Shown piece by piece: positions 1-64,000 of a stretch of 64,000 nt of DNA. The stretch covers positions 1,178,001-1,242,000 of the forward strand of contig NZ_FCNV02000001.1 in NCBI RefSeq assembly GCF_001544615.1. The letters run 5' to 3'. The position numbers were made by a program, and so were the translations under genes. This DNA comes from Caballeronia concitans. GTDB lineage: Bacteria; Pseudomonadota; Gammaproteobacteria; Burkholderiales; Burkholderiaceae. Numbering within the stretch: position 1 is the first letter of the stretch; the number at the start of each line of letters is the position of its first letter. The notes beneath the pieces are model-generated. The model was not told the DNA's origin and did not search any database. It was given only the letters and a program-made list of their open reading frames with translations.

Positions 1-771
1 ATCGCGAAGATCGGCTTTCCGTGCGTGGTGAAGCCGGTGATGTCGTCGTCGGGCAAGGGCCAGTCCGTGCTCCGGAGCGAAGCGGATGTCGAACCCGCAT
101 GGAATTACGCGATGGCCGGCGGGCGCGTGAATCACGGGCGCGTGATCGTCGAGGGCTTCATCGACTTCGAATACGAGATCACGCAACTCACCGTGCGCGC
201 CGCCGATCCGGCGAACGGCAAGACAGAGACGTATTTCTGCGAGCCGATCGGGCACGTGCAGGTGGCGGGCGATTACGTCGAATCGTGGCAGCCGCAGCCG
301 ATGAGCGCCGCCGCGCTCGACAAGGCCCGCGACGTCGCCGCGAAGGTGACGACGGCGCTCGGCGGCCGCGGCCTCTTCGGCGTCGAACTGTTCGTGCGAG
401 GCGACGACGTCTGGTTCTCCGAAGTGAGCCCGCGCCCGCACGATACCGGCCTCGTCACCCTCGCGACGCAGCGCTTCTCCGAATTCGAGCTGCATGCGCG
501 CGCCATCCTGGGCTTGCCGGTGGATACTTCGCTTTCCACGCCCGGGGCGTCGGCGGTCATTTATGGCGGCATCGACGAGGCGGGCATTGCGTTCGAAGGC
601 GTAGGCGAGGCGCTGGCGGTGCCGGGCGCGGACTTGCGGCTCTTCGGCAAGCCCGAGAGCTTCGTGAAGCGCCGCATGGGCGTGGCGGTGGCGACGGGCG
701 TCGATACCGGCGAGGCGCGCGAACGTGCGAAGCTGGCGGCGTCGAAGGTGCGCCCGGTTTCGACGAAGTGA
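1..771 (+). CDS. purT: Formate-dependent GAR transformylase PurT, 3' part
   Basis: The C-terminal 256 residues of PurT; the gene is cut by the left window edge and about 140 N-terminal residues of a family length near 390 are missing. PurT makes formyl-GAR from GAR, formate and ATP in cytosolic purine synthesis. The fragment begins inside the ATP-grasp fold. [13 protein letters not shown] near the start is the nucleotide-binding loop, and [22 protein letters not shown] carries the acidic metal ligands and the PRPHDTG signature that separates PurT/PurK from other ATP-grasp enzymes. The reading frame stays open from base 1 to a TGA. A small lipoprotein gene follows 35 bp later on the same strand. 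Confidence 0.96.
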
Positions 772-806
772 TCGCACGTGTCTCTCGCGCCGACAGGAGA
801 AACTTG

Positions 807-977
807 GTGAAACACTTGGGGCTGGCCGCGCTCGTCGCGGCATGCGTGGGACTGTCGGGGTGCGGACTGGCGGCCGCGCCGTGCCGGATCGTATCGGCGG
901 GCCTGAAGATCGTGCCGGTGGTCGGCCATGTCGCCGCCGCGCCGACCGACGCTTGCGCCGATGTCATCGATCCCTGA
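807..977 (+). CDS. Small lipoprotein (56 aa)
   Basis: A short secreted lipoprotein of unknown function. A basic start (VKH) leads into a hydrophobic stretch and the lipobox LSGC, so the mature protein would begin at Cys19 and keep only about 38 residues, including two further cysteines. GTG at 807 is chosen because AGGAGA at 795-800 lies 6 nt upstream; a TTG at 804 is an alternative but is too close to that site. The gene sits 35 bp after purT and 39 bp before the MliC-like gene, so the three may be co-transcribed. Tiny lipoproteins of this kind are common in Burkholderia; I do not assign a function. Confidence 0.7.
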   Translation: MKHLGLAALVAACVGLSGCGLAAAPCRIVSAGLKIVPVVGHVAAAPTDACADVIDP

Positions 978-1016
978 TTCGCTGACACGCGCTCACCACG
1001 AACGACGGATCGACCG

Positions 1017-1382
1017 ATGAACAGGCTTTTCGCACTTTCGATCGCCGGCATGGCTGCGCAATTCGCGCAGTCCGCGCTTGCGATGCCGCTGACGGTCCCG
1101 CAGATTCAGACGGCATCGACCGAAACCACGCGCTACGACTGCAAGGACGGCAAGACCGTGTCGGTGCAGTACACGAACACGCGCAATCGCCAGAGCTTCG
1201 CGGCGCTGACGGTCGACGGGCGCAAGCTGCTGTTCGTGAACGTCATCGCGGGTTCGGGCGCGAGATACGTCGCGGATCAATACACGTGGTGGACCAAGGG
1301 CCCGCAGGCGAATCTCTACGACGAGATGGCCGCGAAGGATTCGCCGCCGCTGCTCGCGGATTGTCAGGCGCGCCAAAAATAG
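1017..1382 (+). CDS. MliC-like periplasmic protein (C-type lysozyme inhibitor fold)
   Basis: A 121-aa exported protein. The N-terminal 22 residues form a signal peptide ending near ALA-MP, with no lipobox, so it should be soluble and periplasmic. The mature part follows the MliC/PliC pattern: RYDCKDGKTVSVQYTN, then LTVDGRKLLF, a GSGARYVADQYTWWTKG stretch, and a closing LLADC whose Cys would pair with the first one. MliC proteins bind the active-site cleft of C-type lysozyme and are small beta-barrels of about 100 residues, matching this length. The SGxxY and WxKG positions are kept. Inhibitor activity itself is inferred from family resemblance. It may be transcribed with the preceding lipoprotein gene. 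Confidence 0.7.
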   Translation: MNRLFALSIAGMAAQFAQSALAMPLTVPQIQTASTETTRYDCKDGKTVSVQYTNTRNRQSFAALTVDGRKLLFVNVIAGSGARYVADQYTWWTKGPQANLYDEMAAKDSPPLLADCQARQK

Positions 1383-1881
1383 CGCCGAAGCGCGTTGAAG
1401 AGTGCGGAAGGGGGCGCGGCGCAGGACCGCATCGGCAGACGCTTCGAGCGCCGGAGCGCTTTGCTGGGCGGTGCTACAATGCACGGTTTTCCGGCAATGA
1501 AGCCGGTGGCTGCGATGGCGGGCGATCACAACGCGGTCCATGCAGCGCCAGAGCCGATTGCAGCGAGCGCGCCCGATCGATCCGATGTCCCGAAAGCGTC
1601 ATCGAAACGGTGTTCCATGAAGCGCGGATCGCCTGAGCCGGGTAGCGGCACCGGGCGCGAACCGAAAAGCGAGCGGAAAAGCCAGCGAACAAGCGACCCC
1701 ACCGCCCGGCGCGGCCCACCGATTGCACCGTGCGAACGCCGGACGCCGAATCTCTTGCATATTGCGTCGCGCATCATTGCGCGCCACCGAAACACACACG
1801 CGTGACCGACCGGACTCTCTCGAACGATCCATCACGCGCGCCGCATCGAGCGGACCTTTAGCGAAAGCCAACATAGTCACC
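1383..1881 (+). other. Non-coding stretch, probable long rhlE leader
   Basis: About 500 bp with no convincing gene; open frames here have no recognisable product. If the extended -10 element at 1472-1480 is used, most of this would be an untranslated rhlE leader of about 395 nt. No T-rich terminator is seen after the MliC-like gene. Confidence 0.45.
1472..1480 (+). promoter_or_regulatory. Candidate extended -10 promoter element for rhlE
   Basis: TGCTACAAT matches the extended -10 form TGn-TAnnnT. No good -35 box lies 16-18 bp upstream. It is the best sigma-70-like site seen before rhlE and would start RNA near 1487. Confidence 0.3.
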
Positions 1882-3366
1882 ATGTCTGATTCCGTCGCCA
1901 CGAACACGTCCACCGAAGAAGCCACGGCCGCGCTCACGTTCGATCAGTTCGGCCTGTCCGCCGACATCCTGAAGGCGGTGAGCGAGTCGGGCTACACCAA
2001 GCCCACGCCGATTCAGGCGAAAGCCATTCCCGTCGTCCTGTCGGGCAGCGATGTAATGGGCGCGGCTCAGACCGGGACCGGCAAGACCGCGAGCTTCTCG
2101 CTGCCGATCATCCAGCGCCTCTTGCCGATGGCCAACACGAGCGCATCGCCGGCGCGGCATCCCGTGCGCGCGCTGATGCTCACGCCGACGCGCGAACTCG
2201 CCGATCAGGTCGCCGCCAACGTGCAGACGTACTCGAAGCACACGCCGCTGCGCAGCACGGTGGTGTTCGGCGGCGTCGACATGAATCCGCAGTCCGAAGC
2301 GCTGCGCCGCGGCGTCGAAATCCTGATCGCGACGCCGGGCCGCCTGCTCGACCACGTTCAGCAAAAGACGCTCAATCTCGGCCAGGTGCAGATGCTCGTG
2401 CTCGACGAAGCCGACCGCATGCTCGACATGGGCTTTCTGCCGGACCTGCAGCGCATCCTGAATCTGCTGCCGAAGGAACGCCAGACGCTCCTTTTCTCCG
2501 CGACGTTCTCGCCGGAAATCAAGAAACTCGCGTCGACCTATCTGCGCAACCCGCAGACGATCGAAGTCGCGCGCAGCAATTCCACGGCGACGAACGTGCG
2601 CCAGATCGTCTACGAAGTGCACGAGAGCGACAAGTCGGGCGCGGTGGCGCAGATCATCCGCGAACGCGAGCTGAAGCAGGTGATCGTGTTCTGTAACAGC
2701 AAGATCGGCGCGAGCCGGCTCGCGCGCGTGCTGGAGCGCGACGGCATCGTGGCGACCGCGATTCACGGCGACCGTTCGCAGAGCGAGCGGATGCAGGCGC
2801 TCGATGCGTTCAAGCGCGGCGAAATCGAAGCGCTCGTCGCGACCGACGTCGCGGCGCGCGGTCTCGATATCGCCGAACTGCCGGCGGTCATCAACTTCGA
2901 TCTGCCGTTCAACGCGGAAGACTACGTGCACCGCATCGGCCGCACGGGTCGCGCGGGCGCATCGGGCGACGCGCTGTCGCTGTGCAGCGCCAACGAGCGC
3001 AAGCAGCTCGCGGACATCGAAAAGCTGATCAAGCGTCCGCTCGAAGTGCAGACGCTTCAGGTTGCCACGCCGATGCGTCGCGACGGCGCACGGCGCGACG
3101 AGCGGCCCGCACGCGGCGAGCGCGCGGAACATCGTCATGGTGCGCGTGACGAGGCGGGATCGCGCCGCCGCACGTCGTCGAGTTCGTATGACCGGCCGCG
3201 CGGCCGTCAGCAGCCGATCGACGAATTCTTCCTGAAGCCGTATGAGCCGTCGCCCTCGGCGATGAAGCGGCAGGAGGAAGCGCCCGAGCCGGAGCGCAAG
3301 AGCGCGTCGAAGCAGCCGCTCGCGGCGTTGCTCGGTGGGCTGGGCATGCCTCGCAAGACGTCCTGA
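1882..3366 (+). CDS. rhlE: ATP-dependent DEAD-box RNA helicase RhlE
   Basis: A 494-aa RNA helicase acting in RNA remodelling, turnover and ribosome assembly. All core motifs are present: Q motif with Phe near residue 20 and PTPIQ, motif I AQTGTGKT near 60-66, PTREL, DEAD at 175-178, SAT, and motifs V/VI (ARGLDI, HRIGRTGRAG). The last ~100 residues are an Arg/Gly/Ser-rich, charged and probably disordered tail ending in a conserved-looking LAALLGGLGMP segment, typical of RhlE rather than DbpA or SrmB. ATG at 1882 (MSDSV) is chosen because the protein resembles the family from there; the frame is open further upstream without a match. The gene ends in a strong terminator shared with gluQ. Confidence 0.95.
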   Translation: MSDSVATNTSTEEATAALTFDQFGLSADILKAVSESGYTKPTPIQAKAIPVVLSGSDVMGAAQTGTGKTASFSLPIIQRLLPMANTSASPARHPVRALMLTPTRELADQVAANVQTYSKHTPLRSTVVFGGVDMNPQSEALRRGVEILIATPGRLLDHVQQKTLNLGQVQMLVLDEADRMLDMGFLPDLQRILNLLPKERQTLLFSATFSPEIKKLASTYLRNPQTIEVARSNSTATNVRQIVYEVHESDKSGAVAQIIRERELKQVIVFCNSKIGASRLARVLERDGIVATAIHGDRSQSERMQALDAFKRGEIEALVATDVAARGLDIAELPAVINFDLPFNAEDYVHRIGRTGRAGASGDALSLCSANERKQLADIEKLIKRPLEVQTLQVATPMRRDGARRDERPARGERAEHRHGARDEAGSRRRTSSSSYDRPRGRQQPIDEFFLKPYEPSPSAMKRQEEAPEPERKSASKQPLAALLGGLGMPRKTS

Positions 3367-3382
3367 ACGTCGTGGTTCAAGT

Positions 3383-3413
3383 GAAGACGGCAGCCGGTGC
3401 GGCTGCCGTCTTC
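3383..3413. terminator. Bidirectional intrinsic terminator between rhlE and gluQ
   Basis: Perfect 13-bp stem GAAGACGGCAGCC / GGCTGCCGTCTTC with a 5-nt loop, in the 51 bp between the convergent rhlE and gluQ genes. Followed by TTCCTATCT on the plus strand. It can serve both transcripts. Confidence 0.8.
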
Positions 3414-3417
3414 CTAT

Positions 3418-4290
3418 CTAGCGCCCGAAGCGCCGCGCCCAGCCGGCTGTCGCGGTCGCGTAGAACGCATCGAGCGTCCGCGCCGACGATGCATCCAGAC
3501 CCAAATGCCGCGCCGCCTGCACGAGCGCATCGAGCGGCGAGTTGCGCTCGAGCGGCGCCGCGCCCGTCTGCTTGCTGAGCTTTTCGCCGGCCTCGTTGTT
3601 GAGTACCGGCACGTGCAGATACGACGGCGTCGGCACGCCCAGGCATCGCTGCAGATAGATCTGGCGCGCGGTGGAATCCAGCAGGTCCGCGCCGCGCACG
3701 ATATGCGTGATGCGGGCGTCGGCGTCATCGACGACTACGGCGAGTTGATACGCCCACAAGCCATCCGCGCGCTTCAGCGCGAAATCGCCCACTTCGGTCG
3801 CCAAATCCTGCGACTGCGGCCCCTGCCAGCGATCCACGAACGCGATGCACGCCGCATCGCCGTCCGGCACGCGCAGCCGCCACGCGCGCGCCGGGCGGCC
3901 GTTCAAGCCATTGCGGCAAGTGCCGGGATAGGCGAGCGTCGCGTGCCGCGCATGCGCATGCACGAGCGAATCCGCGATCTCGCGGCGCGTGCAGCCGCAC
4001 GGATAGATGAGGCCCGCCGCCTGCAACTGCGCGAACGCCTGCGCGTAGGCGTCGTCGCGCTGGCTTTGCCAGACGGGCGGCTCGTCGGAATGCATGCCGA
4101 AATGCGCGAGCGTCGCGAGGATGTCGTCGGCGGCGCCTGCGACGGTGCGCGGCGCGTCCACATCTTCGATTCGCACGATCCATCGCCCGCCGTGCGCGCG
4201 GGCATCGAGATAACTCGCGAGCGCGCTCACGAGCGATCCCGCATGCAGCGGGCCGGTGGGCGAGGGCGCGAAACGGCCGCGATAGGTCAT
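3418..4290 (-). CDS. gluQ: Glutamyl-Q tRNA(Asp) synthetase
   Basis: A 290-aa truncated paralogue of glutamyl-tRNA synthetase without an anticodon-binding domain. It charges glutamate onto queuosine at position 34 of tRNA-Asp. [15 protein letters not shown] near the N-terminus is the HIGH-class signature, KLSKQTGA near 240 is the KMSKS-like loop, and YPCGCTRRE followed by YPGTCRNG gives the zinc-binding cysteines typical of YadB/GluQRS. The length matches the family (about 290-310). The next minus-strand gene upstream, trhO, also modifies tRNA and lies 10 bp away, so the two form a probable operon. The gene ends at the shared terminator with rhlE. Confidence 0.94.
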
Positions 4291-4300
4291 CGGAGGCGCT

Positions 4301-5155
4301 TTAAGCCGCCTTCGCTTCGGGATGGCACGCCGGACACGATTCGCCCGGCTTGAAATACGGCGATTGCTGGTCCTCGACGCTCACCACCGCGCGGCACGCG
4401 AAGCATTGCGACGTCGCCGTCGGTTCGAGCTGCGGATTGAGCGCGGTGCGGTAATCGAACACGAAGCAGTCGCCGTTGTAGTGCGCGCCGCCCACTTCCT
4501 CGAAATATTTCAGAATGCCGCCTTCGAGCTGATAAACATGCTCGATGCCCACTTCCTTCATGTGAATCGCGGCCTTCTCGCAGCGAATGCCGCCGGTGCA
4601 GAACGACACCACCGTCTTGCCTTCCAGATCGGCGCGATTCTGCTCGATCACCGCCGGGAACTCGCTGAACTTGGTGATGCGGTAGTCGAGCGCATGGTCG
4701 AACGTGCCGACATCGACTTCGAACGCATTGCGCGTGTCGAGCATCACGACGGGGCGGCCTTCATCGTCGTGGCCGCGGTCGAGCCACGTCTTGAGCGTGG
4801 GCGCATCGACGGCGGGCGCGCGGCCGAGTTCCGGCTGGATCGCGGGCTTCTTCATCGTGATGATTTCGCGCTTCAGGCGCACCAGCATGCGGCGGAACGG
4901 CTGCGTGTCCGACAGGCTCTCCTTGAACTGCAGGTCGGCGAAACGGCCGCCGAAAAGCGCGTCGGTCCGAATGTAGTCGATGAACTCGCGCACTTCGCGA
5001 ATCGGCCCCGAAATGAACAGGTTGATGCCCTCCGGCGCCAGCAGGATCGTGCCCTTGAGGCCGAGCGCATTGCAGCGTTCGGTGACGAGCGGCCGCCACG
5101 CGGCGCCGTCCTCGATCGTGACGAATTTGTAGGCGGAGAGATTCAATATGTTCAT
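4301..5155 (-). CDS. trhO: tRNA uridine(34) hydroxylase TrhO (rhodanese family)
   Basis: A 284-aa member of the UPF0176/YceA family, now known as TrhO, which installs 5-hydroxyuridine at the wobble position of tRNAs. The N-terminal half carries the acylphosphatase-like part ([17 protein letters not shown]). The rhodanese domain follows, with the active-site loop [15 protein letters not shown] and its Cys near residue 185. The C-terminus has two CxxC pairs (CFACRAVVS and SCPACHPE) that probably bind zinc. ATG at 5155 ([11 protein letters not shown]) is the family start; upstream codons in the open frame do not match. It is 10 bp upstream of gluQ and divergent from dnaE. Confidence 0.93.
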
Positions 5156-5369
5156 GATGAAAAGCCGGCGAAACGGGTAAGAACGAAACACGCGCGGCAG
5201 CGGGCCGCCGCGCAAAACTCGTATTATCCCGCAAACGGCGGGCGGGCTTTCACCGGCGCGAGCCGACCTTCCCGCAAAGCCTTGTCGCCGCTCAATTTCG
5301 AGAGTGCGGCAGCGCCTTATCCGTTCGGCCAACGCTGCCCGCGCGGGCTTTTTTGCGACGGCACGGATG

Positions 5370-5375
5370 TACAAT
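5370..5375 (+). promoter_or_regulatory. Candidate -10 box very close to the dnaE start
   Basis: TACAAT ends 7 nt before the dnaE ATG at 5383. No Shine-Dalgarno sequence lies between. If real, transcription would begin at or next to the start codon. No clear -35 box is visible. Confidence 0.3.
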
Positions 5376-5382
5376 GTCGCCC

Positions 5383-8300
5383 ATGTCAGATCCCCGCTTC
5401 GTTCATCTCCGCGTCCACTCCGAATTCTCGATCGCCGATGGCATCGTGCGGCTGGACGACGTCGTCAAAGCCGCCGCGAAAGACGGTCAGGGCGCGCTCG
5501 CGCTCACCGATCTCGCCAACGCCTTCGGTCTCGTGCGCTTCTACAAGGAAGCACGCGGCAAGGGCATCAAGCCGATCGCCGGCTGCGATGTCTGGATCAC
5601 CAATCCCGCTGATCGCGACAAGCCTTCGCGCCTGCTCTTGCTCGTGCGCGACAAGATCGGCTATCTCAATCTGTGCGAATTGCTGAGCCGGGCTTGGCTC
5701 ACGAACCAGTATCGCGGGCGCGCGGAAGTGATGGTCGAATGGCTCGAAGAAGGGCTCGCCACGGGCCTGCTCGCGCTGTCGGGCGCGCAGGGCGGCGATA
5801 TCGGCATGGCGCTCGCGGCGGGCAACGAAGCGAGCGCCGAGCGTCACGCCACGCGCTGGGCGCAACTTTTTCCGAACGCGTTTTATATCGAGCTGCAACG
5901 CGCCGGTCAGCCGGGCGAGCAGGCGTATATTCAGGAAGCCGTCGCGCTGGCGGCGAAGCTGCGCCTGCCTGTCGTCGCGACGCATCCGATGCAGTTCATG
6001 ACGCCCGACGACTTCACCGCGCACGAAGCGCGCGTCTGCATCTCGGAAGGCGATATCCTCGCGAATCCGCGCCGTCAGAAGCGCTTCACGCAGGACCAGT
6101 TTTTCCGCACGCAAGCGGAAATGTGCGCGCTGTTCGCGGACATTCCGTCGGCGCTCGCGAATACCGTCGAAATCGCGAAACGCTGCAATCTCACGCTCGA
6201 ACTCGGCAAGCCGAAGCTGCCGCTTTTCCCGACGCCCGATGGCATGTCGCTCGACGACTACCTCGTGCAGTTGTCGAAGGAAGGGCTGGAAGTCCGTTTG
6301 CAACAGCTTTATCCCGATGACGCCGAACGTGAAGCGCAGCGCGAGACGTACTACGCGCGCCTCGAATTCGAGTGCGGCACGATCATCAAGATGGGCTTTC
6401 CGGGCTACTTCCTGATCGTCGCCGACTTCATCATGTGGGCAAAGAACAACGGCGTGCCGGTCGGCCCGGGGCGCGGTTCGGGCGCGGGCTCGCTCGTCGC
6501 GTATGCGCTCGGCATTACCGATCTCGATCCGCTGCGCTACAACCTGCTGTTCGAGCGATTCTTGAATCCGGAACGCGTGTCGATGCCCGACTTCGACATC
6601 GACTTCTGCCAGGAAGGGCGCGACCGCGTCATTCAGTACGTGAAGGGCAAGTACGGCGCGGACGCCGTCTCGCAGATCGCGACGTTCGGCACGATGGCGG
6701 CGAAGGCGGCGGTGCGCGACATCGGCCGCGTGCTCGATCTCGGCTACATGTTCACGGACGGCGTCGCCAAGCTGATTCCGTTCAAGCCGGGCAAGCACGT
6801 GACCATCGCGGACGCGATGAAGGAAGAGCCGACGCTGCAGGAACGCTTCGATTCCGAAGACGAAGTGCATCAGCTGCTCGAACTCGCGCAGCGCGTGGAA
6901 GGGCTGACGCGCAACGTCGGCATGCACGCGGGCGGCGTGCTGATCGCGCCGGGCAAGCTCACGGACTTCTGCCCGCTTTATACGCAGGGCGAAGACGGCG
7001 GCGTCGTCAGCCAGTACGACAAGGACGACGTGGAAGCCGTCGGTCTCGTCAAGTTCGACTTTCTGGGCCTGACCACGCTCACCATTCTCGACTGGGCCGA
7101 GCGCTATATCCGCCGGCTCGATCCGTCGAAGAAGGACTGGAGCCTCGCGCAGGTTCCGCTGGACGATCCCGCTTCGTTCACCATCCTCAAGAAAGCGAAC
7201 ACCGTCGCCGTGTTCCAGCTGGAAAGCCGCGGCATGCAGGGCATGCTGAAAGACGCGCAGCCGGACCGCTTCGAGGACATCATCGCGCTGGTGGCGCTGT
7301 ATCGGCCGGGCCCGATGGACCTGATTCCGAGCTTCTGCGCGCGCAAGCACGGGCGCGAGATCGTCGAGTATCCGGATCCGCGCGTCGAACCTGTTCTGAA
7401 AGAGACCTACGGCATCATGGTCTATCAGGAGCAGGTGATGCAGATGGCGCAGATCATCGGCGGCTACTCGCTCGGCGGCGCGGACTTGCTGCGTCGCGCG
7501 ATGGGCAAGAAGAAGCCCGAGGAGATGGCGCAGCATCGCGAATTGTTCGCGGAAGGCGCGGCGAAGAACGGTCTCTCGCGCGAGAAGTCCGACGAAATCT
7601 TCGACTTGATGGAGAAGTTCGCGGGCTACGGCTTCAACAAGTCGCACGCGGCGGCGTATGCGCTGCTCGCGTATTACACGGCGTGGCTGAAGGCGCATCA
7701 TCCGGCTGAATTCATGGCGGCCAACATGTCGCTCGCCATGGACGACACCGACAAGGTGAAGATCCTCTTCGAGGACTGCATCACGAACGGCATGGCCGTG
7801 CTGCCGCCGGACATCAATCGCTCGGCGTATCGCTTCGAACCGGTCGCGGAAGCCGACGGCAAGCGCTCGCGCACCATTCGCTACGGTCTTGGCGCGGTGA
7901 AGGGGAGCGGCCAGAACGCGATCGAGGAAATTCTGCGCGCGCGCGAGGACGGACCGTTTACCGATCTCTTCGATTTCTGCGAACGCATCGATCGCCGCGT
8001 GGTGAATCGTCGGACGGTGGAAGCGCTGATTCGCGCCGGCGCGTTCGACACCGTCCACGCGAACCGCGCGCAACTGCTCGCGTCCGTGCCGATGGCGATG
8101 GAAGCCGCCGACCAGGCCGCCGCCAACGCCATGCAGGCCGGCCTTTTCGACATGGGCGACGCGCCGCTCGCGAAACACGAATACGTCGATGAACCCGCTT
8201 GGTCGGACAAGAAGCGCCTTCAGGAAGAAAAGACGGCGCTCGGGTTCTATCTGTCGGGCCATCTTTTCGATGCCTACAAGGGCGAAGTGCGCCGCTTCGT

Positions 8301-8901
8301 GCGCCAGAAGATCGGCGAACTGAAGGAAGGGCGCGACAAACTCGTCGCGGGCGTGATTTCGTCGCTGCGCACGCAGATGACCCAGCGCGGCAAGATGCTG
8401 ATCGTCAATCTCGATGACGGCTCCGGACAGTGCGAAGTGACCGTCTTCAACGAGCAGTTCGAAGCGAACAAGGCGCTCTTCAAGGAAGACGAGTTGCTCG
8501 TCGTGCAGGGACAGGCGCGCAACGACGCGTTCACGGGCGGCATCCGGTTCACCGTCGATACCGCGATGGACCTCGAACGCGCGCGCAGCCGCTATGCGCA
8601 GTCGGTGAAGGTGGAGATGAACGGCAACGCCGATGCGCTGCGCCTCAAGCGCGTGCTCGAAGCGCACACGGCGGGCGCGGAGACGGCTCCGGCGCCCGTC
8701 GCGCAGCCATCGCGCGAGAACGGCCGCTCGCGGCAATCCGCGCCGATTCCGAACGGGCTGAACGTGAGCATCGTGTATCGCAGCGAGCACGCCGAAGGCG
8801 AAGTGCGCCTGGGCGATGCGTGGCGCGTCAAGCCGACCGACGAACTCATCATGGCGCTACGCGGTGAGTTCGCGGGCAGCGAGGTCGAGGTCGTTTATTG
8901 A
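5383..8901 (+). CDS. dnaE: DNA polymerase III alpha subunit
   Basis: The replicative polymerase, 1172 aa (E. coli 1160). The N-terminal PHP domain begins [15 protein letters not shown]. The polymerase active site includes PDFDIDF with Asp403 and Asp405, and a third carboxylate at Asp559 (KFDFLGL), equivalent to E. coli D401/D403/D555. A helix-hairpin-helix region precedes the C-terminal OB fold ([21 protein letters not shown] near 1005) and a tau-binding tail. ATG at 5383 (MSDPRF) fits the family; an in-frame ATG at 5374 would add three residues. No ribosome site is visible before either start. The 3' end overlaps the convergent glycosyltransferase gene by 7 bp. Confidence 0.97.
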
Positions 8902-9662
8902 TTCCCGCGTTCGTTCAGATGAGCGAGCTTGAGGAAGCGGTAATACACGGTCTCGGCGTTGAACACGGCGATCATGAAGCCCGATCGCCCGTCGAGAAAA
9001 CCGCGCCGCAGCACGTAGGTTCTGAAGAACGCCCATAGCCCGCGCGTGACTGCCATGCCGAGACTCCCGCGCTTGCCTGCGGCGTGGCGTTGCCGAGCGC
9101 CGGCCGTCGAATAGGCATCGAGCTTGCGCGCCACCGTTTCGAAGTCTTCGTACGAGTAGTGCAGCAGCTTGCCTTCGAGCCGCGCGACGGGCGCACCGGT
9201 TTGCACGACGAGGCGTTCGTGCACGAGATCATTCGAAAAGCGCGCCGAACCGCGCTTGAAGAGGCGGGGAATCCAGTCGGGATACCAGCCGCTGTGTCTG
9301 ATCCATTGGCCGCAGAAGCTCGAGAGCCGGTCCACCGCATACACATCGGCGCGCGGATTCGCGATCGCGGCTTGGATTGCCGTGGCCAGTTCCGGCGTGA
9401 CGACTTCGTCGGCGTCGATGGAAAGCACCCAGTCGGTCGCGAGCGCGTCGAGGGCGCGGTTTTTCTGCGGGCCGAAGCCCGGCCATTCGCGCTCGATCAG
9501 CACGCGCGCGCCGTGCGCCTTCGCGATATCCACGGTCGCATCGGTGCTGCCGCCGTCGATCACGACGATATCGTCGGCGAAGGAAACCGAATCGAGGCAT
9601 TGCGCGAGCCGCGCGGCCGCGTTGTGCGTGATGAGGGCGATGCCGAGGCTTGCGTGCGTCAT
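8895..9662 (-). CDS. Family 2 glycosyltransferase, WaaE/KdtX-like (LPS core)
   Basis: A 255-aa GT-A fold glycosyltransferase. It has the family 2 nucleotide-sugar site (IALITHNAAARLAQCLDSV, DDIVVIDGGSTDAT), the WPGFGPQKNRAL segment and the DXD-type LSIDADE. These match the WaaE/KdtX group, which adds a glucose to heptose I of the LPS inner core. Its tail holds a hydrophobic/basic stretch (GLWAFFRTYVLRRGF) that may sit against the inner membrane. It is divergent from msbA and next to the other LPS core genes, which supports the role. The exact sugar and acceptor cannot be read from sequence. The end overlaps dnaE by 7 bp with no terminator between. Confidence 0.85.
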   Translation of the reverse strand: MTHASLGIALITHNAAARLAQCLDSVSFADDIVVIDGGSTDATVDIAKAHGARVLIEREWPGFGPQKNRALDALATDWVLSIDADEVVTPELATAIQAAIANPRADVYAVDRLSSFCGQWIRHSGWYPDWIPRLFKRGSARFSNDLVHERLVVQTGAPVARLEGKLLHYSYEDFETVARKLDAYSTAGARQRHAAGKRGSLGMAVTRGLWAFFRTYVLRRGFLDGRSGFMIAVFNAETVYYRFLKLAHLNERGNQ

Positions 9663-9871
9663 AAGGTCGGGCCAGTGCCCTTCGTGGCTGGATGGATCGT
9701 GGCGCGTATTTTAAGACCATCGGTTGCGTTTCACGCCTGCAACGCCTAGTGAGTCGCGGGTGCCCGTCGGTTTAGAATGGCGGATTGTTGTGGCGCCGGG
9801 CTTTGCGGTCCGGCGTGGTTTTTCCCCGGCTGCGCGTTCGTTCGCCGGGACAACGCAGCGCAGAGGACGAT

Positions 9872-11656
9872 TTGAGCGAGAAGCAGACACTAAGGAAGAC
9901 CATCGGCGCGGGCGAGACTTCATCGTCCACGGCCGTCATACGGCGGCTTTGGCCTTACCTCAGGCCGCTCATGGGCTTCGTGCTCCTAGGCCTTCTCGCG
10001 ATGGGCTTCGTCGCCGCGAGCGAAGCCGGCATTCCGATGCTGCTCAAGCCGCTGCTCGATCACGGTTTCGGCACGAAGGGCAGCGACAAGGCGCGCTGGC
10101 TCGTGCCTGTCGCGGTCGTCGGCCTCGCGCTGATTCGAGGCGCCGCGCAATACGCGTCCGGCTATTTCCTCTCGTACGTGTCGAACAAGATTCTGCTGCA
10201 ACTGCGCCTGCAGATGTTCGACCGCATGATCCACACGAGCGCGGGCTTCTTCCAGCGCGAGACCGCGAGCACGATCATCAACGCGATCGTGTTCGAAGTG
10301 AACCAGATTCTGCAGGTGCTATCCAGCGTCGTAGTGACGCTCGTGCGCGATTCGCTCACGGTCGTGTTCCTGCTCGGCTATCTCTTCATTCTCAACTGGC
10401 GTCTCACGCTGATTGTCGCGGTCATTCTGCCGGGCATCGGCTGGCTCGTGTCGAAGATCAACCGGCGTTTGCGCCGGCTCAATCGCGAGCATCAGATGCT
10501 GACCAACGAGCTGTCGTATATCGTCGAAGAGACGGTCGGCGGCTACAAGGTCGTGAAGGTGCATAACGGCGAACCGTACGAAATGGGGCGCTTCACGGAG
10601 ATGAGCAACCGGCTGCGCGGCTACGCGATGCGCATGCAGGTGTCCGGCGGCCTCGCGCAGCCGCTCACGCAGTTTCTCGCGTCGATTGCGCTCGCCATCG
10701 TGCTGACCATTGCGGTGCTGCAGTCGGCGAGCGACCAGACGACGGTCGGCGGCTTCGTCGCGTTCGTCACGTCCATGCTGCTCGTCATTTCGCCGCTCAA
10801 GCATCTGATCGATGTGAACCAGCCGCTGCAGCGCGGCGTGACGGCGGCCGAGCTGATCTTCGGCCTCATCGACGAACCGCCCGAGCCGGCCGGCGGCGGA
10901 CGTTCGCTCACGCGCGCGGAGGGCCGCATCGAGTTCCGGGACGTGTCGTTCAATTACGGCACGCAGGACCGCGCCACGCTCGATCACGTCTCGTTCAAGG
11001 TCGCGCCCGGCGAGATGGTCGCGCTCGCGGGGCCGTCGGGCAGCGGCAAGACCACGCTCGTGAACCTGCTGCCGCGCTTCTTTGATCCCGCCGGCGGTCA
11101 GGTGCTCGTCGACGGCGTGCCGATCTCCGAATACGCGCTGCACGACCTGCGCGCGCAGATCGCCATGGTCAGCCAGGACGTCGTGCTCTTCAACGACACG
11201 ATCGCCGCGAACGTCGCGTACGGCACCGTGCCCGACCGTGACCGCGTGCTGGCCGCGCTCGCCGCCGCCAATCTCGCCGATGTCATCGCTTCCATGCCCG
11301 ACGGCATCGATACGCTGATCGGCGGCAACGGCATGCGCCTGTCCGGCGGGCAACGGCAACGGCTCGCCATTGCGCGCGCCATCTACAAGGACGCGCCGAT
11401 CCTGATCCTCGACGAAGCCACGTCGGCGCTGGATTCGGAATCGGAACGTCACGTGCAGTCCGCGCTCGAGACGTTGATGAAGGGCCGCACGACACTCGTG
11501 ATCGCGCACCGGCTGTCGACCATCGAGCGCGCCGACCGCATCCTCGTGCTGGAGGCGGGCAAGATCGCGGAACAGGGCAGTCATGCCGAATTGCTGCGGC
11601 TCGGCGGTCTTTACGCGCATTTGCATCGCATTCAGTATCAGCAGCAGGCGGCCTGA
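9872..11656 (+). CDS. msbA: Lipid A export ATP-binding/permease MsbA
   Basis: A 594-aa half-transporter ABC exporter that flips lipid A-core across the inner membrane, working as a homodimer. Six membrane segments span roughly residues 25-320, with [10 protein letters not shown] in the coupling region. The ATPase domain has Walker [10 protein letters not shown] at 387-395, signature LSGGQ at 490-494, Walker [12 protein letters not shown] and the switch His in [10 protein letters not shown] at 9872 is taken as start because AGAGGA lies 4 nt upstream and the N-terminus then begins just before the first membrane segment; the frame is open upstream with no homology. It heads the plus-strand LPS core cluster. 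Confidence 0.94.
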
Positions 11657-11730
11657 GTTTCTCGTGCTGCTTGCCTTTTCAAACTCGCCTTTGTCGAACG
11701 AACGGTTTCCACCATGCAAGCGATCGCAGA

Positions 11731-12699
11731 ATGAAGCGGGTTTTGATAGTAAAGGTCAGTTCTTTGGGCGATGTCATTCAGGCGCAGGCAGTTGTCGGTG
11801 ACCTGCATCGCGCGTTTCCGGGCCTCAAGGTCGACTGGGCGACCGACGAGAATTTCGCCGACATTCCGCGCTGGAACGCGGGCGTCGCGCGCGTGCTGTG
11901 CGCGCCGCTGCGGCGCTTCAAGAAGGCGCGCAACCTTCAGGATCTGAAGGCGATCTGGGCGTCCATTGCCGATTTGCGGCGCGAACGCTACGACGCCGTG
12001 TTCGATCTGCACGGCGTGTACAAGAGCGCGATCATTTCGTTCCTCGCGCGCTCGAAGCGGCGCTTCGGCTACTCGAGCGTGAACTTGGGCGAGCGCGGCG
12101 CCGCGTTCGCCTATACGCATCGCTTCGCGCCGCGCCACGACGCGAACGCGTGGCGGGGCATGCGCCAGACGCTCGCCGACACGCTCGGCTATTCCATCGA
12201 CGCCGCGCCGCCCAGCGTCTTCGCCATTCCAAAACCTGCCGCGCCGCTCCCGGTGACGAAGGACATGCCGTTCGCCTTGCTCTTTCACGCGACATCGAAG
12301 CCGGAGAAGCGCTGGCCGCTCGACAGATGGATCGCGCTCGGCAAGGCGCTCGCCGAGCGCGGAGTCACACCGCTTTTGCCGTGGGGCTCGGATGCCGAGC
12401 GGCGCGACGCCGAAGCGATCGCGCAGGGCGTGCCGGGTGCGCGTGTGCTGCCGAAACTGACGATCGAGGCGATGGCCCAGCACATTGCGCTGGCGGCGCT
12501 CGTCGTCGGAACGGATACGGGCCTCGTGCATCTCGCGAGCGAACTGCGCCGCCCGACCGTGATGATTTTCAGTGCGACCTCCCGGCCGCACTTTGGTGTG
12601 GATGTTCCCGGCCTGTGCGTTTCGATCGGCGATGAAGGCAATCCGCCTTCCGTCGATCAGGTGCTTGCGGCCATTGATTCTGTAGGCATGCGCTCTTGA
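11731..12699 (+). CDS. waaC: Lipopolysaccharide heptosyltransferase I
   Basis: A 322-aa GT9 glycosyltransferase that transfers the first L-glycero-D-manno-heptose from ADP-heptose to Kdo2-lipid A at the cytoplasmic face. It begins MKRVLIVKVSSLGDVIQA, the hallmark of GT9 with the catalytic Asp in SLGDV. LLFHATSKPEKRWP near the middle and VVGTDTGLVHLASEL near residue 270 form the ADP-heptose site. ATG at 11731 is chosen because the GT9 fold starts there. It follows msbA by 74 bp, and its TGA overlaps the TTG start of the next glycosyltransferase (TTGA), a sign of translational coupling. Confidence 0.94.
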   Translation: MKRVLIVKVSSLGDVIQAQAVVGDLHRAFPGLKVDWATDENFADIPRWNAGVARVLCAPLRRFKKARNLQDLKAIWASIADLRRERYDAVFDLHGVYKSAIISFLARSKRRFGYSSVNLGERGAAFAYTHRFAPRHDANAWRGMRQTLADTLGYSIDAAPPSVFAIPKPAAPLPVTKDMPFALLFHATSKPEKRWPLDRWIALGKALAERGVTPLLPWGSDAERRDAEAIAQGVPGARVLPKLTIEAMAQHIALAALVVGTDTGLVHLASELRRPTVMIFSATSRPHFGVDVPGLCVSIGDEGNPPSVDQVLAAIDSVGMRS

Positions 12700-13856
12700 A
12701 GATACTTCTGACTAATTTTCACGATGGCCGCGGCGGAGGCCATGACACGTATATCGTTGCAATCGCGCAGGCGCTGTCTGCGCGGCATCAGATGTTTGTC
12801 GCAGCGCCGGGCACGAGCCGGCTGATCGAGCACGCGCGCGCGGTGCCGGGCATCACGGTGCTGCCGATGGACTTCCCCGCGAAGATCAAGGACTTCCCGC
12901 GAATGCGCGCGGCCTGGCGCGCGCTGCGGACGTTGATCCAGCGCCAGCGGTTCGACGTGATTCATGTCAACGGCTCGCCGGATCACCGCCTGCTGCTGCT
13001 CGTGATGTTGTGGTGGAAGGGGCATCGGCCGCGCATCGTTTTTACGAAGCACAACTCGATTGCGATCAAGCGCGATTTCCTGACACGTCTTCGCGCGATG
13101 CGCGCCACCGACGCGGTCATTGCCGTCGCGGAGTCGACCGCGCAACTCGTGCAGCAATCGGTGTATGCGCATTGTCCGGTGACGGTGGTCAAGAACGGCA
13201 TTGACCTTGGCAGATATGCGCCGCGCGATATTGCGGGCGCCGATGAACAGCGCAAGGCGCTCCTCGGGCCCGAGCGCGCGAAGCGGCTCGTGATCGGCAC
13301 CGTCACCGGCTTCGATTCCTACAAGGGAACGATGGACATGATCGCAGCGGTGGCCGCGCTTCCTGACGCATTGCGCGAGCAGGTTGTCGTGGTCGTGGTC
13401 GGCACGGAGCCGAACGATGAGCAACGGCAGAGCATCGACGCTTTGGACATGAAAGATCATGTGCAAGTCGTCGGCTTCGTGGAAAATGTGGCGGACTTTA
13501 TCGCCACGTTCGACGTGGGCTTCGTGCTTTCGTATGCGGTGGAAACCGTGTCGTTCGCGTGCCGCGAGATGATGGCAATGGCCAAGCCCGTGATCGTGAC
13601 GCGCTATGCCGGCCTGCCCGAGAACATCGACGACGGCCTGGACGGGTGGATCGTCGAGCCGCGCGATGTGGAGGCGCTGAGTGCGACGCTCGAGTCGATC
13701 ATCACGGGGCGCAGCCAGTTGCCGGCGATCGGCGCCCGCGCGCGTGCGCGAGCGGTGCGCGAGTTTTCGAGCAAGCGCTTCATCGACGCGACCGAAGCCG
13801 TTTATCGGCGCGTCGCGCCGGTTGTGTCCGCACGGACGCCACATGGCCCGAGTTGA
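12696..13856 (+). CDS. GT4 family glycosyltransferase (LPS core cluster, first)
   Basis: A 386-aa GT-B glycosyltransferase. The N-terminal Rossmann half starts MKILLTNFHDGRGGGHDTYI, with a Gly-rich acceptor loop. The C-terminal half has NGIDLGRYAP, IGTVTGFDSYKG and the retaining EX7E motif (ETVSFACRE), followed by MAMAKPVIVTRYAGLPE, which binds the sugar nucleotide. The start is a TTG that shares bases with the waaC stop (TTGA), so translation is probably coupled. Its place between waaC and waaL points to outer-core sugar addition. The donor and acceptor cannot be assigned from sequence. Confidence 0.87.
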   Translation: MKILLTNFHDGRGGGHDTYIVAIAQALSARHQMFVAAPGTSRLIEHARAVPGITVLPMDFPAKIKDFPRMRAAWRALRTLIQRQRFDVIHVNGSPDHRLLLLVMLWWKGHRPRIVFTKHNSIAIKRDFLTRLRAMRATDAVIAVAESTAQLVQQSVYAHCPVTVVKNGIDLGRYAPRDIAGADEQRKALLGPERAKRLVIGTVTGFDSYKGTMDMIAAVAALPDALREQVVVVVVGTEPNDEQRQSIDALDMKDHVQVVGFVENVADFIATFDVGFVLSYAVETVSFACREMMAMAKPVIVTRYAGLPENIDDGLDGWIVEPRDVEALSATLESIITGRSQLPAIGARARARAVREFSSKRFIDATEAVYRRVAPVVSARTPHGPS

Positions 13857-13887
13857 ATCCCGACGCGTTCATCTACCCCCAACTAAG

Positions 13888-14901
13888 ATGCCCGACGCCT
13901 TGCCCAAGCCGATCATTCACCTCATCAACGGATTCATGAATGAAAACGGCGGCAGCGAGCAGGAAGCGCTGCACATCGCCCGCCTGTTGCGCGATCGCAG
14001 CGATCTCACGCTGTGGTCGCCTTCGTCGCGTTGCTCGCCGGAGCTGGCGCGTCGTCATGGGATTCGGCGGATCGGGCTTGGCGCGGGGCATCGTCCCAAT
14101 GGCGGCACGTTCGTATTCGTCGGATCGCACTGGCGCAACAAGCTGTGGCCGTATCTGTGCCGCGCGCCGCAGCGTCTCATCTATGTTTTCAACACTTTTC
14201 ATCCGAAGCTGCTCTCGCTGACCGCGACGCATCCGCCGATGCTGCGCTGGCCGCGCACCGAATACGTGTTCATTTCGGAGTTTCAGAAGACGCTGCTCGG
14301 CGTGGATGGCGACTTGCAGCCGTCGCCGATCGACATCGCCCGGTTCTCGCCCGCGCCACGGCGGCATCCCGCGAACGCGCGGCCGGTGATCGGCCGCCTG
14401 AGCCGCGATACGCCCGACAAGCACGATCTCGAAGACATCGCGCTCTACCGCGCCTGGGCCGGCGAAGGCGCCGAGATCCGTCTGCAGGGCGCGACGGCGC
14501 TGCGTGCGGCCGCGGAAGACGCGCTGGCCGACGCACCCGCCATCCGCATATTGCCCGAAGGCGCGATGCCCGCGGTCGACTTCCTGCGCGGGCTCGATGT
14601 CTTTTATTATCGGACCGGCGCGCACGTGGAGACGTTCGGCCGCGTGGTGCTCGAAGCGATGGCGTGCGGGTTGCCCGTCGTCTGCCACCGGCGTGGCGGC
14701 TATGCTGAATGGATTCGTCACGGCGAGAACGGCTTTCTCTTCGATACGACCGAGGAAGCGCGGCGTCTCGTCGGCGCGTTGCTCGCCGATCGCGCGTTGC
14801 GTGCATCGGTTGGGGAAGCAGCGCGGCGCACCGTCGAATCGATCTATTCGGACGACGCGTTGCGCGCCAGGGCCGATTTTTATTTGCGCAGCGCCAAGTG
14901 A
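13888..14901 (+). CDS. GT4 family glycosyltransferase (LPS core cluster, second)
   Basis: A 337-aa GT-B glycosyltransferase related to the preceding gene but clearly diverged. Its N-terminus has IIHLINGFMNENGGSEQEAL, a donor/acceptor loop with GGSE. The C-terminal domain has IGRLSRDTPDKHD, and HVETFGRVVLEAMACGLPVV holds the EX7E pair (ETFGRVVLE) of retaining GT4 enzymes. ATG at 13888 (MPDALPKP) is used; codons further upstream overlap the previous gene and do not match a family. It lies 31 bp after the first GT4 gene and 25 bp before waaL. It most likely adds one outer-core sugar; the substrate is unknown. Confidence 0.86.
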   Translation: MPDALPKPIIHLINGFMNENGGSEQEALHIARLLRDRSDLTLWSPSSRCSPELARRHGIRRIGLGAGHRPNGGTFVFVGSHWRNKLWPYLCRAPQRLIYVFNTFHPKLLSLTATHPPMLRWPRTEYVFISEFQKTLLGVDGDLQPSPIDIARFSPAPRRHPANARPVIGRLSRDTPDKHDLEDIALYRAWAGEGAEIRLQGATALRAAAEDALADAPAIRILPEGAMPAVDFLRGLDVFYYRTGAHVETFGRVVLEAMACGLPVVCHRRGGYAEWIRHGENGFLFDTTEEARRLVGALLADRALRASVGEAARRTVESIYSDDALRARADFYLRSAK

Positions 14902-14926
14902 GGCGACGGGGTAGCGGAATCACACA

Positions 14927-16207
14927 ATGCAAGTCACATCTATTTCGAAGCTGGGCCGGTCGGGCGCCGAGTCCTTCCAATTGGTTTTCGCAAGGTGGTT
15001 CGCCGTCCTGACGCTGTGCCTCGTGCCGATCTCGACGGCGGCGGTGAATCTCGGCTCGGGCGTGTTCGCGGTGCTGGCGCTGACATCGCCGGAAGTCTGG
15101 CGGCGGGCGCGATCGCTGCGCGCCAGCTCGCCCGCGGCGCTGGCGGCGCTCGTGCTGTTCGTCGCGCTGACGTCGAGCCTCGCGTACACGTCGCCGGACA
15201 TCCACGAGGCGACCGACTTTCTGATGAAGTATCGGAAGCTCCTGTTCATTCCGCTGCTTTACCTCGTTTTCGCCGACGATAAATCCGCGCCCTGGGCAAC
15301 GCTCGCCATATGGGGCCTCTTCGCGTCGCTCGTGCTGACGATGGTGCTGACCTACACGAACTACCTCGGCTGGACGGCGGTGGGACCGGTACACGGCACG
15401 GACCCGATGACGCGGCCCTGGGTGTTCAAGGACCACATCTCCGGCGGCCTGATGATGGCGTTCCTCGTCTGCCTGTCTTTTTCGCTTGCGAAGTCGGTGA
15501 AGCACACCGGTGCGAGCCGGGCGCTATATGCGGTCGCGATTCTCGCGATGATCAACGTGCTGTTCGTGCTGCAGGGCCGCACGGGACAGGTGGTCGCCAT
15601 CGCGTATCTGGCGATTTATCTCGTCGTGCACGCGAGCCGGTTCCGCCGATACGACACGCGCACGCGCTGGATCGCGGGCCTCGGGGCGGTCATCGTGTGC
15701 GTGTGCGTAGGCGCGTTCGTGATGCACGGGAAGAATTCGCGCCTAGCCGATACGGCGCAGGAGATCACCCAGTACGAAACGCAGAACAAGAACACGTCGA
15801 TGGGCGTGCGGATCGAATTTTATCGACGCAGTATCGAACTGATCGCGCAGCGGCCGATTGCGGGCTATGGCGTGGGCAGCGTGCGCACGCAGTTCGAGCG
15901 GCTCGCGAGCATGCAGACGGGCGGCCGCGCCGCGATGGCGGGCAATCCGCACAACGAATTCTTCCTGATGGGTGTGCAGCTCGGGCTGATCGGCGTGGCG
16001 CTGTTCGTGTGGTTCCTCGTCGCCGTGGCGCGCGCGTGCAAGCGCCTCACCGAGCCGGCGCGGGACATCGCCAATGGCTATCTCTTCGCGTTCGTGTTGG
16101 GATGCCTCGCGAACTCGCTGCTGCTGAATTTCACGGAAGGCAATCTGTTCGTGTTCCTGATCGGCATTCTGATCAGCGCCGCGCCGAAGGAAGCGCGGGC
16201 GGTTTGA
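14927..16207 (+). CDS. waaL: O-antigen ligase WaaL family protein
   Basis: A 426-aa inner-membrane protein with about 11-12 hydrophobic segments. It joins undecaprenyl-linked O-antigen to lipid A-core on the periplasmic side. The family's large periplasmic loop lies around 290-340 and contains GVRIEFYRRSIELI, PIAGYGVGSVRTQF and the conserved NPHNEFFLMGVQLG, in which Asn-Pro-His is the Wzy_C hallmark. Its position at the end of the msbA-waaC-GT-GT run is the usual place for waaL in Burkholderia. Wzy polymerases share the fold, but the LPS-core context favours a ligase. The gene faces rng and stops 21 bp from the end of it. Confidence 0.82.
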   Translation: MQVTSISKLGRSGAESFQLVFARWFAVLTLCLVPISTAAVNLGSGVFAVLALTSPEVWRRARSLRASSPAALAALVLFVALTSSLAYTSPDIHEATDFLMKYRKLLFIPLLYLVFADDKSAPWATLAIWGLFASLVLTMVLTYTNYLGWTAVGPVHGTDPMTRPWVFKDHISGGLMMAFLVCLSFSLAKSVKHTGASRALYAVAILAMINVLFVLQGRTGQVVAIAYLAIYLVVHASRFRRYDTRTRWIAGLGAVIVCVCVGAFVMHGKNSRLADTAQEITQYETQNKNTSMGVRIEFYRRSIELIAQRPIAGYGVGSVRTQFERLASMQTGGRAAMAGNPHNEFFLMGVQLGLIGVALFVWFLVAVARACKRLTEPARDIANGYLFAFVLGCLANSLLLNFTEGNLFVFLIGILISAAPKEARAV

Positions 16208-16218
16208 GTCGATGAGGC

Positions 16219-16257
16219 GGGAGCAGTATCACATCAACACGATGTCGTACTGCTCCT
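16219..16257. terminator. Long stem-loop across the rng stop codon, between waaL and rng
   Basis: GGAGCAGTA at 16220-16228 pairs perfectly with TACTGCTCC at 16248-16256, and ACATC/GATGT continues the stem around an AACAC loop. Only one mismatch interrupts about 15 pairs. The stem includes the last codons and stop of rng. It has no T-run on either strand, so a terminator or 3'-end stabilising role is inferred. Confidence 0.5.
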
Positions 16258-17698
16258 GACTCAGATTCGACTCCACCTGCAACGAAACCGGCTTCCCGAT
16301 GAAGTCCATCAGCATCGCCAGATGCTGCGACTCTTCCTCCAGGAAGAGATCGATGACCTGCTGCGAAGCCACCACGCGAAACTCGCGCGGATTGAACTGC
16401 CGCGATTCGCGCATGATCTCGCGCAGCACGTCGTAGCACACGGTGCGCGGCGTCTTGACCTGCCCCTTGCCCTGACACGTCGGGCACGGCTCGCACAACA
16501 CGTGCGCGAGCGATTCGCGCGTGCGCTTGCGCGTCATCTCCACGAGGCCGAGCTGCGAGAAGCCATTGACCGTCACCCGCGTGCGGTCGCGCGACAACGC
16601 CTTCTTGAGTTCACCCAGCACCTGATCGCGATGCTCGACATTCTCCATGTCGATGAAATCGATGATGATGATCCCGCCGAGATTCCTCAACCGCAGTTGC
16701 CGCGCGATGGTATGCGCTGCTTCGAGGTTCGTCTTGAAGATGGTGTCGTCGAAATTGCGTGCGCCGACGTAGCCGCCCGTATTCACGTCGATGGTCGTCA
16801 TCGCTTCGGTCTGGTCGATCATCAGATAACCGCCCGACTTGAGATCCACGCGCCGCGACAGCGCCCGCAAAATCTCCGCCTCGATGTTGTACAGATCGAA
16901 GAGCGGCCGCTCGCCGGTGTAGTGATGCAGCCGCGACGCCACCGCCGGCGTGAACTCCGCCGCGAAATCCGCGAGCATCTGATACGTCTCGCGCGAATCC
17001 ACCTGAATGCGCGTCGTTTCGTCGTTGACGAAATCGCGCAGCACGCGTTGCGCGAGATTCAAGTCCTGATAGAGCAGCGTCGTGGGCGGCACGCGCTGCG
17101 CCTGCGTCACGATGGTCGCCCACGTCTTGCGCAAATAGGCGACATCGGCGGCAAGCTCTTCGCTCGTCGCGTCCTCGGCAATCGTGCGCACGATATAGCC
17201 GCCTTTCTCGTCGGCGGGCAAGACGGCGGTCAGCCGCGCGCGCACGGCTTCACGATCCGCTTCGCTCTCGATCTTCTGCGAGATGCCGATATGCGGCTCC
17301 TGCGGCAGATACACGAGCGTGCGCCCGGCAATGCTCACTTGCGTCGATAGCCGCGCGCCCTTCGTGCCGATCGGGTCCTTCACGACCTGCACCATCAGCG
17401 CTTGTCCTTCGAACACGATCTTTTCGATCGGCACATGCGTGCCCGATCCATGCGCTTCGCCCGCGATGCGCGGATGCCAGATATCGGCGACATGAAGGAA
17501 CGCGGCGCGTTCGAGACCGATATCGATGAAGGCCGACTGCATCCCCGGCAACACGCGCACGACCTTGCCGAGATACACGTTGCCGACGCGCCCGCGCGAC
17601 AGCGTGCGCTCCACATGAAGTTCCTGAACAGCGCCTTGCTGAACCAGTGCGACGCGGGTTTCCTGCGGTGTGACGTTGATCAGGATTTCTTCGTTCAT
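16229..17698 (-). CDS. rng: Ribonuclease G
   Basis: A 489-aa endoribonuclease of the RNase E/G family that matures the 5' end of 16S rRNA and cuts some mRNAs. An S1 RNA-binding domain fills about residues 35-125. The catalytic domain has Asp near 303 in TIDVNTGGYVG and Asp near 346 in IIDFIDMEN, equivalent to E. coli RNase G D304/D347. CEPCPTCQGKG is the zinc-link. It lacks the long C-terminal scaffold of RNase E. ATG at 17698 (MNEEILINVTPQETRVAL) matches the family. It lies 7 bp downstream of maf and is the last gene of a long minus-strand run. Confidence 0.95.
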   Translation of the reverse strand: MNEEILINVTPQETRVALVQQGAVQELHVERTLSRGRVGNVYLGKVVRVLPGMQSAFIDIGLERAAFLHVADIWHPRIAGEAHGSGTHVPIEKIVFEGQALMVQVVKDPIGTKGARLSTQVSIAGRTLVYLPQEPHIGISQKIESEADREAVRARLTAVLPADEKGGYIVRTIAEDATSEELAADVAYLRKTWATIVTQAQRVPPTTLLYQDLNLAQRVLRDFVNDETTRIQVDSRETYQMLADFAAEFTPAVASRLHHYTGERPLFDLYNIEAEILRALSRRVDLKSGGYLMIDQTEAMTTIDVNTGGYVGARNFDDTIFKTNLEAAHTIARQLRLRNLGGIIIIDFIDMENVEHRDQVLGELKKALSRDRTRVTVNGFSQLGLVEMTRKRTRESLAHVLCEPCPTCQGKGQVKTPRTVCYDVLREIMRESRQFNPREFRVVASQQVIDLFLEEESQHLAMLMDFIGKPVSLQVESNLSQEQYDIVLM

Positions 17699-17705
17699 GG
17701 CCTTT

Positions 17706-18332
17706 TTAGAATTCGACGCGCGCCACGCGCAAGAGTGCTGCGGTTTCGCAAAGGGGCAGACCCATGATACCCGAATAGGACCCGTCGATTCGCTCGATGA
17801 ACTCCGCCGCGCGGCCCTGTATGCCGTACGCGCCGGCCTTGCCGAGCGGCTCGCCGGTGGCGGCGTAGCGTTGCAGCGCAGCACGCTCGACGGCCGCGAA
17901 ACGCACCGTCGAGCGCGACAGGACCGGTTCGAGCAGCGCGCCCTCTGCATCGACGACGGCGATCGCGGTCAGCACCTCATGCTCGCGCCCGACAAGGCGT
18001 TCAAGCATTGCGACGGCATCGTCTTCATGCAAGGGCTTCCCGAGAATGAGCCCGTCGATGGTCACGGTCGTATCGGCGACGAGAATCGGTGCGGCGGCAT
18101 GCCCGCCCGTAACGAGCCGATCGCGCGCGGCCTGCGCCTTCAGCGCGCACACGCGCACGACATACGCATCGGCAAGTTCGCCTGGCAACTCGGCTTCGAG
18201 CGCTTCGGCGTCTTCATCGGGGCGAGGCAGCAGCAGTTCGTAACGCACGCCGAGCTGGCGAAGCAGCTCTTGTCGGCGCGGGCTCTGCGAGGCGAGATAA
18301 ACGAAGGAATGAGCGGTGGAATGAGCGGACAT
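17706..18332 (-). CDS. maf: Maf-like nucleotide pyrophosphatase
   Basis: A 208-aa Maf/HAM1-superfamily protein that hydrolyses non-canonical or canonical nucleoside triphosphates to monophosphates. It shows the Maf hallmarks [18 protein letters not shown] at the N-terminus, [16 protein letters not shown] with the catalytic Asp, and [26 protein letters not shown] near the C-terminus. The Y-G-I-Q-G-R and S-x-I-M-G-L-P pattern fits the YhdE (dTTP/UTP) subgroup. ATG at 18332 (MSAHST) is chosen; the open frame upstream runs into the rlmH end. It sits 53 bp after rlmH and 7 bp before rng. Confidence 0.92.
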
Positions 18333-18385
18333 CGGATAGCGGGATTCGAAGTGCGCGGCCCTCGACGTCCAACTATCGGGAAGGC

Positions 18386-18856
18386 TCACGCGCGATGGTA
18401 GGGGTGATTCTGCGTGATGCTCCACGCGCGGTAAAGCTGTTCGGCGAGCAGCACGCGCACCATGCCGTGCGGCAGCGTCAGGCTCGACACGCGCAGCATG
18501 ATCTCGGCGCGCGCCTTCACTTCGGGCGCAAGCCCGTCCGCGCCGCCGATCACGAAGGCCACGTCGCGTCCGTCCTGCTGCCAGCCGGGCAGGGCGTTCG
18601 CCAGTTGCATCGTGGTCCAGTCGCGGCCGCGTTCATCGAGTGCGATCACGCGCGCGTTCTTCGGCAAAGCGGCTTCGATACGCTGCCTCTCCGCAGCCAT
18701 CACGCTCTCGGCGTTGCGTCCCGACGAGCGCTGTTCGGGCTTGATCTCCTTCAGCTCGATGCGCAACTCAGGCGGCATGCGCTTCGCGTATTCGTCGAAG
18801 CCATTCGTGATCCAGTCGGGCATCTTGTGTCCGACGGCAAGGATGACCAGCTTCAT
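18386..18856 (-). CDS. rlmH: 23S rRNA (pseudouridine1915-N3)-methyltransferase RlmH
   Basis: A 156-aa SPOUT methyltransferase that methylates pseudouridine 1915 in helix 69 of 23S rRNA using SAM. The sequence starts [23 protein letters not shown]. The trefoil-knot SAM site is [13 protein letters not shown], then [15 protein letters not shown], and the C-terminus [22 protein letters not shown] is the strongly conserved RlmH tail. Length equals the family norm (155). It follows rsfS with a 12-bp gap, the usual rsfS-rlmH pairing in bacteria. Confidence 0.96.
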
Positions 18857-18868
18857 GAAGACGCCGCG

Positions 18869-19321
18869 TTACGCCTGCTTGCGCGTGGTCTTGCGCGCCG
18901 GGCGCTTGACGGCGGGCGCTTCGTCTTCGTCCTCGTCTTCGTCATCCGTGACACGCGCGCCGCCGAACATGTTCGGCTTTTGCAGCTTCACGCGCACGGG
19001 CTTGTCGCCCCAGACTTCTTCGAGGTTGTAGTACTGGCGCAGCGCCGGCTGAAGAATGTGCACGACCGCGTCGCCGCAATCGACCAGCACCCATTCGCCG
19101 ATCTCTTCGCCTTCCGTGCTGACGATGTCGCCACCCGCTTCCTTGACCTTTTCGCGCACACTGTTCGCGAGCGCCTTGGTCTGCCGGTTCGACGTCCCGC
19201 TCGCCACGACCACGCGGTCGAACAGCGACGTCAGGTGGGTTGTGTTGAACACCTTGATGTCTTGCGCCTTGACGTCTTCGAGACCGTCGATGATCGCGCG
19301 TTGCAGCTTTTGAAGTTCCAT
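18869..19321 (-). CDS. rsfS: Ribosome silencing factor RsfS
   Basis: A 150-aa RsfS/Iojap protein that binds uL14 and blocks subunit joining when nutrients fall. The core has LQRAIIDGLEDVKAQDIKV, FDRVVVASGTSNRQTKALA and GEWVLVDCGDAVVHILQ, all diagnostic. The last ~30 residues are an extra tail: an acidic run (DDEDEDEDE) followed by basic residues (KRPARKTTRKQA), probably disordered. It starts 12 bp after nadD and is followed 12 bp later by rlmH. Confidence 0.95.
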   Translation of the reverse strand: MELQKLQRAIIDGLEDVKAQDIKVFNTTHLTSLFDRVVVASGTSNRQTKALANSVREKVKEAGGDIVSTEGEEIGEWVLVDCGDAVVHILQPALRQYYNLEEVWGDKPVRVKLQKPNMFGGARVTDDEDEDEDEAPAVKRPARKTTRKQA

Positions 19322-19333
19322 AATTCCGTGTCT

Positions 19334-20050
19334 TTACCGTGTCCGGTACAGGTGATGTTGAACAATATAGTCCCATACGGCCGATGGGACCTGGGCGCGG
19401 ACGCCGCCCGAAACCGGGCTCGCCGCTGCCGTCGATGATTGGCGCGCTTCCTCGCGGATCGCCGTGGCGGATACGTCGATGAGAAGCGTCTCGTCGATCA
19501 GCACGTGTCCATGCGGACTCGCGCGCAACACGTCGGCCGATGCGCGGCGCGCTTCGACTTCCGCCGCGACTTCGGCGGGCAGCGTGCCTAAGCCGAAGCC
19601 CGGCCGCGTTTCGACGCACACGTGCGCGAAGTCGAAGAGCCGCTTCCATTGATGCCACGAATCGAGCTTGACGAGCTGATCCGCGCCGATCAGAAGTGAG
19701 ATCGACGCCGCCGCGCCTTCGCGCTCGCGCCAATGAGCGAGCGTGTCGATGGTGTAGGTGGGGCCGTCGCGTTCGATTTCATCGGTGGCGACGGTGATTT
19801 CCGCGCCGTCCAGATCGAGCGATGCCGCCGCCGCGCGCGTCATCGCCAACCGATGATGCGGCGCCGATACGCCTTCTTTCTGCCACGGCTGGCCCGCAGG
19901 AAGCAGCACGAGTTCGGTCAGCCGCAACAGGTCGGCGAAGCGCCGCGCGAGCGCGAGATGACCCGCGTGGATCGGATCGAAGGTGCCGCCGAGCAAGCCG
20001 ACGCGCCTCGCGCACATTGCGTTCGCGGCGTGATTCGACGCGCCGGTCAC
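19334..20050 (-). CDS. nadD: Nicotinate-nucleotide adenylyltransferase
   Basis: A 238-aa enzyme that makes deamido-NAD from nicotinate mononucleotide and [22 protein letters not shown] carries the nucleotidyltransferase (H/T)xGH motif, and SATAIREE near the C-terminus is the ISSTxIR-type phosphate motif. GTG at 20050 is preferred. AGGGA lies 6 nt upstream, and the GTG shares bases with the hemF stop (GTGA), implying coupling. The in-frame ATG two codons earlier would abut the ribosome site, and another ATG at 20017 has none. It sits between hemF and rsfS. Confidence 0.93.
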
Positions 20051-21006
20051 AGCCATTCCCTGCGCACCAGAAAATCCCGATACAGCCGCGCTTCCGGCGT
20101 GCCGGGTTCGGGTTGCCAGTCGTATCGCCAGTGGGCGACGGGCGGCATCGACATGAGAATGGACTCGGTGCGTCCGCCGCTTTGCAGGCCGAAGTGCGTG
20201 CCGCGGTCGAAGACGAGATTGAATTCGACGTATCGGCCGCGCCGGTATGCCTGAAACTCGCGCTCGCGCTCGGTCCACGGCGTGTCGCGCCGGCGCTCGA
20301 TGATCGGCAGATATGCTTTCAGGAACGCATCGCCGACGCTGCGCATCATCGCAAACGAGCGCTCGAAACCGGGCTCGGAGAAATCATCGAAGAAAATGCC
20401 GCCGATACCGCGCGCTTCGTTTCGATGTTTCAAATAAAAATACTCGTCGCACCACGTCTTGAAACGCGGATACAGGTCCGAGCCGAACGGTTCGAGCGCG
20501 TCCCGGCACACACGATGAAAAAGCACCGCGTCTTCCTCGTAGCCATAAATGGGCGTGAGATCCATGCCGCCGCCGAACCAGAAGACGGGCGCTTCGCCTT
20601 CCTTCACCGCCGTCAACATGCGCACGTTCATGTGCACGGTCGGGCAATGCGGATTGCGCGGATGCATGACGAGCGATACGCCCATCGCCTCGAAACCGCG
20701 TCCCGCGAGCTGCGGACGTGCCGCGCTGGCCGACGGGGGCAGGGCGTCGCCTTGCACGTCCGAGAAACCGATGCCACCGCGCTCGAAGAATCCGCCGCCT
20801 TCGAGAATGCGCGTGACGCCGCCGCCACGCAGATGCGCGCCGGGCTCGCGGGTCCAGGCGTCGGTGGCGAAGGGCGTGCCGTCGAACGCGCCGAGCGCAT
20901 CGGCGATGGAGCGTTGAAGGCCCGTCAGATAATCGCGGACGGCCGCGATGTCGGGCGATGCGTCCAGTCGTGCCTGGTTTTCCGCGCTGCGGTTCGGTTC
21001 ACTCAT
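20047..21006 (-). CDS. hemF: Oxygen-dependent coproporphyrinogen-III oxidase
   Basis: A 319-aa cytosolic enzyme that uses oxygen to decarboxylate coproporphyrinogen III to protoporphyrinogen IX in haem synthesis. The conserved core includes [52 protein letters not shown] and the signature [22 protein letters not shown], followed by [21 protein letters not shown] at 21006 (MSEPNR) is used; an in-frame ATG at 21018 adds four residues. Neither has a clear ribosome site. It follows purD after 110 bp containing a hairpin, and its stop overlaps the nadD start. Confidence 0.95.
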
Positions 21007-21063
21007 CGATCGATGCACTGCGCCAGCCGGCTGGCGCGTAGGTAAATGATGCGCTTGAAACAC

Positions 21064-21088
21064 GCTGCCGGACGCGAGGTCCGGCAGC
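21064..21088 (-). terminator. Hairpin between purD and hemF
   Basis: A perfect 10-bp stem GCTGCCGGAC / GTCCGGCAGC with a 5-nt loop lies 28 bp after the purD stop. The minus-strand sequence that follows reads GTGTTTC, only a weak U-tract, so this may be a partial terminator or attenuator. Confidence 0.5.
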
Positions 21089-21116
21089 ACGGTGTCGCGT
21101 TGAGCTGCGGGGCGCC

Positions 21117-22406
21117 TCAGCCGTGACGGTCGGACTGCTTGCGGTTGACCGCGCGGTAGCCGATGTCGCGGCGGTACTGCATGCCGTCGAACGAGATCTG
21201 GTTGACTGTATCGTAGACCACGGATTGCGCGCCGCGCACGGAATCCGCGAGGCCCACGACGCACAGCACGCGTCCGCCGGACGTCGTCAGCTTGCCGTCA
21301 GCGAGCGTCGTGCCCGCGTGGAACGTCACGGAATTGTCCGTTTCGGCCGGAATGCCGGTGATGCGGTCGCCCTTGCGCGGCGTTTCCGGATAGTTGTGCG
21401 CGGCGAGCACTACGCCGAGCGCCGTGCGGCGGTCCCAGTCAAGTTCCGCGCCGTCGAGCTTGCCGTCGATGGCCATTTCCACGACCTTCGAGAAATCTCC
21501 CTTGAGACGCGCCATGATCGGCTGCGTTTCGGGGTCGCCCATGCGGCAATTGAATTCGAGCGTCTTCGGATTGCCGTTCGCGTCGATCATCAGGCCGGCG
21601 TACAGAAAACCGGTATAACGGATGCCTTCGTTCTCCATGCCGCGCACCGTCGGCAGGATGATTTCGCGCATCACGCGGGCGTGCAGTTGCGGCGTGACAA
21701 TGGGCGCGGGCGAGTACGCGCCCATGCCGCCGGTGTTCGGACCCTTGTCGCCGTCGAGCAGGCGCTTGTGGTCCTGGCTGGAGGCGAGCGGCAGCACGTG
21801 CTTGCCGTCCACCATCACGATGAAGCTGGCTTCCTCGCCCGTCAGGAATTCTTCGATCACGACGCGCGCGCCGGCATCGCCGAACTGGTTGTCGGCGAGC
21901 ATGGAATCGACGGCGGCGTGCGCTTCTTCCGCGCTCATCGCCACGACCACGCCCTTGCCGGCGGCCAGTCCGTCCGCCTTGATGACGATCGGCGCGCCTT
22001 TCGCGTCGATGTACGCGTGCGCGGCGGCGGCGTCGGTGAAGGTCTCGTATTCGGCGGTCGGAATGTTGTGGCGCTTCATGAACGCCTTCGCGAAGTCCTT
22101 CGAGCTTTCGAGCTGCGCGGCTTCCTTCGTCGGCCCGAAAATCTTGAGGCCGCGTGAACGGAACAGATTGACGATGCCCGCCGCGAGCGGCGTTTCCGGT
22201 CCCACGACCGTCAGCGCGACGTGCTCTTTCTCGACGAAATCGGCGAGTTCCGCCGGATCCGTGATGTCGATGTTGCGCAGACGCTCGTCCTGCGCGGTGC
22301 CGCCGTTGCCCGGCGCCACATAGACGATCTGCACGCGAGGCGACTGTGCGAGCTTCCATGCCAGCGCATGTTCGCGACCGCCGGAACCGACGACGAGTAA
22401 CTTCAT
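21117..22406 (-). CDS. purD: Phosphoribosylamine-glycine ligase
   Basis: A 429-aa ATP-grasp enzyme that makes GAR from phosphoribosylamine, glycine and ATP, the second step of purine synthesis. The N-domain starts [40 protein letters not shown] is the ATP-grasp loop, and [12 protein letters not shown] is the purD signature with metal ligands. Length matches the family (about 425-430). It is the second gene of a minus-strand series after yebC, with purT, the other GAR-related gene here, at the window start. Upstream (22407-22629) no other gene is seen. Confidence 0.97.
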
Positions 22407-22593
22407 TTGAATCCCCGAAAAACTGTGTGAAAGCAGTGGCGGCGCACCGGCCGGCGCTCGAACGAGCGAGCGCGAGAGACACGGCAGGACAACGGCGCCG
22501 GACGTCCGGCGGCGCGTCGCGACGGTTCGAAGGCGGCTCGCGCGGACATCGGCTGCGTCACGCGCCTTCCCAACCGTGAAGCCTCAAGCGAAA

Positions 22594-22629
22594 GGCATTC
22601 CAATGCCGCGAGGCGGCTTTGCCGCGCGG
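22594..22629 (-). terminator. Overlapping hairpins after yebC
   Basis: Directly after the yebC stop, CCGCG...CGCGG encloses CGGC-TTT-GCCG (22606-22629). A second hairpin GGCATT/AATGCC (22594-22607) shares bases with it and is followed on the minus strand by TTTCGCTT. The two cannot form together. A weak terminator is inferred. Confidence 0.4.
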
Positions 22630-23358
22630 TTACGCCTCGTTGATCGCGGCGTTTGTATAGACTTCCTGCACGTCGTCGAGATTTTCGAGCGCGTCGAGCA
22701 GCTTTTGCATTTTCACGGCGTCGTCGCCGGTGAATTCGACTTCCGTCTGCGGTTTCATCGTCACTTCGGCGAGTTCCGCCTTGAAGCCCGCGGCTTCGAG
22801 CGCGTCCTTCACCTTCTGGAAATCGTTCGGCGGGCAGATCACTTCGATGCTGCCGTCCTCGTTCGTCACGACGTCGTCGGCGCCGGCTTCGAGCGCCGCG
22901 TCCATCAGCTTGTCTTCCGGCGTGCCGGGCGCGAACAGGAACTGCCCGACGTGATCGAACATGAACGACACCGAGCCGTCCGTGCCCATGTTGCCGCCGA
23001 ACTTCGAGAACGCGTGGCGCACTTCCGCGACGGTGCGGGTGCGGTTGTCCGTCATCGTGTCGACGATGATCGCCGCGCCGCCGATGCCGTAGCCTTCGTA
23101 ACGGATTTCTTCGTAGTTCGCGCCATCGACGCCGCCGACGCCGCGCTGGATCGCGCGGTTGATGTTGTCCTTCGGCATGTTGGCGTCGTAGGCCTTGTCG
23201 ACGGCGAGCCGCAGACGCGGGTTCGAGTCGATGTCGCCGCCGCCCATGCGCGCCGCGACCTGAATTTCCTTGATGAGGCGCGTCCAGACCTTGCCTTTCT
23301 TCGCGTCGGCCGCTGCTTTCTTATGCTTGATGTTGGCCCATTTCGAATGACCCGCCAT
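22630..23358 (-). CDS. yebC: YebC/PmpR family protein
   Basis: A 242-aa YebC/PmpR/TACO1-family protein. The sequence begins [23 protein letters not shown], followed by the characteristic [14 protein letters not shown] and [23 protein letters not shown]-like region. Members have been described as DNA-binding regulators; more recent work links the family to relief of ribosome stalling. The acidic C-terminal domain ([25 protein letters not shown]) is typical. It lies on the minus strand 335 bp after upp, from which it is separated by a terminator, and 223 bp before purD. Confidence 0.95.
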
Positions 23359-23692
23359 TACCTTTCTCCGTCGCGCGCGGCGAGAAACCGAGCGCCAAAT
23401 GTGCTGTGATGCGTGCTGAAAATATCCGCGCCGCCTGTGTTCGCGCCTCGTTGCTGCCGAGCGGCGGTATTTTTGCCGGCCGACGCGGCGGCGTGCGCGC
23501 GTCTTTCGCGAGGCGTCTGCATGACGCGCCGCCAGGGCTTAAAGGCCCGCTTTGCCGGCTAGGAACAGACCGAAATTTTATCATGACCCCAAGCCCCGGC
23601 AGCAGCCACGGGCTTCATTGGGCGATGAAAACAGAACCGCCGCACGGGCGTGCGGCGGCGAAAGAAGTGAAAAGAAGCGAAAAGCGCGTGTG
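23359..23692. other. Intergenic stretch between upp and yebC
   Basis: 334 bp without a supported gene. It holds the upp terminator (23626-23658) and must contain the yebC promoter, but no convincing -10/-35 pair was found. Confidence 0.5.
23626..23658 (-). terminator. Intrinsic terminator of upp
   Basis: A perfect 9-bp stem CCGCCGCAC / GTGCGGCGG with a 4-nt loop, followed on the minus strand by TTCTGTTTTC. It lies 35 bp after the upp stop. Confidence 0.75.
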
Positions 23693-24346
23693 TCAGTTTC
23701 TGGTGCCGAACAGGCGATCGCCGGCGTCACCCAGTCCGGGGACGATATACGCATGCTCGTTCAGATGCGAATCGAGCGACGCCACGTAGAGCTTCACGCC
23801 CGGATGCGCGTCCTGGAACACCTTCACGCCTTCCGGCGCCGCCACGAGCGCGACGAAGATGATGTTCTCGTCCAGCACGTTGCGGCGCTTCATCACGTCG
23901 ACGGCGTGCACCGCCGAATAGCCCGTCGCGACCATCGGATCGCAGAGAATGAACACGCGCTCCTCGAGATCGGGCGGCAGGCGCACGAGATATTCGACCG
24001 GCCGGTGATCGTCCGCGCGGTACACGCCGATATGCCCGACGCGCGCCGACGGAATCAGGTCGAGCAGGCCGTCCGACATGCCGATGCCCGCGCGCAGCAC
24101 CGGCACGATCGCGAGCTTCTTGCCGGCGATGACCGGCGCGTCGATCTCGACGAGCGGCGTGGCGACGCGTTTGGTCGTCAGTTGCAGGTTGCGCGTGATC
24201 TCGTAGCCCATCAGCAGCGTGATTTCGCGCAGCAGTTCGCGAAACGTGCGCGTGGACGTGTCCTTGTCGCGCATGTGGGTGAGCTTGTGCTGAATCAGCG
24301 GGTGATTGAGGATGAAGAGATTCGGAAAGCGGCTGTCTTGTTTCAT
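23693..24346 (-). CDS. upp: Uracil phosphoribosyltransferase
   Basis: A 217-aa type I phosphoribosyltransferase that converts uracil and PRPP to UMP in pyrimidine salvage. The PRPP site is [45 protein letters not shown] is the family's central segment, and [22 protein letters not shown] is the uracil-binding hood at the C-terminus. ATG at 24346 ([10 protein letters not shown]) is chosen because the family begins there; a further in-frame ATG lies 17 codons upstream. It is divergent from the SDR gene and ends at a clear terminator. Confidence 0.96.
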
Positions 24347-24601
24347 GGGTCTCGCGCAATGCGCGTCCTGCTCGGGTGATGGTTCTGCCGTGGGCAACCG
24401 GTGCGCCGGACAAGGCAGTGGCGACAGTTTACCGAAAAGGCCGCCATCGCTTAGGAATAATCTTCCGCGGTTTGCCCGTCAACGCACGCCGACGTTGCTG
24501 CCCCGATTCTTCTAGAATGCGCGAGAGGCGTTTCGAAGCGCGCAACGCACGACGCTTCGGGCCAACGATTCGAACACGCAACAACGACAGGAGGAAGGAC
24601 G

Positions 24602-25381
24602 ATGGATATGGGAATCGCGGGGCGCACGGCGCTCGTGTGCGCAGCAAGCAAGGGACTCGGGCGCGGCTGCGCGGAAGCGCTCGCCGCCGAGGGCGTCAAT
24701 CTGGTGATCACGGCCCGCACGGCCGAAACGCTCGAAGCGACCGCCGCGAGCATCCGTTCGAAATACGGCGTGAACGTGCAGGCCGTCGCGTGCGACATCA
24801 CCACGCCCGAAGGCCACGCCGCCGCGCTCGCCGCGTGCCCGCAGCCGGATATTCTCGTGAACAACGCGGGCGGCCCGCCGCCGGGCGATTTCCGCAACTT
24901 CACGCACGACATGTGGATCAAGGCGCTCGAAGCGAACATGCTCACGCCGATCGAGCTGATCAAGCGGACCATCGACGGCATGATCGATCGCGGCTTCGGG
25001 CGCATCGTGAATATCACGAGTTCGTCGGTGAAGGCGCCGATCGACGTGCTGGGCCTCTCCAACGGCGCGCGTTCGGGGCTGACGGGCTTCGTCGCGGGCG
25101 TGGCGCGCAAGGTCGCGTCGACGGGCGTGACCATCAACAATCTGCTGCCCGGCACGTTCGATACGGACCGCATCGCCGTCACGTTCGAGGCGCAGGCGAA
25201 GGCGCAGAACGTTTCCATCGACGAAGTGCGCGCCCGCCGCGCCGAAGCGCTGCCGGCCGGCCGCTTCGGCAATCCGGACGAATTCGGCCGCACCTGCGCG
25301 TTCCTGTGCAGCGTGCACGCGGGCTACATCATCGGGCAGAACATCCTGATCGATGGCGGCGCTTATCCGGGGACCTATTGA
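24602..25381 (+). CDS. SDR family protein with altered catalytic motif
   Basis: A 259-aa Rossmann-fold protein of the short-chain dehydrogenase/reductase family. The dinucleotide site is AASKGLGRG (TGxxxGxG class) and NNAGG follows. The catalytic Ser is in ITSSS, but the YxxxK pair is replaced: aligned from the following GVARKV helix, the Tyr position is Ser153 and the Lys position is Arg157 (LSNGARSGL). The C-terminus IDGGAYPG is the usual FabG-like end. AGGAGG at 24589-24594, 7 nt upstream, is a strong ribosome site. mgsA begins 3 bp after the stop. Substrate unknown; dehydrogenase activity by the standard mechanism looks doubtful. Confidence 0.85.
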   Translation: MDMGIAGRTALVCAASKGLGRGCAEALAAEGVNLVITARTAETLEATAASIRSKYGVNVQAVACDITTPEGHAAALAACPQPDILVNNAGGPPPGDFRNFTHDMWIKALEANMLTPIELIKRTIDGMIDRGFGRIVNITSSSVKAPIDVLGLSNGARSGLTGFVAGVARKVASTGVTINNLLPGTFDTDRIAVTFEAQAKAQNVSIDEVRARRAEALPAGRFGNPDEFGRTCAFLCSVHAGYIIGQNILIDGGAYPGTY

Positions 25382-25384
25382 GCC

Positions 25385-25774
25385 ATGAGCACACGCGTCG
25401 CGCTGATCGCGCACGACATGAAAAAGGACGACATCGTGGCGCTCACGGGCCAGTATGTCGACACGCTCGCCCAGTGCCAGCTCGTCGCGACCGGCACGAC
25501 CGGATCGCGCATCGCGGCGGCGCACGGGCTGGACGTCGAGCGCAAGCTGTCCGGCCCGCACGGCGGCGACCTGCAGATCGGCGGGGAACTGGCGGAGGGC
25601 CGGGTCGACGTGGTGATCTTCCTGCGCGACCCGATGACACCGCAGCCGCACGAGCCGGACATCAACGCGCTTGTGCGCGCCTGCGACGTGCACAACGTGC
25701 CGTGCGCGACCAACATCGCGACGGCGGGCATGATTCTCGACGAGCTGCGCGCGCGCCTCGTGCACGCGGGCTGA
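25385..25774 (+). CDS. mgsA: Methylglyoxal synthase
   Basis: A 129-aa enzyme that converts dihydroxyacetone phosphate to methylglyoxal and phosphate, a bypass of lower glycolysis relieving phosphate limitation. The sequence starts [15 protein letters not shown]. The phosphate site is [20 protein letters not shown] follows, and [15 protein letters not shown] supplies catalytic Asp and His. The length equals the family norm (about 130-150). It lies 3 bp after the SDR stop with no own ribosome site visible, so it is probably coupled to it; the quinone oxidoreductase gene follows after 31 bp. Confidence 0.95.
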
Positions 25775-25805
25775 TGCATCCACGAAATCAGGAGACGATC
25801 GAGCG

Positions 25806-26780
25806 ATGACCAAGGCAATCCGATTCGACAAGACAGGCGGCCCCGAAGTCATGAAGTGGGTCGATGTGGACGTGGGCGAGCCGGGCAAGGGCGAGATCCG
25901 CGTGAAGCATCATGCGGTGGGGCTCAATTTCATCGACGTGTACTTCCGCACCGGCCTCTATCCGATGCCGCTGCCCGGCGGTCTCGGCATGGAAGGCGCG
26001 GGCGAGGTGACGGCGGTCGGCGAGGGCGTCACGCAGTTCAAGCCGGGCGATCGCGTGGCGTATGCGTCGCGTCCGCCGGGCGCGTATGCCGAAGAGCGGG
26101 TGATGGCCGCGGATTACGTCGTCAAGCTGCCGGATGCGATCGGCTATGAAGACGCCGCGTCGATCATGCTGCAAGGGCTGACCGCGCAATACCTTTTGCG
26201 CCGCACGTATCGCGTGAAGGAGGGCGATACTGTGCTGATTCACGCGGCGGCGGGCGGCGTCGGCATGCTCGCGTGCCAGTGGGCGAAGGCGCTCGGCGCG
26301 ACGGTCATCGGCACGGTCGGCTCGGACGAGAAGGCCGAGATCGCGCGCTCGCATGGCTGCGATCACCCGATCGTCTATACGCGCGAGAACTTCACGCAGC
26401 GCGTGCGCGAGATCACGAACGGCGCGGGCGTGCCCGTCGTCTACGATTCCATCGGCAAGGACACGTATATCGCCTCGCTCGATTGCCTCGCGCCGCTCGG
26501 GCTTTTCGTGAGCTTCGGCAACTCGTCGGGGCCGGTGCCGCCCATCGATTCGTCGGAACTCGCGGGACGCGGGTCGCTGTTCTTCACGCGTCCGACGCTC
26601 TTCAGCTACATCGCGAAACGCGCCGATCTCGATGCGATGGCCGCCGAGCTGTTCGAGGTCGTCTCGTCGGGGAAGGTGAAGACGAACGTGCGGCAGCGGT
26701 ATCCGCTCGCGGACGCGGCGCGCGCGCACGAAGACCTGGAAGCGCGCAGGACGACGGGCTCGACCATTTTGTTGCCTTGA
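25806..26780 (+). CDS. qor: Quinone oxidoreductase (zeta-crystallin type)
   Basis: A 324-aa member of the medium-chain dehydrogenase/reductase family without zinc ligands. It reduces quinones or enones with NADPH. The N-terminal GroES-like domain has VKHHAVGLNFIDVYFRTGLY. The cofactor site is HAAAGGVGMLACQWAKALGA, followed by the Qor-type GSDEKAEIARSHGCDH. The C-terminal DLEARRTTGSTILLP is typical of Qor. AGGAGA lies 10 nt upstream of the ATG. The TGA overlaps the TTG start of the response-regulator gene (TTGA). The context suggests electrophile or carbonyl handling beside mgsA. Confidence 0.92.
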   Translation: MTKAIRFDKTGGPEVMKWVDVDVGEPGKGEIRVKHHAVGLNFIDVYFRTGLYPMPLPGGLGMEGAGEVTAVGEGVTQFKPGDRVAYASRPPGAYAEERVMAADYVVKLPDAIGYEDAASIMLQGLTAQYLLRRTYRVKEGDTVLIHAAAGGVGMLACQWAKALGATVIGTVGSDEKAEIARSHGCDHPIVYTRENFTQRVREITNGAGVPVVYDSIGKDTYIASLDCLAPLGLFVSFGNSSGPVPPIDSSELAGRGSLFFTRPTLFSYIAKRADLDAMAAELFEVVSSGKVKTNVRQRYPLADAARAHEDLEARRTTGSTILLP

Positions 26781-27475
26781 GCGAGCCGTCATTCACCGTC
26801 GTCCTGATCGAGGACGAGAAGCAGATTCGCCGATTCGTGCGCGTGTCGCTGGAAGCGCAGGGCATGACGGTGCACGAAGCGGAGAACGGCCAGCAAGGGC
26901 TCGTCGCCGCCGCGACGCGCAAGCCGGATCTCGTGATCGTCGATCTCGGCTTGCCGGACACGGACGGCATCGACGTGATTCGCGAGCTGCGCGGCTGGAC
27001 CGACGTGCCGGTGATCGTGCTTTCGGCGCGTACGCAGGAAGAAGAGAAAGTCGCCGCGCTCGATGCCGGCGCGGACGACTATCTCACCAAGCCCTTCGGC
27101 GTATCCGAACTGATGGCGCGGATTCGCGCGCATCTGCGGCGGCGCAATCAGGCGGCCGGCAGCGAGACGCCCGTCGTGACGTTCGGCGATGTCAGCGTCG
27201 ACCTCGCGTTGCGGCGCGTCACGAAGAACGGCGAGAACGTGCATCTGACGCCGATCGAATATCGCCTGCTCGCGACGCTCGTGCGTGACGCGGGGCGCGT
27301 GCTGACGCACCGGCATTTGCTGCGCGAGGTGTGGGGGCCGTCGCATGTCGAGAGTCCGCATTACCTGCGCATCTACATGGCGCATCTGCGGCAGAAGCTC
27401 GAGCGCGACGCCGCGCAGCCCGAGCATATCGTCACCGAAACCGGCGTGGGGTATCGGCTCGTCGGCGTGAGCTAG
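26777..27475 (+). CDS. kdpE: KdpE-type OmpR-family response regulator (orphan)
   Basis: A 232-aa two-component response regulator. The receiver domain has the acidic pair in IEDEKQ, phospho-acceptor Asp56 in DLVIVDLGLPDTDG, and KPFG. The segment IRELRGWTDVPVIVLSAR followed by DAGADDYLTKPFG closely follows KdpE. The OmpR-type winged helix ends with HIVTETGVGYRLVG. No sensor kinase or kdpFABC genes lie in the window. TTG at 26777 is the only sensible start and overlaps the qor stop. The frame upstream belongs to a shifted reading of qor. The end overlaps the facing NAD(P)-binding gene by 4 bp. KdpE identity is by sequence resemblance; the regulon is unknown. Confidence 0.85.
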   Translation: MSEPSFTVVLIEDEKQIRRFVRVSLEAQGMTVHEAENGQQGLVAAATRKPDLVIVDLGLPDTDGIDVIRELRGWTDVPVIVLSARTQEEEKVAALDAGADDYLTKPFGVSELMARIRAHLRRRNQAAGSETPVVTFGDVSVDLALRRVTKNGENVHLTPIEYRLLATLVRDAGRVLTHRHLLREVWGPSHVESPHYLRIYMAHLRQKLERDAAQPEHIVTETGVGYRLVGVS

Positions 27476-28167
27476 CTTCGCTGAATGTGCCGCGCGAGCA
27501 CGGGCGAAAGCGGATCGGTGGCGAAGAGCGCATCGAGCGCGTGGTCGATCGGCTCGTTGCCGCCGACGAAGCCGATCTTTATATCCTTCACGCCGCGCAT
27601 CACGCATCGCACCGCCAGTTCGGCGACATCTTCCCGCGATACAGGCGGCAAGTTCAGCGTGCGCTCGCCGGCCAGCGCGATGCCGCCGTGCGCCGGTTCG
27701 TCGGAAAGCGGACCGGGCCGCAGAATCGCGTAAGGCACGCCACGATGCGCGATGTAATCGTCGGCTTCGCGCTTCATGCGCGAATAGTGACGCAGCGCGA
27801 ACGGACTCTTCTCCGGATGCAAGGCCAGGAGCGCGCTCACGACGACGAGCTGCCGCACGCGGCGGCGCTTCGCGTAATCGGCGGTGCGCATGACGGCGTC
27901 GCGGTCGATCGCGCGCTCTTCCTGCACGCCTTCCGTCTCCGCCGATCCGGCCGCGTAGATCACGTGCGTGATGTCGTCGAAGGCGTGGGAGAAGTCGTTG
28001 TTCAGGTCGCCGAGCACGATCTCCGCGCCGAGCGCCGCGAACTCGCTCTTCTGCGCGGACTTGCGCAACAGCGCGCGAAAGGGGATGCCGTGTTGATGCA
28101 GTCTGCGCGCGACAGGGCGGCCCGTGCGGCCGTGCGCGCCGATCAGCAGGACTTTCATCGCTAACAT
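27472..28167 (-). CDS. NAD(P)-binding atypical SDR (NmrA/YwnB-like)
   Basis: A 231-aa Rossmann-fold protein. KVLLIGAHGRTGRPVARRL is the GxxGxxG dinucleotide motif of atypical SDRs. THVIYAAGSAETEG, VVVSALLALHPEKSPF and YAILRPGPLSDEP are the usual family landmarks. The catalytic YxxxK is replaced by a loose YSRMKREAD stretch, which is common in this group. GGAG lies 8 nt upstream of the ATG at 28167; an in-frame ATG at 28158 is an alternative. It faces kdpE and overlaps it by 4 bp. It may be a redox-sensing or epimerase-like protein; the substrate is unknown. Confidence 0.8.
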   Translation of the reverse strand: MLAMKVLLIGAHGRTGRPVARRLHQHGIPFRALLRKSAQKSEFAALGAEIVLGDLNNDFSHAFDDITHVIYAAGSAETEGVQEERAIDRDAVMRTADYAKRRRVRQLVVVSALLALHPEKSPFALRHYSRMKREADDYIAHRGVPYAILRPGPLSDEPAHGGIALAGERTLNLPPVSREDVAELAVRCVMRGVKDIKIGFVGGNEPIDHALDALFATDPLSPVLARHIQRS

Positions 28168-28270
28168 TCGGGTCGCTCCGTTCCCGTTGCCGGTCTGAAC
28201 ACCCTAGGCGATTTTTACGATGCGCGCCACGTGAACTTGCCCCAAGGCTCACGTGGGCGCGCTTCCCGAA

Positions 28271-31200
28271 TCAGTCGGCCGCGCCCGCCGCCTGCGCGCC
28301 GCTCTTGCGACGCGCCCGCCGTGCTTCCGCACGCACGCGGAAGCGGTCCATGTACAGGTAAACCACAGGCGTTGTGTAGAGCGTGAGCATCTGGCTGACG
28401 ATCAGCCCGCCGACGATCGCAATGCCGAGCGGCGCGCGCATCTCCGAGCCTTCTCCCGTGCCGAACGCGAGCGGCAGCGCACCGAGGAGCGCGGCGGCGG
28501 TCGTCATCATGATCGGGCGGAAGCGCAACAGACACGCTTCCTCGATCGCATCGCGCGATGTCTTCGCGCCGTGCCGCGTCGCCTCGATGGCGAAGTCGAC
28601 CATCATGATCGCGTTCTTCTTCACGATGCCGATCAGCAGAATGACCGCGATCAGCGCGATGATGCTGAACTCCGTCTTGAACAGCAGCAGCGCGAGCAGC
28701 GCGCCGACGCCGGCTGAAGGCAGCGTCGAAAGAATCGTGATCGGGTGGATATAGCTCTCGTACAGAATGCCGAGCACGATATACACCGCCGCGAGCGCCG
28801 CCAGAATGAGGAGCGGCTGATTGTTCAGCGACTGCTGGAACGCCTGCGCCGTGCCCTGGAAGCTGCCGTGGATGGTCTGCGGCACGCCGATCTCGGCCAT
28901 CGTCTCGTAGATCGCGGCGGTGGCGTCCGAGAGCGATTTGCCCGGCGGCAGGTTGAACGAAATGGTCGACGCGACGAACTGGCTCTGGTGGTTCACCGAC
29001 AGCGGCGTGTTGCCCGGCCCGAACTTCGCGATGGCCGAGAGCGGCACCATCGTTTCCTTCGACGTGGACACCGCCGCGCCCGACGACGATCCCGACTTGC
29101 CGCTCGCCGCGATCGCGTTGGTGGCCGAGTTGCGCACCGATTCGAGCGCGAGCGCGGAGGCGGTGTCGGCTGCGCTCGTCGACGAACCGCCCGCGCCGGT
29201 CGATCCGGTGGCCGCGGTGGATGCGGTGCTCGTCGCGCTGGACGTGGTCGTCGAATTCGTCGATGCCGATCCGCTCGCCGTGCCGCCCGACGTGCTGATG
29301 TAAAGCTGCTTCAGCATCTCGGGGTCTTGCCAGTATTTCGGCGCGACTTCCATCACCACGTGATACTGCGACAGCGCGTTGTAGATGGTCGAAACCTGCC
29401 GCTGGCCGAACGCGTCGTAGAGCGTGTTGTCGATCTGCGCGGGCTTGATGTTCAGGCGTGCGGCGGTCGCGCGGTCGAACGTGACCATCGCCTCGAGCCC
29501 GCCTTGCTGCTGGTCGGAATTGACGTCGGTGAGTTCGGGGCGTTTCATCAGCGCGTCGGTGAGAAGCGGTCCCCATTTGTAAAGATCGGCTGTGGTGTCC
29601 GAGAGCATCGTGAACTGATACTGCGCGTTCGACTGCCGCCCGCCCACGCGAATGTCCTGCACCGCCTGAAGGAAGGTGCGCGCGCCGGCGACATCGGAGA
29701 GCGGCTTGCGCAGGCGATTGATCACCTGATCCGCCGAGACCTTGCGCTCCTTCTTCGGCTTGAGCGAGATGAACATGAAGCCGGAGTTGGTCGAACGGCC
29801 GCCTGTGAAGCCGGCGACGCTGTCGACCGCCGGATCGGCTTCGACGATGCGCATCATCTCCGAGAACTTCGTCTTCATCGCCTGGAACGACGTGCTCTGG
29901 TCCGCCTGAATCCCGCCGATGATGCGCCCCGTGTCCTGCTGCGGGAAAAAGCCCTTCGGCACGATCACGTAGAGATACCCGTTCAGCACGATGGTCGCGA
30001 TCAGCACGAGCAGAATGAGCAGCGGATGCCCGAGCGCCCAGCCGAGCGTGCGCGCATAGCCGCGCTGCAGGCGGTCGAACTGCCGTTCGAGCCAGCGCGC
30101 GACGCGTCCTTCCTCGCGCTTTTCATCCGATTCGGCGAGCAGGCGCGAGCACATCATCGGCGTGACGGTGAGCGACACCACGAGCGATACGCCGATGGCA
30201 AGCGAGAGCGTCAGCGCGAACTCGCGGAACAGCCGCCCGACGATGCCGCCCATCAGCAGGATCGGCAGGAACACGGCGACGAGCGACACGCTGATCGACA
30301 GCACCGTGAAGCCGACTTCGCGCGCGCCGACGATCGCGGCCCGCCTGCGCGGCACGCCGTTTTCGACGTGCCGCGAGATGTTCTCCAGCACGACGATCGC
30401 GTCGTCCACGACGAAGCCCGTCGCGATGGTCAGCGCCATCAGCGAGAGATTGTCGAGCGAGAAGCCGAGCAGATACATCGCCGCGAACGTGCCGATGATC
30501 GATATCGGCACGGCGACGCTCGGTATCAGCGTCGCGCGCCAGTTGCGCAGGAACAGGAATACGACCATCACCACGAGCGCGACCGCGATCACGAGCGTGA
30601 GTTCGGTGTCGTGCAGCGACGAGCGGATGGTGGTGGAGCGGTCGGCGGTCGGCGTGATCTGGACGTCGGCGGGAAGCGCGGCCTGCAGTTGCGGCAGCAT
30701 CGCCTTCACGCGGTCGATCGTCTCGATAATGTTCGCGCCCGGCTGGCGATACAGAATGACCAGCACGGCGCGCTTGTTGTTGATGAGGCCGAGGTTGCGC
30801 AGGTCCTCGACGGAATCGACGACTTCGCCGACGTCCGACAGCTTCACCGCCGATTTATTGCGGTACGCGACGACGAGATCCCTGTACTGCGACGCCTTGC
30901 TCGCCTGATCGTTGGTGTAGAGCTGGACGTGCGTGCCCTTGAATTCGATGGCGCCTTTCGGGCTGTTCGCGTTCGCCGACGCGAGCGCCGCGCGGACGTC
31001 TTCGAGGCCGATTCCGTAGTGAAACAGCGCGCCCGGTTCCAGCTCCACGCGCACCGCCGGATTCGCCGAGCCGCTCACGTCCACTTCGCCGACGCCCGGC
31101 ACCGTCGAAAGCGTCTGCTGCAGCACGGTCGCGGCGGAATCGTAGAGCGACCCGGCCGTGCGCGTGGGCGACGAAAGCGCGAGCACGAGAATCGGCGCGT

Positions 31201-31606
31201 CGGCGGGATTGACCTTGTGGTAGGTCGGGTTCTGGCGCAGCGATGTCGGCAGGTCGGCGCGCGCCGCGTTGATCGCGGCCTGCACGTCGCGCGCGGCGCC
31301 GTCGATGTCGCGGTTCAGGCCGAATTGCAGCGTGATGCGCGTGCTGCCGACGGAGCTCATCGAGGTCATTTCGCTCACGTCGGCGATGCTGCCGAGATGC
31401 CGTTCCAGCGGACTCGCGACGCTCGTCGCCACCGTCTCGGGGCTCGCGCCCGGCAGCGTCGCCTGCACGGAGATGGTCGGGAAATCGACCTGCGGCAGCG
31501 GCGCGACCGGCAGCTTCACGAACGCGAACATGCCGGCGAGCGCGATGCCGATGGCAAGCAGCGTCGTCGCGACGGGCCGGTCGATGAAAAGGCGCGACAG
31601 GTTCAT
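28271..31606 (-). CDS. mdtC: RND efflux transporter permease MdtC-like
   Basis: An 1111-aa inner-membrane RND permease that should form a heteromultimer with MdtB and export drugs with MdtA and an outer-membrane channel. It starts [17 protein letters not shown], the typical RND N-terminus. Membrane segment 4 has [12 protein letters not shown] with the proton-relay Asp pair. [16 protein letters not shown] is the porter-domain landmark. Residues about 770-850 are a Ser/Thr/Ala/Gly-rich insertion not expected in MdtC (about 1025 aa elsewhere), within the second porter half before [10 protein letters not shown]. The gene follows mdtB with 3 bp between. No outer-membrane channel gene is present nearby. 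Confidence 0.93.
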
Positions 31607-31609
31607 GGC

Positions 31610-34600
31610 TTACTCCACGTCGCTCGCGGGCCGGGCGTCGGGCAGGCCGCGCCCGAAGCGCGCGCGCAGCCGCTGCCCGAGCGAATCGAACGCGAGATAG
31701 ATCACGGGCGTCGTGAAGAGCGTCAGCAATTGCGAGACGATCAGGCCGCCGACGATCGCAATGCCGAGCGGATGCCGCAACTCGGAACCCGCGCCCCAGC
31801 CGAGCATCAGTGGCAGCGCGCCTAGGAGCGCGGCCATCGTCGTCATGAGAATGGGGCGGAAGCGCAGCAGACACGCCTGGAAGATCGCCTCGCGCGGCGG
31901 CTTGCCCTGCTCGCGCTCCGCTTCGAGGGCGAAGTCGATCATCATGATCGCGTTCTTCTTCACGATGCCGATCAGAAGCACGATGCCGATGATCCCGATG
32001 ATGTCGAGATCGTGCCCCGTGATCATCAGCGAGAGCAGCGCGCCGACGCCCGCGGAAGGCAGCGTCGAAAGAATGGTGATCGGGTGGATGAAGCTCTCGT
32101 ACAGCACGCCGAGCACGATATACATCGTGACGATGGCCGCCAGAATCAGAAACAGTTCGTTCGACAGCGACGCCTGGAACGCGAGCGCCGCGCCCTGATA
32201 GCGGATCTGGAACGAAGCGGGCAAGCCGATCTCGTTCTTCGCCTGTTCGATGGCCTTCACCGCCGCGCCGAGCGATGCGCCCTTGGCGAGGTTGAACGAA
32301 ACGGTGGTCGCGGGAAACTGGCCGAGGTGCGTGACGAGTAGAGGCGCGGCGCGCTCGTGGAACTTGGCGATGGCCGAGAGCGGCACCTGCCCGTTCGTCG
32401 CGGTGGAGGAGGGCAGATAGATGCCGTTGAGCGTCTCGCTGTAGTGCGCGTCGCTCGGTTCAGCTTCGAGGATCACGCGATACTGGTTCGACTGCGTGAA
32501 GATGGTCGAGATGATGCGCTGGCCGAACGCGTCGTAGAGCGCGTTGTCGACCGTGGCCGGTGTGATGCCGAAGCGCGCGGCCGTCGCGCGGTCGATTTCC
32601 ACGTACACCGACTGGCCGTTCTGCTGAAGGTCCGTGGCGACGTCCGTGAGGATCGACGTGTGCTGCAGCTTCTCGACGAGCTTCGGCACCCATTCCGCGA
32701 ACTCGGCGGCGTTCGGGTCCGTGAGCATGAACTGGTATTGCGTCGGGCTGACGGTGGAGTCGATCGTCAGGTCCTGAACCGGCTGCATATACAGCTTGAT
32801 GCCGGGAATGTCCGCGACTTCGTCCTGAATGTTGCGGATGATTTCGCTCGACGTGTTGCTGCGGTCGTCGCGCGGCTTCAGGTCGATGAGCATGCGCCCG
32901 CTATTGAGCGTGATGTTCGTTCCATCGACGCCGATGAACGACGTGAGACTCTCCACGTCCGGGTTCTGCAGAATCTGCTTCGCGAGCGCCTGCTGCTGTT
33001 CCGCGACCGCCTGATACGACGCCGCCTGCGGCGCCTGCGTGATCGCCTGAATGACGCCCGTGTCCTGCGTCGGGAAAAAGCCCTTCGGAATGAACACGTA
33101 GAGCACGGCGGTCAGCGCGAGCGTGAGCACGGCGACGACGAGCGTCGCGCGCTGCCGTTCGAGCACCCATTCCAGCGCGACCGCGTAACGGCCGATCACG
33201 TAATCGATGAACCGGTGAGCCCGCGCTTCGAAGCGCTTGCTGTCGCGCGGCGGCGTGTGGCGCAGGAGCTTCGCGCACATCATCGGCACGAGCGTGAGCG
33301 AGACGATCGCCGAAATGACGATGGTCACTGCGAGCGTGATCGCGAATTCATGGAACAGCCGGCCGACGACATCGCCCATGAAAAGCAGCGGAATGAGCAC
33401 GGCGATGAGCGAGACCGTCAGCGAGATGATGGTGAAGCCGATCTGCCGGCTGCCTTTCAGCGCGGCTTCGAGCGGCGGATCGCCTTCTTCGACGTAACGC
33501 GCGATGTTCTCGATCATCACGATGGCGTCGTCGACCACGAAGCCGGTCGCGATGGTCAGCGCCATCAGCGAGAGGTTGTCGAGCGAGAAGCCGCACAGGT
33601 ACATGACCGCGAGCGTGCCGACGAGCGAGAGCGGCACCGAAAGGCTCGGGATGATGGTTGCGTAGACGTTGGCGAGGAACAGATAGATGACCATCACGAC
33701 CAGCACGACGGACAACGCCAGTTCGAACTGCACGTCGCGCACGGACGCGCGGATGGTCGTGGTGCGGTCCGTGACGACGCGCACGTCGAGTGCCGCCGGC
33801 AACGACTGCTGCAACTGCGGCAGCAGCTTCTTGATGCCATCGACCACCTGAATGACGTTCGCGCCCGGCTGGCGCTGCACGTTCAGGATGATCGCGGGCG
33901 TGGAATCGACCCACGCGCCGAGCTTCGTGTTCTCCGGCCCCTGCACGATGCTCGCCACATCCGTCAGCATCACTGGCCGGCCGTTGCGGTACGCGACCAC
34001 CGCGCTCTTGTACGCGTTGGCATCGGTGAGCTGGTCGTTCGCGTTGATGGTGTACGCGCGCGTCGGGCCGTCGAAGTTGCCCTTCGGCGTGTTGACGTTG
34101 AGATTGGAGATGGTCGTGCGTAGATCGTCGATATTGAGTCCGTACGACGCCAGCGCGCGCGTGTTCGCCTGGATGCGCACCGCCGGGCGATTGCCGCCGC
34201 TGATCGACACGAGACCCACGCCCGCCACTTGCGAAATCTTCTGGGCGAGGCGCGTATCGGCGAGATCCTGCACTTGCGTGAGCGGCAGCGTCTTCGAGCT
34301 GATCGCGAGCGTGATGATCGGCGCGTCGGCGGGATTCACCTTCGCGTAGATCGGCGGCGCGGGCAGGTCGGACGGCAGCAGGTTGCCCGCCGCGTTGATC
34401 GCGGCCTGCACTTCCTGCTCGGCGATATCGAGCGGCAAATCGAGACTGAACTGCAGCGTGATGACCGATGCCCCCGCCGAACTCTGCGACGACATCTGGT
34501 TGAGGCTCGCCATCTGCCCGAACTGCTTTTCGAGCGGCGCGGTGACGCTGGAAGTCATCACGTCGGGCGACGCGCCGGGGTAGAACGTCTGGACCTGGAT

Positions 34601-34732
34601 GGTCGGATAGTCGACGGCGGGCAGCGCGGACAGCGGCAGAAAGCGCAGCGCGACGAGGCCGACCAGCATGATCGCCGCCATCAGGAGCGCCGTGCCGACC
34701 GGGCGCAGAATAAAAATGCGGGAGGGATTCAT
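31610..34732 (-). CDS. mdtB: RND efflux transporter permease MdtB-like
   Basis: A 1040-aa RND permease paired with MdtC. The N-terminus [18 protein letters not shown] is the MdtB form. [19 protein letters not shown] is the first porter landmark, and [19 protein letters not shown] carries the Asp pair of the proton relay. Twelve membrane segments and two large periplasmic loops are clear from the hydrophobic pattern. The length is normal for the family, with no extra insertion. It lies 15 bp after mdtA and 3 bp before mdtC, so all three are one operon. In E. coli MdtABC exports bile salts and novobiocin; the substrates here are unknown. Confidence 0.95.
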
Positions 34733-34747
34733 GCGTTGGCCTGACGA

Positions 34748-36106
34748 TTACTGCGGCTGCTGCTGATGCCGATGATGACGTGCGCCCGACGCTGCCGTTG
34801 CCGGCGCGGCGGCGGAAGCGGCGGAAGCGCCCGACGCACCGGAAGCACTCTTGGGCTTGTCGGCCGGAATGGTGATCTTCGCGCCTTCCTTCAGGCGATC
34901 CGACCCGTCGATCACGACGCGCTCGCCCACTTGCAGCCCGGACTTGATGCTGGTGCGCTCGCCATCGACAGGACCGGTCTTCACGTTGCGCACGGTCACG
35001 GTGTTGTCCGGCTTCACGACATACACGAACGCGCCCGACGACCCGTTCAGCACGGCGGAAGTCGGCACGATGGTCGCGTTCTTGATGACATCGACGAGCA
35101 GCTTCGTGTTCACGAACTGGTTCGGAAACAGCATGCCTTCCTTGTTCTGGAAGGTGGCGCGCAGCTTGACGGTGCCGGTGGTGGTGTCGATCTGGTTATC
35201 GACCGTTTCCAGATAGCCGGCTTCGATCGCGGTGGTGTTCGCGCGGTCGTACGCAGTCACGGACATCTTCGAGCCCGTGTGCAGCGGCTTGAGAATGGCC
35301 GCGAGGTTGTCTTCGGACGTGGTGAAGATCACGCTGATCGGCTGCAACTGCGTGATGACGACGACGCCGTTCGTGTCGCCCGTGGTCACGTAGTTGCCCG
35401 GATCGACCTGCCGCAGTCCCACGCGGCCCGACACCGGCGCGGTAATGCGCGCGTAGGTCAGATCGAGCTTGTAGGTATCGACGTTTGCCTGATCAGACTT
35501 CACTGCGCCTTCGTATTGCTTGACGAGCGATGCCTGCGTGTCCACCTGCTGCTTCGCGATGGAGTCCTGCGAAAGCAGCGTCTGATAGCGCTGCAAATCC
35601 AGACGCGCGGTTTGCAGCAGCGCCTGATCGCGCGCGAGCGTGCCTTCGGCGTTGCGCAGCGAAATTTCGTACGGACGCGGGTCGATCTGCGCGAGGAGAT
35701 CGCCTTTCTTGACCATCTGGCCTTCGGTGAACGCGACGTTCATCAAGGTGCCGTTCAACTGCGTCTTCACCGTGACGTTCGCGAGCGGCGTGACCGTGCC
35801 GAGCGAATTGATGACCACGGGCATTTCGCCTTGCGCGACGGTGGCGACATGAACCGGCTGCGGCTGATTCATCGGGTTCGCGCCGCGGCGTCCGCCCTGA
35901 CGCGCTTCCTGCGGCTGGCCCGGCGTGCCGTCGCGATTCCACGGATGCCACCACGCCACCGCTCCCGCGACGATCAGCACCGCGACCACGAGCGGCACGA
36001 GCCGGCGACGGCGCGGCGGCGTGACGGCGGTGACGGGCGGGGCGGGATCGGCGGGACGCGTGGGTTGCTGGCGTGACTGCGCGGGAGTGGTCTTTTGATC
36101 GTCCAT
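34748..36106 (-). CDS. mdtA: RND efflux periplasmic adaptor MdtA-like
   Basis: A 452-aa membrane-fusion protein linking the MdtBC pump to an outer-membrane channel. A basic, Pro-rich cytoplasmic start is followed by one membrane anchor (VPLVVAVLIVAGAVAWW) near residue 45. The lipoyl half-motifs are VTVKTQLNGTLMNVAFTEGQMVKKGDLLAQIDPRPYE and the mirror ARITAPVSGRVGLRQVDPGNYV, with an alpha-hairpin between. The tail is Ala/Ser-rich and ends in a His/Gln-rich ARHHRHQQQPQ run. ATG at 36106 (MDDQKTT) places the anchor correctly; the frame is open upstream. First gene of the mdtABC operon, downstream of the IclR-family gene. Confidence 0.93.
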   Translation of the reverse strand: MDDQKTTPAQSRQQPTRPADPAPPVTAVTPPRRRRLVPLVVAVLIVAGAVAWWHPWNRDGTPGQPQEARQGGRRGANPMNQPQPVHVATVAQGEMPVVINSLGTVTPLANVTVKTQLNGTLMNVAFTEGQMVKKGDLLAQIDPRPYEISLRNAEGTLARDQALLQTARLDLQRYQTLLSQDSIAKQQVDTQASLVKQYEGAVKSDQANVDTYKLDLTYARITAPVSGRVGLRQVDPGNYVTTGDTNGVVVITQLQPISVIFTTSEDNLAAILKPLHTGSKMSVTAYDRANTTAIEAGYLETVDNQIDTTTGTVKLRATFQNKEGMLFPNQFVNTKLLVDVIKNATIVPTSAVLNGSSGAFVYVVKPDNTVTVRNVKTGPVDGERTSIKSGLQVGERVVIDGSDRLKEGAKITIPADKPKSASGASGASAASAAAPATAASGARHHRHQQQPQ

Positions 36107-36442
36107 CGTTCGGTGGCTGGGTGTTTCCAAGTCTGTCGTGCGGGGCGCGGATGGGCGGCATCTCGCGATGCGGTCGGGGCGGGGGCCGGGAATGTTGCGG
36201 CGGGAGAAGCCCGCCGGTTCGAGGAAACCGATATGCGGCAAGCGTTCGCCAGCGTTCCCGCGCGGCCCCGGTGCGCGCGAAGCATGATGCTACGTCCCGC
36301 GCCGATGCCCGTCCACACGGCATTCTTTCTGTTGATTACGGCTGTTACATGAAGCCTTCGATCCGGCTTTCGATGTCCACCGATCTCTCGCCGGCGATGA
36401 CTTCGCGCAGCAGCGCGGGCCATCGACACCAGGCGCGACAGT
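36107..36442. other. Intergenic stretch between the IclR gene and mdtA
   Basis: 336 bp with no supported gene. It presumably holds the mdtABC promoter on the minus strand. Short open frames on both strands look random. No clear -10/-35 pair or hairpin was found. Confidence 0.45.
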
Positions 36443-37285
36443 TTACTTAATCTCGCGCAGGGGCGTCTTGTTGCCCGCCGTGCCGCCGATTTCGCGCGCG
36501 ATATAGTCGACGCATTCGAGCAGCGCCGGAGCGATGGTCCCGACAAGCGTTTCGTGGGGGCATTGATGCGCGGCGCCGCCGCAGTTGACCGAATAATGCT
36601 CTTCCGACGGACCGACGAAGCCCGCCGCCACCGCATTCAGCCCGAGATGCCATTCGCCGAGCGAGGTCGCGAAGCCGTAGCGGCGCGCATCTTCGAGACC
36701 GCGCTGCAGGCCGCCGGCGATCGCCGGCCAGTCGTCGCCCGATGCGGTCTGCAGGCTTCCGATCAGCGCCAGCCTGTCGGCATCGGGCAGCACCGAAAGG
36801 TACGCGCGTCCGACCGCCGTTCGGCTAAGATCCATCCTTCCGCCGACTTCGAGCCGCGAAACGAGCACGGCCGAGCGCGGCCGGATTGCGTCGATGACGA
36901 CCATTTCCAGCCGGTCTCGCACGGCGAGATGGACGCTCAGGCCGGTGCGTTCCGCCAGCGCGATCAGAAACGGCCGCGCCCGCGCGCGGATGTCGAAATT
37001 GCGCAGGAAGCCGTTGCTCAGTTCGAGCACGGAGGCGGTGAGCACGAAGCGCTCGCTGTCGGGCAGACGAAGCAGCAATCCGGCGCCGACGAGCGTCGCC
37101 GTGATGCGCGAGACGGTCGGCTTCGGAATGCCGGTCCAGTCGGTCAGTTCGCGATTGCTGACAGGCGCGTCCGCCGCAGCGATCCGGCGCAATACGTCGA
37201 GTCCGCGTGCGAGCGCGGTGACTTCATCGCTATCTTTCTCTCTCGTCTTGTCCCGGTTCGGCGACCGGCTGCTCATCGTATGCAT
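36443..37285 (-). CDS. IclR-family transcriptional regulator
   Basis: A 280-aa regulator. The N-terminal winged helix has ALARGLDVLRRIAAADAPVSNRELTDWTGIPKPTVSRITATL. The effector-binding GAF-like domain follows from about residue 110, with LSVHLAVRDRLEMVVIDAI and the near-invariant AVGRAYLSVL stretch. ATG at 37285 (MHTMSS) is used; a second in-frame ATG lies three codons later, and neither has a strong ribosome site. It lies upstream of mdtABC on the same strand, 336 bp away. A KdgR-like palindrome 11 bp upstream of the ATG suggests autoregulation. The ligand is unknown. Control of mdtABC is only suggested by position. Confidence 0.87.
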   Translation of the reverse strand: MHTMSSRSPNRDKTREKDSDEVTALARGLDVLRRIAAADAPVSNRELTDWTGIPKPTVSRITATLVGAGLLLRLPDSERFVLTASVLELSNGFLRNFDIRARARPFLIALAERTGLSVHLAVRDRLEMVVIDAIRPRSAVLVSRLEVGGRMDLSRTAVGRAYLSVLPDADRLALIGSLQTASGDDWPAIAGGLQRGLEDARRYGFATSLGEWHLGLNAVAAGFVGPSEEHYSVNCGGAAHQCPHETLVGTIAPALLECVDYIAREIGGTAGNKTPLREIK

Positions 37286-37295
37286 TGGTATTTGT

Positions 37296-37308
37296 GAAAC
37301 ATCGTTTC
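37296..37308 (-). promoter_or_regulatory. Candidate IclR-family operator (GAAAC-N3-GTTTC)
   Basis: GAAACATCGTTTC is a 5-bp palindrome with a 3-nt spacer, 11 bp before the IclR-family start codon. It resembles the GAAAC-N3-GTTTC core of KdgR (IclR-family) boxes as I recall them. Autoregulation is inferred. Confidence 0.45.
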
Positions 37309-37328
37309 GGATGCGAGTTTCGTGGACG

Positions 37329-37357
37329 ACTATGACGACGCCGCTGCAAGTTTGCAA
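37329..37357 (-). promoter_or_regulatory. Candidate promoter of the IclR-family gene
   Basis: On the minus strand TTGCAA (37352-37357) and CATAGT (37329-37334) are 17 bp apart. Three TGCAAG copies (37345, 37353, 37362) surround the -35 box at 8-9 bp steps and may bind a regulator. Confidence 0.35.
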
Positions 37358-37460
37358 GCCATGCAAGCCCAGATCATAAGTGGTACGGCGTATGTAACTT
37401 TTTGATGATACGTCGCCGCAACACACCCTTCGGGCAGATGCCCGGACGCAGAAATTTTGC

Positions 37461-37489
37461 TTGACTTGAGCAGTGATCCCGTAAAAAAT
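37461..37489 (+). promoter_or_regulatory. Candidate sigma-70 promoter of the small RNA
   Basis: TTGACT at 37461-37466 and AAAAAT at 37484-37489 are spaced by 17 bp. An inverted repeat CGGGCA-GA-TGCCCG (37431-37444) lies 16 bp upstream of the -35 box and could be an operator. RNA would start near 37496. Confidence 0.5.
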
Positions 37490-37495
37490 GGAACC

Positions 37496-37632
37496 CGATT
37501 TCGAAACCGGCCGGCGATGTGCGCGAGCGCTTTCCGCCCCCGAAACTCGGATACAGGCTCTCAGGTTCTAGCACGGCCCTCGGAATGGCTAGAACTTTTA
37601 AGGCGCTACGGAAACGTAGCGCCTTTTTTTTT
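37496..37632 (+). ncRNA. Candidate intergenic small RNA (about 137 nt)
   Basis: No coding frame with a ribosome site is seen, but the stretch has a sigma-70-like promoter, a stem-loop AGGTTCTAGC / GCTAGAACTT (37563-37572 with 37588-37597, one G-U pair) and a terminator with nine T residues. The long 3' U tail and structured 3' half fit an Hfq-binding trans-acting RNA. No plus-strand gene follows for over 800 bp, so a leader or attenuator role is unlikely. I do not recognise the family; the 5' end is estimated from the promoter. It is divergent from the IclR-family gene. Confidence 0.55.
37602..37632 (+). terminator. Strong intrinsic terminator of the small RNA
   Basis: A perfect 9-bp stem GGCGCTACG / CGTAGCGCC closed by a GAAA tetraloop and followed by nine T residues on the plus strand. 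This is the strongest terminator in the window, yet no protein gene precedes it on this strand. Confidence 0.9.
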
Positions 37633-37747
37633 CGCCGACGATTTTTGGTCGATCGGCTCCGACGTGGCCCTGAATATACGCTGAAAGCGCGCAAAGCGCT
37701 TAATTTATAAGCACTGGAACGAGGGGCTGCGGAGGCGAAGTAGGCGG

Positions 37748-37780
37748 CAGATCGGGCGCAAATCGGGCGGCAAATCGGGC
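37748..37780. repeat. Three phased copies of CARATCGGGC
   Basis: CAGATCGGGC (37748), CAAATCGGGC (37759) and CAAATCGGGC (37771) follow one another at 11- and 12-bp steps in the gap downstream of the small RNA. The role is unknown. Confidence 0.7.
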
Positions 37781-37862
37781 GGCGACGGATGCGGCGCGGG
37801 CGGAGCAGTGCGTGACCGCGTGCCGGTCGCAACGCCCGTTCGGAGCCAGCGGAAACTTCGAT

Positions 37863-38171
37863 TCAGTGAAGCGCGTTGAACACGCGACGCTGCCTCAAGA
37901 GCAGCCTGCCGCGCACGAGCCAGTACACGCTCGCTGCGAGCAGCACGATGGCAATGGCGAACGGGAGGAGCGGATTGATCCGTTCGGGTGCGGGTTGACT
38001 CGTTGCCACCAGCAATGCCGCGAAAAAAGCGCCGGCGGCTTGGCAATAGGACCGCTTGGCGAGGATCCGCCGCATGCGATGCGTGGCAAAGCGGGACACG
38101 GGAGCGCGCGTAAACGGTTCGAACAGCATCAGCCCTGCGACGAGGGCGACGGCGATATTCATGTAAAGCAT
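37863..38171 (-). CDS. Small membrane protein, unknown function
   Basis: A predicted 102-aa inner-membrane protein with two hydrophobic segments (IAVALVAGLMLFEPF and PFAIAIVLLAASVYWLV) and a third weaker one (AAGAFFAALLVA), with a basic C-terminus. I do not recognise the family. ATG at 38171 is used; a second ATG three codons later is possible. The frame is open further to a TTG at 38234 that has AGGAG 11 nt upstream, but those codons lack the usual G/C third-position bias. It stands alone, flanked by phased repeats on both sides. No clear terminator follows, although AAGCGC/GCGCTT at 37685-37701 might act as one. Confidence 0.5.
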   Translation of the reverse strand: MLYMNIAVALVAGLMLFEPFTRAPVSRFATHRMRRILAKRSYCQAAGAFFAALLVATSQPAPERINPLLPFAIAIVLLAASVYWLVRGRLLLRQRRVFNALH

Positions 38172-38390
38172 GGCAGGACTTCGGTAGGAGGGCGGAAACT
38201 GCCGGCGAATATATGCCGAGGCGGGATCGCTCAAAACCAGAAGTCTCCTAAATATAGAGGAAAGACTCTACTGCGCCGCGCTTTCGCTGGCGTTTTTCAC
38301 CTAGGCGCAGTTCGCTTTCGATGCAAGCTTCGCCGGTGAACGATTGCGGACAGCGTATGATGAGCGCGCATTTCGAGCTGGACGGCGCGC

Positions 38391-38445
38391 GTACCTAACG
38401 CATGCCTGACGCGCACCTAACGCGAATGTCATGCGTATCTGACGC
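38391..38445. repeat. Five tandem 11-bp repeats upstream of the lipoprotein gene
   Basis: Five consecutive 11-mers ending in CTRACGC: starts 38391, 38402, 38413, 38424 (degenerate) and 38435. Four share the exact core CTAACGC or CTGACGC, all on one helical face. They end 51 bp before the ATG. The rest of 38172-38390 holds no supported gene. Confidence 0.75.
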
Positions 38446-38496
38446 GCCGCGCATCCGTGCGCCGAATCGCGCACGTTTCAACGTAGGAGCAAGACC

Positions 38497-38943
38497 ATGC
38501 AGATGACTCCCTTTACTCGCATCGCGGTGGCGCTGGCGGCGTTAGGCCTCCTGGCCGCGTGCGAAAAACACGACGCCACTGCGGGACAGGCCGCGAGCGC
38601 GCTGAACAATCTCGCGAGCCAGACGAACCAGAAGTTCGATCAGGCGGCGAGCTACGTCGGCCAGAAGGTGGATGCCGCGAAGCAGTCGGCACAGCAGAAT
38701 CTCGACAAGACCGGTTCCATGCCGGATCTGTCCGCGAGCGATGCCGTGGCTTCCGCGCGGGCGAACCTTCAGGGCGCGGCGAGCGCGACGAACGCCGCCA
38801 TCGCCGATGCCGCCAGCGCGACCGGCGCGGGCCTCCAGTCGGCGGGACGCAAGCTGCAGGAGTGGTCCGCGAAGGACGGCGGCGCGTCCAGCACGAGTCC
38901 CACGGCCGATCCGTCCGGCACGCGCACGGACATGGACAAGTAG
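38497..38943 (+). CDS. Ala-rich lipoprotein
   Basis: A 148-aa outer-membrane or periplasmic lipoprotein. The signal peptide ends in the lipobox LAAC (Cys22). The mature part is an Ala/Ser/Gln-rich amphipathic helix predicted to be coiled-coil-like (NLASQTNQKFDQAASYVGQKVDAAKQ). It resembles late-embryogenesis-like or apolipoprotein-like repeat proteins rather than an enzyme. A Thr/Ser/Asp-rich tail follows. AGGAG lies 7 nt before the ATG. It is 110 bp upstream of the mechanosensitive channel gene on the same strand, and preceded by five phased 11-bp repeats. The function is unknown; a stress or envelope role is a guess. Confidence 0.75.
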   Translation: MQMTPFTRIAVALAALGLLAACEKHDATAGQAASALNNLASQTNQKFDQAASYVGQKVDAAKQSAQQNLDKTGSMPDLSASDAVASARANLQGAASATNAAIADAASATGAGLQSAGRKLQEWSAKDGGASSTSPTADPSGTRTDMDK

Positions 38944-39053
38944 CGCGCCTTCATCGACTTCGCACGCCGCGCTTAACATTCGGTTACCTCACCGATGCGC
39001 GGCGCGTCGAAGTCAGCCGGTAAACTGGCGGGCTTTCGGATATCGAGACCGTT

Positions 39054-41696
39054 ATGAAGCTACGCAAGCTCGCGCATCGCGTCGCGCTGGCGTTCGTCGC
39101 GAGATCCCGGATGCCGGTGTTCGCCGCCACGCGCGCGCGGCCGGCGCTGACGCTCGCGACCTTCCTCTTCGCCGCACTTTCCTTCCTGGCGATCTCCTCC
39201 GCAGAAGCCGCGCCCGCGCTCGATCTGCCTTCGTTCCAGGAACTCATCGCGCCGCCCGCGCCGGCATCGTCGGCTGACGGGCAGGGCGCTGCGTCCGCGC
39301 CCACGGTGTCGGATGCCGACGTGCTCCGTTCGCTCGACACCGTCATCGCGACGCTCGACAACGATCGCCAGCGCACGGCGCTCGTCGCGCAACTCAAGCG
39401 CCTGCGCGAGGCGAAGCACGCGGCGGCGTCGGCGGCGAGCACGTCGTCCGGTTCGTCGGGTTCGACCGCTCCGTCCGCTTCGTCAGCCGATAAAGCGCCG
39501 CCCACCGCCGATGCCGCCGCAGCCTCCGCCGCCAGCGCCGCCGCGAGCGCGCCGGTGGTGCCGTCGGTGGTGGCGAGCATCGCGCAGAACGCGGGCTTGC
39601 TCGGCGCGATCGCCTCGGCGGTCACGAGCCTCGAAGCCGACGTGAAGCGCGGCAAGACGCCGCTCGCCTATTGGGGCGGGCGCTTCAACGCGGCGGGCAA
39701 CGAGCTTTTCACCATCGTCACGAGTCAGAGCCGAGAGCCGTTCGGCCGCACGCTGCTCAACTACTTCGGAATGCTTGCCGGCTGGGGCGCGTGCGCGTTC
39801 GCGCTCGTGTATTTGCAGCGGCGCGTGTTGAACCGCTATGGCATCGACAGGTCGCTTCATTCGAATCCGACGACGCGCGAACTGCTGCTCTTCGCGATGC
39901 GCCGCGTCGCGCCGTATCTCGTCGCGTTCCTCGCGGCGCTGACGTTCGCGCGCCTGATGCCGCAATCGCTCGGCCGCACGCTCGCGATGGTCACCGCGTA
40001 CGCCATCGTCGCGGGCGCGGTGTTCTCGGCCATCTGCCTCATCATGTTCTCGCTGTTCGGCTCGGCGCACCGGCGCGTGGCGGTGAACGTGCTGATCATC
40101 CACGCGCGGCGTCTGCTGTTCCTGATCGGCACGCTCGGCGCGCTCGGCGATGCCGCCGCCAACTACGACGTCGCGCAGCAGCTCGGCACCAACCTGTCCG
40201 CGCTTATTTCGACCTTCGCGAACATGGCGGCCGCCGGGCTCACGGCCTATTTCGCGCTCGCGTTCCAGCGGCCGGTCGCGCATCTGATTCGCAGCCGCAC
40301 GTACGAGCAGCGCTTCACGCGCAAGGCCGCGACCGAAACGTTCGATGTCGTCGCCTCGCTCTGGCAATTGCCCTTGCTGCTGCTCGCGTCGGCGTCGGTG
40401 GTGGCGACGCTCGCGGGCATCGGCACGTCGGAAAACGTGCTGCAAATGGCGATTGCAACGGCGGGCTTGCTCGTCGTCGCGTTCTTCCTGTCGGCCATCG
40501 TGATCCGCATCACGCGGCCCAAGTCGCGCCGGCCGCGCCGCCAGTCGGCGTATGTGCGGCGGCTCGTGAAGTTCGTCGGCACGATGATCGTGGTCGGCGT
40601 ATGGCTCGCGTTCCTCGAAGTGTCGTCGCGCTTCTGGGGCTTCTCGCTCGCGGACATGGCCGAGCGCAGCGTCGCGGCGCGCGGCATCACGCACGCGGTC
40701 AGCATGATCGTGCTGACGTTCTTCGTCGTATGGCTCGTGTGGATTCTGATCGACACCGGCATCCAGGAAACGCTCAAGCCCGACTCCGCGCGGCGCGGCG
40801 GGCGCGGCCCGAGCATGCGCGCGCGCACCATGCTGCCGCTTCTGCGCAACGTCGTGTTCGTCGTGCTGCTGCTGATCGCGGCGATCGTCACGGCGGCGAA
40901 CCTCGGCCTCAACGTGACGCCGCTGCTCGCGGGCGCGGGCGTGATCGGTCTCGCGGTCGGCTTCGGCGCGCAATCGCTCGTGGCGGATCTGATCACGGGG
41001 CTGTTCATCATCATCGAGGACACGATTTCGGTCGGCGATTCGATCGAGGTCGAAGGCGGCCACGCGGGCATCGTCGAAAGCCTGACGATCCGCACCGTGC
41101 GCCTGCGCGACGGCCAGGGCGCCATTCACGCGATTCCGTTCTCGCAGATCAAGACGGTGAAGAATCTGTCGCGCGATTTCGCTTACGCGGTGTTCGAAGT
41201 GCGCCTGCCGTTTTCCGCCGATGTCGATCAGGCAACCGAAATGATTCGCGAGGTCGGTGCCGAACTGATAGACGATCCGCGCTACCGGCGCGAGATGCTG
41301 GGGCCGGTGGAAGTGTGGGGACTGGACCGCTTCGATCCGAACTGGATGGTCGTGAAAGGGCAGATCAAGACGCGGCCGCTACAGCAATGGAGCGTCGCGC
41401 GTGCGTTCAATCTGCGCATCAAGCGGAAGATGGACGAAGCCGGCATGGAGATTCCGGTGCCGCAAATGCAGGTGCAGATGTCACGCGATCCGGGCTATCA
41501 CGGTGATTCCGACGATCGCGCGGCGAAGTCCAGACGCATCTGGATCGACGAGGAAGACGCGGCCGATGCCGCCGAAGCGCCGCGCGCCGTCGCGGTCGAT
41601 GTATCGCACGAGCCGCGGCCCGCGCCGCCTCCGACGGATCACTCGGTGCAGATTCCGCCGCAGATACCGACCGCGCCGGAGCCGGGCAAGGGCTGA
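39054..41696 (+). CDS. Mechanosensitive channel, MscS family (YbiO-like)
   Basis: An 880-aa inner-membrane channel of the MscS superfamily. A signal sequence ends near AISSAEA. A Ser/Ala/Pro-rich periplasmic stretch of about 150 residues follows, then about ten membrane segments. The pore helix and upper beta domain are AGAGVIGLAVGFGAQSLVADLITGLFIIIEDTISVGDSIEVEG near residues 625-665, diagnostic for MscS. A cytosolic tail of about 70 residues is Pro/Asp/Ala-rich. The layout resembles YbiO (741 aa), with a longer N-terminal stretch. It opens under hypo-osmotic shock to release solutes. Neighbouring lipoprotein gene may be co-expressed. Confidence 0.9.
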   Translation: MKLRKLAHRVALAFVARSRMPVFAATRARPALTLATFLFAALSFLAISSAEAAPALDLPSFQELIAPPAPASSADGQGAASAPTVSDADVLRSLDTVIATLDNDRQRTALVAQLKRLREAKHAAASAASTSSGSSGSTAPSASSADKAPPTADAAAASAASAAASAPVVPSVVASIAQNAGLLGAIASAVTSLEADVKRGKTPLAYWGGRFNAAGNELFTIVTSQSREPFGRTLLNYFGMLAGWGACAFALVYLQRRVLNRYGIDRSLHSNPTTRELLLFAMRRVAPYLVAFLAALTFARLMPQSLGRTLAMVTAYAIVAGAVFSAICLIMFSLFGSAHRRVAVNVLIIHARRLLFLIGTLGALGDAAANYDVAQQLGTNLSALISTFANMAAAGLTAYFALAFQRPVAHLIRSRTYEQRFTRKAATETFDVVASLWQLPLLLLASASVVATLAGIGTSENVLQMAIATAGLLVVAFFLSAIVIRITRPKSRRPRRQSAYVRRLVKFVGTMIVVGVWLAFLEVSSRFWGFSLADMAERSVAARGITHAVSMIVLTFFVVWLVWILIDTGIQETLKPDSARRGGRGPSMRARTMLPLLRNVVFVVLLLIAAIVTAANLGLNVTPLLAGAGVIGLAVGFGAQSLVADLITGLFIIIEDTISVGDSIEVEGGHAGIVESLTIRTVRLRDGQGAIHAIPFSQIKTVKNLSRDFAYAVFEVRLPFSADVDQATEMIREVGAELIDDPRYRREMLGPVEVWGLDRFDPNWMVVKGQIKTRPLQQWSVARAFNLRIKRKMDEAGMEIPVPQMQVQMSRDPGYHGDSDDRAAKSRRIWIDEEDAADAAEAPRAVAVDVSHEPRPAPPPTDHSVQIPPQIPTAPEPGKG

Positions 41697-41713
41697 TGGT
41701 CAGGCTTCACTCG

Positions 41714-42292
41714 TCACGCGGCGAGCAGGTCGTTGACGTGCGTCGCAATGTGCTCGCCCGCGACGCCGTAGATGTGAATCGACACGGCGCGCGTGGCGGC
41801 ATCGGCGGGATTGCCGAGTTGATGGATCGCGCCGCGTCCGGCATCGGCATATGACACGGCGCCCGCTTCGCGCGGATGACGCCGCGTTTCGACCGCGCGA
41901 TGCGTCTCTGCATCCCAGCGATAGAGCGTTTCCGACAGCGCGCCCTCGATGACCGCGTACCCGCACCACGTCTGATGCGCATGCACGGGGCTCGCTTGCC
42001 CGGGCTCCCACACGAGCGCCGCGACGGCGTAACGATCGAGCGGATCGGCTGCGAGCACATGACGGCGATAGCCAAGCGGACTGCCGATGCGCTGATCGGG
42101 GCCGAGGAGCGCGGGATCGGCGATCGCACGCGTGAGCGCCGCGCGCACGCCCGGCCCGAACGAAGCTTGCGGACCGTGCAGCGCTGCATCGATTTCACTG
42201 CAGAGACGGCGCACGGCCGGATTCGCATTCGCGCAAGCGTTGAAGGCGTCGGCGTGATGCCGCATCGGGCGGACGATGGATTCGAGATTCAT
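41714..42292 (-). CDS. Cysteine dioxygenase-family thiol dioxygenase
   Basis: A 192-aa cupin protein of the cysteine dioxygenase family, which oxidises cysteine or a related thiol such as 3-mercaptopropionate to the sulfinate with iron and oxygen. The three-His iron site is His104 and His106 in SPVHAHQTWCGYAV, and His157 in IHQLGN. ETLYRWD follows the first motif. The Cys of HQTWCG is in the place where some family members form the Cys-Tyr crosslink. ATG at 42292 is used; a TTG six codons upstream is possible. It is divergent from a DecR-like regulator across 117 bp. Substrate choice cannot be decided from sequence. Confidence 0.85.
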   Translation of the reverse strand: MNLESIVRPMRHHADAFNACANANPAVRRLCSEIDAALHGPQASFGPGVRAALTRAIADPALLGPDQRIGSPLGYRRHVLAADPLDRYAVAALVWEPGQASPVHAHQTWCGYAVIEGALSETLYRWDAETHRAVETRRHPREAGAVSYADAGRGAIHQLGNPADAATRAVSIHIYGVAGEHIATHVNDLLAA

Positions 42293-42333
42293 GATGACGT
42301 TGCGGTTCAAATCGGAACGTCATTTATAGCGGC

Positions 42334-42361
42334 TTGCATCTGGAATTTGTTTTCATATAAT
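42334..42361 (+). promoter_or_regulatory. Candidate promoter of the Lrp-family gene
   Basis: TATAAT at 42356-42361 is a perfect -10 box. TTGCAT at 42334-42339, 16 bp upstream, is a fair -35. RNA would start near 42368. On the opposite strand TATAAA (42323-42328) may be the -10 of the dioxygenase gene. Confidence 0.5.
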
Positions 42362-42381
42362 TCCGCCGATACTTCGAAAAA

Positions 42382-42396
42382 TAGAAAATTTTCCTA
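42382..42396. promoter_or_regulatory. Lrp-type operator in the divergent promoter region
   Basis: TAGAAAATTTTCCTA matches the E. coli Lrp consensus YAGHAWATTWTDCTR at 14 of 15 positions. It lies 13 bp before the Lrp-family ATG, downstream of its -10. It suggests autoregulation and control of the divergent dioxygenase gene. Confidence 0.6.
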
Positions 42397-42409
42397 TCGG
42401 GGATGCAGT

Positions 42410-42883
42410 ATGGGAATGGACCTCATCGACCGCAAGCTGCTCGAACTGTTGCAAAGCGACTCGTCAATGCCTATCGCCGAGCTTGCCCAGCGCGTCAATC
42501 TTTCGCAGACGCCGTGCTGGAAGCGCGTGCAGCGGCTCAAGGAAACGGGCGTGATCCGCGCGCAGGTCGCGCTGTGCGACCCGAAGAAGCTCGGCGTCGG
42601 CACGACGGTGTTCGTCGCCGTGCGCACCAACCAGCACACGCAAAGCTGGGCCGACGAATTCACGCGCGCCGTGCGCGACATACCGGAAGTGGTCGAGGTG
42701 TACCGGATGAGCGGCGAGACGGACTATCTGCTGCGCGTGGTGGTGTCGGACATCGACGATTACGACCGCGTCTACAAGCAGCTCATTCGCGCGGTGCCGC
42801 TTTACGACGTGAGCTCCAGCTTCGCGATGGAGCAGATCAAGTATTCGACGGCGCTGCCCGTGCGCCCCGCAGCTGACGCCTGA
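42410..42883 (+). CDS. Lrp/AsnC-family regulator, DecR (YbaO)-like
   Basis: A 157-aa feast/famine regulator. The N-terminal helix-turn-helix is MPIAELAQRVNLSQTPCWKRVQRL, and the RAM effector domain follows. The HTH spelling TPCWKR and the C-terminal SSFAMEQIKYSTALP are close to E. coli DecR/YbaO, which responds to cysteine. GGGGA ends 6 nt upstream of the ATG at 42410 and decides the start. It is divergent from a cysteine dioxygenase-type gene, across a region with a near-consensus Lrp box. I infer cysteine or thiol sensing; the effector is unproven. Confidence 0.9.
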   Translation: MGMDLIDRKLLELLQSDSSMPIAELAQRVNLSQTPCWKRVQRLKETGVIRAQVALCDPKKLGVGTTVFVAVRTNQHTQSWADEFTRAVRDIPEVVEVYRMSGETDYLLRVVVSDIDDYDRVYKQLIRAVPLYDVSSSFAMEQIKYSTALPVRPAADA

Positions 42884-42904
42884 GCGCGCGGCGAACGACA
42901 ACCG

Positions 42905-42933
42905 CAAAAAGAAAGCCGCCCGGGGAGGGCGGC
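42905..42933 (-). terminator. Minus-strand terminator with no close gene
   Basis: GCCGCCC / GGGCGGC with a 5-nt loop, followed on the minus strand by TTTCTTTTTGC. No minus-strand gene ends nearby; the nearest is the FUSC gene, 480 bp upstream. On the plus strand no T-run follows, so it is not a good lrp terminator. Confidence 0.65.
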
Positions 42934-42958
42934 CGAACACGTCCGGTCACGAGGTATC

Positions 42959-42986
42959 CCGGCCAGCCCCTTTCAACCCTGGCCGG
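42959..42986. repeat. Inverted repeat upstream of the small membrane protein
   Basis: A perfect 8-bp stem CCGGCCAG / CTGGCCGG with a 12-nt loop, 25 bp from the minus-strand terminator. No T-run follows. It may be part of the same minus-strand RNA. Confidence 0.5.
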
Positions 42987-43171
42987 AATCGGACGCGCAT
43001 GGAACCCGCTGGAGTATGGTCAACGGGGCGGGCATCGTTCAAGCGGGACGGTGCAGCAGAGAATTTCGGCGATGCCGTTCGCTTGGCGAAACGCCGGGCG
43101 CAATCCAACTGAAAACGAAGCCGGGTACGATGTCGGCTTATCTCGAAAACTCCGAAGAGCCGCCGCGCCCC

Positions 43172-43405
43172 ATGACCGACGATCCCCGCAACAGCCGCCC
43201 CAACGACCGCCGCGACGCCCCGCAAAGAAAGAAGAATCCGACGCTCGGGATCAGCGTGTTCATTGTCGTCGTGGTGTTGCTCGTGATCTTCACGCTGCTG
43301 TTCAACGCGATCCGCGAGAAGCGCGATTTCGAGGAGCAGAACGCGCCGCCCGCCGCCACGAGCGATGCACGTCCCGCGTTGCCGGCGACCGGCGCATCGC
43401 AATAA
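43172..43405 (+). CDS. Small single-span membrane protein (77 aa)
   Basis: A short protein with a charged, basic N-terminus (MTDDPRNSRPNDRRDAPQRKKN), one long hydrophobic helix (LGISVFIVVVVLLVIFTLLFNAI) and a Pro/Ala-rich tail. The basic flank suggests the N-terminus is in the cytoplasm. I do not recognise the family. ATG at 43172 is used; an in-frame ATG at 43130 would add 14 residues. Neither has a clear ribosome site. The gene faces the FUSC gene, ending 7 bp from its stop. No function can be given. Confidence 0.55.
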   Translation: MTDDPRNSRPNDRRDAPQRKKNPTLGISVFIVVVVLLVIFTLLFNAIREKRDFEEQNAPPAATSDARPALPATGASQ

Positions 43406-43412
43406 CGCGTTC

Positions 43413-45881
43413 TTACGACGGCAGATGAATCTGCGCGGCGTCCTTGCGTATCAGCGTGGACGCCGTGAGCATCTGCTTGCATTGATGCGCGAGCAGCTTG
43501 AGGTCGTGGATCGCGCCGGCGGGAAGCGTCTGTGCGCGCTCGGCGGCGGCGACCATCGTGTCGAGATCGCGGCGTAGATTCTTGATGGCGTCGTCGCTGG
43601 AAACGACGCTTCCCGCGTCGGAAAGATTGTCCCGGACGATGCCCAGCGTGCGCTGCAGCGGCTCGAACGGCTGCGCCTCGGCCTCGTTGATGGCTTGCAG
43701 AAGCGGCGCCGCCGCCGTGATCTGCGACGCGAGCACATGACTTTGCACGAGCAGGTCGTTCAGTTCGGCGACGTATTTCTGCTGCGGCTTCGGCTCCAGC
43801 ATCATGCGCTGGAACGCCTGCGCGAGATTCGCGAATGCGACATGCACGTTCTTGCGCGCGAGCCGATAGCGGAAGTCGCGATCGAGCGCCGTGGCGGCGA
43901 CCGTTGCCGCAGCGGATGCGCCCTTGCTCGTCGTCGCCGCCGTGCTCTCGCCGATATTCACTGCCGACAGCCGCTCCGCCGTCGCGCTCGCCGCCTTGAT
44001 GACGGGCGCGTCCTCGGGCTTGATCGCGGCTTTGATTTCAGCGTCGGCCTCGACCTCGGTTGCGACATCGGCATCCGCCGCCGACACGAGCGCGGCACCT
44101 GCATTGGCGTCGGCGAAAGCGGCGCTCGGCACTGACGCCGGCGCACGCGAAGCCGCCGTTGCGGCCTTGGCCTTCCACGACCAGCTCGCTTCGAGATAAT
44201 TTCGCGTCGCACCGAGGAGATCCTTCACGAGCTTGCCCATCAGCCGGTATTCCCAGTACGGGAAGAGATGGCTCGCGGCGATGGCGATGGTGCAGCCGAC
44301 GACCGTGTCGATGGCGCGCTCGCCGATCAGCCGCAAGCTGCCCGGCGCGAGCAGGTGGAACATGAGCAGCACGTAAGACGACGTGAACACCACGCTGCCC
44401 GCGTAGTTGAAGAGCAGCAGGCTGTAGCTCATGACCATCGACGCGAACATCGCGACGAGCAGCACATGCGGGTCCTTCACCACCAGAATCAGCGCGATGG
44501 TCACCGCGCAGCCGATCGCCGTGCCGATGATCCGCTGCGTATTGCGCTGCTTGGTGAGCGAATAGCCCGGCTTCAGGATGATGACCGTGGTCATCACGAT
44601 CCAGTATGCATTGGTGAGCGGCAAGAGCCGCCCGAGCCAGAAGCCGACGCCGACCGCGATCGTCACGCGCAGCGCATGGCGGAAGCTCGGCGAGGACATC
44701 GTGAGATTCGAGAAAATCTGCCTGAACGGCACGCGCCTGCTCGATATGAAACGCGACAGCGCGTGATCGATCTGCAGCTCGGTTTCATTCAGGCTCGCGT
44801 CGTCGTGCGTGCGGCGGCGCATCTTGTCGATGAGACGCGTCGCGCTCCAGAGTCGCCGGAACACGGCCGCGGCCGCCGCGTAGGCTTCGGGATTCTTCTC
44901 GGGCAGCGCCTGCTTGCGCATGAGTTCGAGTTCGTATTCGATCGCGCGCAACTCGGCCTTCATGCTGATCTGCTTCGGCGCGGGCCGGTTTTGCAGCACC
45001 GCGAGGCCGATTTCGTCCAGATCTTCACTCGCCTTGCGCATCAGGTCGCGATAGAACACGAGCACGTCGGAGCCAGCGAACGTCTTGCGCACGAGCGGAT
45101 AGTCCGTGTGCGCGCCGACGAAGAACTCGTGCAAATCCACGATGTTGATGAAGAGATTGAAAAGCCGCGCGCGCCGGGCGTCGAGCTTGCCGCTCTTGAC
45201 CTTCGGCAGATTGCGCAACACGATTTCGCGCGCACCTTCCTGCTGCTCGACCGCCGCGATCTGCTTTTCGATAAGCTTTCGGTAACACTCGTCGAGGTCG
45301 GCGTCGTTGTCGTAGAAATCGGCGCGCGCCTGAAGATACTCCGCGCAACTGAAGATGCTCTGCGCCAGCGCCTGCCGCTCGATGCGGTACACGAGCAGAT
45401 GCGAGACGAGCGTCGCCCAATACGTGTACCAGAGGCCGCCGAGCAGAATCCACGACGCGTTGATGAGCGCCTGCATCGGCGTGAAATGCTCTTCGAGCGT
45501 CACGATCATCATGAAGAGCGTGGCGAAGCTGATTTGCGGCCAGCGGTTGCCGTAGACGACGATCAGCGAGAGCACGAACGTGAGCGGCACGACGGTGAGC
45601 CAGAGCGTCAGCGGATTCGCCGTTGCGATGCCCGTGGCGAGCGCCGAGAAGAAGCCGATCACCGTGCACGCGAGCATCTCGTTGTGCTTGTGCTTGAGCG
45701 GGCCGGGCATGTCGACGACGCATGCGCCGAGCGCGCCCGTGGCGATGGTGAAGCCGAGCTCGCGATTGTGGAACACCGTGAGCATCAGCACGGCCGGAAG
45801 CGAGATGCCGAGCGCGCTGCGCAAGCCGCCGAAGAAGTACTGGCTGTAAATGAACTTTCTGATTTCGAACGAGTAACGCAT
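43413..45881 (-). CDS. FUSC-family membrane protein (YccS/AaeB type)
   Basis: An 822-aa inner-membrane protein of the fusaric acid resistance/YccS family. It has two blocks of about six hydrophobic segments, near residues 15-175 and 405-560. NAYWIVMTTVIILKPGYSLTKQRNTQRIIGTAIGC is the conserved FUSC element, and a long cytosolic helical region precedes it. Residues about 570-665 are an Ala/Asp/Glu-rich low-complexity insertion between the second membrane block and the cytosolic tail. AGGA lies 5 nt upstream of ATG 45881. It is divergent from recC. Members are linked to aromatic acid or drug efflux; the substrate is unknown. Confidence 0.87.
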   Translation of the reverse strand: MRYSFEIRKFIYSQYFFGGLRSALGISLPAVLMLTVFHNRELGFTIATGALGACVVDMPGPLKHKHNEMLACTVIGFFSALATGIATANPLTLWLTVVPLTFVLSLIVVYGNRWPQISFATLFMMIVTLEEHFTPMQALINASWILLGGLWYTYWATLVSHLLVYRIERQALAQSIFSCAEYLQARADFYDNDADLDECYRKLIEKQIAAVEQQEGAREIVLRNLPKVKSGKLDARRARLFNLFINIVDLHEFFVGAHTDYPLVRKTFAGSDVLVFYRDLMRKASEDLDEIGLAVLQNRPAPKQISMKAELRAIEYELELMRKQALPEKNPEAYAAAAAVFRRLWSATRLIDKMRRRTHDDASLNETELQIDHALSRFISSRRVPFRQIFSNLTMSSPSFRHALRVTIAVGVGFWLGRLLPLTNAYWIVMTTVIILKPGYSLTKQRNTQRIIGTAIGCAVTIALILVVKDPHVLLVAMFASMVMSYSLLLFNYAGSVVFTSSYVLLMFHLLAPGSLRLIGERAIDTVVGCTIAIAASHLFPYWEYRLMGKLVKDLLGATRNYLEASWSWKAKAATAASRAPASVPSAAFADANAGAALVSAADADVATEVEADAEIKAAIKPEDAPVIKAASATAERLSAVNIGESTAATTSKGASAAATVAATALDRDFRYRLARKNVHVAFANLAQAFQRMMLEPKPQQKYVAELNDLLVQSHVLASQITAAAPLLQAINEAEAQPFEPLQRTLGIVRDNLSDAGSVVSSDDAIKNLRRDLDTMVAAAERAQTLPAGAIHDLKLLAHQCKQMLTASTLIRKDAAQIHLPS

Positions 45882-46083
45882 CGACTTCCTGACTGGACGA
45901 TCGAGGGGCGGGCCAAGGGCAAGAGCGAGGTCGAGTCTAACGCACTCGACCCGCCTTCGGACCTCGGCCGAACGGCCAGGTTCTCGCCGCCAGGCCCCTT
46001 TGTTATGCTGGCGCTTGATTTGACAAAGCTTTGCATCTGACGCCTTGCCAGGTTGTCCGGCAGCGCACCCAATCCCGCTCTTC

Positions 46084-49000
46084 ATGCTCGAACTCTTTTA
46101 TTCGAACCGCCACGAAACGCTTGCCGCCGCGCTTTTCGAGGACCTCGACGCATTCGCGATGCGCGAGGGCGATCCTTTCGCGAGCGAATCGGTCATCGTG
46201 CCGAGCGCGGCCGTGCGACGCCGGCTCGAACTCGACATGGCCGAGCGCTTCGGCATTTGCGCGAACGTCGAGTTCTGCTATCTCGCGCAGTGGCTGTGGG
46301 CGCAGATCGGCCGCGTGCTGCCGGTGCCCGCGCGTTCGCCGTTTTCGCCGGACCGGCTCGCGTGGCGTTGTTATCGCCTGTTCGACGAACCGTCGTTCAG
46401 ACAGGCGCCGCGTCTGTCGACTTATCTCGATGCCGCCGACGATTCCATGCGCTACGAACTCGCGCGCCGCATCGCGACGGTCTTCGATCACTACCTGACG
46501 TATCGCCCGGAATGGCTCACGCACTGGCAGGCGGGCGGCTCGATTCTCGCGGGCGGCCGCGCTCAGACGGACGCAAGCAGCGACTCACGCGGGCCGCGTC
46601 TCGCGGGCGCGAGCGACATCCAGCGACAGGACGAACGCTGGCAGTCGGCGCTGTGGCGCGCGTTGCTCGACGATCTGAAGGCCGATCCTGAAGCCGATCC
46701 CCACGCGCCCGCCGCCGATCAGGACCCGACGCCGCCCGCGTATCGCTTTCTCGCCGAAGCGCCGCGTTTCGATCTCGATACCGCGATGCGCGCCGAATGG
46801 CCGAGCCGCATCAGCGTGTTCGCGCTGCCGACCATGCCGCCGCTGCATATCGCGTTGCTGCGCGAGCTGTCGCGCTGGATCGACGTGCGTATTTACGCGC
46901 TCAATCCGTGCCGCGAATTCTGGTTCGACATCGTGAGCGAGGCGCGCGTCGAGCAACTGCAACTGAAGGGCGAGGCCGATTTTCAGGAAGTCGGTCATCC
47001 GCTGCTCGCGGAGTGGGGCCGTCAGACCCAGGCGCAGCTTCACATGCTGCACGAACTGACGGAAAGCGCGGCATCGAGCGAGCGCGAATTGTTCGAAGAG
47101 AACACCGCGCCGACGTGGCTCGCGCGCGTGCAGAACGGCATCCTGACGCTCGACGAAGAGAATGCGGAGCCGCAGCCGGACGAGATCGTCGATGCCGGCG
47201 TGGAAGTGCATGTCTGCCACAGCCTGTCGCGCCAGCTCGAAGTGCTGCACGACCGCCTGCTCGACTGGTTCGACGAGATCGAAGGGCTGGAGCCGTCCGA
47301 TGTGCTCGTCGCGTTTCCGGATCTCGCGGTGGCCGGTCCGCTCATCGACGGCATATTCGGCACGGCGCCGGCGGGCGCGAGCAACGAGCGCAGGCGCATT
47401 CCGTATCGCATCACCGGCCTGCCGCCGTCGCAGGCGAACCCCGTCGCGCGCGCGATGCTCGACTGGCTCGCGCTCGCCGAACGCGGCGTCGGCGCGCCGG
47501 AGCTGATCGAATGGCTGCGCGTCGATGCCATCGCAACGCGCTACGCGATCGATGCGGCATCGCTCGAAACCGCGCAGGAATGGCTCGCGGCGGCGGGTGC
47601 GCGTCGCGGGCTGCGTCCGACGGAAGCCACCGGCGAGCACGTGCCCGCCGCGCGCCACACCTTCGCCGATGCGCTCACGCGCCTCTATCTCGGCTACGCG
47701 CTGCCGGGCGGCGGCGCGCCGGTCGCGGAATGGCTGCCGGTGGAGGGCGCGCAAGGCTCGGAGGCCGAGTTGCTCGGACGCCTGACGCGTTTCATCGACG
47801 ATATCGACGCCTTCGCCGCGCAAATCGAAACGCCGCGCACGGCACGCGCCTGGGGCGAGTTGCTGCAGGACACGCTCGCGCGTTTCTTCGATGCGGGCGT
47901 CGCGTTCAACGACACCATCGGCGACGTGCGCCACGCCATCGACGCGCTGATCGTCGCGATGGACGAAGGCGCGCGCGACACGGAAGTATCGGCCGCCGTG
48001 ATCCGCACCGCGCTCACCGACACGCTCGACGATCCCGCGCGCGGCGGCGTGCCGTGGGGCGGCGTGACGTTCTCGTCGCTGACGAGCTTGCGCGGGCTGC
48101 CGTATCGCGTGGTGTGTTTGCTCGGCATGGACGACGGCATGTTGCCGAGCCTCGCGCGCGCCGACGAATTCGACCTGATGGCGAGCTTCGGCAAGCTGGG
48201 CGACCGCCAGCGCCGCGACGACGAGCGCAATCTGTTTCTCGACCTGATGCTCGCGGCGCGCGACCGGCTGATGATCGCGTACACCGGGCGCAGCATCCGC
48301 GACAACGCCGTGCTGCCGCCCGCCGCGCTCATCGACGAATTGCTCGATTATCTGGCCGAAGCCGTCGCGGGCAAGCACGCCCCGCCGGAGGAGCTGGCGA
48401 AGGCGCGGGCGTTGTTCGTTCACGAGCATCCGCTGCAGCCTTTCGCGCCCGAGTATTTCGAGCCGAACGGCCGGCTCTTCACCTACGAGCCGGAGCGCGC
48501 GGAACTGGCGCGGGCGCTGGCGGCGGGCCGGGCGCAGCCGAGTGCGCCGTTCTTCGCATCGCCGTTGCCGGCGGAAGAGGAGGACGCGGGCATCGTCGCG
48601 TTCGACGATTTCGTGCGCTTCTGGCGGCATCCGGCGCGCGCGCTGCTGCGCGACAGGCTGGGCATTGCGCTGGTCGATGCCGAAGCCGAACTCGATATCA
48701 CCGAGCCGTTCGAACTGGGCTTCGCTGGCCGCGATGCGCTCGCCGCGCGCGTGCTGCCGTCGCTGCTCGAAGTGGAAGACGAAGCCACGCATCGCGCCCG
48801 CGAACGCGCGCGGCATGTGGCGCGCACGAGTCCCGAGATGCCGGGCGGCGCGACGGGCGCCGTGTGGCAGGCGCGCGAGATGCACGCGCTCGCGAATCTC
48901 GCGGACCGCATTCGCGTGTCGGTGGCCGAAGGCGCGGCGCGTCTGCCGTTCTCGCTCGACATTGTGCCGCGCTGGCCGGACACGGGCGGCGTCGCGCTTT

Positions 49001-49515
49001 TCGGCTCGCATGACGATGCGCTCATCGACGAGCGGCCGCTCACACTGTCCGGCACGCTCAATCGCCTGACGCCGCAAGGGCAGGTGATCTATCGCTACGA
49101 CCAGCCGCGCGCCCGCGATTACCTGTCCGCGTGGCTCGCGCATCTCGCTTACTGCGCGGCGCTGCCGGACGGCCCGCGCCGCACGATCTGGCACGGGCGC
49201 GGCGCGCAGTCGGCGGATTTCGAGCTGACGCCCGTCGCGAATCCACACGCGCATCTGGCGGCGCTCGCGGCGTTGTATCGCGCGGGACGCCGCATGCCGC
49301 TGCGTTTCTTTCCCAAGAGCGCGTGGCTCAAGATGACCGAAGGCGATTCGAAGGCGCATGCCGCGTGGGAATCCGACCGCACGCGCGCCGAATCGGACGA
49401 TCCCGTTTATCGCATCGCGTTTCGCGGTGAATCGCTCGCGCTCGACGACCGCTTCGCCGCGCTCGCGCGCATCGTATTCGAGCCGCTTTCGCAACACCTG
49501 CAAAGCGACGCATGA
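46084..49515 (+). CDS. recC: Exodeoxyribonuclease V subunit gamma (RecC)
   Basis: A 1143-aa RecC, the subunit of RecBCD that splits the DNA strands and scans for Chi; E. coli RecC has 1122 residues. It starts MLELFYSNRHETLAAAL, then VIVPSAAVRRRLELDMA, a helicase-like fold without an intact ATP site, as expected for RecC. FALPTMPPLHIALLREL and GVPWGGVTFSSLTSLRGLPYRVVCLLGMDDG are family landmarks. ATG at 46084 is the family start; no strong ribosome site is seen. Its TGA overlaps the recB ATG (ATGA). It is divergent from the FUSC gene across about 200 bp, which should hold the operon promoter. Confidence 0.94.
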   Translation: MLELFYSNRHETLAAALFEDLDAFAMREGDPFASESVIVPSAAVRRRLELDMAERFGICANVEFCYLAQWLWAQIGRVLPVPARSPFSPDRLAWRCYRLFDEPSFRQAPRLSTYLDAADDSMRYELARRIATVFDHYLTYRPEWLTHWQAGGSILAGGRAQTDASSDSRGPRLAGASDIQRQDERWQSALWRALLDDLKADPEADPHAPAADQDPTPPAYRFLAEAPRFDLDTAMRAEWPSRISVFALPTMPPLHIALLRELSRWIDVRIYALNPCREFWFDIVSEARVEQLQLKGEADFQEVGHPLLAEWGRQTQAQLHMLHELTESAASSERELFEENTAPTWLARVQNGILTLDEENAEPQPDEIVDAGVEVHVCHSLSRQLEVLHDRLLDWFDEIEGLEPSDVLVAFPDLAVAGPLIDGIFGTAPAGASNERRRIPYRITGLPPSQANPVARAMLDWLALAERGVGAPELIEWLRVDAIATRYAIDAASLETAQEWLAAAGARRGLRPTEATGEHVPAARHTFADALTRLYLGYALPGGGAPVAEWLPVEGAQGSEAELLGRLTRFIDDIDAFAAQIETPRTARAWGELLQDTLARFFDAGVAFNDTIGDVRHAIDALIVAMDEGARDTEVSAAVIRTALTDTLDDPARGGVPWGGVTFSSLTSLRGLPYRVVCLLGMDDGMLPSLARADEFDLMASFGKLGDRQRRDDERNLFLDLMLAARDRLMIAYTGRSIRDNAVLPPAALIDELLDYLAEAVAGKHAPPEELAKARALFVHEHPLQPFAPEYFEPNGRLFTYEPERAELARALAAGRAQPSAPFFASPLPAEEEDAGIVAFDDFVRFWRHPARALLRDRLGIALVDAEAELDITEPFELGFAGRDALAARVLPSLLEVEDEATHRARERARHVARTSPEMPGGATGAVWQAREMHALANLADRIRVSVAEGAARLPFSLDIVPRWPDTGGVALFGSHDDALIDERPLTLSGTLNRLTPQGQVIYRYDQPRARDYLSAWLAHLAYCAALPDGPRRTIWHGRGAQSADFELTPVANPHAHLAALAALYRAGRRMPLRFFPKSAWLKMTEGDSKAHAAWESDRTRAESDDPVYRIAFRGESLALDDRFAALARIVFEPLSQHLQSDA

Positions 49516-52500
49516 TGACGACCGCCATCCAAGCCATGAACCCCGCCGCCGTGCAGGAGCTCGACGTCTTTTCCTGTTCGCTTGACGGCGTCAATCAGAT
49601 CGAAGCGTCCGCCGGCACCGGCAAGACCTGGAACATCTGCGCGCTCTACGTGCGGTTGCTGCTCGAAAAGCAGTTGAGCGTCGAGCGCATTCTCGTCGTC
49701 ACGTTCACGAAGGCCGCGACCGCCGAGCTGCACGAGCGCATCCGCACGCGGCTCGCGGGCGTCGCGCATGCCATCGAAAACGGCGATCCGGCCGGCGATC
49801 CGTTCATCGAACGGCTCTTTGAAACGACGCTCGCGGACATCGATTCCGACGAGGCGCTGCAACGCATCCGCATCGCGCTGCATACGTTCGATCAGGCCGC
49901 GATCCACACGATCCACGCGTTCTGCCAGCGCGCGCTGCAGGAAGCGCCGTTCGCCGCCGCGATGCCGTTCGCGTTCGATATGGAAGCCGATGACAGCGCG
50001 TTGCGCTTCGAGCTTGCCGCCGATTTCTGGCGCGAGCGCGTGGAGCCGGCGGCGGCGCGCACGCCGTCGTTCGCGTCGTGGCTCGTCGCGAAGGGCGCGG
50101 GGCCGGCATCGCTCGATGCGCAACTGGCGCGCCGTCTCAAGAAGCCGCTCGCGACACTGCGCTGGGGCAAGAGCGAAGCGGAACTCGCCGCCGAAGCCGT
50201 CGATGCGCAAGCCTTGTTCGACGAAGCCTGCGCGGTGTGGACCGCCGAGCGCGGCGCGATCGCGAAGCTGCTCTTCGACGCCGAAGCAATGCTGAAGCAG
50301 ACCTCGCACAAGCGCTCGATGATCGAAGCGGCCCTCGACGCGTGGGCGCGCTATTTCGCCGATGCCGACTGCCACGCCGAACCGCCGAAGGAAGCGCTGA
50401 AGATCACGGCGTCGGCGCTTGCGAAGGGCACGAAGGTCAAGCACGCGCCGCCCGCGCATGAATTCTTCGAGCACGCCGAGGCAATCGCCGCGTCTGCCGC
50501 CGCTGCCGAGGCCGCGCAGCGCGCGATATGGCTCGACATCGTGCGCGAATGGCTCGACTACGCGCCCGCCGAACTGTCGGCGAGAAAGCGCGCGCGGCGC
50601 GTGGTGTCGTTCGACGACTTGCTCTCGAACCTGCATCGCGCGCTCGTCCAACATGCGTGGCTCGCACAGACGTTGCGCGAGCGTTATCCGGCCGCGCTCA
50701 TCGACGAATTCCAGGACACGGACCCGCTGCAATACGCGATCTTCAACCGCGTGTTCGCGCCGCACGGTCCGCTTTTTCTCGTCGGCGATCCGAAGCAGGC
50801 CATCTACAGCTTCCGCGCCGCCGACCTGCACACGTATCTCGCCGCGCGCGACGGCGCGAGCGCGCGCTACACGCTCGCGGTGAACCAGCGCTCGACGCCG
50901 CGCATCATCGAGGCGTGCAACCGCGTGTTCGGCGCGAATCCGTCGGCGTTCATTCTCGATGGGCTCGACTATCAGCCGGTGCGCGCGGGCGCGCGTGCGC
51001 GCGGGCCGTTCGTCGATGCCACGCCCGCCGCCGCCTATTCCGATATCGCCGATTTTTGCGTCTGGATGCTGCCGCACGGCGACGCCGCGCTCTCCAAGGG
51101 CAACGCGCAGCGCGAGGCCGCGCAAGCGTGCGCCGCCGAGATCGCGCGCCTGTTGAGCGGCGCGCAGCGCGGCGAAGTGCACATCGGCGACAAGGCGCTT
51201 TCCGCGGGCGATATCGCCGTGCTCGTGCAGACGCATCGGCAGGGCAGCATCGTCAAGCGCGTGCTCGCGGCGTGGGGCATCGGCAGCGTGGAACTGGCGC
51301 AAGCGTCGGTGTTCGGCTCGCTCGACGCCGAGCAGATCGAGCGCGTGCTCGCCGCCATCGACACGCCCGGCGACCTGCGCCGACTGCGCGCCGCGCTCGC
51401 GACCGACTGGTTCGGGCTGGACGCCGCCGCGCTGTGGCGGCTGGAACACGCGGCATCGACGGATGAAAGCGGCGCGAACGACTCGACGAGCTGGGTCGAA
51501 CGCTTCTCGCGGTATCGCACGATCTGGCACGAGCGCGGCTTCGCGGTGATGTGGCGCACGCTGGCGCGGGAACTGTCGATTGCCGCGCGCCTCGTTTCGC
51601 GCGCCGACGGCGAACGCAGGCTCACGAACGTGAACCATCTGGCGGAATTGCTGCAGGCGCGCTCGGCGGAGCAGCCGGGCATCGCGCCGACCTTGCGCTG
51701 GCTCGCCGCGCAGCGTGCCCAGCAGGGCGGCGGCGAGGATGCGCAACTGCGCCTGGAATCCGACCGCAATCTCGTGCAGATCGTGACCGTCCACAAGTCG
51801 AAGGGGCTGGAGTACGCGGTCGTGTTCTGTCCGTTCCTCAACGACGGCGCGGCGCGCGATGCATCGAAATCCGGCTTGCCCGACGCGAAGGAGTACCACG
51901 ACGACGCGGGCGAGGCAGTGCTGCACTATGGAATCGACGACGAGGAATCGAAAGAGGTGAGCGCGGCCATCGCGCGCGAACAGGCGGCCGAGCGCGCGCG
52001 TCTCGTCTACGTGGCGCTGACGCGGGCGGTGTATCGCTGCTACGTGGTCGCGGGCGTCTACATCTCGAACATGTCGAACAAGTCGACGAAGGAATCGCGC
52101 AGAAGCGTGCTGAACTGGCTCGCCGCCGGCGCGGGCCGGGACTTCGACGCGTTCTGCGACGAGCCGCCCGACGAAGCGGGCATTGTCGCGGCGTGGCGCG
52201 CGCTGGAAGCCGAAGCCGATGGCGCGATCGGCGTGACGCCGCTGCCGGTCATCGATGCACGCGAGCCGCTTGCCGCCGAAGCGTCCGGCGCGCACGAGAT
52301 CGCCGCGCGCACGAACCGGCGTCTGTTGCGCGACCGGTGGCGCATGGCGAGCTTCAGTTCCCTGGTGGCGGCCGGCGCGCGCGACGAGGCGAATCAGCCG
52401 CAGCCCGCCGAAGCGCGTCCCGATCACGACGAACTCGCCGATTCCGCGCTGCCACCCGAAACGCCATCGCGAGCCGAAGCCGCGCTCCCCGACGACGACA

Positions 52501-53228
52501 TTCTCGCGTTCCCGCGCGGCGCGGCGGCGGGCGAGTGCCTGCATCGCATGTATGAGCTGGCGGATTTCACGCAGCCGTCCACGTGGCCCGAGGCGGTCGA
52601 GCGCGCGTTGCGCGAGCATCCGATTCCCGCGCCCGAGCCGCTCGCGCAGCGTCTTCGTCCGATGATGCTGCGCCTGCTCGCCGATACGCTCGAAAGCGAG
52701 ATCGCGCCGGGCATGCGGCTGTCGGGCATCGCGATGAAGCGGCGCATGAACGAACTGGAGTTTCTGTTCCCCGCGCCGTCGCTGGATTTCGCGGCGCTGC
52801 GCCGGCTTCTGTCGATGCACGGCTATCCGGATGTCGCGCTCGAAGCGGGCGCGTTGCGGGGCTTCGTCAAGGGATTCATCGACATGATCGTGCTGCACGG
52901 CGGGCGTTACTGGATCATCGACTGGAAATCGAATCATCTGGGCGATGCCGCCGCCGATTACAGCGCCGCGCCGGTCGCCGAGGCGATGGCGCATCACGCG
53001 TATCACCTGCAGGCGCTGGTTTATGTAGTCGCGCTGCATCGTTACCTGCGCGCGCGGCTCGCCGATTACGACTATGAAACGCATGTCGGCGGTTATCTTT
53101 ATTTGTTCGTGCGCGGCGTGCGTCCGGACTGGCGCGACGGCGAGAACGCGAGCGGGGTCCATCGCGGACGGCCCTCGTTGGAACTGGTGGAAGCGCTCGA
53201 TCGGGTGATGGGCGGAGACGCGGTATGA
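49512..53228 (+). CDS. recB: Exodeoxyribonuclease V subunit beta (RecB)
   Basis: A 1238-aa RecB: 3'-5' helicase and nuclease of RecBCD, for double-strand break repair. Walker A is ASAGTGKT at 32-39, with helicase motifs LIDEFQDTDPLQY, VGDPKQAIYSFRAAD, TVHKSKGLEYAVVF and VALTRAVYRC. The C-terminal nuclease domain has Asp1124 (GFIDMIV), Asp1137 and Lys1139 (IIDWKSN), spaced as E. coli D1067/D1080/K1082. It overlaps recC and recD by ATGA on each side, so the three subunits are translated together. No ptrA gene lies between, unlike in E. coli. Confidence 0.96.
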   Translation: MMTTAIQAMNPAAVQELDVFSCSLDGVNQIEASAGTGKTWNICALYVRLLLEKQLSVERILVVTFTKAATAELHERIRTRLAGVAHAIENGDPAGDPFIERLFETTLADIDSDEALQRIRIALHTFDQAAIHTIHAFCQRALQEAPFAAAMPFAFDMEADDSALRFELAADFWRERVEPAAARTPSFASWLVAKGAGPASLDAQLARRLKKPLATLRWGKSEAELAAEAVDAQALFDEACAVWTAERGAIAKLLFDAEAMLKQTSHKRSMIEAALDAWARYFADADCHAEPPKEALKITASALAKGTKVKHAPPAHEFFEHAEAIAASAAAAEAAQRAIWLDIVREWLDYAPAELSARKRARRVVSFDDLLSNLHRALVQHAWLAQTLRERYPAALIDEFQDTDPLQYAIFNRVFAPHGPLFLVGDPKQAIYSFRAADLHTYLAARDGASARYTLAVNQRSTPRIIEACNRVFGANPSAFILDGLDYQPVRAGARARGPFVDATPAAAYSDIADFCVWMLPHGDAALSKGNAQREAAQACAAEIARLLSGAQRGEVHIGDKALSAGDIAVLVQTHRQGSIVKRVLAAWGIGSVELAQASVFGSLDAEQIERVLAAIDTPGDLRRLRAALATDWFGLDAAALWRLEHAASTDESGANDSTSWVERFSRYRTIWHERGFAVMWRTLARELSIAARLVSRADGERRLTNVNHLAELLQARSAEQPGIAPTLRWLAAQRAQQGGGEDAQLRLESDRNLVQIVTVHKSKGLEYAVVFCPFLNDGAARDASKSGLPDAKEYHDDAGEAVLHYGIDDEESKEVSAAIAREQAAERARLVYVALTRAVYRCYVVAGVYISNMSNKSTKESRRSVLNWLAAGAGRDFDAFCDEPPDEAGIVAAWRALEAEADGAIGVTPLPVIDAREPLAAEASGAHEIAARTNRRLLRDRWRMASFSSLVAAGARDEANQPQPAEARPDHDELADSALPPETPSRAEAALPDDDILAFPRGAAAGECLHRMYELADFTQPSTWPEAVERALREHPIPAPEPLAQRLRPMMLRLLADTLESEIAPGMRLSGIAMKRRMNELEFLFPAPSLDFAALRRLLSMHGYPDVALEAGALRGFVKGFIDMIVLHGGRYWIIDWKSNHLGDAAADYSAAPVAEAMAHHAYHLQALVYVVALHRYLRARLADYDYETHVGGYLYLFVRGVRPDWRDGENASGVHRGRPSLELVEALDRVMGGDAV

Positions 53229-55444
53229 GCACAATGGAAAGAATCAACGTGGCGGCTGCGGCCGCGTCCGCCTTCGCCGATGAAAGCGCCGCGCTCGCCG
53301 AAGGTTTCGCGCGGCGCATCGGCGAGCTGTCACGATGGTCAGGCGCGGACGCGCGCGCCATCGCGTGGGCGGAACGCGCGGCGCTCGCCATCAGCCGGGC
53401 GACGGCACTCGGGCACGTCTGCATGCCGCTCGCCGCGCTCGCGCGCCGTCACGGAGAAAGCATGCGCGAAGCCCGCGATGCGCTGCTCGCCAGCGGCGTC
53501 GCGACGCTCGCCCGCACAGAGGCGCGCATCGACGCTGCCGATCTGCGGCCGCTCGTCATCGACGAAGACGGGCGGCTCTATCTCGCGCGCTATTTCGATT
53601 ACGAACGGCGGCTCGCGGTCGCGCTGGTCGAGCGGGCGCGGGGCGCGCGGATCGACGTTTCGCAGCGCGAACTCGCGCAAGAGGCGCAGCGTATCGCGCA
53701 CTATTTCGGAGAGGCCTCACGCGACGCCGACGACATCGACTGGCAGCGCGTCGCCGCGCTGGTCGCGCTGGCGGGGAGGCTGACGATCGTGAGCGGCGGA
53801 CCGGGCACCGGCAAGACGACGACCGTCGTCGGCGTGCTCGCGTGCCTGCTCGACGCCGATCCGGGCTTGCGCATCGCGCTCGCCGCGCCGACCGGCAAGG
53901 CGGCGCAACGCATGCAGGAAGCGTTGATCGAGCGCGCGGACAAGCTGCCACCCGAGCTTGCAGGGCGTCTGCCGCGCACGTCGTTCACGTTGCAGCGGTT
54001 GCTGGGCGTGCTGCCGGACGGCGGCTTCCGGCATCATCGCGACAATCCGTTGCCTTATGACGTGATCGTGGTCGACGAGGCTTCCATGATCGACGTCGCG
54101 CTCGCGGCGCATTTGCTGGAAGCGGTCGCGCCGTCGAGCCGGCTCGTGATGCTCGGCGACAAGGATCAGTTGTCGGCGGTCGAGGCGGGCGCGGTGTTCG
54201 CGGAACTGAGCGCGCAGCCGTCGTTCAGCGAGGGCGGGGCGCGGCGCATCGCGGGCGCGTTGGGCGTGGAGCTGGCGCGGTTGCGGGCGGCGTTGCCGTC
54301 GGTCAACGCGGCGCATAGGCGTGCCGGTGATGCAAGCGAGCCGGCGCCCGATACATTCGACGACCTGTTCGCAAGCCAAGACGATCTCACCGACCGAGCG
54401 GACCTTGCACATCGCCGTACCGAAGCGCACGACGAAGGCTACGCCGATCTTTTCGCGGACCACGACGCCTACACGAGCGACGAAGCATCGGACGCGGACG
54501 ATGAAGGCTACGCCGACCTTTTCGCGACCATCGGCGACACGTCGCGCGACGAAGACAACGAACCAAGCGACAAGGCCCCGCTCACCGATTGCGTCGTCTG
54601 GCTCGCGCGCAACTATCGCTTCGGGCTGGATTCGGCGATCGGGCGCTTGTCGATCGCGATCCGCAACGGCGACGCGCAAGCCGCGCTCAACGCGCTCGAC
54701 ACCACGCCTTCCACGGCATCGGAAGCGCCCGCCGCCATCCTGATCGACGATGACCACGCGACCCTCTCGGACCGCACGCTCGCCCATCTGGCCAAGGGAT
54801 TCGCGCCGTACGCCGATGCGCTCGCGTCGCTGCTGCGAAACGATCGCGCGCCATCCGACGAAGCCCGGCTCTTCGACGCGCTCAACCGCTTCCGCGTGCT
54901 ATGCGCCACGCGCAAGGGCCCGCGCGGCGTCGATGAAGTAAACGCGCGCATTGCGTCCAAGGTTCGCGAGCAGGCGGGCATTGCGCTTGCACTCGGAGCA
55001 CAGTGGTTCGCGGGCCGCCCGGTGATCGTCACGCGCAACGACTATGCGCTCGGACTCTTTAACGGCGACATCGGCATTGCGCTGCCGGGCGCGAACGGCG
55101 CGCTGCGCGTCGCGTTCCGAATGGCGGATGGCTCGCTGCGCTATGTGTCGCCCGCCGCGCTGCCGCCGCACGACACGGCGTTCGCGCTGACCGTCCACAA
55201 ATCGCAGGGCTCGGAGTTCGAGCACGCCGCGCTCGTGTTGCCCGGCAGTTTCGTGCGCGTGCTGTCGCGCGAGCTGGTCTATACGGCGATCACGCGGGCG
55301 AAGCGCCGCATCGAAGTCATCGGTTCGGCGGCCATCTTCGCACAGGCCGTCGATACGCCGACGCGTCGCGATTCCGGTCTCGCCGCGCGAATGGCGCGGC
55401 TGGCGCGCTTGGCGCAATCGGCGCGTTCGCGGCAACGGTCTTGA
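53225..55444 (+). CDS. recD: Exodeoxyribonuclease V subunit alpha (RecD)
   Basis: A 739-aa RecD, the 5'-3' helicase of RecBCD (E. coli 608). Walker A is GPGTGKT at 192-198; VVDEASMIDVAL is motif II, GDKDQLSAVEAGAVF is motif III, and FALTVHKSQGSEFEHAALVL and LVYTAITRAKRRIEV are motifs V/VI. About residues 360-450 are an acidic insertion with a repeated DEGYADLFA (403-411 and 426-434) and a shorter DDLFA at 379-383. It falls at a position that is naturally variable in RecD, so helicase motifs are untouched. The start overlaps the recB stop (ATGA). Confidence 0.94.
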   Translation: MSTMERINVAAAAASAFADESAALAEGFARRIGELSRWSGADARAIAWAERAALAISRATALGHVCMPLAALARRHGESMREARDALLASGVATLARTEARIDAADLRPLVIDEDGRLYLARYFDYERRLAVALVERARGARIDVSQRELAQEAQRIAHYFGEASRDADDIDWQRVAALVALAGRLTIVSGGPGTGKTTTVVGVLACLLDADPGLRIALAAPTGKAAQRMQEALIERADKLPPELAGRLPRTSFTLQRLLGVLPDGGFRHHRDNPLPYDVIVVDEASMIDVALAAHLLEAVAPSSRLVMLGDKDQLSAVEAGAVFAELSAQPSFSEGGARRIAGALGVELARLRAALPSVNAAHRRAGDASEPAPDTFDDLFASQDDLTDRADLAHRRTEAHDEGYADLFADHDAYTSDEASDADDEGYADLFATIGDTSRDEDNEPSDKAPLTDCVVWLARNYRFGLDSAIGRLSIAIRNGDAQAALNALDTTPSTASEAPAAILIDDDHATLSDRTLAHLAKGFAPYADALASLLRNDRAPSDEARLFDALNRFRVLCATRKGPRGVDEVNARIASKVREQAGIALALGAQWFAGRPVIVTRNDYALGLFNGDIGIALPGANGALRVAFRMADGSLRYVSPAALPPHDTAFALTVHKSQGSEFEHAALVLPGSFVRVLSRELVYTAITRAKRRIEVIGSAAIFAQAVDTPTRRDSGLAARMARLARLAQSARSRQRS

Positions 55445-55460
55445 ACGGAGGGAGCCAAAC

Positions 55461-55868
55461 ATGTCCGATAGCCTCATGGTGCCGCCGGGCGAAGTCGAGC
55501 TGACGGCCGTGCGCGCGCAAGGCGCGGGCGGCCAGAACGTCAACAAGGTATCGAGCGCGATTCATTTGCGGTTCGATATCCGCGCGTCGTCGCTGCCGGA
55601 GCACATCAAGGCGCGGCTGCTCGCGCTTTCCGACAGCCGCGTCACGCGTGAGGGCGTGATCGTCATCAAGGCGCAGGAGCATCGCACGCAGGACATGAAC
55701 CGCGCGGCGGCGCTCGCGCGGCTCGACGAGCTGATCCGCAGCGTGAGCGTCACGCGGCGCAAGCGCATCGCGACGAAGCCGACGCGGGCGTCGCAGGTGC
55801 GTCGGGTCGAAGGGAAGATCAAGCGGGGCGCGGTCAAGGCGGGGCGCGGGGCGGTGCGGGGAGAGTAG
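55461..55868 (+). CDS. arfB: Ribosome-rescue peptide-release factor ArfB (YaeJ)
   Basis: A 135-aa class I-like release factor that frees ribosomes stalled on truncated mRNA, cutting peptidyl-tRNA with the GGQ motif at 23-25 (AQGAGGQNVNKVSS). It lacks the codon-reading domains of RF1/RF2. The basic tail (RKRIATKPTRASQVRRVEGKIKRGAVK) inserts into the empty mRNA channel in the family. GGAGGGAG lies 6 nt upstream of the ATG, a strong ribosome site. It follows recD by 16 bp on the same strand and may be co-transcribed. The 222 bp after it show no supported gene. Confidence 0.95.
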   Translation: MSDSLMVPPGEVELTAVRAQGAGGQNVNKVSSAIHLRFDIRASSLPEHIKARLLALSDSRVTREGVIVIKAQEHRTQDMNRAAALARLDELIRSVSVTRRKRIATKPTRASQVRRVEGKIKRGAVKAGRGAVRGE

Positions 55869-56090
55869 TTCGTCGCGCGCTTGCGTTGAATGCGCGCGGC
55901 GCAGTCGTCGCGGAGGCTACGGTTCGCGCGATCAAGCATCAACGACGACAGCACGCGCGAACCGCGCGGTGAGCCTCAGGTCGCCTGTCGCGTGCCGCCG
56001 CGTCATCGCGACTTCATCGGCGGCGCGGTTTCGGGCAACCCGGTCGCGAGCGGCATCGTCGACAACATGCCTAGCCAAGCCGCCATCCCA

Positions 56091-57020
56091 TCACCGCATC
56101 ATTCCCCGTCGCGCGAGAAACGGCACCTGCTTCACGATTCCGGTCGCGAGCGCCGTCCCCACGAGCACGACAGCGCAACCTTCCAGCATCGCCACCGACA
56201 CATGCTCGCGCAAGAACACCGCGCCCCACAGAATCCCGAAAAGCGGAATGACGAACGTGACCGTCATCGCGCGCGCGGGTCCCGCAGCGGCAACCAGCCG
56301 GAAATACAGGAAATACGCGATGCCCGTGCAGCACACGCCCAGCGCGATCACCGCCGACCACGCGTGCGCGGACACCGGCGTCGCGGGCCACGTGAGCAGG
56401 GCGATCGGTGCGAGCGTGATCGTCGCGCCGATCATGCTGCCTGCGGCGTTCGTCGTCGCGTCGACGTCCATCAGATACTTCTTCGCGAAATTGCCCGCCA
56501 CGCCATACAGCGCCGATGCCGCGAGGGCAGCCGCCGCCGCCAGCATGCCCCGGACGGGCAGCCCGCCCGATGCCGGCCCGCTCGTCGCGATCTGGTTCCA
56601 CACGAGCAGCAGCACGCCCGCGAAACCGATCGCCATGCCGATGGTGCGCATCGTCGTCAGCCGGTCCTTCAGCCACACGTAGGCGACGAGTGCGCCCCAA
56701 AGCGGCGTCGTCGCGTTGATGACGGACGTCGCGCCCGCCGACAGCGTCAGTTCCGCGAACGCGAAGAGGCAGAAGGGCGCGGCCGAATTCAGTATGCCGA
56801 CGACGAAGAGCGCCAGCGCGCGCTTGCGCATCGTCGCGAGCGTGGCAGCGGCGTTGCGGCGTGCAAGCAGCATCGCGACGAGAAACAGCGCGCCGATGCC
56901 GACGCGCACCGCCATGAGCGGCGCGACGCCGAACTCGGCCACACCGACACGGATGAACAGGAACGATGCGCCCCACAGCGCGGCGAGGACGATCAATTGC
57001 AACAAATTGGCGATGGACAT
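56091..57020 (-). CDS. EamA-family transporter (first)
   Basis: A 309-aa drug/metabolite transporter superfamily protein with two EamA repeats and ten hydrophobic segments. The first repeat contains LVLAALWGASFLFIRVGV, the start typical of the family, and LSAGATSVINATTPLWGALVAYVWLKDRL. The second contains FVIPLFGILWGAVFLREHVS. The members export amino acids or other metabolites; the substrate here is unknown. It is divergent in position from arfB and follows the lactate permease gene in the same direction by 114 bp. No ribosome site is clear before the ATG. Confidence 0.88.
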   Translation of the reverse strand: MSIANLLQLIVLAALWGASFLFIRVGVAEFGVAPLMAVRVGIGALFLVAMLLARRNAAATLATMRKRALALFVVGILNSAAPFCLFAFAELTLSAGATSVINATTPLWGALVAYVWLKDRLTTMRTIGMAIGFAGVLLLVWNQIATSGPASGGLPVRGMLAAAAALAASALYGVAGNFAKKYLMDVDATTNAAGSMIGATITLAPIALLTWPATPVSAHAWSAVIALGVCCTGIAYFLYFRLVAAAGPARAMTVTFVIPLFGILWGAVFLREHVSVAMLEGCAVVLVGTALATGIVKQVPFLARRGMMR

Positions 57021-57134
57021 GACGATGCGGACTTCAAGACTGCTGATGAAAAAAGTCCGCGCATGTTAGCACCGCATCGCGCGTGAAAGAACGCAAAAGA
57101 ACGCGCGTGGAATGAGACCGCAAGAAGCCGGAAT

Positions 57135-58736
57135 TCAGTGCGGCGGAATCATCCATGTCAGCACGTTCTGCTGCAGCCAGACGAGCACGCCGAGAATCAC
57201 CGTCAGGAGAATGGAATGCTTGAACGTGCGCGCGAAGACGAGGCCTTCCTTGCCCTTGAGTTCGGTCGTCGCGACGCCGGTTGAAATATTTTGTGGCGAA
57301 ATCATCTTGCCCATCACGCCGCCGGACGAATTCGTCGCCGCCATCAGCACCGGATTCAGATTGAGCTGATGCGCCGCGACCACCTGCAGATTGCCGAAGA
57401 GCGCGTTGCCCGACGTATCGCTGCCGGACAGGAACACCGCCACCCAGCCGAGGAACGCCGACACGAGCGGAAAGAACGGCCCGACCGACGCCACGCCGAG
57501 ACCGAGCGTGTAGTTCATGCCCGAGTAGTTCATCAGATAGGCGAGGCCGACGATCGTCGCGACCGTGAGAATCGCGATGCGCGTCTGCACCCACGTATCG
57601 ACGATCGCCGCGCCGTACTCGCGCGCCGGCAGCCGCACGAGCGCCGCCGTGATGATCGACGCGACGAGAATCGCGGTGCCCGTCGCGAGCGGCTGGAAGT
57701 CCCAGATCGCGCCGTAGGGCTGGTTGTACAGCGTGATGTAGACAGCCTTGTCGAGGCCCGGCCACGCAATCTTCACGTCGCCGATCAGGAAGATCTTCGC
57801 GACCGTCCACACGATCACCACCACCGACACCACGATCCACGGCAGCCAGCCCTGTCCGCCCGAGACGGTCCCGCGCGTCTGTCCGAGCCGGTCGACGTTC
57901 ACGGCGAAACGCCCATCGGCGACGGGCTTCCAGACGCGCAGGAACGCGATCGTCAGGATCAGCGAGACGAGCGACGAAAGCACGTCGGTGAGCGCATAGC
58001 TGATGTAGTTCGACGTCACGTACTGCGTGAGCGCGAACGCCCCGCCCGAGACGAGCAGCACCGGCCATACGCGCATCATGTTGCGGAAACCGGCGTAGAT
58101 GCCGATCACGTAGAACGGCAGAAAGAACGCGAAGAACGGCAACTGGCGGCCGACCATCTTGGCGAGCGCGTCGGTGGGAAGGTGCGTCACCGCGCCGAGC
58201 ACGGTGATCGGCACGCCGAGCGCGCCGAACGCGACCGGCGCGGTATTGAAGATCAGCGTGAAGGTGAGCGCTTCGAGCGTCGGAAAGCCGAGCAGGATCA
58301 GCAGCGAACTGGTGATGGCGATCGGCGTGCCGAAGCCGGAGATGCCTTCCAGCAGCGCGCCGAACGAAAAGCCGATGACGACCAGCACGATACGCCTGTC
58401 GTTAGGCAGATTCTCGACCATCCATACACGGAACGCCTCGAAGCGGCCCGAGCGTTGCGCGACGTTGTAGAGCAGGATCGCGGCGAACACGATCCACATG
58501 ACCGGCCACAGCGCGAACACGGCGCCGGCCGCCACGGAATCGAGCGCGAGGCCGACCGGGAAATGCCACGCGCCCACCGCGATGACGAGCGCGACGATCA
58601 GCCCGGCGAGCGACGCCTGCCACGCGGGACGCCGCGCCCAGCCGAGCAGCGCGAGCACGACGGCGATCGGCAGCGCAGCGACGATGAACGACAGCGCGAG
58701 CGAATTCGCGACCGGGGTGAGCAGCTGATGGAACAT
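57135..58736 (-). CDS. lldP: L-lactate permease
   Basis: A 533-aa inner-membrane permease of the LctP family that imports L-lactate (also D-lactate and glycolate) with protons. It has about 12-13 hydrophobic segments. GISGFGTPIAITSSLLILLGF, TAPVAFGALGVPI and SGSDTSGNALFGNLQ are the family landmarks. AGGAG lies 6 nt upstream of the ATG, inside a stretch with CTGTCGACAG, a perfect 10-bp palindrome. No lactate dehydrogenase or lldR lies in the window. TATAAG at 58766-58771 (minus strand) may be the -10 box. Confidence 0.93.
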   Translation of the reverse strand: MFHQLLTPVANSLALSFIVAALPIAVVLALLGWARRPAWQASLAGLIVALVIAVGAWHFPVGLALDSVAAGAVFALWPVMWIVFAAILLYNVAQRSGRFEAFRVWMVENLPNDRRIVLVVIGFSFGALLEGISGFGTPIAITSSLLILLGFPTLEALTFTLIFNTAPVAFGALGVPITVLGAVTHLPTDALAKMVGRQLPFFAFFLPFYVIGIYAGFRNMMRVWPVLLVSGGAFALTQYVTSNYISYALTDVLSSLVSLILTIAFLRVWKPVADGRFAVNVDRLGQTRGTVSGGQGWLPWIVVSVVVIVWTVAKIFLIGDVKIAWPGLDKAVYITLYNQPYGAIWDFQPLATGTAILVASIITAALVRLPAREYGAAIVDTWVQTRIAILTVATIVGLAYLMNYSGMNYTLGLGVASVGPFFPLVSAFLGWVAVFLSGSDTSGNALFGNLQVVAAHQLNLNPVLMAATNSSGGVMGKMISPQNISTGVATTELKGKEGLVFARTFKHSILLTVILGVLVWLQQNVLTWMIPPH

Positions 58737-58890
58737 CGAGGTCTCCTGTCGACAGGCGTCGCATTCTTATACGCAGGCGGCGTCGAGCCGCGATGCGCGT
58801 CGCGAGCCGGTGCTTCCGCGGCCTTAAGCAGTTGCCTAAAGTGCAGACTAAGAATAGGTGACCGATGGCCTCCGTCAAGCGGAAAAGCGC

Positions 58891-59019
58891 TCAGCCCTCG
58901 ACGGCTGCTCCGGGCGCGGGGGCATCGTTGCCCGATTGCGGCGTTTGCCGGAACACCCAGACGGTCAGGAGCGCGAGGGAAGCGAGCATCCAGAGCAGGA
59001 AAAACACAAAGGCCATCAT
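58891..59019 (-). CDS. Very small membrane protein (42 aa)
   Basis: A predicted 42-residue protein with one strong hydrophobic helix (AFVFFLLWMLASLALLTVWVF) and a short Pro/Ala-rich tail. GGGG lies 7-10 nt upstream of the ATG at 59019. The frame is open further upstream but reads as basic, random-looking residues there. It lies 155 bp upstream of lldP on the same strand. The size and shape fit a small accessory subunit of a membrane complex, but nothing else shows which one. Confidence 0.4.
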   Translation of the reverse strand: MMAFVFFLLWMLASLALLTVWVFRQTPQSGNDAPAPGAAVEG

Positions 59020-59175
59020 GTCCGATCCCCGAGAACGAAGTTCGCGACGGCGGGTGTGCCGTCGCGTCAAGCGATTTGCGAGGGTGATTAGCCAGAACCG
59101 TGCCAATTGTCTGGCGAAATCAGCCGGAGGCTTGTCGGAAAAGGGAAGAGCTTTGTCGTGTGGACGCGAAATGCG

Positions 59176-59207
59176 GACGCGAACCGGATCTGTCGACGGT
59201 TCGCGTC
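59176..59207. repeat. Perfect 10-bp inverted repeat
   Basis: GACGCGAACC / GGTTCGCGTC with a 12-nt loop, about 90 bp after the Tyr/Gly-rich lipoprotein gene. Only a short U-tract follows on the minus strand (CGCATTTC). It may be a weak terminator. Confidence 0.45.
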
Positions 59208-59298
59208 GGAAAATGTTGCAGAAGTGTTACGTCAGACGAATAGACGGCCGTCCGGCGGGGTTTCGTTTGTATCGTCCGCGAAACATGGTTTACGCGAG

Positions 59299-59850
59299 TC
59301 AGTGACGTCCCCCGTGGCCGCCGCCGTAACCGCCGCCATAGCCGCCGTGCCCACCCTGCCATGAGGTGTTGCCGCCGTGCCATCCGCCACCGCCGTGCCA
59401 TCCACCGCCGTGCCAGCCGTGGCCGTGTCTCCAGCAGCATCCGCCGCCGCCCCAGTATCCAAAGCCTATGGAGATTGCCGGGTAGCCCCAGCCGTAATAC
59501 GGCGGATACGCGGGATAAGCCGCGTAGGCCGGATAAGGCGCGTAGTACGGGTAAGCGGGCACGGCGTAATAGTCCGCACTCGGCGACGCCGCCACGTATT
59601 GATACTCGACCTGCGCGGTCGAATACGTGGCGCCCGGTGCGGAAGCCGTTGCGGCGCCCGATGCACCCTGCGCCGGCACGGCGAACTCGCGCTGCGTGTA
59701 GGCGGCAGGCACGGTCGGGTAGTAATAGGCCGGGTAGTCGGGATAAGCGGGGTAGTAGCATCCGCCGACGAGCACGCCCGTGGCGAGCGCTGCAACGATT
59801 GCCCTGATTCCGGTGATAGGAGAGGTGACGGTGAAGCGGGCGGGGATCAT
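59299..59850 (-). CDS. Tyr/Pro- and Gly/His-rich lipoprotein
   Basis: A 183-aa lipoprotein. A signal peptide ends at the lipobox LVGGC, with Cys31 as the lipid site. The mature protein opens with Tyr/Pro/Ala repeats (YYPAYPDYPAYYYPTVPAAY), then a middle stretch, more Tyr/Pro (YAVPAYPYYAPYPAYAAY), and a C-terminus of Gly/His/Trp repeats (HGHGWHGGGWHGGGGWHGG) with a CC pair. It looks disordered and could bind metal through the His run. AAGGAG lies 7 nt before the ATG. Similar tails occur in small Burkholderia envelope proteins of unknown role. No function is assigned. Confidence 0.7.
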   Translation of the reverse strand: MIPARFTVTSPITGIRAIVAALATGVLVGGCYYPAYPDYPAYYYPTVPAAYTQREFAVPAQGASGAATASAPGATYSTAQVEYQYVAASPSADYYAVPAYPYYAPYPAYAAYPAYPPYYGWGYPAISIGFGYWGGGGCCWRHGHGWHGGGWHGGGGWHGGNTSWQGGHGGYGGGYGGGHGGRH

Positions 59851-60036
59851 GGTGCTGCTCCTTGCGTGATGCTTGCCGGACTCTTGGCTCGCACCGGTCC
59901 GTTAAGAGGAGCTTACTCGAACGCACTGCGCCGCGCTTCCGAGGTTCTGTGAAAAAGTATTGCGATGCGGCGTCTTGTAACAGTCCTGAAACAGCGGCGC
60001 AGGCGATGGACGCCGCGCCGCCTGTGCGTGGTCTCG

Positions 60037-60249
60037 TTACTTGCCAACCTGGTTGCCGATGACTCCCCCGACTGCCGCGCCGCCGAGCGTCGAAAGCGCG
60101 CTGCCGCCGATCACCGCGCCGCCCGCTGCGCCGACGCCCGCGCCGATCGCGGTATCGCGTTGACGGGTGGTCATGCTGTCGCAGCCGGTGAGGCCTGCAA
60201 AGAGTGCAACGACCATTGCAGCGGCGCCGATTTGTTTGATGTTTTTCAT
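60037..60249 (-). CDS. Glycine-zipper lipoprotein (OsmB-like)
   Basis: A 70-aa lipoprotein with lipobox LTGC (Cys23). The mature part is a glycine zipper (AIGAGVGAAGGAVIGGSALSTLGGAAVGGVIG) of the Gly-x-x-x-Gly type seen in OsmB, which packs two helices in the outer membrane. GGAGAG lies 5 nt upstream of the ATG at 60249. It lies 201 bp after thiC on the same strand, past the thiC terminator. OsmB-type proteins are osmotically induced in E. coli; that is only a comparison. Confidence 0.8.
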   Translation of the reverse strand: MKNIKQIGAAAMVVALFAGLTGCDSMTTRQRDTAIGAGVGAAGGAVIGGSALSTLGGAAVGGVIGNQVGK

Positions 60250-60384
60250 GTCGACTCTCCAATACGATGTTGAGGTGAATCGGCTGCGGCTCGCATGGAA
60301 CGGCGCCGCAAAGTCTCGCCGGTTCATCTGGCTTACAGCAGGAAAGGTGCCTGATTCGTCCGATCCGCCAGCCACGCAGAAATG

Positions 60385-60419
60385 AAAACGGCCCGCCGCA
60401 CGCACAGTGCGACAGGCCG
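60385..60419 (-). terminator. Intrinsic terminator of thiC
   Basis: CGGCC / GGCCG encloses CGCAC / GTGCG around a 5-nt loop, 31 bp after the thiC stop, followed on the minus strand by TTTTCATTTC. Confidence 0.75.
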
Positions 60420-60450
60420 CCGTCAACATCGAATCACCATCAAACCCGCA

Positions 60451-62448
<1,998 letters not shown>

Positions 62449-62478
62449 CTAAACAGGGAGGAACGAGACGGAAAGGTG

Positions 62479-62520
62479 CGGGTTCGGAAGAAGTGGTCTG
62501 AGGCGAAACCGACGAACCCG
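62479..62520 (-). promoter_or_regulatory. Expression-platform hairpin of the thiC riboswitch
   Basis: CGGGTTCG / CGAACCCG with a 26-nt loop, just 3' of the TPP aptamer on the minus strand, followed by CACCTTTCC. It might be a terminator or a translational switch element. Confidence 0.35.
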
Positions 62521-62522
62521 AA

Positions 62523-62643
62523 CGCTTCCCTGCGCTGGCATTATCCAGATCAGGTTCAAAGGGTATTTCTCACCCACGATACACGGGCGATTCGACCGGT
62601 CATGCCGACTCGAATCGCGATGTGCAGCGCAGGACCCCCGCGT
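62523..62643 (-). promoter_or_regulatory. TPP riboswitch (THI element) upstream of thiC
   Basis: On the minus strand the aptamer runs from GCGGGGGTCC through TGAGAAATACCC, TGAACCTGATCTGGATAATG and CCAGCGCAGGGAA, all conserved THI-box blocks. It lies about 140 nt before the thiC start. Binding of thiamine pyrophosphate should lower thiC expression. Confidence 0.95.
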
Positions 62644-62654
62644 TAGCAGCCGCC

Positions 62655-62684
62655 ACCATACACCGCACCGTGGCGTGTTGGCAA
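62655..62684 (-). promoter_or_regulatory. Candidate thiC promoter
   Basis: On the minus strand TTGCCA (62679-62684, 5 of 6 bases) and TATGGT (62655-62660) are 18 bp apart. RNA would start near 62648, a few bases before the riboswitch. Confidence 0.5.
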
Positions 62685-62746
62685 CCATCGACGATTTGCC
62701 CGCTTCACGTTCCGTCGTTCCTGCATAATGGCGAGCGCCGCGTTTT

Positions 62747-62773
62747 AGGTACTTACCCCAGAGGTACTTACCC
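62747..62773. repeat. Two copies of AGGTACTTACCC, 15 bp apart
   Basis: AGGTACTTACCC occurs at 62747-62758 and again at 62762-62773. Each copy is itself a near palindrome (GGTA-CT-TACC). They lie between the thiC promoter and the EamA gene and look like a double operator. Confidence 0.65.
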
Positions 62774-62944
62774 GAAAACGTGGTTTCGCGACCGCCGCCG
62801 CGCGTTCGCCTCTCGATCGCCTTCCATCGCTTCATCATGCCGTCGTGTCTTCTTCGTCCTGCCGCGCTTTGCAGGCGTCGCACCACCAGCCGTCCGATGT
62901 GTCCCTCTCGTGCCGCATGTGGCGCGGCCTTCGCGGAGTGATGC

Positions 62945-63883
62945 ATGTCCGCCTTGCCGCCGCGTCTGCCGTTCTCGCTTCCCGACCGCTTTCCGTTTCG
63001 CGTGCCGCGCTCCCATAAGGGACAGGTCGCGTTCGCGCTCGCCGTCGTGTATGTCGTCTGGGGATCGACGTATCTCGCCGTGCATCTGTCGCTCGAATCG
63101 TTTCCGCCGCTTTTGCTGTCCGGAATGCGCAATCTGTTCGCGGGCATCGGACTCTTCGCGCTCGCCGCGCGCCGCCAGCCCGTCTGGCCGACGATGGCCG
63201 AAGTGCGCAACGCCGCGATCGTCGGCACGCTGCTCGTCGGCTTGTCGAGCGGGATGCTCGCGTACGGCATGCGCACCGTCGAAACCGGCACCGCCGCCGT
63301 GATGGTCGCGACGGTCCCGCTTTTCGCGACGATCATCGCCGCGCTCACCGGCCGGCGCATCGCGAAAGGCGAGTGGGTCGCGGTCGGCCTCGGGCTCGCC
63401 GGCATCGTGCTGCTCAACCACGGCAACCAGGGCTCGGGCGCGACCGCCGGCAGCGTGGCGATTCTCTGCGGCGCGATCTTCTGGTCGGGCGGCGCGCATC
63501 TCGCGAGCCGCCTGAAACTGCCGTCGGATCTTTTCGTGTCGACGGCGCTGCAGATCGGCCTTGGCGGTTCCATTTCGACCATCGTCGCGCTCTTGTCGGG
63601 CGAGCGGCTGACGAGCCTCGGCTGGGTGCCCGCGTTCTCGTTCGTCTATCTGATGCTGATCGGCACGATGGCCGCCTACGTCGCGTATGGCTTTCTCATT
63701 CGCCACACGAGCCCGATCATCGCGAGCAGCTGCATGTATGTGAATCCGGTCGTCGCGGTGCTGCTCGGCGCGCTGCTGCTCGGCGAGGCGATCACGCGCT
63801 GGACGGTCATCGCGACCGTCGTGATTCTGGTGAGCGTCGGGTTGTCGTTCTGGTTCGAGCGTCGCCGGCGCGGGCTCGCCTGA
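62945..63883 (+). CDS. EamA-family transporter (second, YedA-like)
   Basis: A 312-aa drug/metabolite transporter with two EamA repeats and ten hydrophobic segments. The first repeat starts FALAVVYVVWGSTYLAVHLSLE, followed by SGMRNLFAGIGLFA, typical of the YedA/RhaT-like branch. TAAVMVATVPLFATIIAALTGRR closes the first half. The C-terminal half ends with SCMYVNPVVAVLLGALLLGEAIT. GGAG lies 6 nt upstream of the ATG at 62945. It is divergent from thiC across a region with two operator-like repeats. The exported substrate is unknown. Confidence 0.9.
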   Translation: MSALPPRLPFSLPDRFPFRVPRSHKGQVAFALAVVYVVWGSTYLAVHLSLESFPPLLLSGMRNLFAGIGLFALAARRQPVWPTMAEVRNAAIVGTLLVGLSSGMLAYGMRTVETGTAAVMVATVPLFATIIAALTGRRIAKGEWVAVGLGLAGIVLLNHGNQGSGATAGSVAILCGAIFWSGGAHLASRLKLPSDLFVSTALQIGLGGSISTIVALLSGERLTSLGWVPAFSFVYLMLIGTMAAYVAYGFLIRHTSPIIASSCMYVNPVVAVLLGALLLGEAITRWTVIATVVILVSVGLSFWFERRRRGLA

Positions 63884-63924
63884 ATTTGCTTCCCTTCTTG
63901 TGACGCCCGCAAAAAGGCGCGCAC

Positions 63925-63954
63925 AAAAAAATCCCGCCGCGCGAGGCGGCGGGA
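63925..63954 (-). terminator. Intrinsic terminator for a minus-strand gene beyond the window
   Basis: A perfect 9-bp stem TCCCGCCGC / GCGGCGGGA with a 5-nt loop, followed on the minus strand by seven T residues. It lies 17 bp after the partial frame that ends the window. Confidence 0.85.
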
Positions 63955-63971
63955 AAGACAGGGAACTACGT

Positions 63972-64000
63972 TTAAATCGAGTCGGAGACCGGCTGGCTTA
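63972..64000 (-). CDS. 3' end of a minus-strand gene (partial)
   Basis: Reading in from the right edge on the minus strand, one frame gives the last residues SQPVSDSI and a TAA, followed 17 bp later by a strong minus-strand terminator. That layout suggests the end of a gene that continues outside the window. Only 8 residues are visible, so the product cannot be named. Confidence 0.4.

Follow-up and report, generated by a model that had tools for sequence, protein, structure and literature searches.

A Caballeronia orthologue of the small RNA ncS54 with a conserved 5' segment that probably pairs with ribosome-binding sites

We analyzed a 64,000-nucleotide stretch of the Caballeronia concitans genome, hereafter called the window, in which a preliminary description made from the sequence had proposed an undescribed, free-standing small RNA (sRNA). 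When the whole window was searched with Rfam covariance models (cmscan), positions 37554-37630 of the plus strand matched RF02871, the ncS54 family, at 86.7 bits against a gathering cut-off of 43 (E = 6e-19), with model positions 1-79 aligned. The marked stretch is an sRNA gene, namely the Caballeronia-group orthologue of ncS54. Because the locus matches RF02871, the label 'undescribed' proved to be wrong; the Rfam search that had been recommended as a check returned ncS54 well above its cut-off. Membership in RF02278 was rejected, since the interval 37300-37800 gave no RF02278 match even at E values up to 1, and BSnc120, isrJ, suhB/mmgR, ncS025 and ctRNA_p42d all scored far under their own Rfam cut-offs at the ncS54 locus. 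Elsewhere in the window, a TPP riboswitch (RF00059) resides on the minus strand at 62509-62649 (59.8 bits, cut-off 54.3).

The ncS54 RNA of Burkholderia cenocepacia J2315 has been measured at 128 nt (Table 1 of Sass et al., 2017, PMC5688073), with values of 3.1-fold in biofilm and 2.0-fold in starvation (Table 2), and an alternative start is named in the text of that paper. We found no tested function or target for ncS54 in the literature searched, including the portions of PMC5688073 and of the 2024 review PMC10987360 that were available to us; the term ncS54 is absent from those portions of the review, and 'RF02871' was not found in a full-text literature search.

In layout, the gene begins with a promoter that is conserved, followed by a 5' leader that varies, a hairpin whose stem differs on both sides between copies, and a terminator. 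The promoter, TTGACT-17-AAAAAT, occupies 37461-37489 on the plus strand and was located by pattern scan and conservation. A start placed 7 nt after the -10 box predicts a full transcript of about 137 nt (37496-37632, plus strand). Stem-loop 1 spans 37563-37597 and is formed by arms at 37563-37572 and 37588-37597 that enclose the conserved loop ACGGCCCUCGGAAUG (37573-37587), and the intrinsic terminator at 37600-37632 consists of a stem (37600-37625) with a GAAA loop and a run of T residues. The promoter, the 10-bp first stem-loop and the inverted repeat CGGGCA-GA-TGCCCG (37431-37444, without assigned strand) are all present as first described; so are the GAAA cap and the T run of the terminator, whose stem has 11 pairs in our scan and not the nine reported earlier. 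Pattern counts across 36000-39500 are close to chance, with one promoter-like site (0.6 expected) and five terminator-like sites (3.3 expected), neither of them above chance by pattern alone. The features of the locus rise above chance through the Rfam match, through their conservation and through folding of the 137-nt transcript, whose energy of -53.8 kcal/mol corresponds to z = -2.89 when compared with 200 shuffles.

Conservation of the -10 and -35 boxes in close relatives had also been suggested as a check. Under the promoter rule TTGAC-18-[AG]{4}AT, with the start again set 7 nt after the -10 box, the promoter is kept in 29 of the 30 loci of the Burkholderia-like genus g11, with L067 as the exception. 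All 29 loci yield predicted transcripts of 126-129 nt (127 nt in 23 of them), in agreement with the 128 nt measured in J2315. Over L001-L064, a set in which some genomes are duplicated, 53 of 60 loci obey the rule, with lengths of 127-140 nt. Promoter and terminator are present and conserved, the transcript itself having been measured in J2315 only. Of the 42 distinct regions upstream of the loci L001-L064, 36 contain the core of the inverted repeat, GGGCANNTGCYC; it is missing from two regions of the same genus (L028 and L031) and from four Trinickia/Paraburkholderia regions (L058-L061); from its sequence, the repeat at 37431-37444 is a possible operator.

The conserved neighbour of the sRNA gene is a divergent gene at 36443-37288 on the minus strand, whose protein matches Pfam IclR_C (67.9 bits) and HTH_IclR (48.2 bits), both above cut-off, bearing out the earlier assignment to the IclR family. 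By tblastn, an IclR gene lies beside ncS54 in 39 of the 42 loci that come from other genera, a count in which one place is present twice and four loci were fetched through the IclR gene itself (35 of 38 without them). This divergent neighbour is a feature noted in the present analysis and stands outside the Rfam definition of RF02871. The adjacent IclR-type protein led to 32 named loci, 22 of them from Caballeronia and the rest from Burkholderia, Paraburkholderia or Trinickia.

Mechanical open reading frames (ORFs) of 75 and 63 amino acids (plus strand) and 152 amino acids (minus strand) cross the interval, and we consider its use for protein coding unlikely because the RNA core is conserved. 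The earlier statement that more than 800 bp follow without a plus-strand gene holds only if a mechanical plus-strand ORF at 37812-38339, which lies opposite a minus-strand ORF of 123 amino acids, is set aside; the next plus-strand ORF that we take as a gene starts at 38497. The family match, the conserved promoter, the conserved neighbour and the J2315 length support the proposal of a free-standing sRNA of about 137 nt. The locus resembles ncS54 of J2315 (PMC5688073) in its RF02871 membership, in the core and promoter spacing that Burkholderia-like loci share, in length (128 nt measured there, 137 nt predicted here) and in the IclR neighbour of Burkholderia-like loci. In contrast, the locus in the window has a different 5' leader and a different inverted repeat upstream, and paralogous copies like those in the genome of the window are not mentioned for ncS54 in the available text of PMC5688073.

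Three ncS54 matches above cut-off are present in this genome (86.7, 60.4 and 57.8 bits), and the two extra copies carry CUCUCAGGUUC. Matches at E <= 0.001 were found in 55 of 58 genomes of the same genus (above cut-off in 53) and family-wide in 144 of 299 genomes (above cut-off in 131); at this E value the RF02871 search also gave a hit, under cut-off, in one of 14 control genomes. Two to four matches, some of them under cut-off, occur in 42 of the 58 same-genus genomes. Model R1 served for copy counts only, because its structure is without the terminator stem. Among the extra copies no clear common promoter position emerged: a -10-like box is near CTCTC in four of 23 copies, against 1.0 in shuffles, and the 23 include L063, which is a primary copy that carries an insertion.

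We aligned 30 copies, comprising 28 of 56 distinct copies (one with a longer end) and two others. The 5' block CUCUCAGGUU does not vary and the loop CCCUCGGA hardly varies, a constancy that partly follows from the way in which the copies were picked. Stem 1 retains standard pairs at 88.6%, and its two-sided changes amount to 18 cells, versus 5.7 in shuffles and with none of 500 shuffles reaching 18. Four pairs show two-sided change and 13 pair types occur, values that were reached by 35 and 18 of the 500 shuffles, respectively. Compensatory change is evident chiefly at a single pair (A-U in 12, G-C in 11).

The segment CUCUCAGGUUC at 37558-37568 (plus strand) is the exact complement of GAACCUGAGAG, and we propose it as a pairing seed on the basis of target-site counts, orthologue comparison and fold. 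A search for the exact complement of CUCUCAGGUUC followed by an ATG after 2-16 nt found GAACCUGAGAG in this position 99 times over the 58 same-genus genomes, as opposed to 3 times for a reversed control and 8 times for a scrambled control that keeps CTGAGAG (one pattern, run in the Caballeronia-like genus only). Of the 99 occurrences, 89 remain once nine that are antisense to sRNA copies and one duplicate from a nested ATG are set aside; many of the sites fall in a single gene family, so the occurrences are not independent. Genus g11 gave 110 occurrences in 61 genomes versus one for the reversed pattern; these 110, of which 30 were read as loci, include one antisense occurrence (L259), another with the identical string and six nested-ATG duplicates. 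In genus g3, the motif occurs nine times in 60 genomes (twice reversed), and the ncS54 survey, which covered 39 of the 60, gave four weak matches with E values from 1.1e-5 to 9.5e-4. In the genome of the window itself, ACCTGAGAG precedes an ATG eight times, versus two for the reversed pattern. Complementarity extends over 13 nt at the small-protein gene L135, 12 nt at the reductase gene L138, 10 nt at L139 and 9 nt at L137, which encodes a small protein resembling that of L135; L136 is antisense to an ncS54 copy, and L140-L142 have short ORFs. An A directly precedes the site, where it would lengthen the pairing, in 33 of 69 Caballeronia-like sites (ORFs of at least 60 amino acids) against a background of 0.23, although these sites are not independent because many fall in one gene family; the base counts leave out four occurrences by a text rule, L159 among them wrongly.

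These counts suggest that ncS54 is probably a trans-acting RNA that represses by covering ribosome-binding sites, paired through CUCUCAGGUUC/GAACCUGAGAG. Trans action appears likely from the target rule, and a block of translation is what the position of the sites would imply. As judged by sequence only, the seed is complementary to ribosome-binding sites of mRNAs and this complementarity has been kept by evolution. With regard to Hfq binding, the one feature seen in the sequence is the terminator with its long T run. An alternative is that GAACCUGAGAG is targeted mainly by the paralogous copies, or by another RNA that shares their 5' end, and that the main role of the primary copy in the window is a different one. 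The two further copies with CUCUCAGGUUC in this genome and the frequency of multiple matches in the genus are in line with this alternative, which we nevertheless consider unlikely given that some single-match genomes still have sites (G038 has one match and four occurrences) and that the core of the primary copy is identical in the genera shown, except in L063.

The predicted fold of ncS54 suggests how pairing with ribosome-binding sites might proceed. In the fold of the core, CUCUC is unpaired (P 0.98-1.00) and AGGUUC is within stem 1, and so the simplest route would be landing on the open bases followed by opening of the stem. Single-stranded CUCUC would land on GAGAG before the start codon of the target, stem 1 would open so that pairing could run on through AGGUUC, and the resulting 11-bp duplex of GAACCUGAGAG and CUCUCAGGUUC would block translation. 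The extra copies of ncS54, which are on other contigs, would work as siblings through an identical seed. When the full 137-nt transcript is folded, pairing partly takes up the first two bases of the seed (unpaired at 0.26 and 0.44). Co-folding favours binding over the separate folds by 5.8 kcal/mol for L138 and 12.9 kcal/mol for L135. Duplex energies are modest relative to shuffled targets (z = -2.8 for L138 and -2.4 for L135), the best of which bound more strongly than either real pair.

It is also conceivable, and we judge it slightly less probable than a site used mainly by the paralogous copies, that ncS54 acts mainly through its loop CGGCCCUCGGA, bound to a protein or RNA, and that the site motif owes its presence to something else, for example an RNA-binding protein. 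Such a role would account for a loop that is nearly invariant while the stem varies, and a loop-complement pattern does precede ATG 72 times versus 23 reversed in the 58 genomes. However, this pattern is purine-rich, was compared with a reversed control only, and includes occurrences antisense to sRNA copies. Loop complementarity within the target windows, which a second seed would predict, is at chance (3 of 116 versus 2.6 expected), and evidence for the loop in that capacity is weak. The site motif, for its part, is exactly complementary to the invariant 5' end, and few instances of it occur in genus g3.

The genes that would be controlled through this seed were examined by clustering the downstream proteins of at least 40 amino acids, which number 97 and fall into 32 clusters; 80 of the proteins share a cluster with at least one other. 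The largest cluster consists of 28 small proteins of the YKGH or IIYHGGAAFEP type, with lengths of 73-115 amino acids (mostly 74-88), and another holds eight small proteins of the EIDHLERV type; three small-protein members that were tested had no Pfam or NCBIfam match. The small-protein families of L183, L135, L185 and their relatives are present in several copies in some genomes. Sites also precede acetoacetyl-CoA reductase genes in six genomes and aspartase genes in five. The reductase, which carries out a step in polyhydroxybutyrate synthesis, is represented in this genome by L138, the one of the six put to family models, which passes TIGR01829 (358 bits, cut-off 302) and falls under the PhaB equivalog NF042966 (194 versus 436). 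The aspartase L184, the one of the five so examined and cut by the end of its locus, passes NF008909 (665 versus 510) and falls under TIGR00839 (616 versus 681). Two N-formylglutamate deformylases, of which L162 passes TIGR02017, two inovirus coat proteins, of which one was tested by family search, and MFS transporters are likewise among the products of site-bearing genes. Of a further four proteins, one was examined, as a fragment, and matches Phage_GPD (34.1 bits, cut-off 30.1), a family of VgrG-like proteins. Caballeronia-like targets would thus be multi-copy small proteins, acetoacetyl-CoA reductase, aspartase and N-formylglutamate deformylase, and Burkholderia-like targets would be MFS transporters, Phage_GPD (VgrG-like) proteins and others. 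The exact site precedes the reductase gene in only six of the 58 same-genus genomes, and most target genes differ between species.

One gene family allows the site to be compared with its surroundings. When the 58 genomes were searched with the L183 small protein, a query taken from the motif search, 14 matches reached >= 70% identity, a threshold chosen after the list was seen. Thirteen are near-full-length orthologues, 12 of which have the exact 11-mer while L280 differs at its first base; the fourteenth, L286, has the 11-mer ahead of a frame that is terminated after 13 codons. Averaged over pairs of the 13, identity is 0.99 within the site versus 0.37 in the 25 nt upstream, of which the last, A-rich stretch is best kept. 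The sites were aligned by a text rule that fixes all but the first base, and for most of them these stretches are also seen when the rule is not applied. More distant homologues of L183 often keep part of the site or none. That the motif excess reflects only the shared ancestry of a few gene families and purine-rich ribosome-binding sites, as the 28 of 97 proteins in a single cluster might suggest, is very improbable in view of the few occurrences of the control that keeps CTGAGAG, the spread of the proteins over 32 clusters and this family, whose flanks diverged when the site did not.

For the proposed repression at ribosome-binding sites by ncS54, the closest known systems share parts of the arrangement. 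Like the RF02278 double-hairpin RNAs ncS03, ncS05, ncS27 and ncS62, ncS54 combines a hairpin with a terminator, exists in several copies per genome and has CU-rich unpaired stretches that would, on paper, face ribosome-binding sites (PMC5688073); unlike them, its locus is without an RF02278 match. In the genome of the window, nine separate RF02278 matches, six of them above cut-off, were found at L143-L150. CU-rich unpaired stretches directed at the ribosome-binding sites of metabolic genes are likewise described for the NmsR siblings of Neisseria meningitidis (via PMC5688073), which, unlike ncS54, form a tandem pair and whose likeness is drawn from description, not sequence. For candidate sRNAs in general, PMC5688073 already raised target prediction, made with CopraRNA and tabulated in its supplements, and the idea that some of them could mask ribosome-binding sites with unpaired, CU-rich regions; in the available text of those sections, ncS54 is not singled out. 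What we add, relative to the text of PMC5688073, is the seed-site rule with its controls.

We hold the chances to be about evenly balanced that ncS54 is, more broadly, the founder of a family of sibling sRNAs with one fixed 5' seed, and that genes enter its regulon by gaining the 11-nt site. Lineage-specific regulons would then have been built by site gain at ribosome-binding sites. The Caballeronia-like regulon would comprise small-protein families, acetoacetyl-CoA reductase and amino-acid metabolism, and the Burkholderia-like regulon would comprise transporters and VgrG-like and phage-coat genes. The 11-nt pairing rule with its controls makes ncS54 directly testable, and the first targets to be named are the acetoacetyl-CoA reductase gene and the small-protein families without a Pfam or NCBIfam match in the members tested.

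Two further observations concern the 5' part of the RNA. The leader of L139 (approximately 1500-1580 of that locus, minus strand), upstream of a gene that is presumably LysR-like, is complementary to both the ncS54 seed and the loop (z = -5.3), a double pairing for which the wider set of target windows gave no support. Finally, in two genomes a partial copy of the ncS54 5' part (CTCTCAGGTTCTAGC) is convergent to an ncS54 paralogue about 100 nt away, at approximately 1610-1695 of L002 (minus strand) and 2345-2430 of L095 (plus strand).
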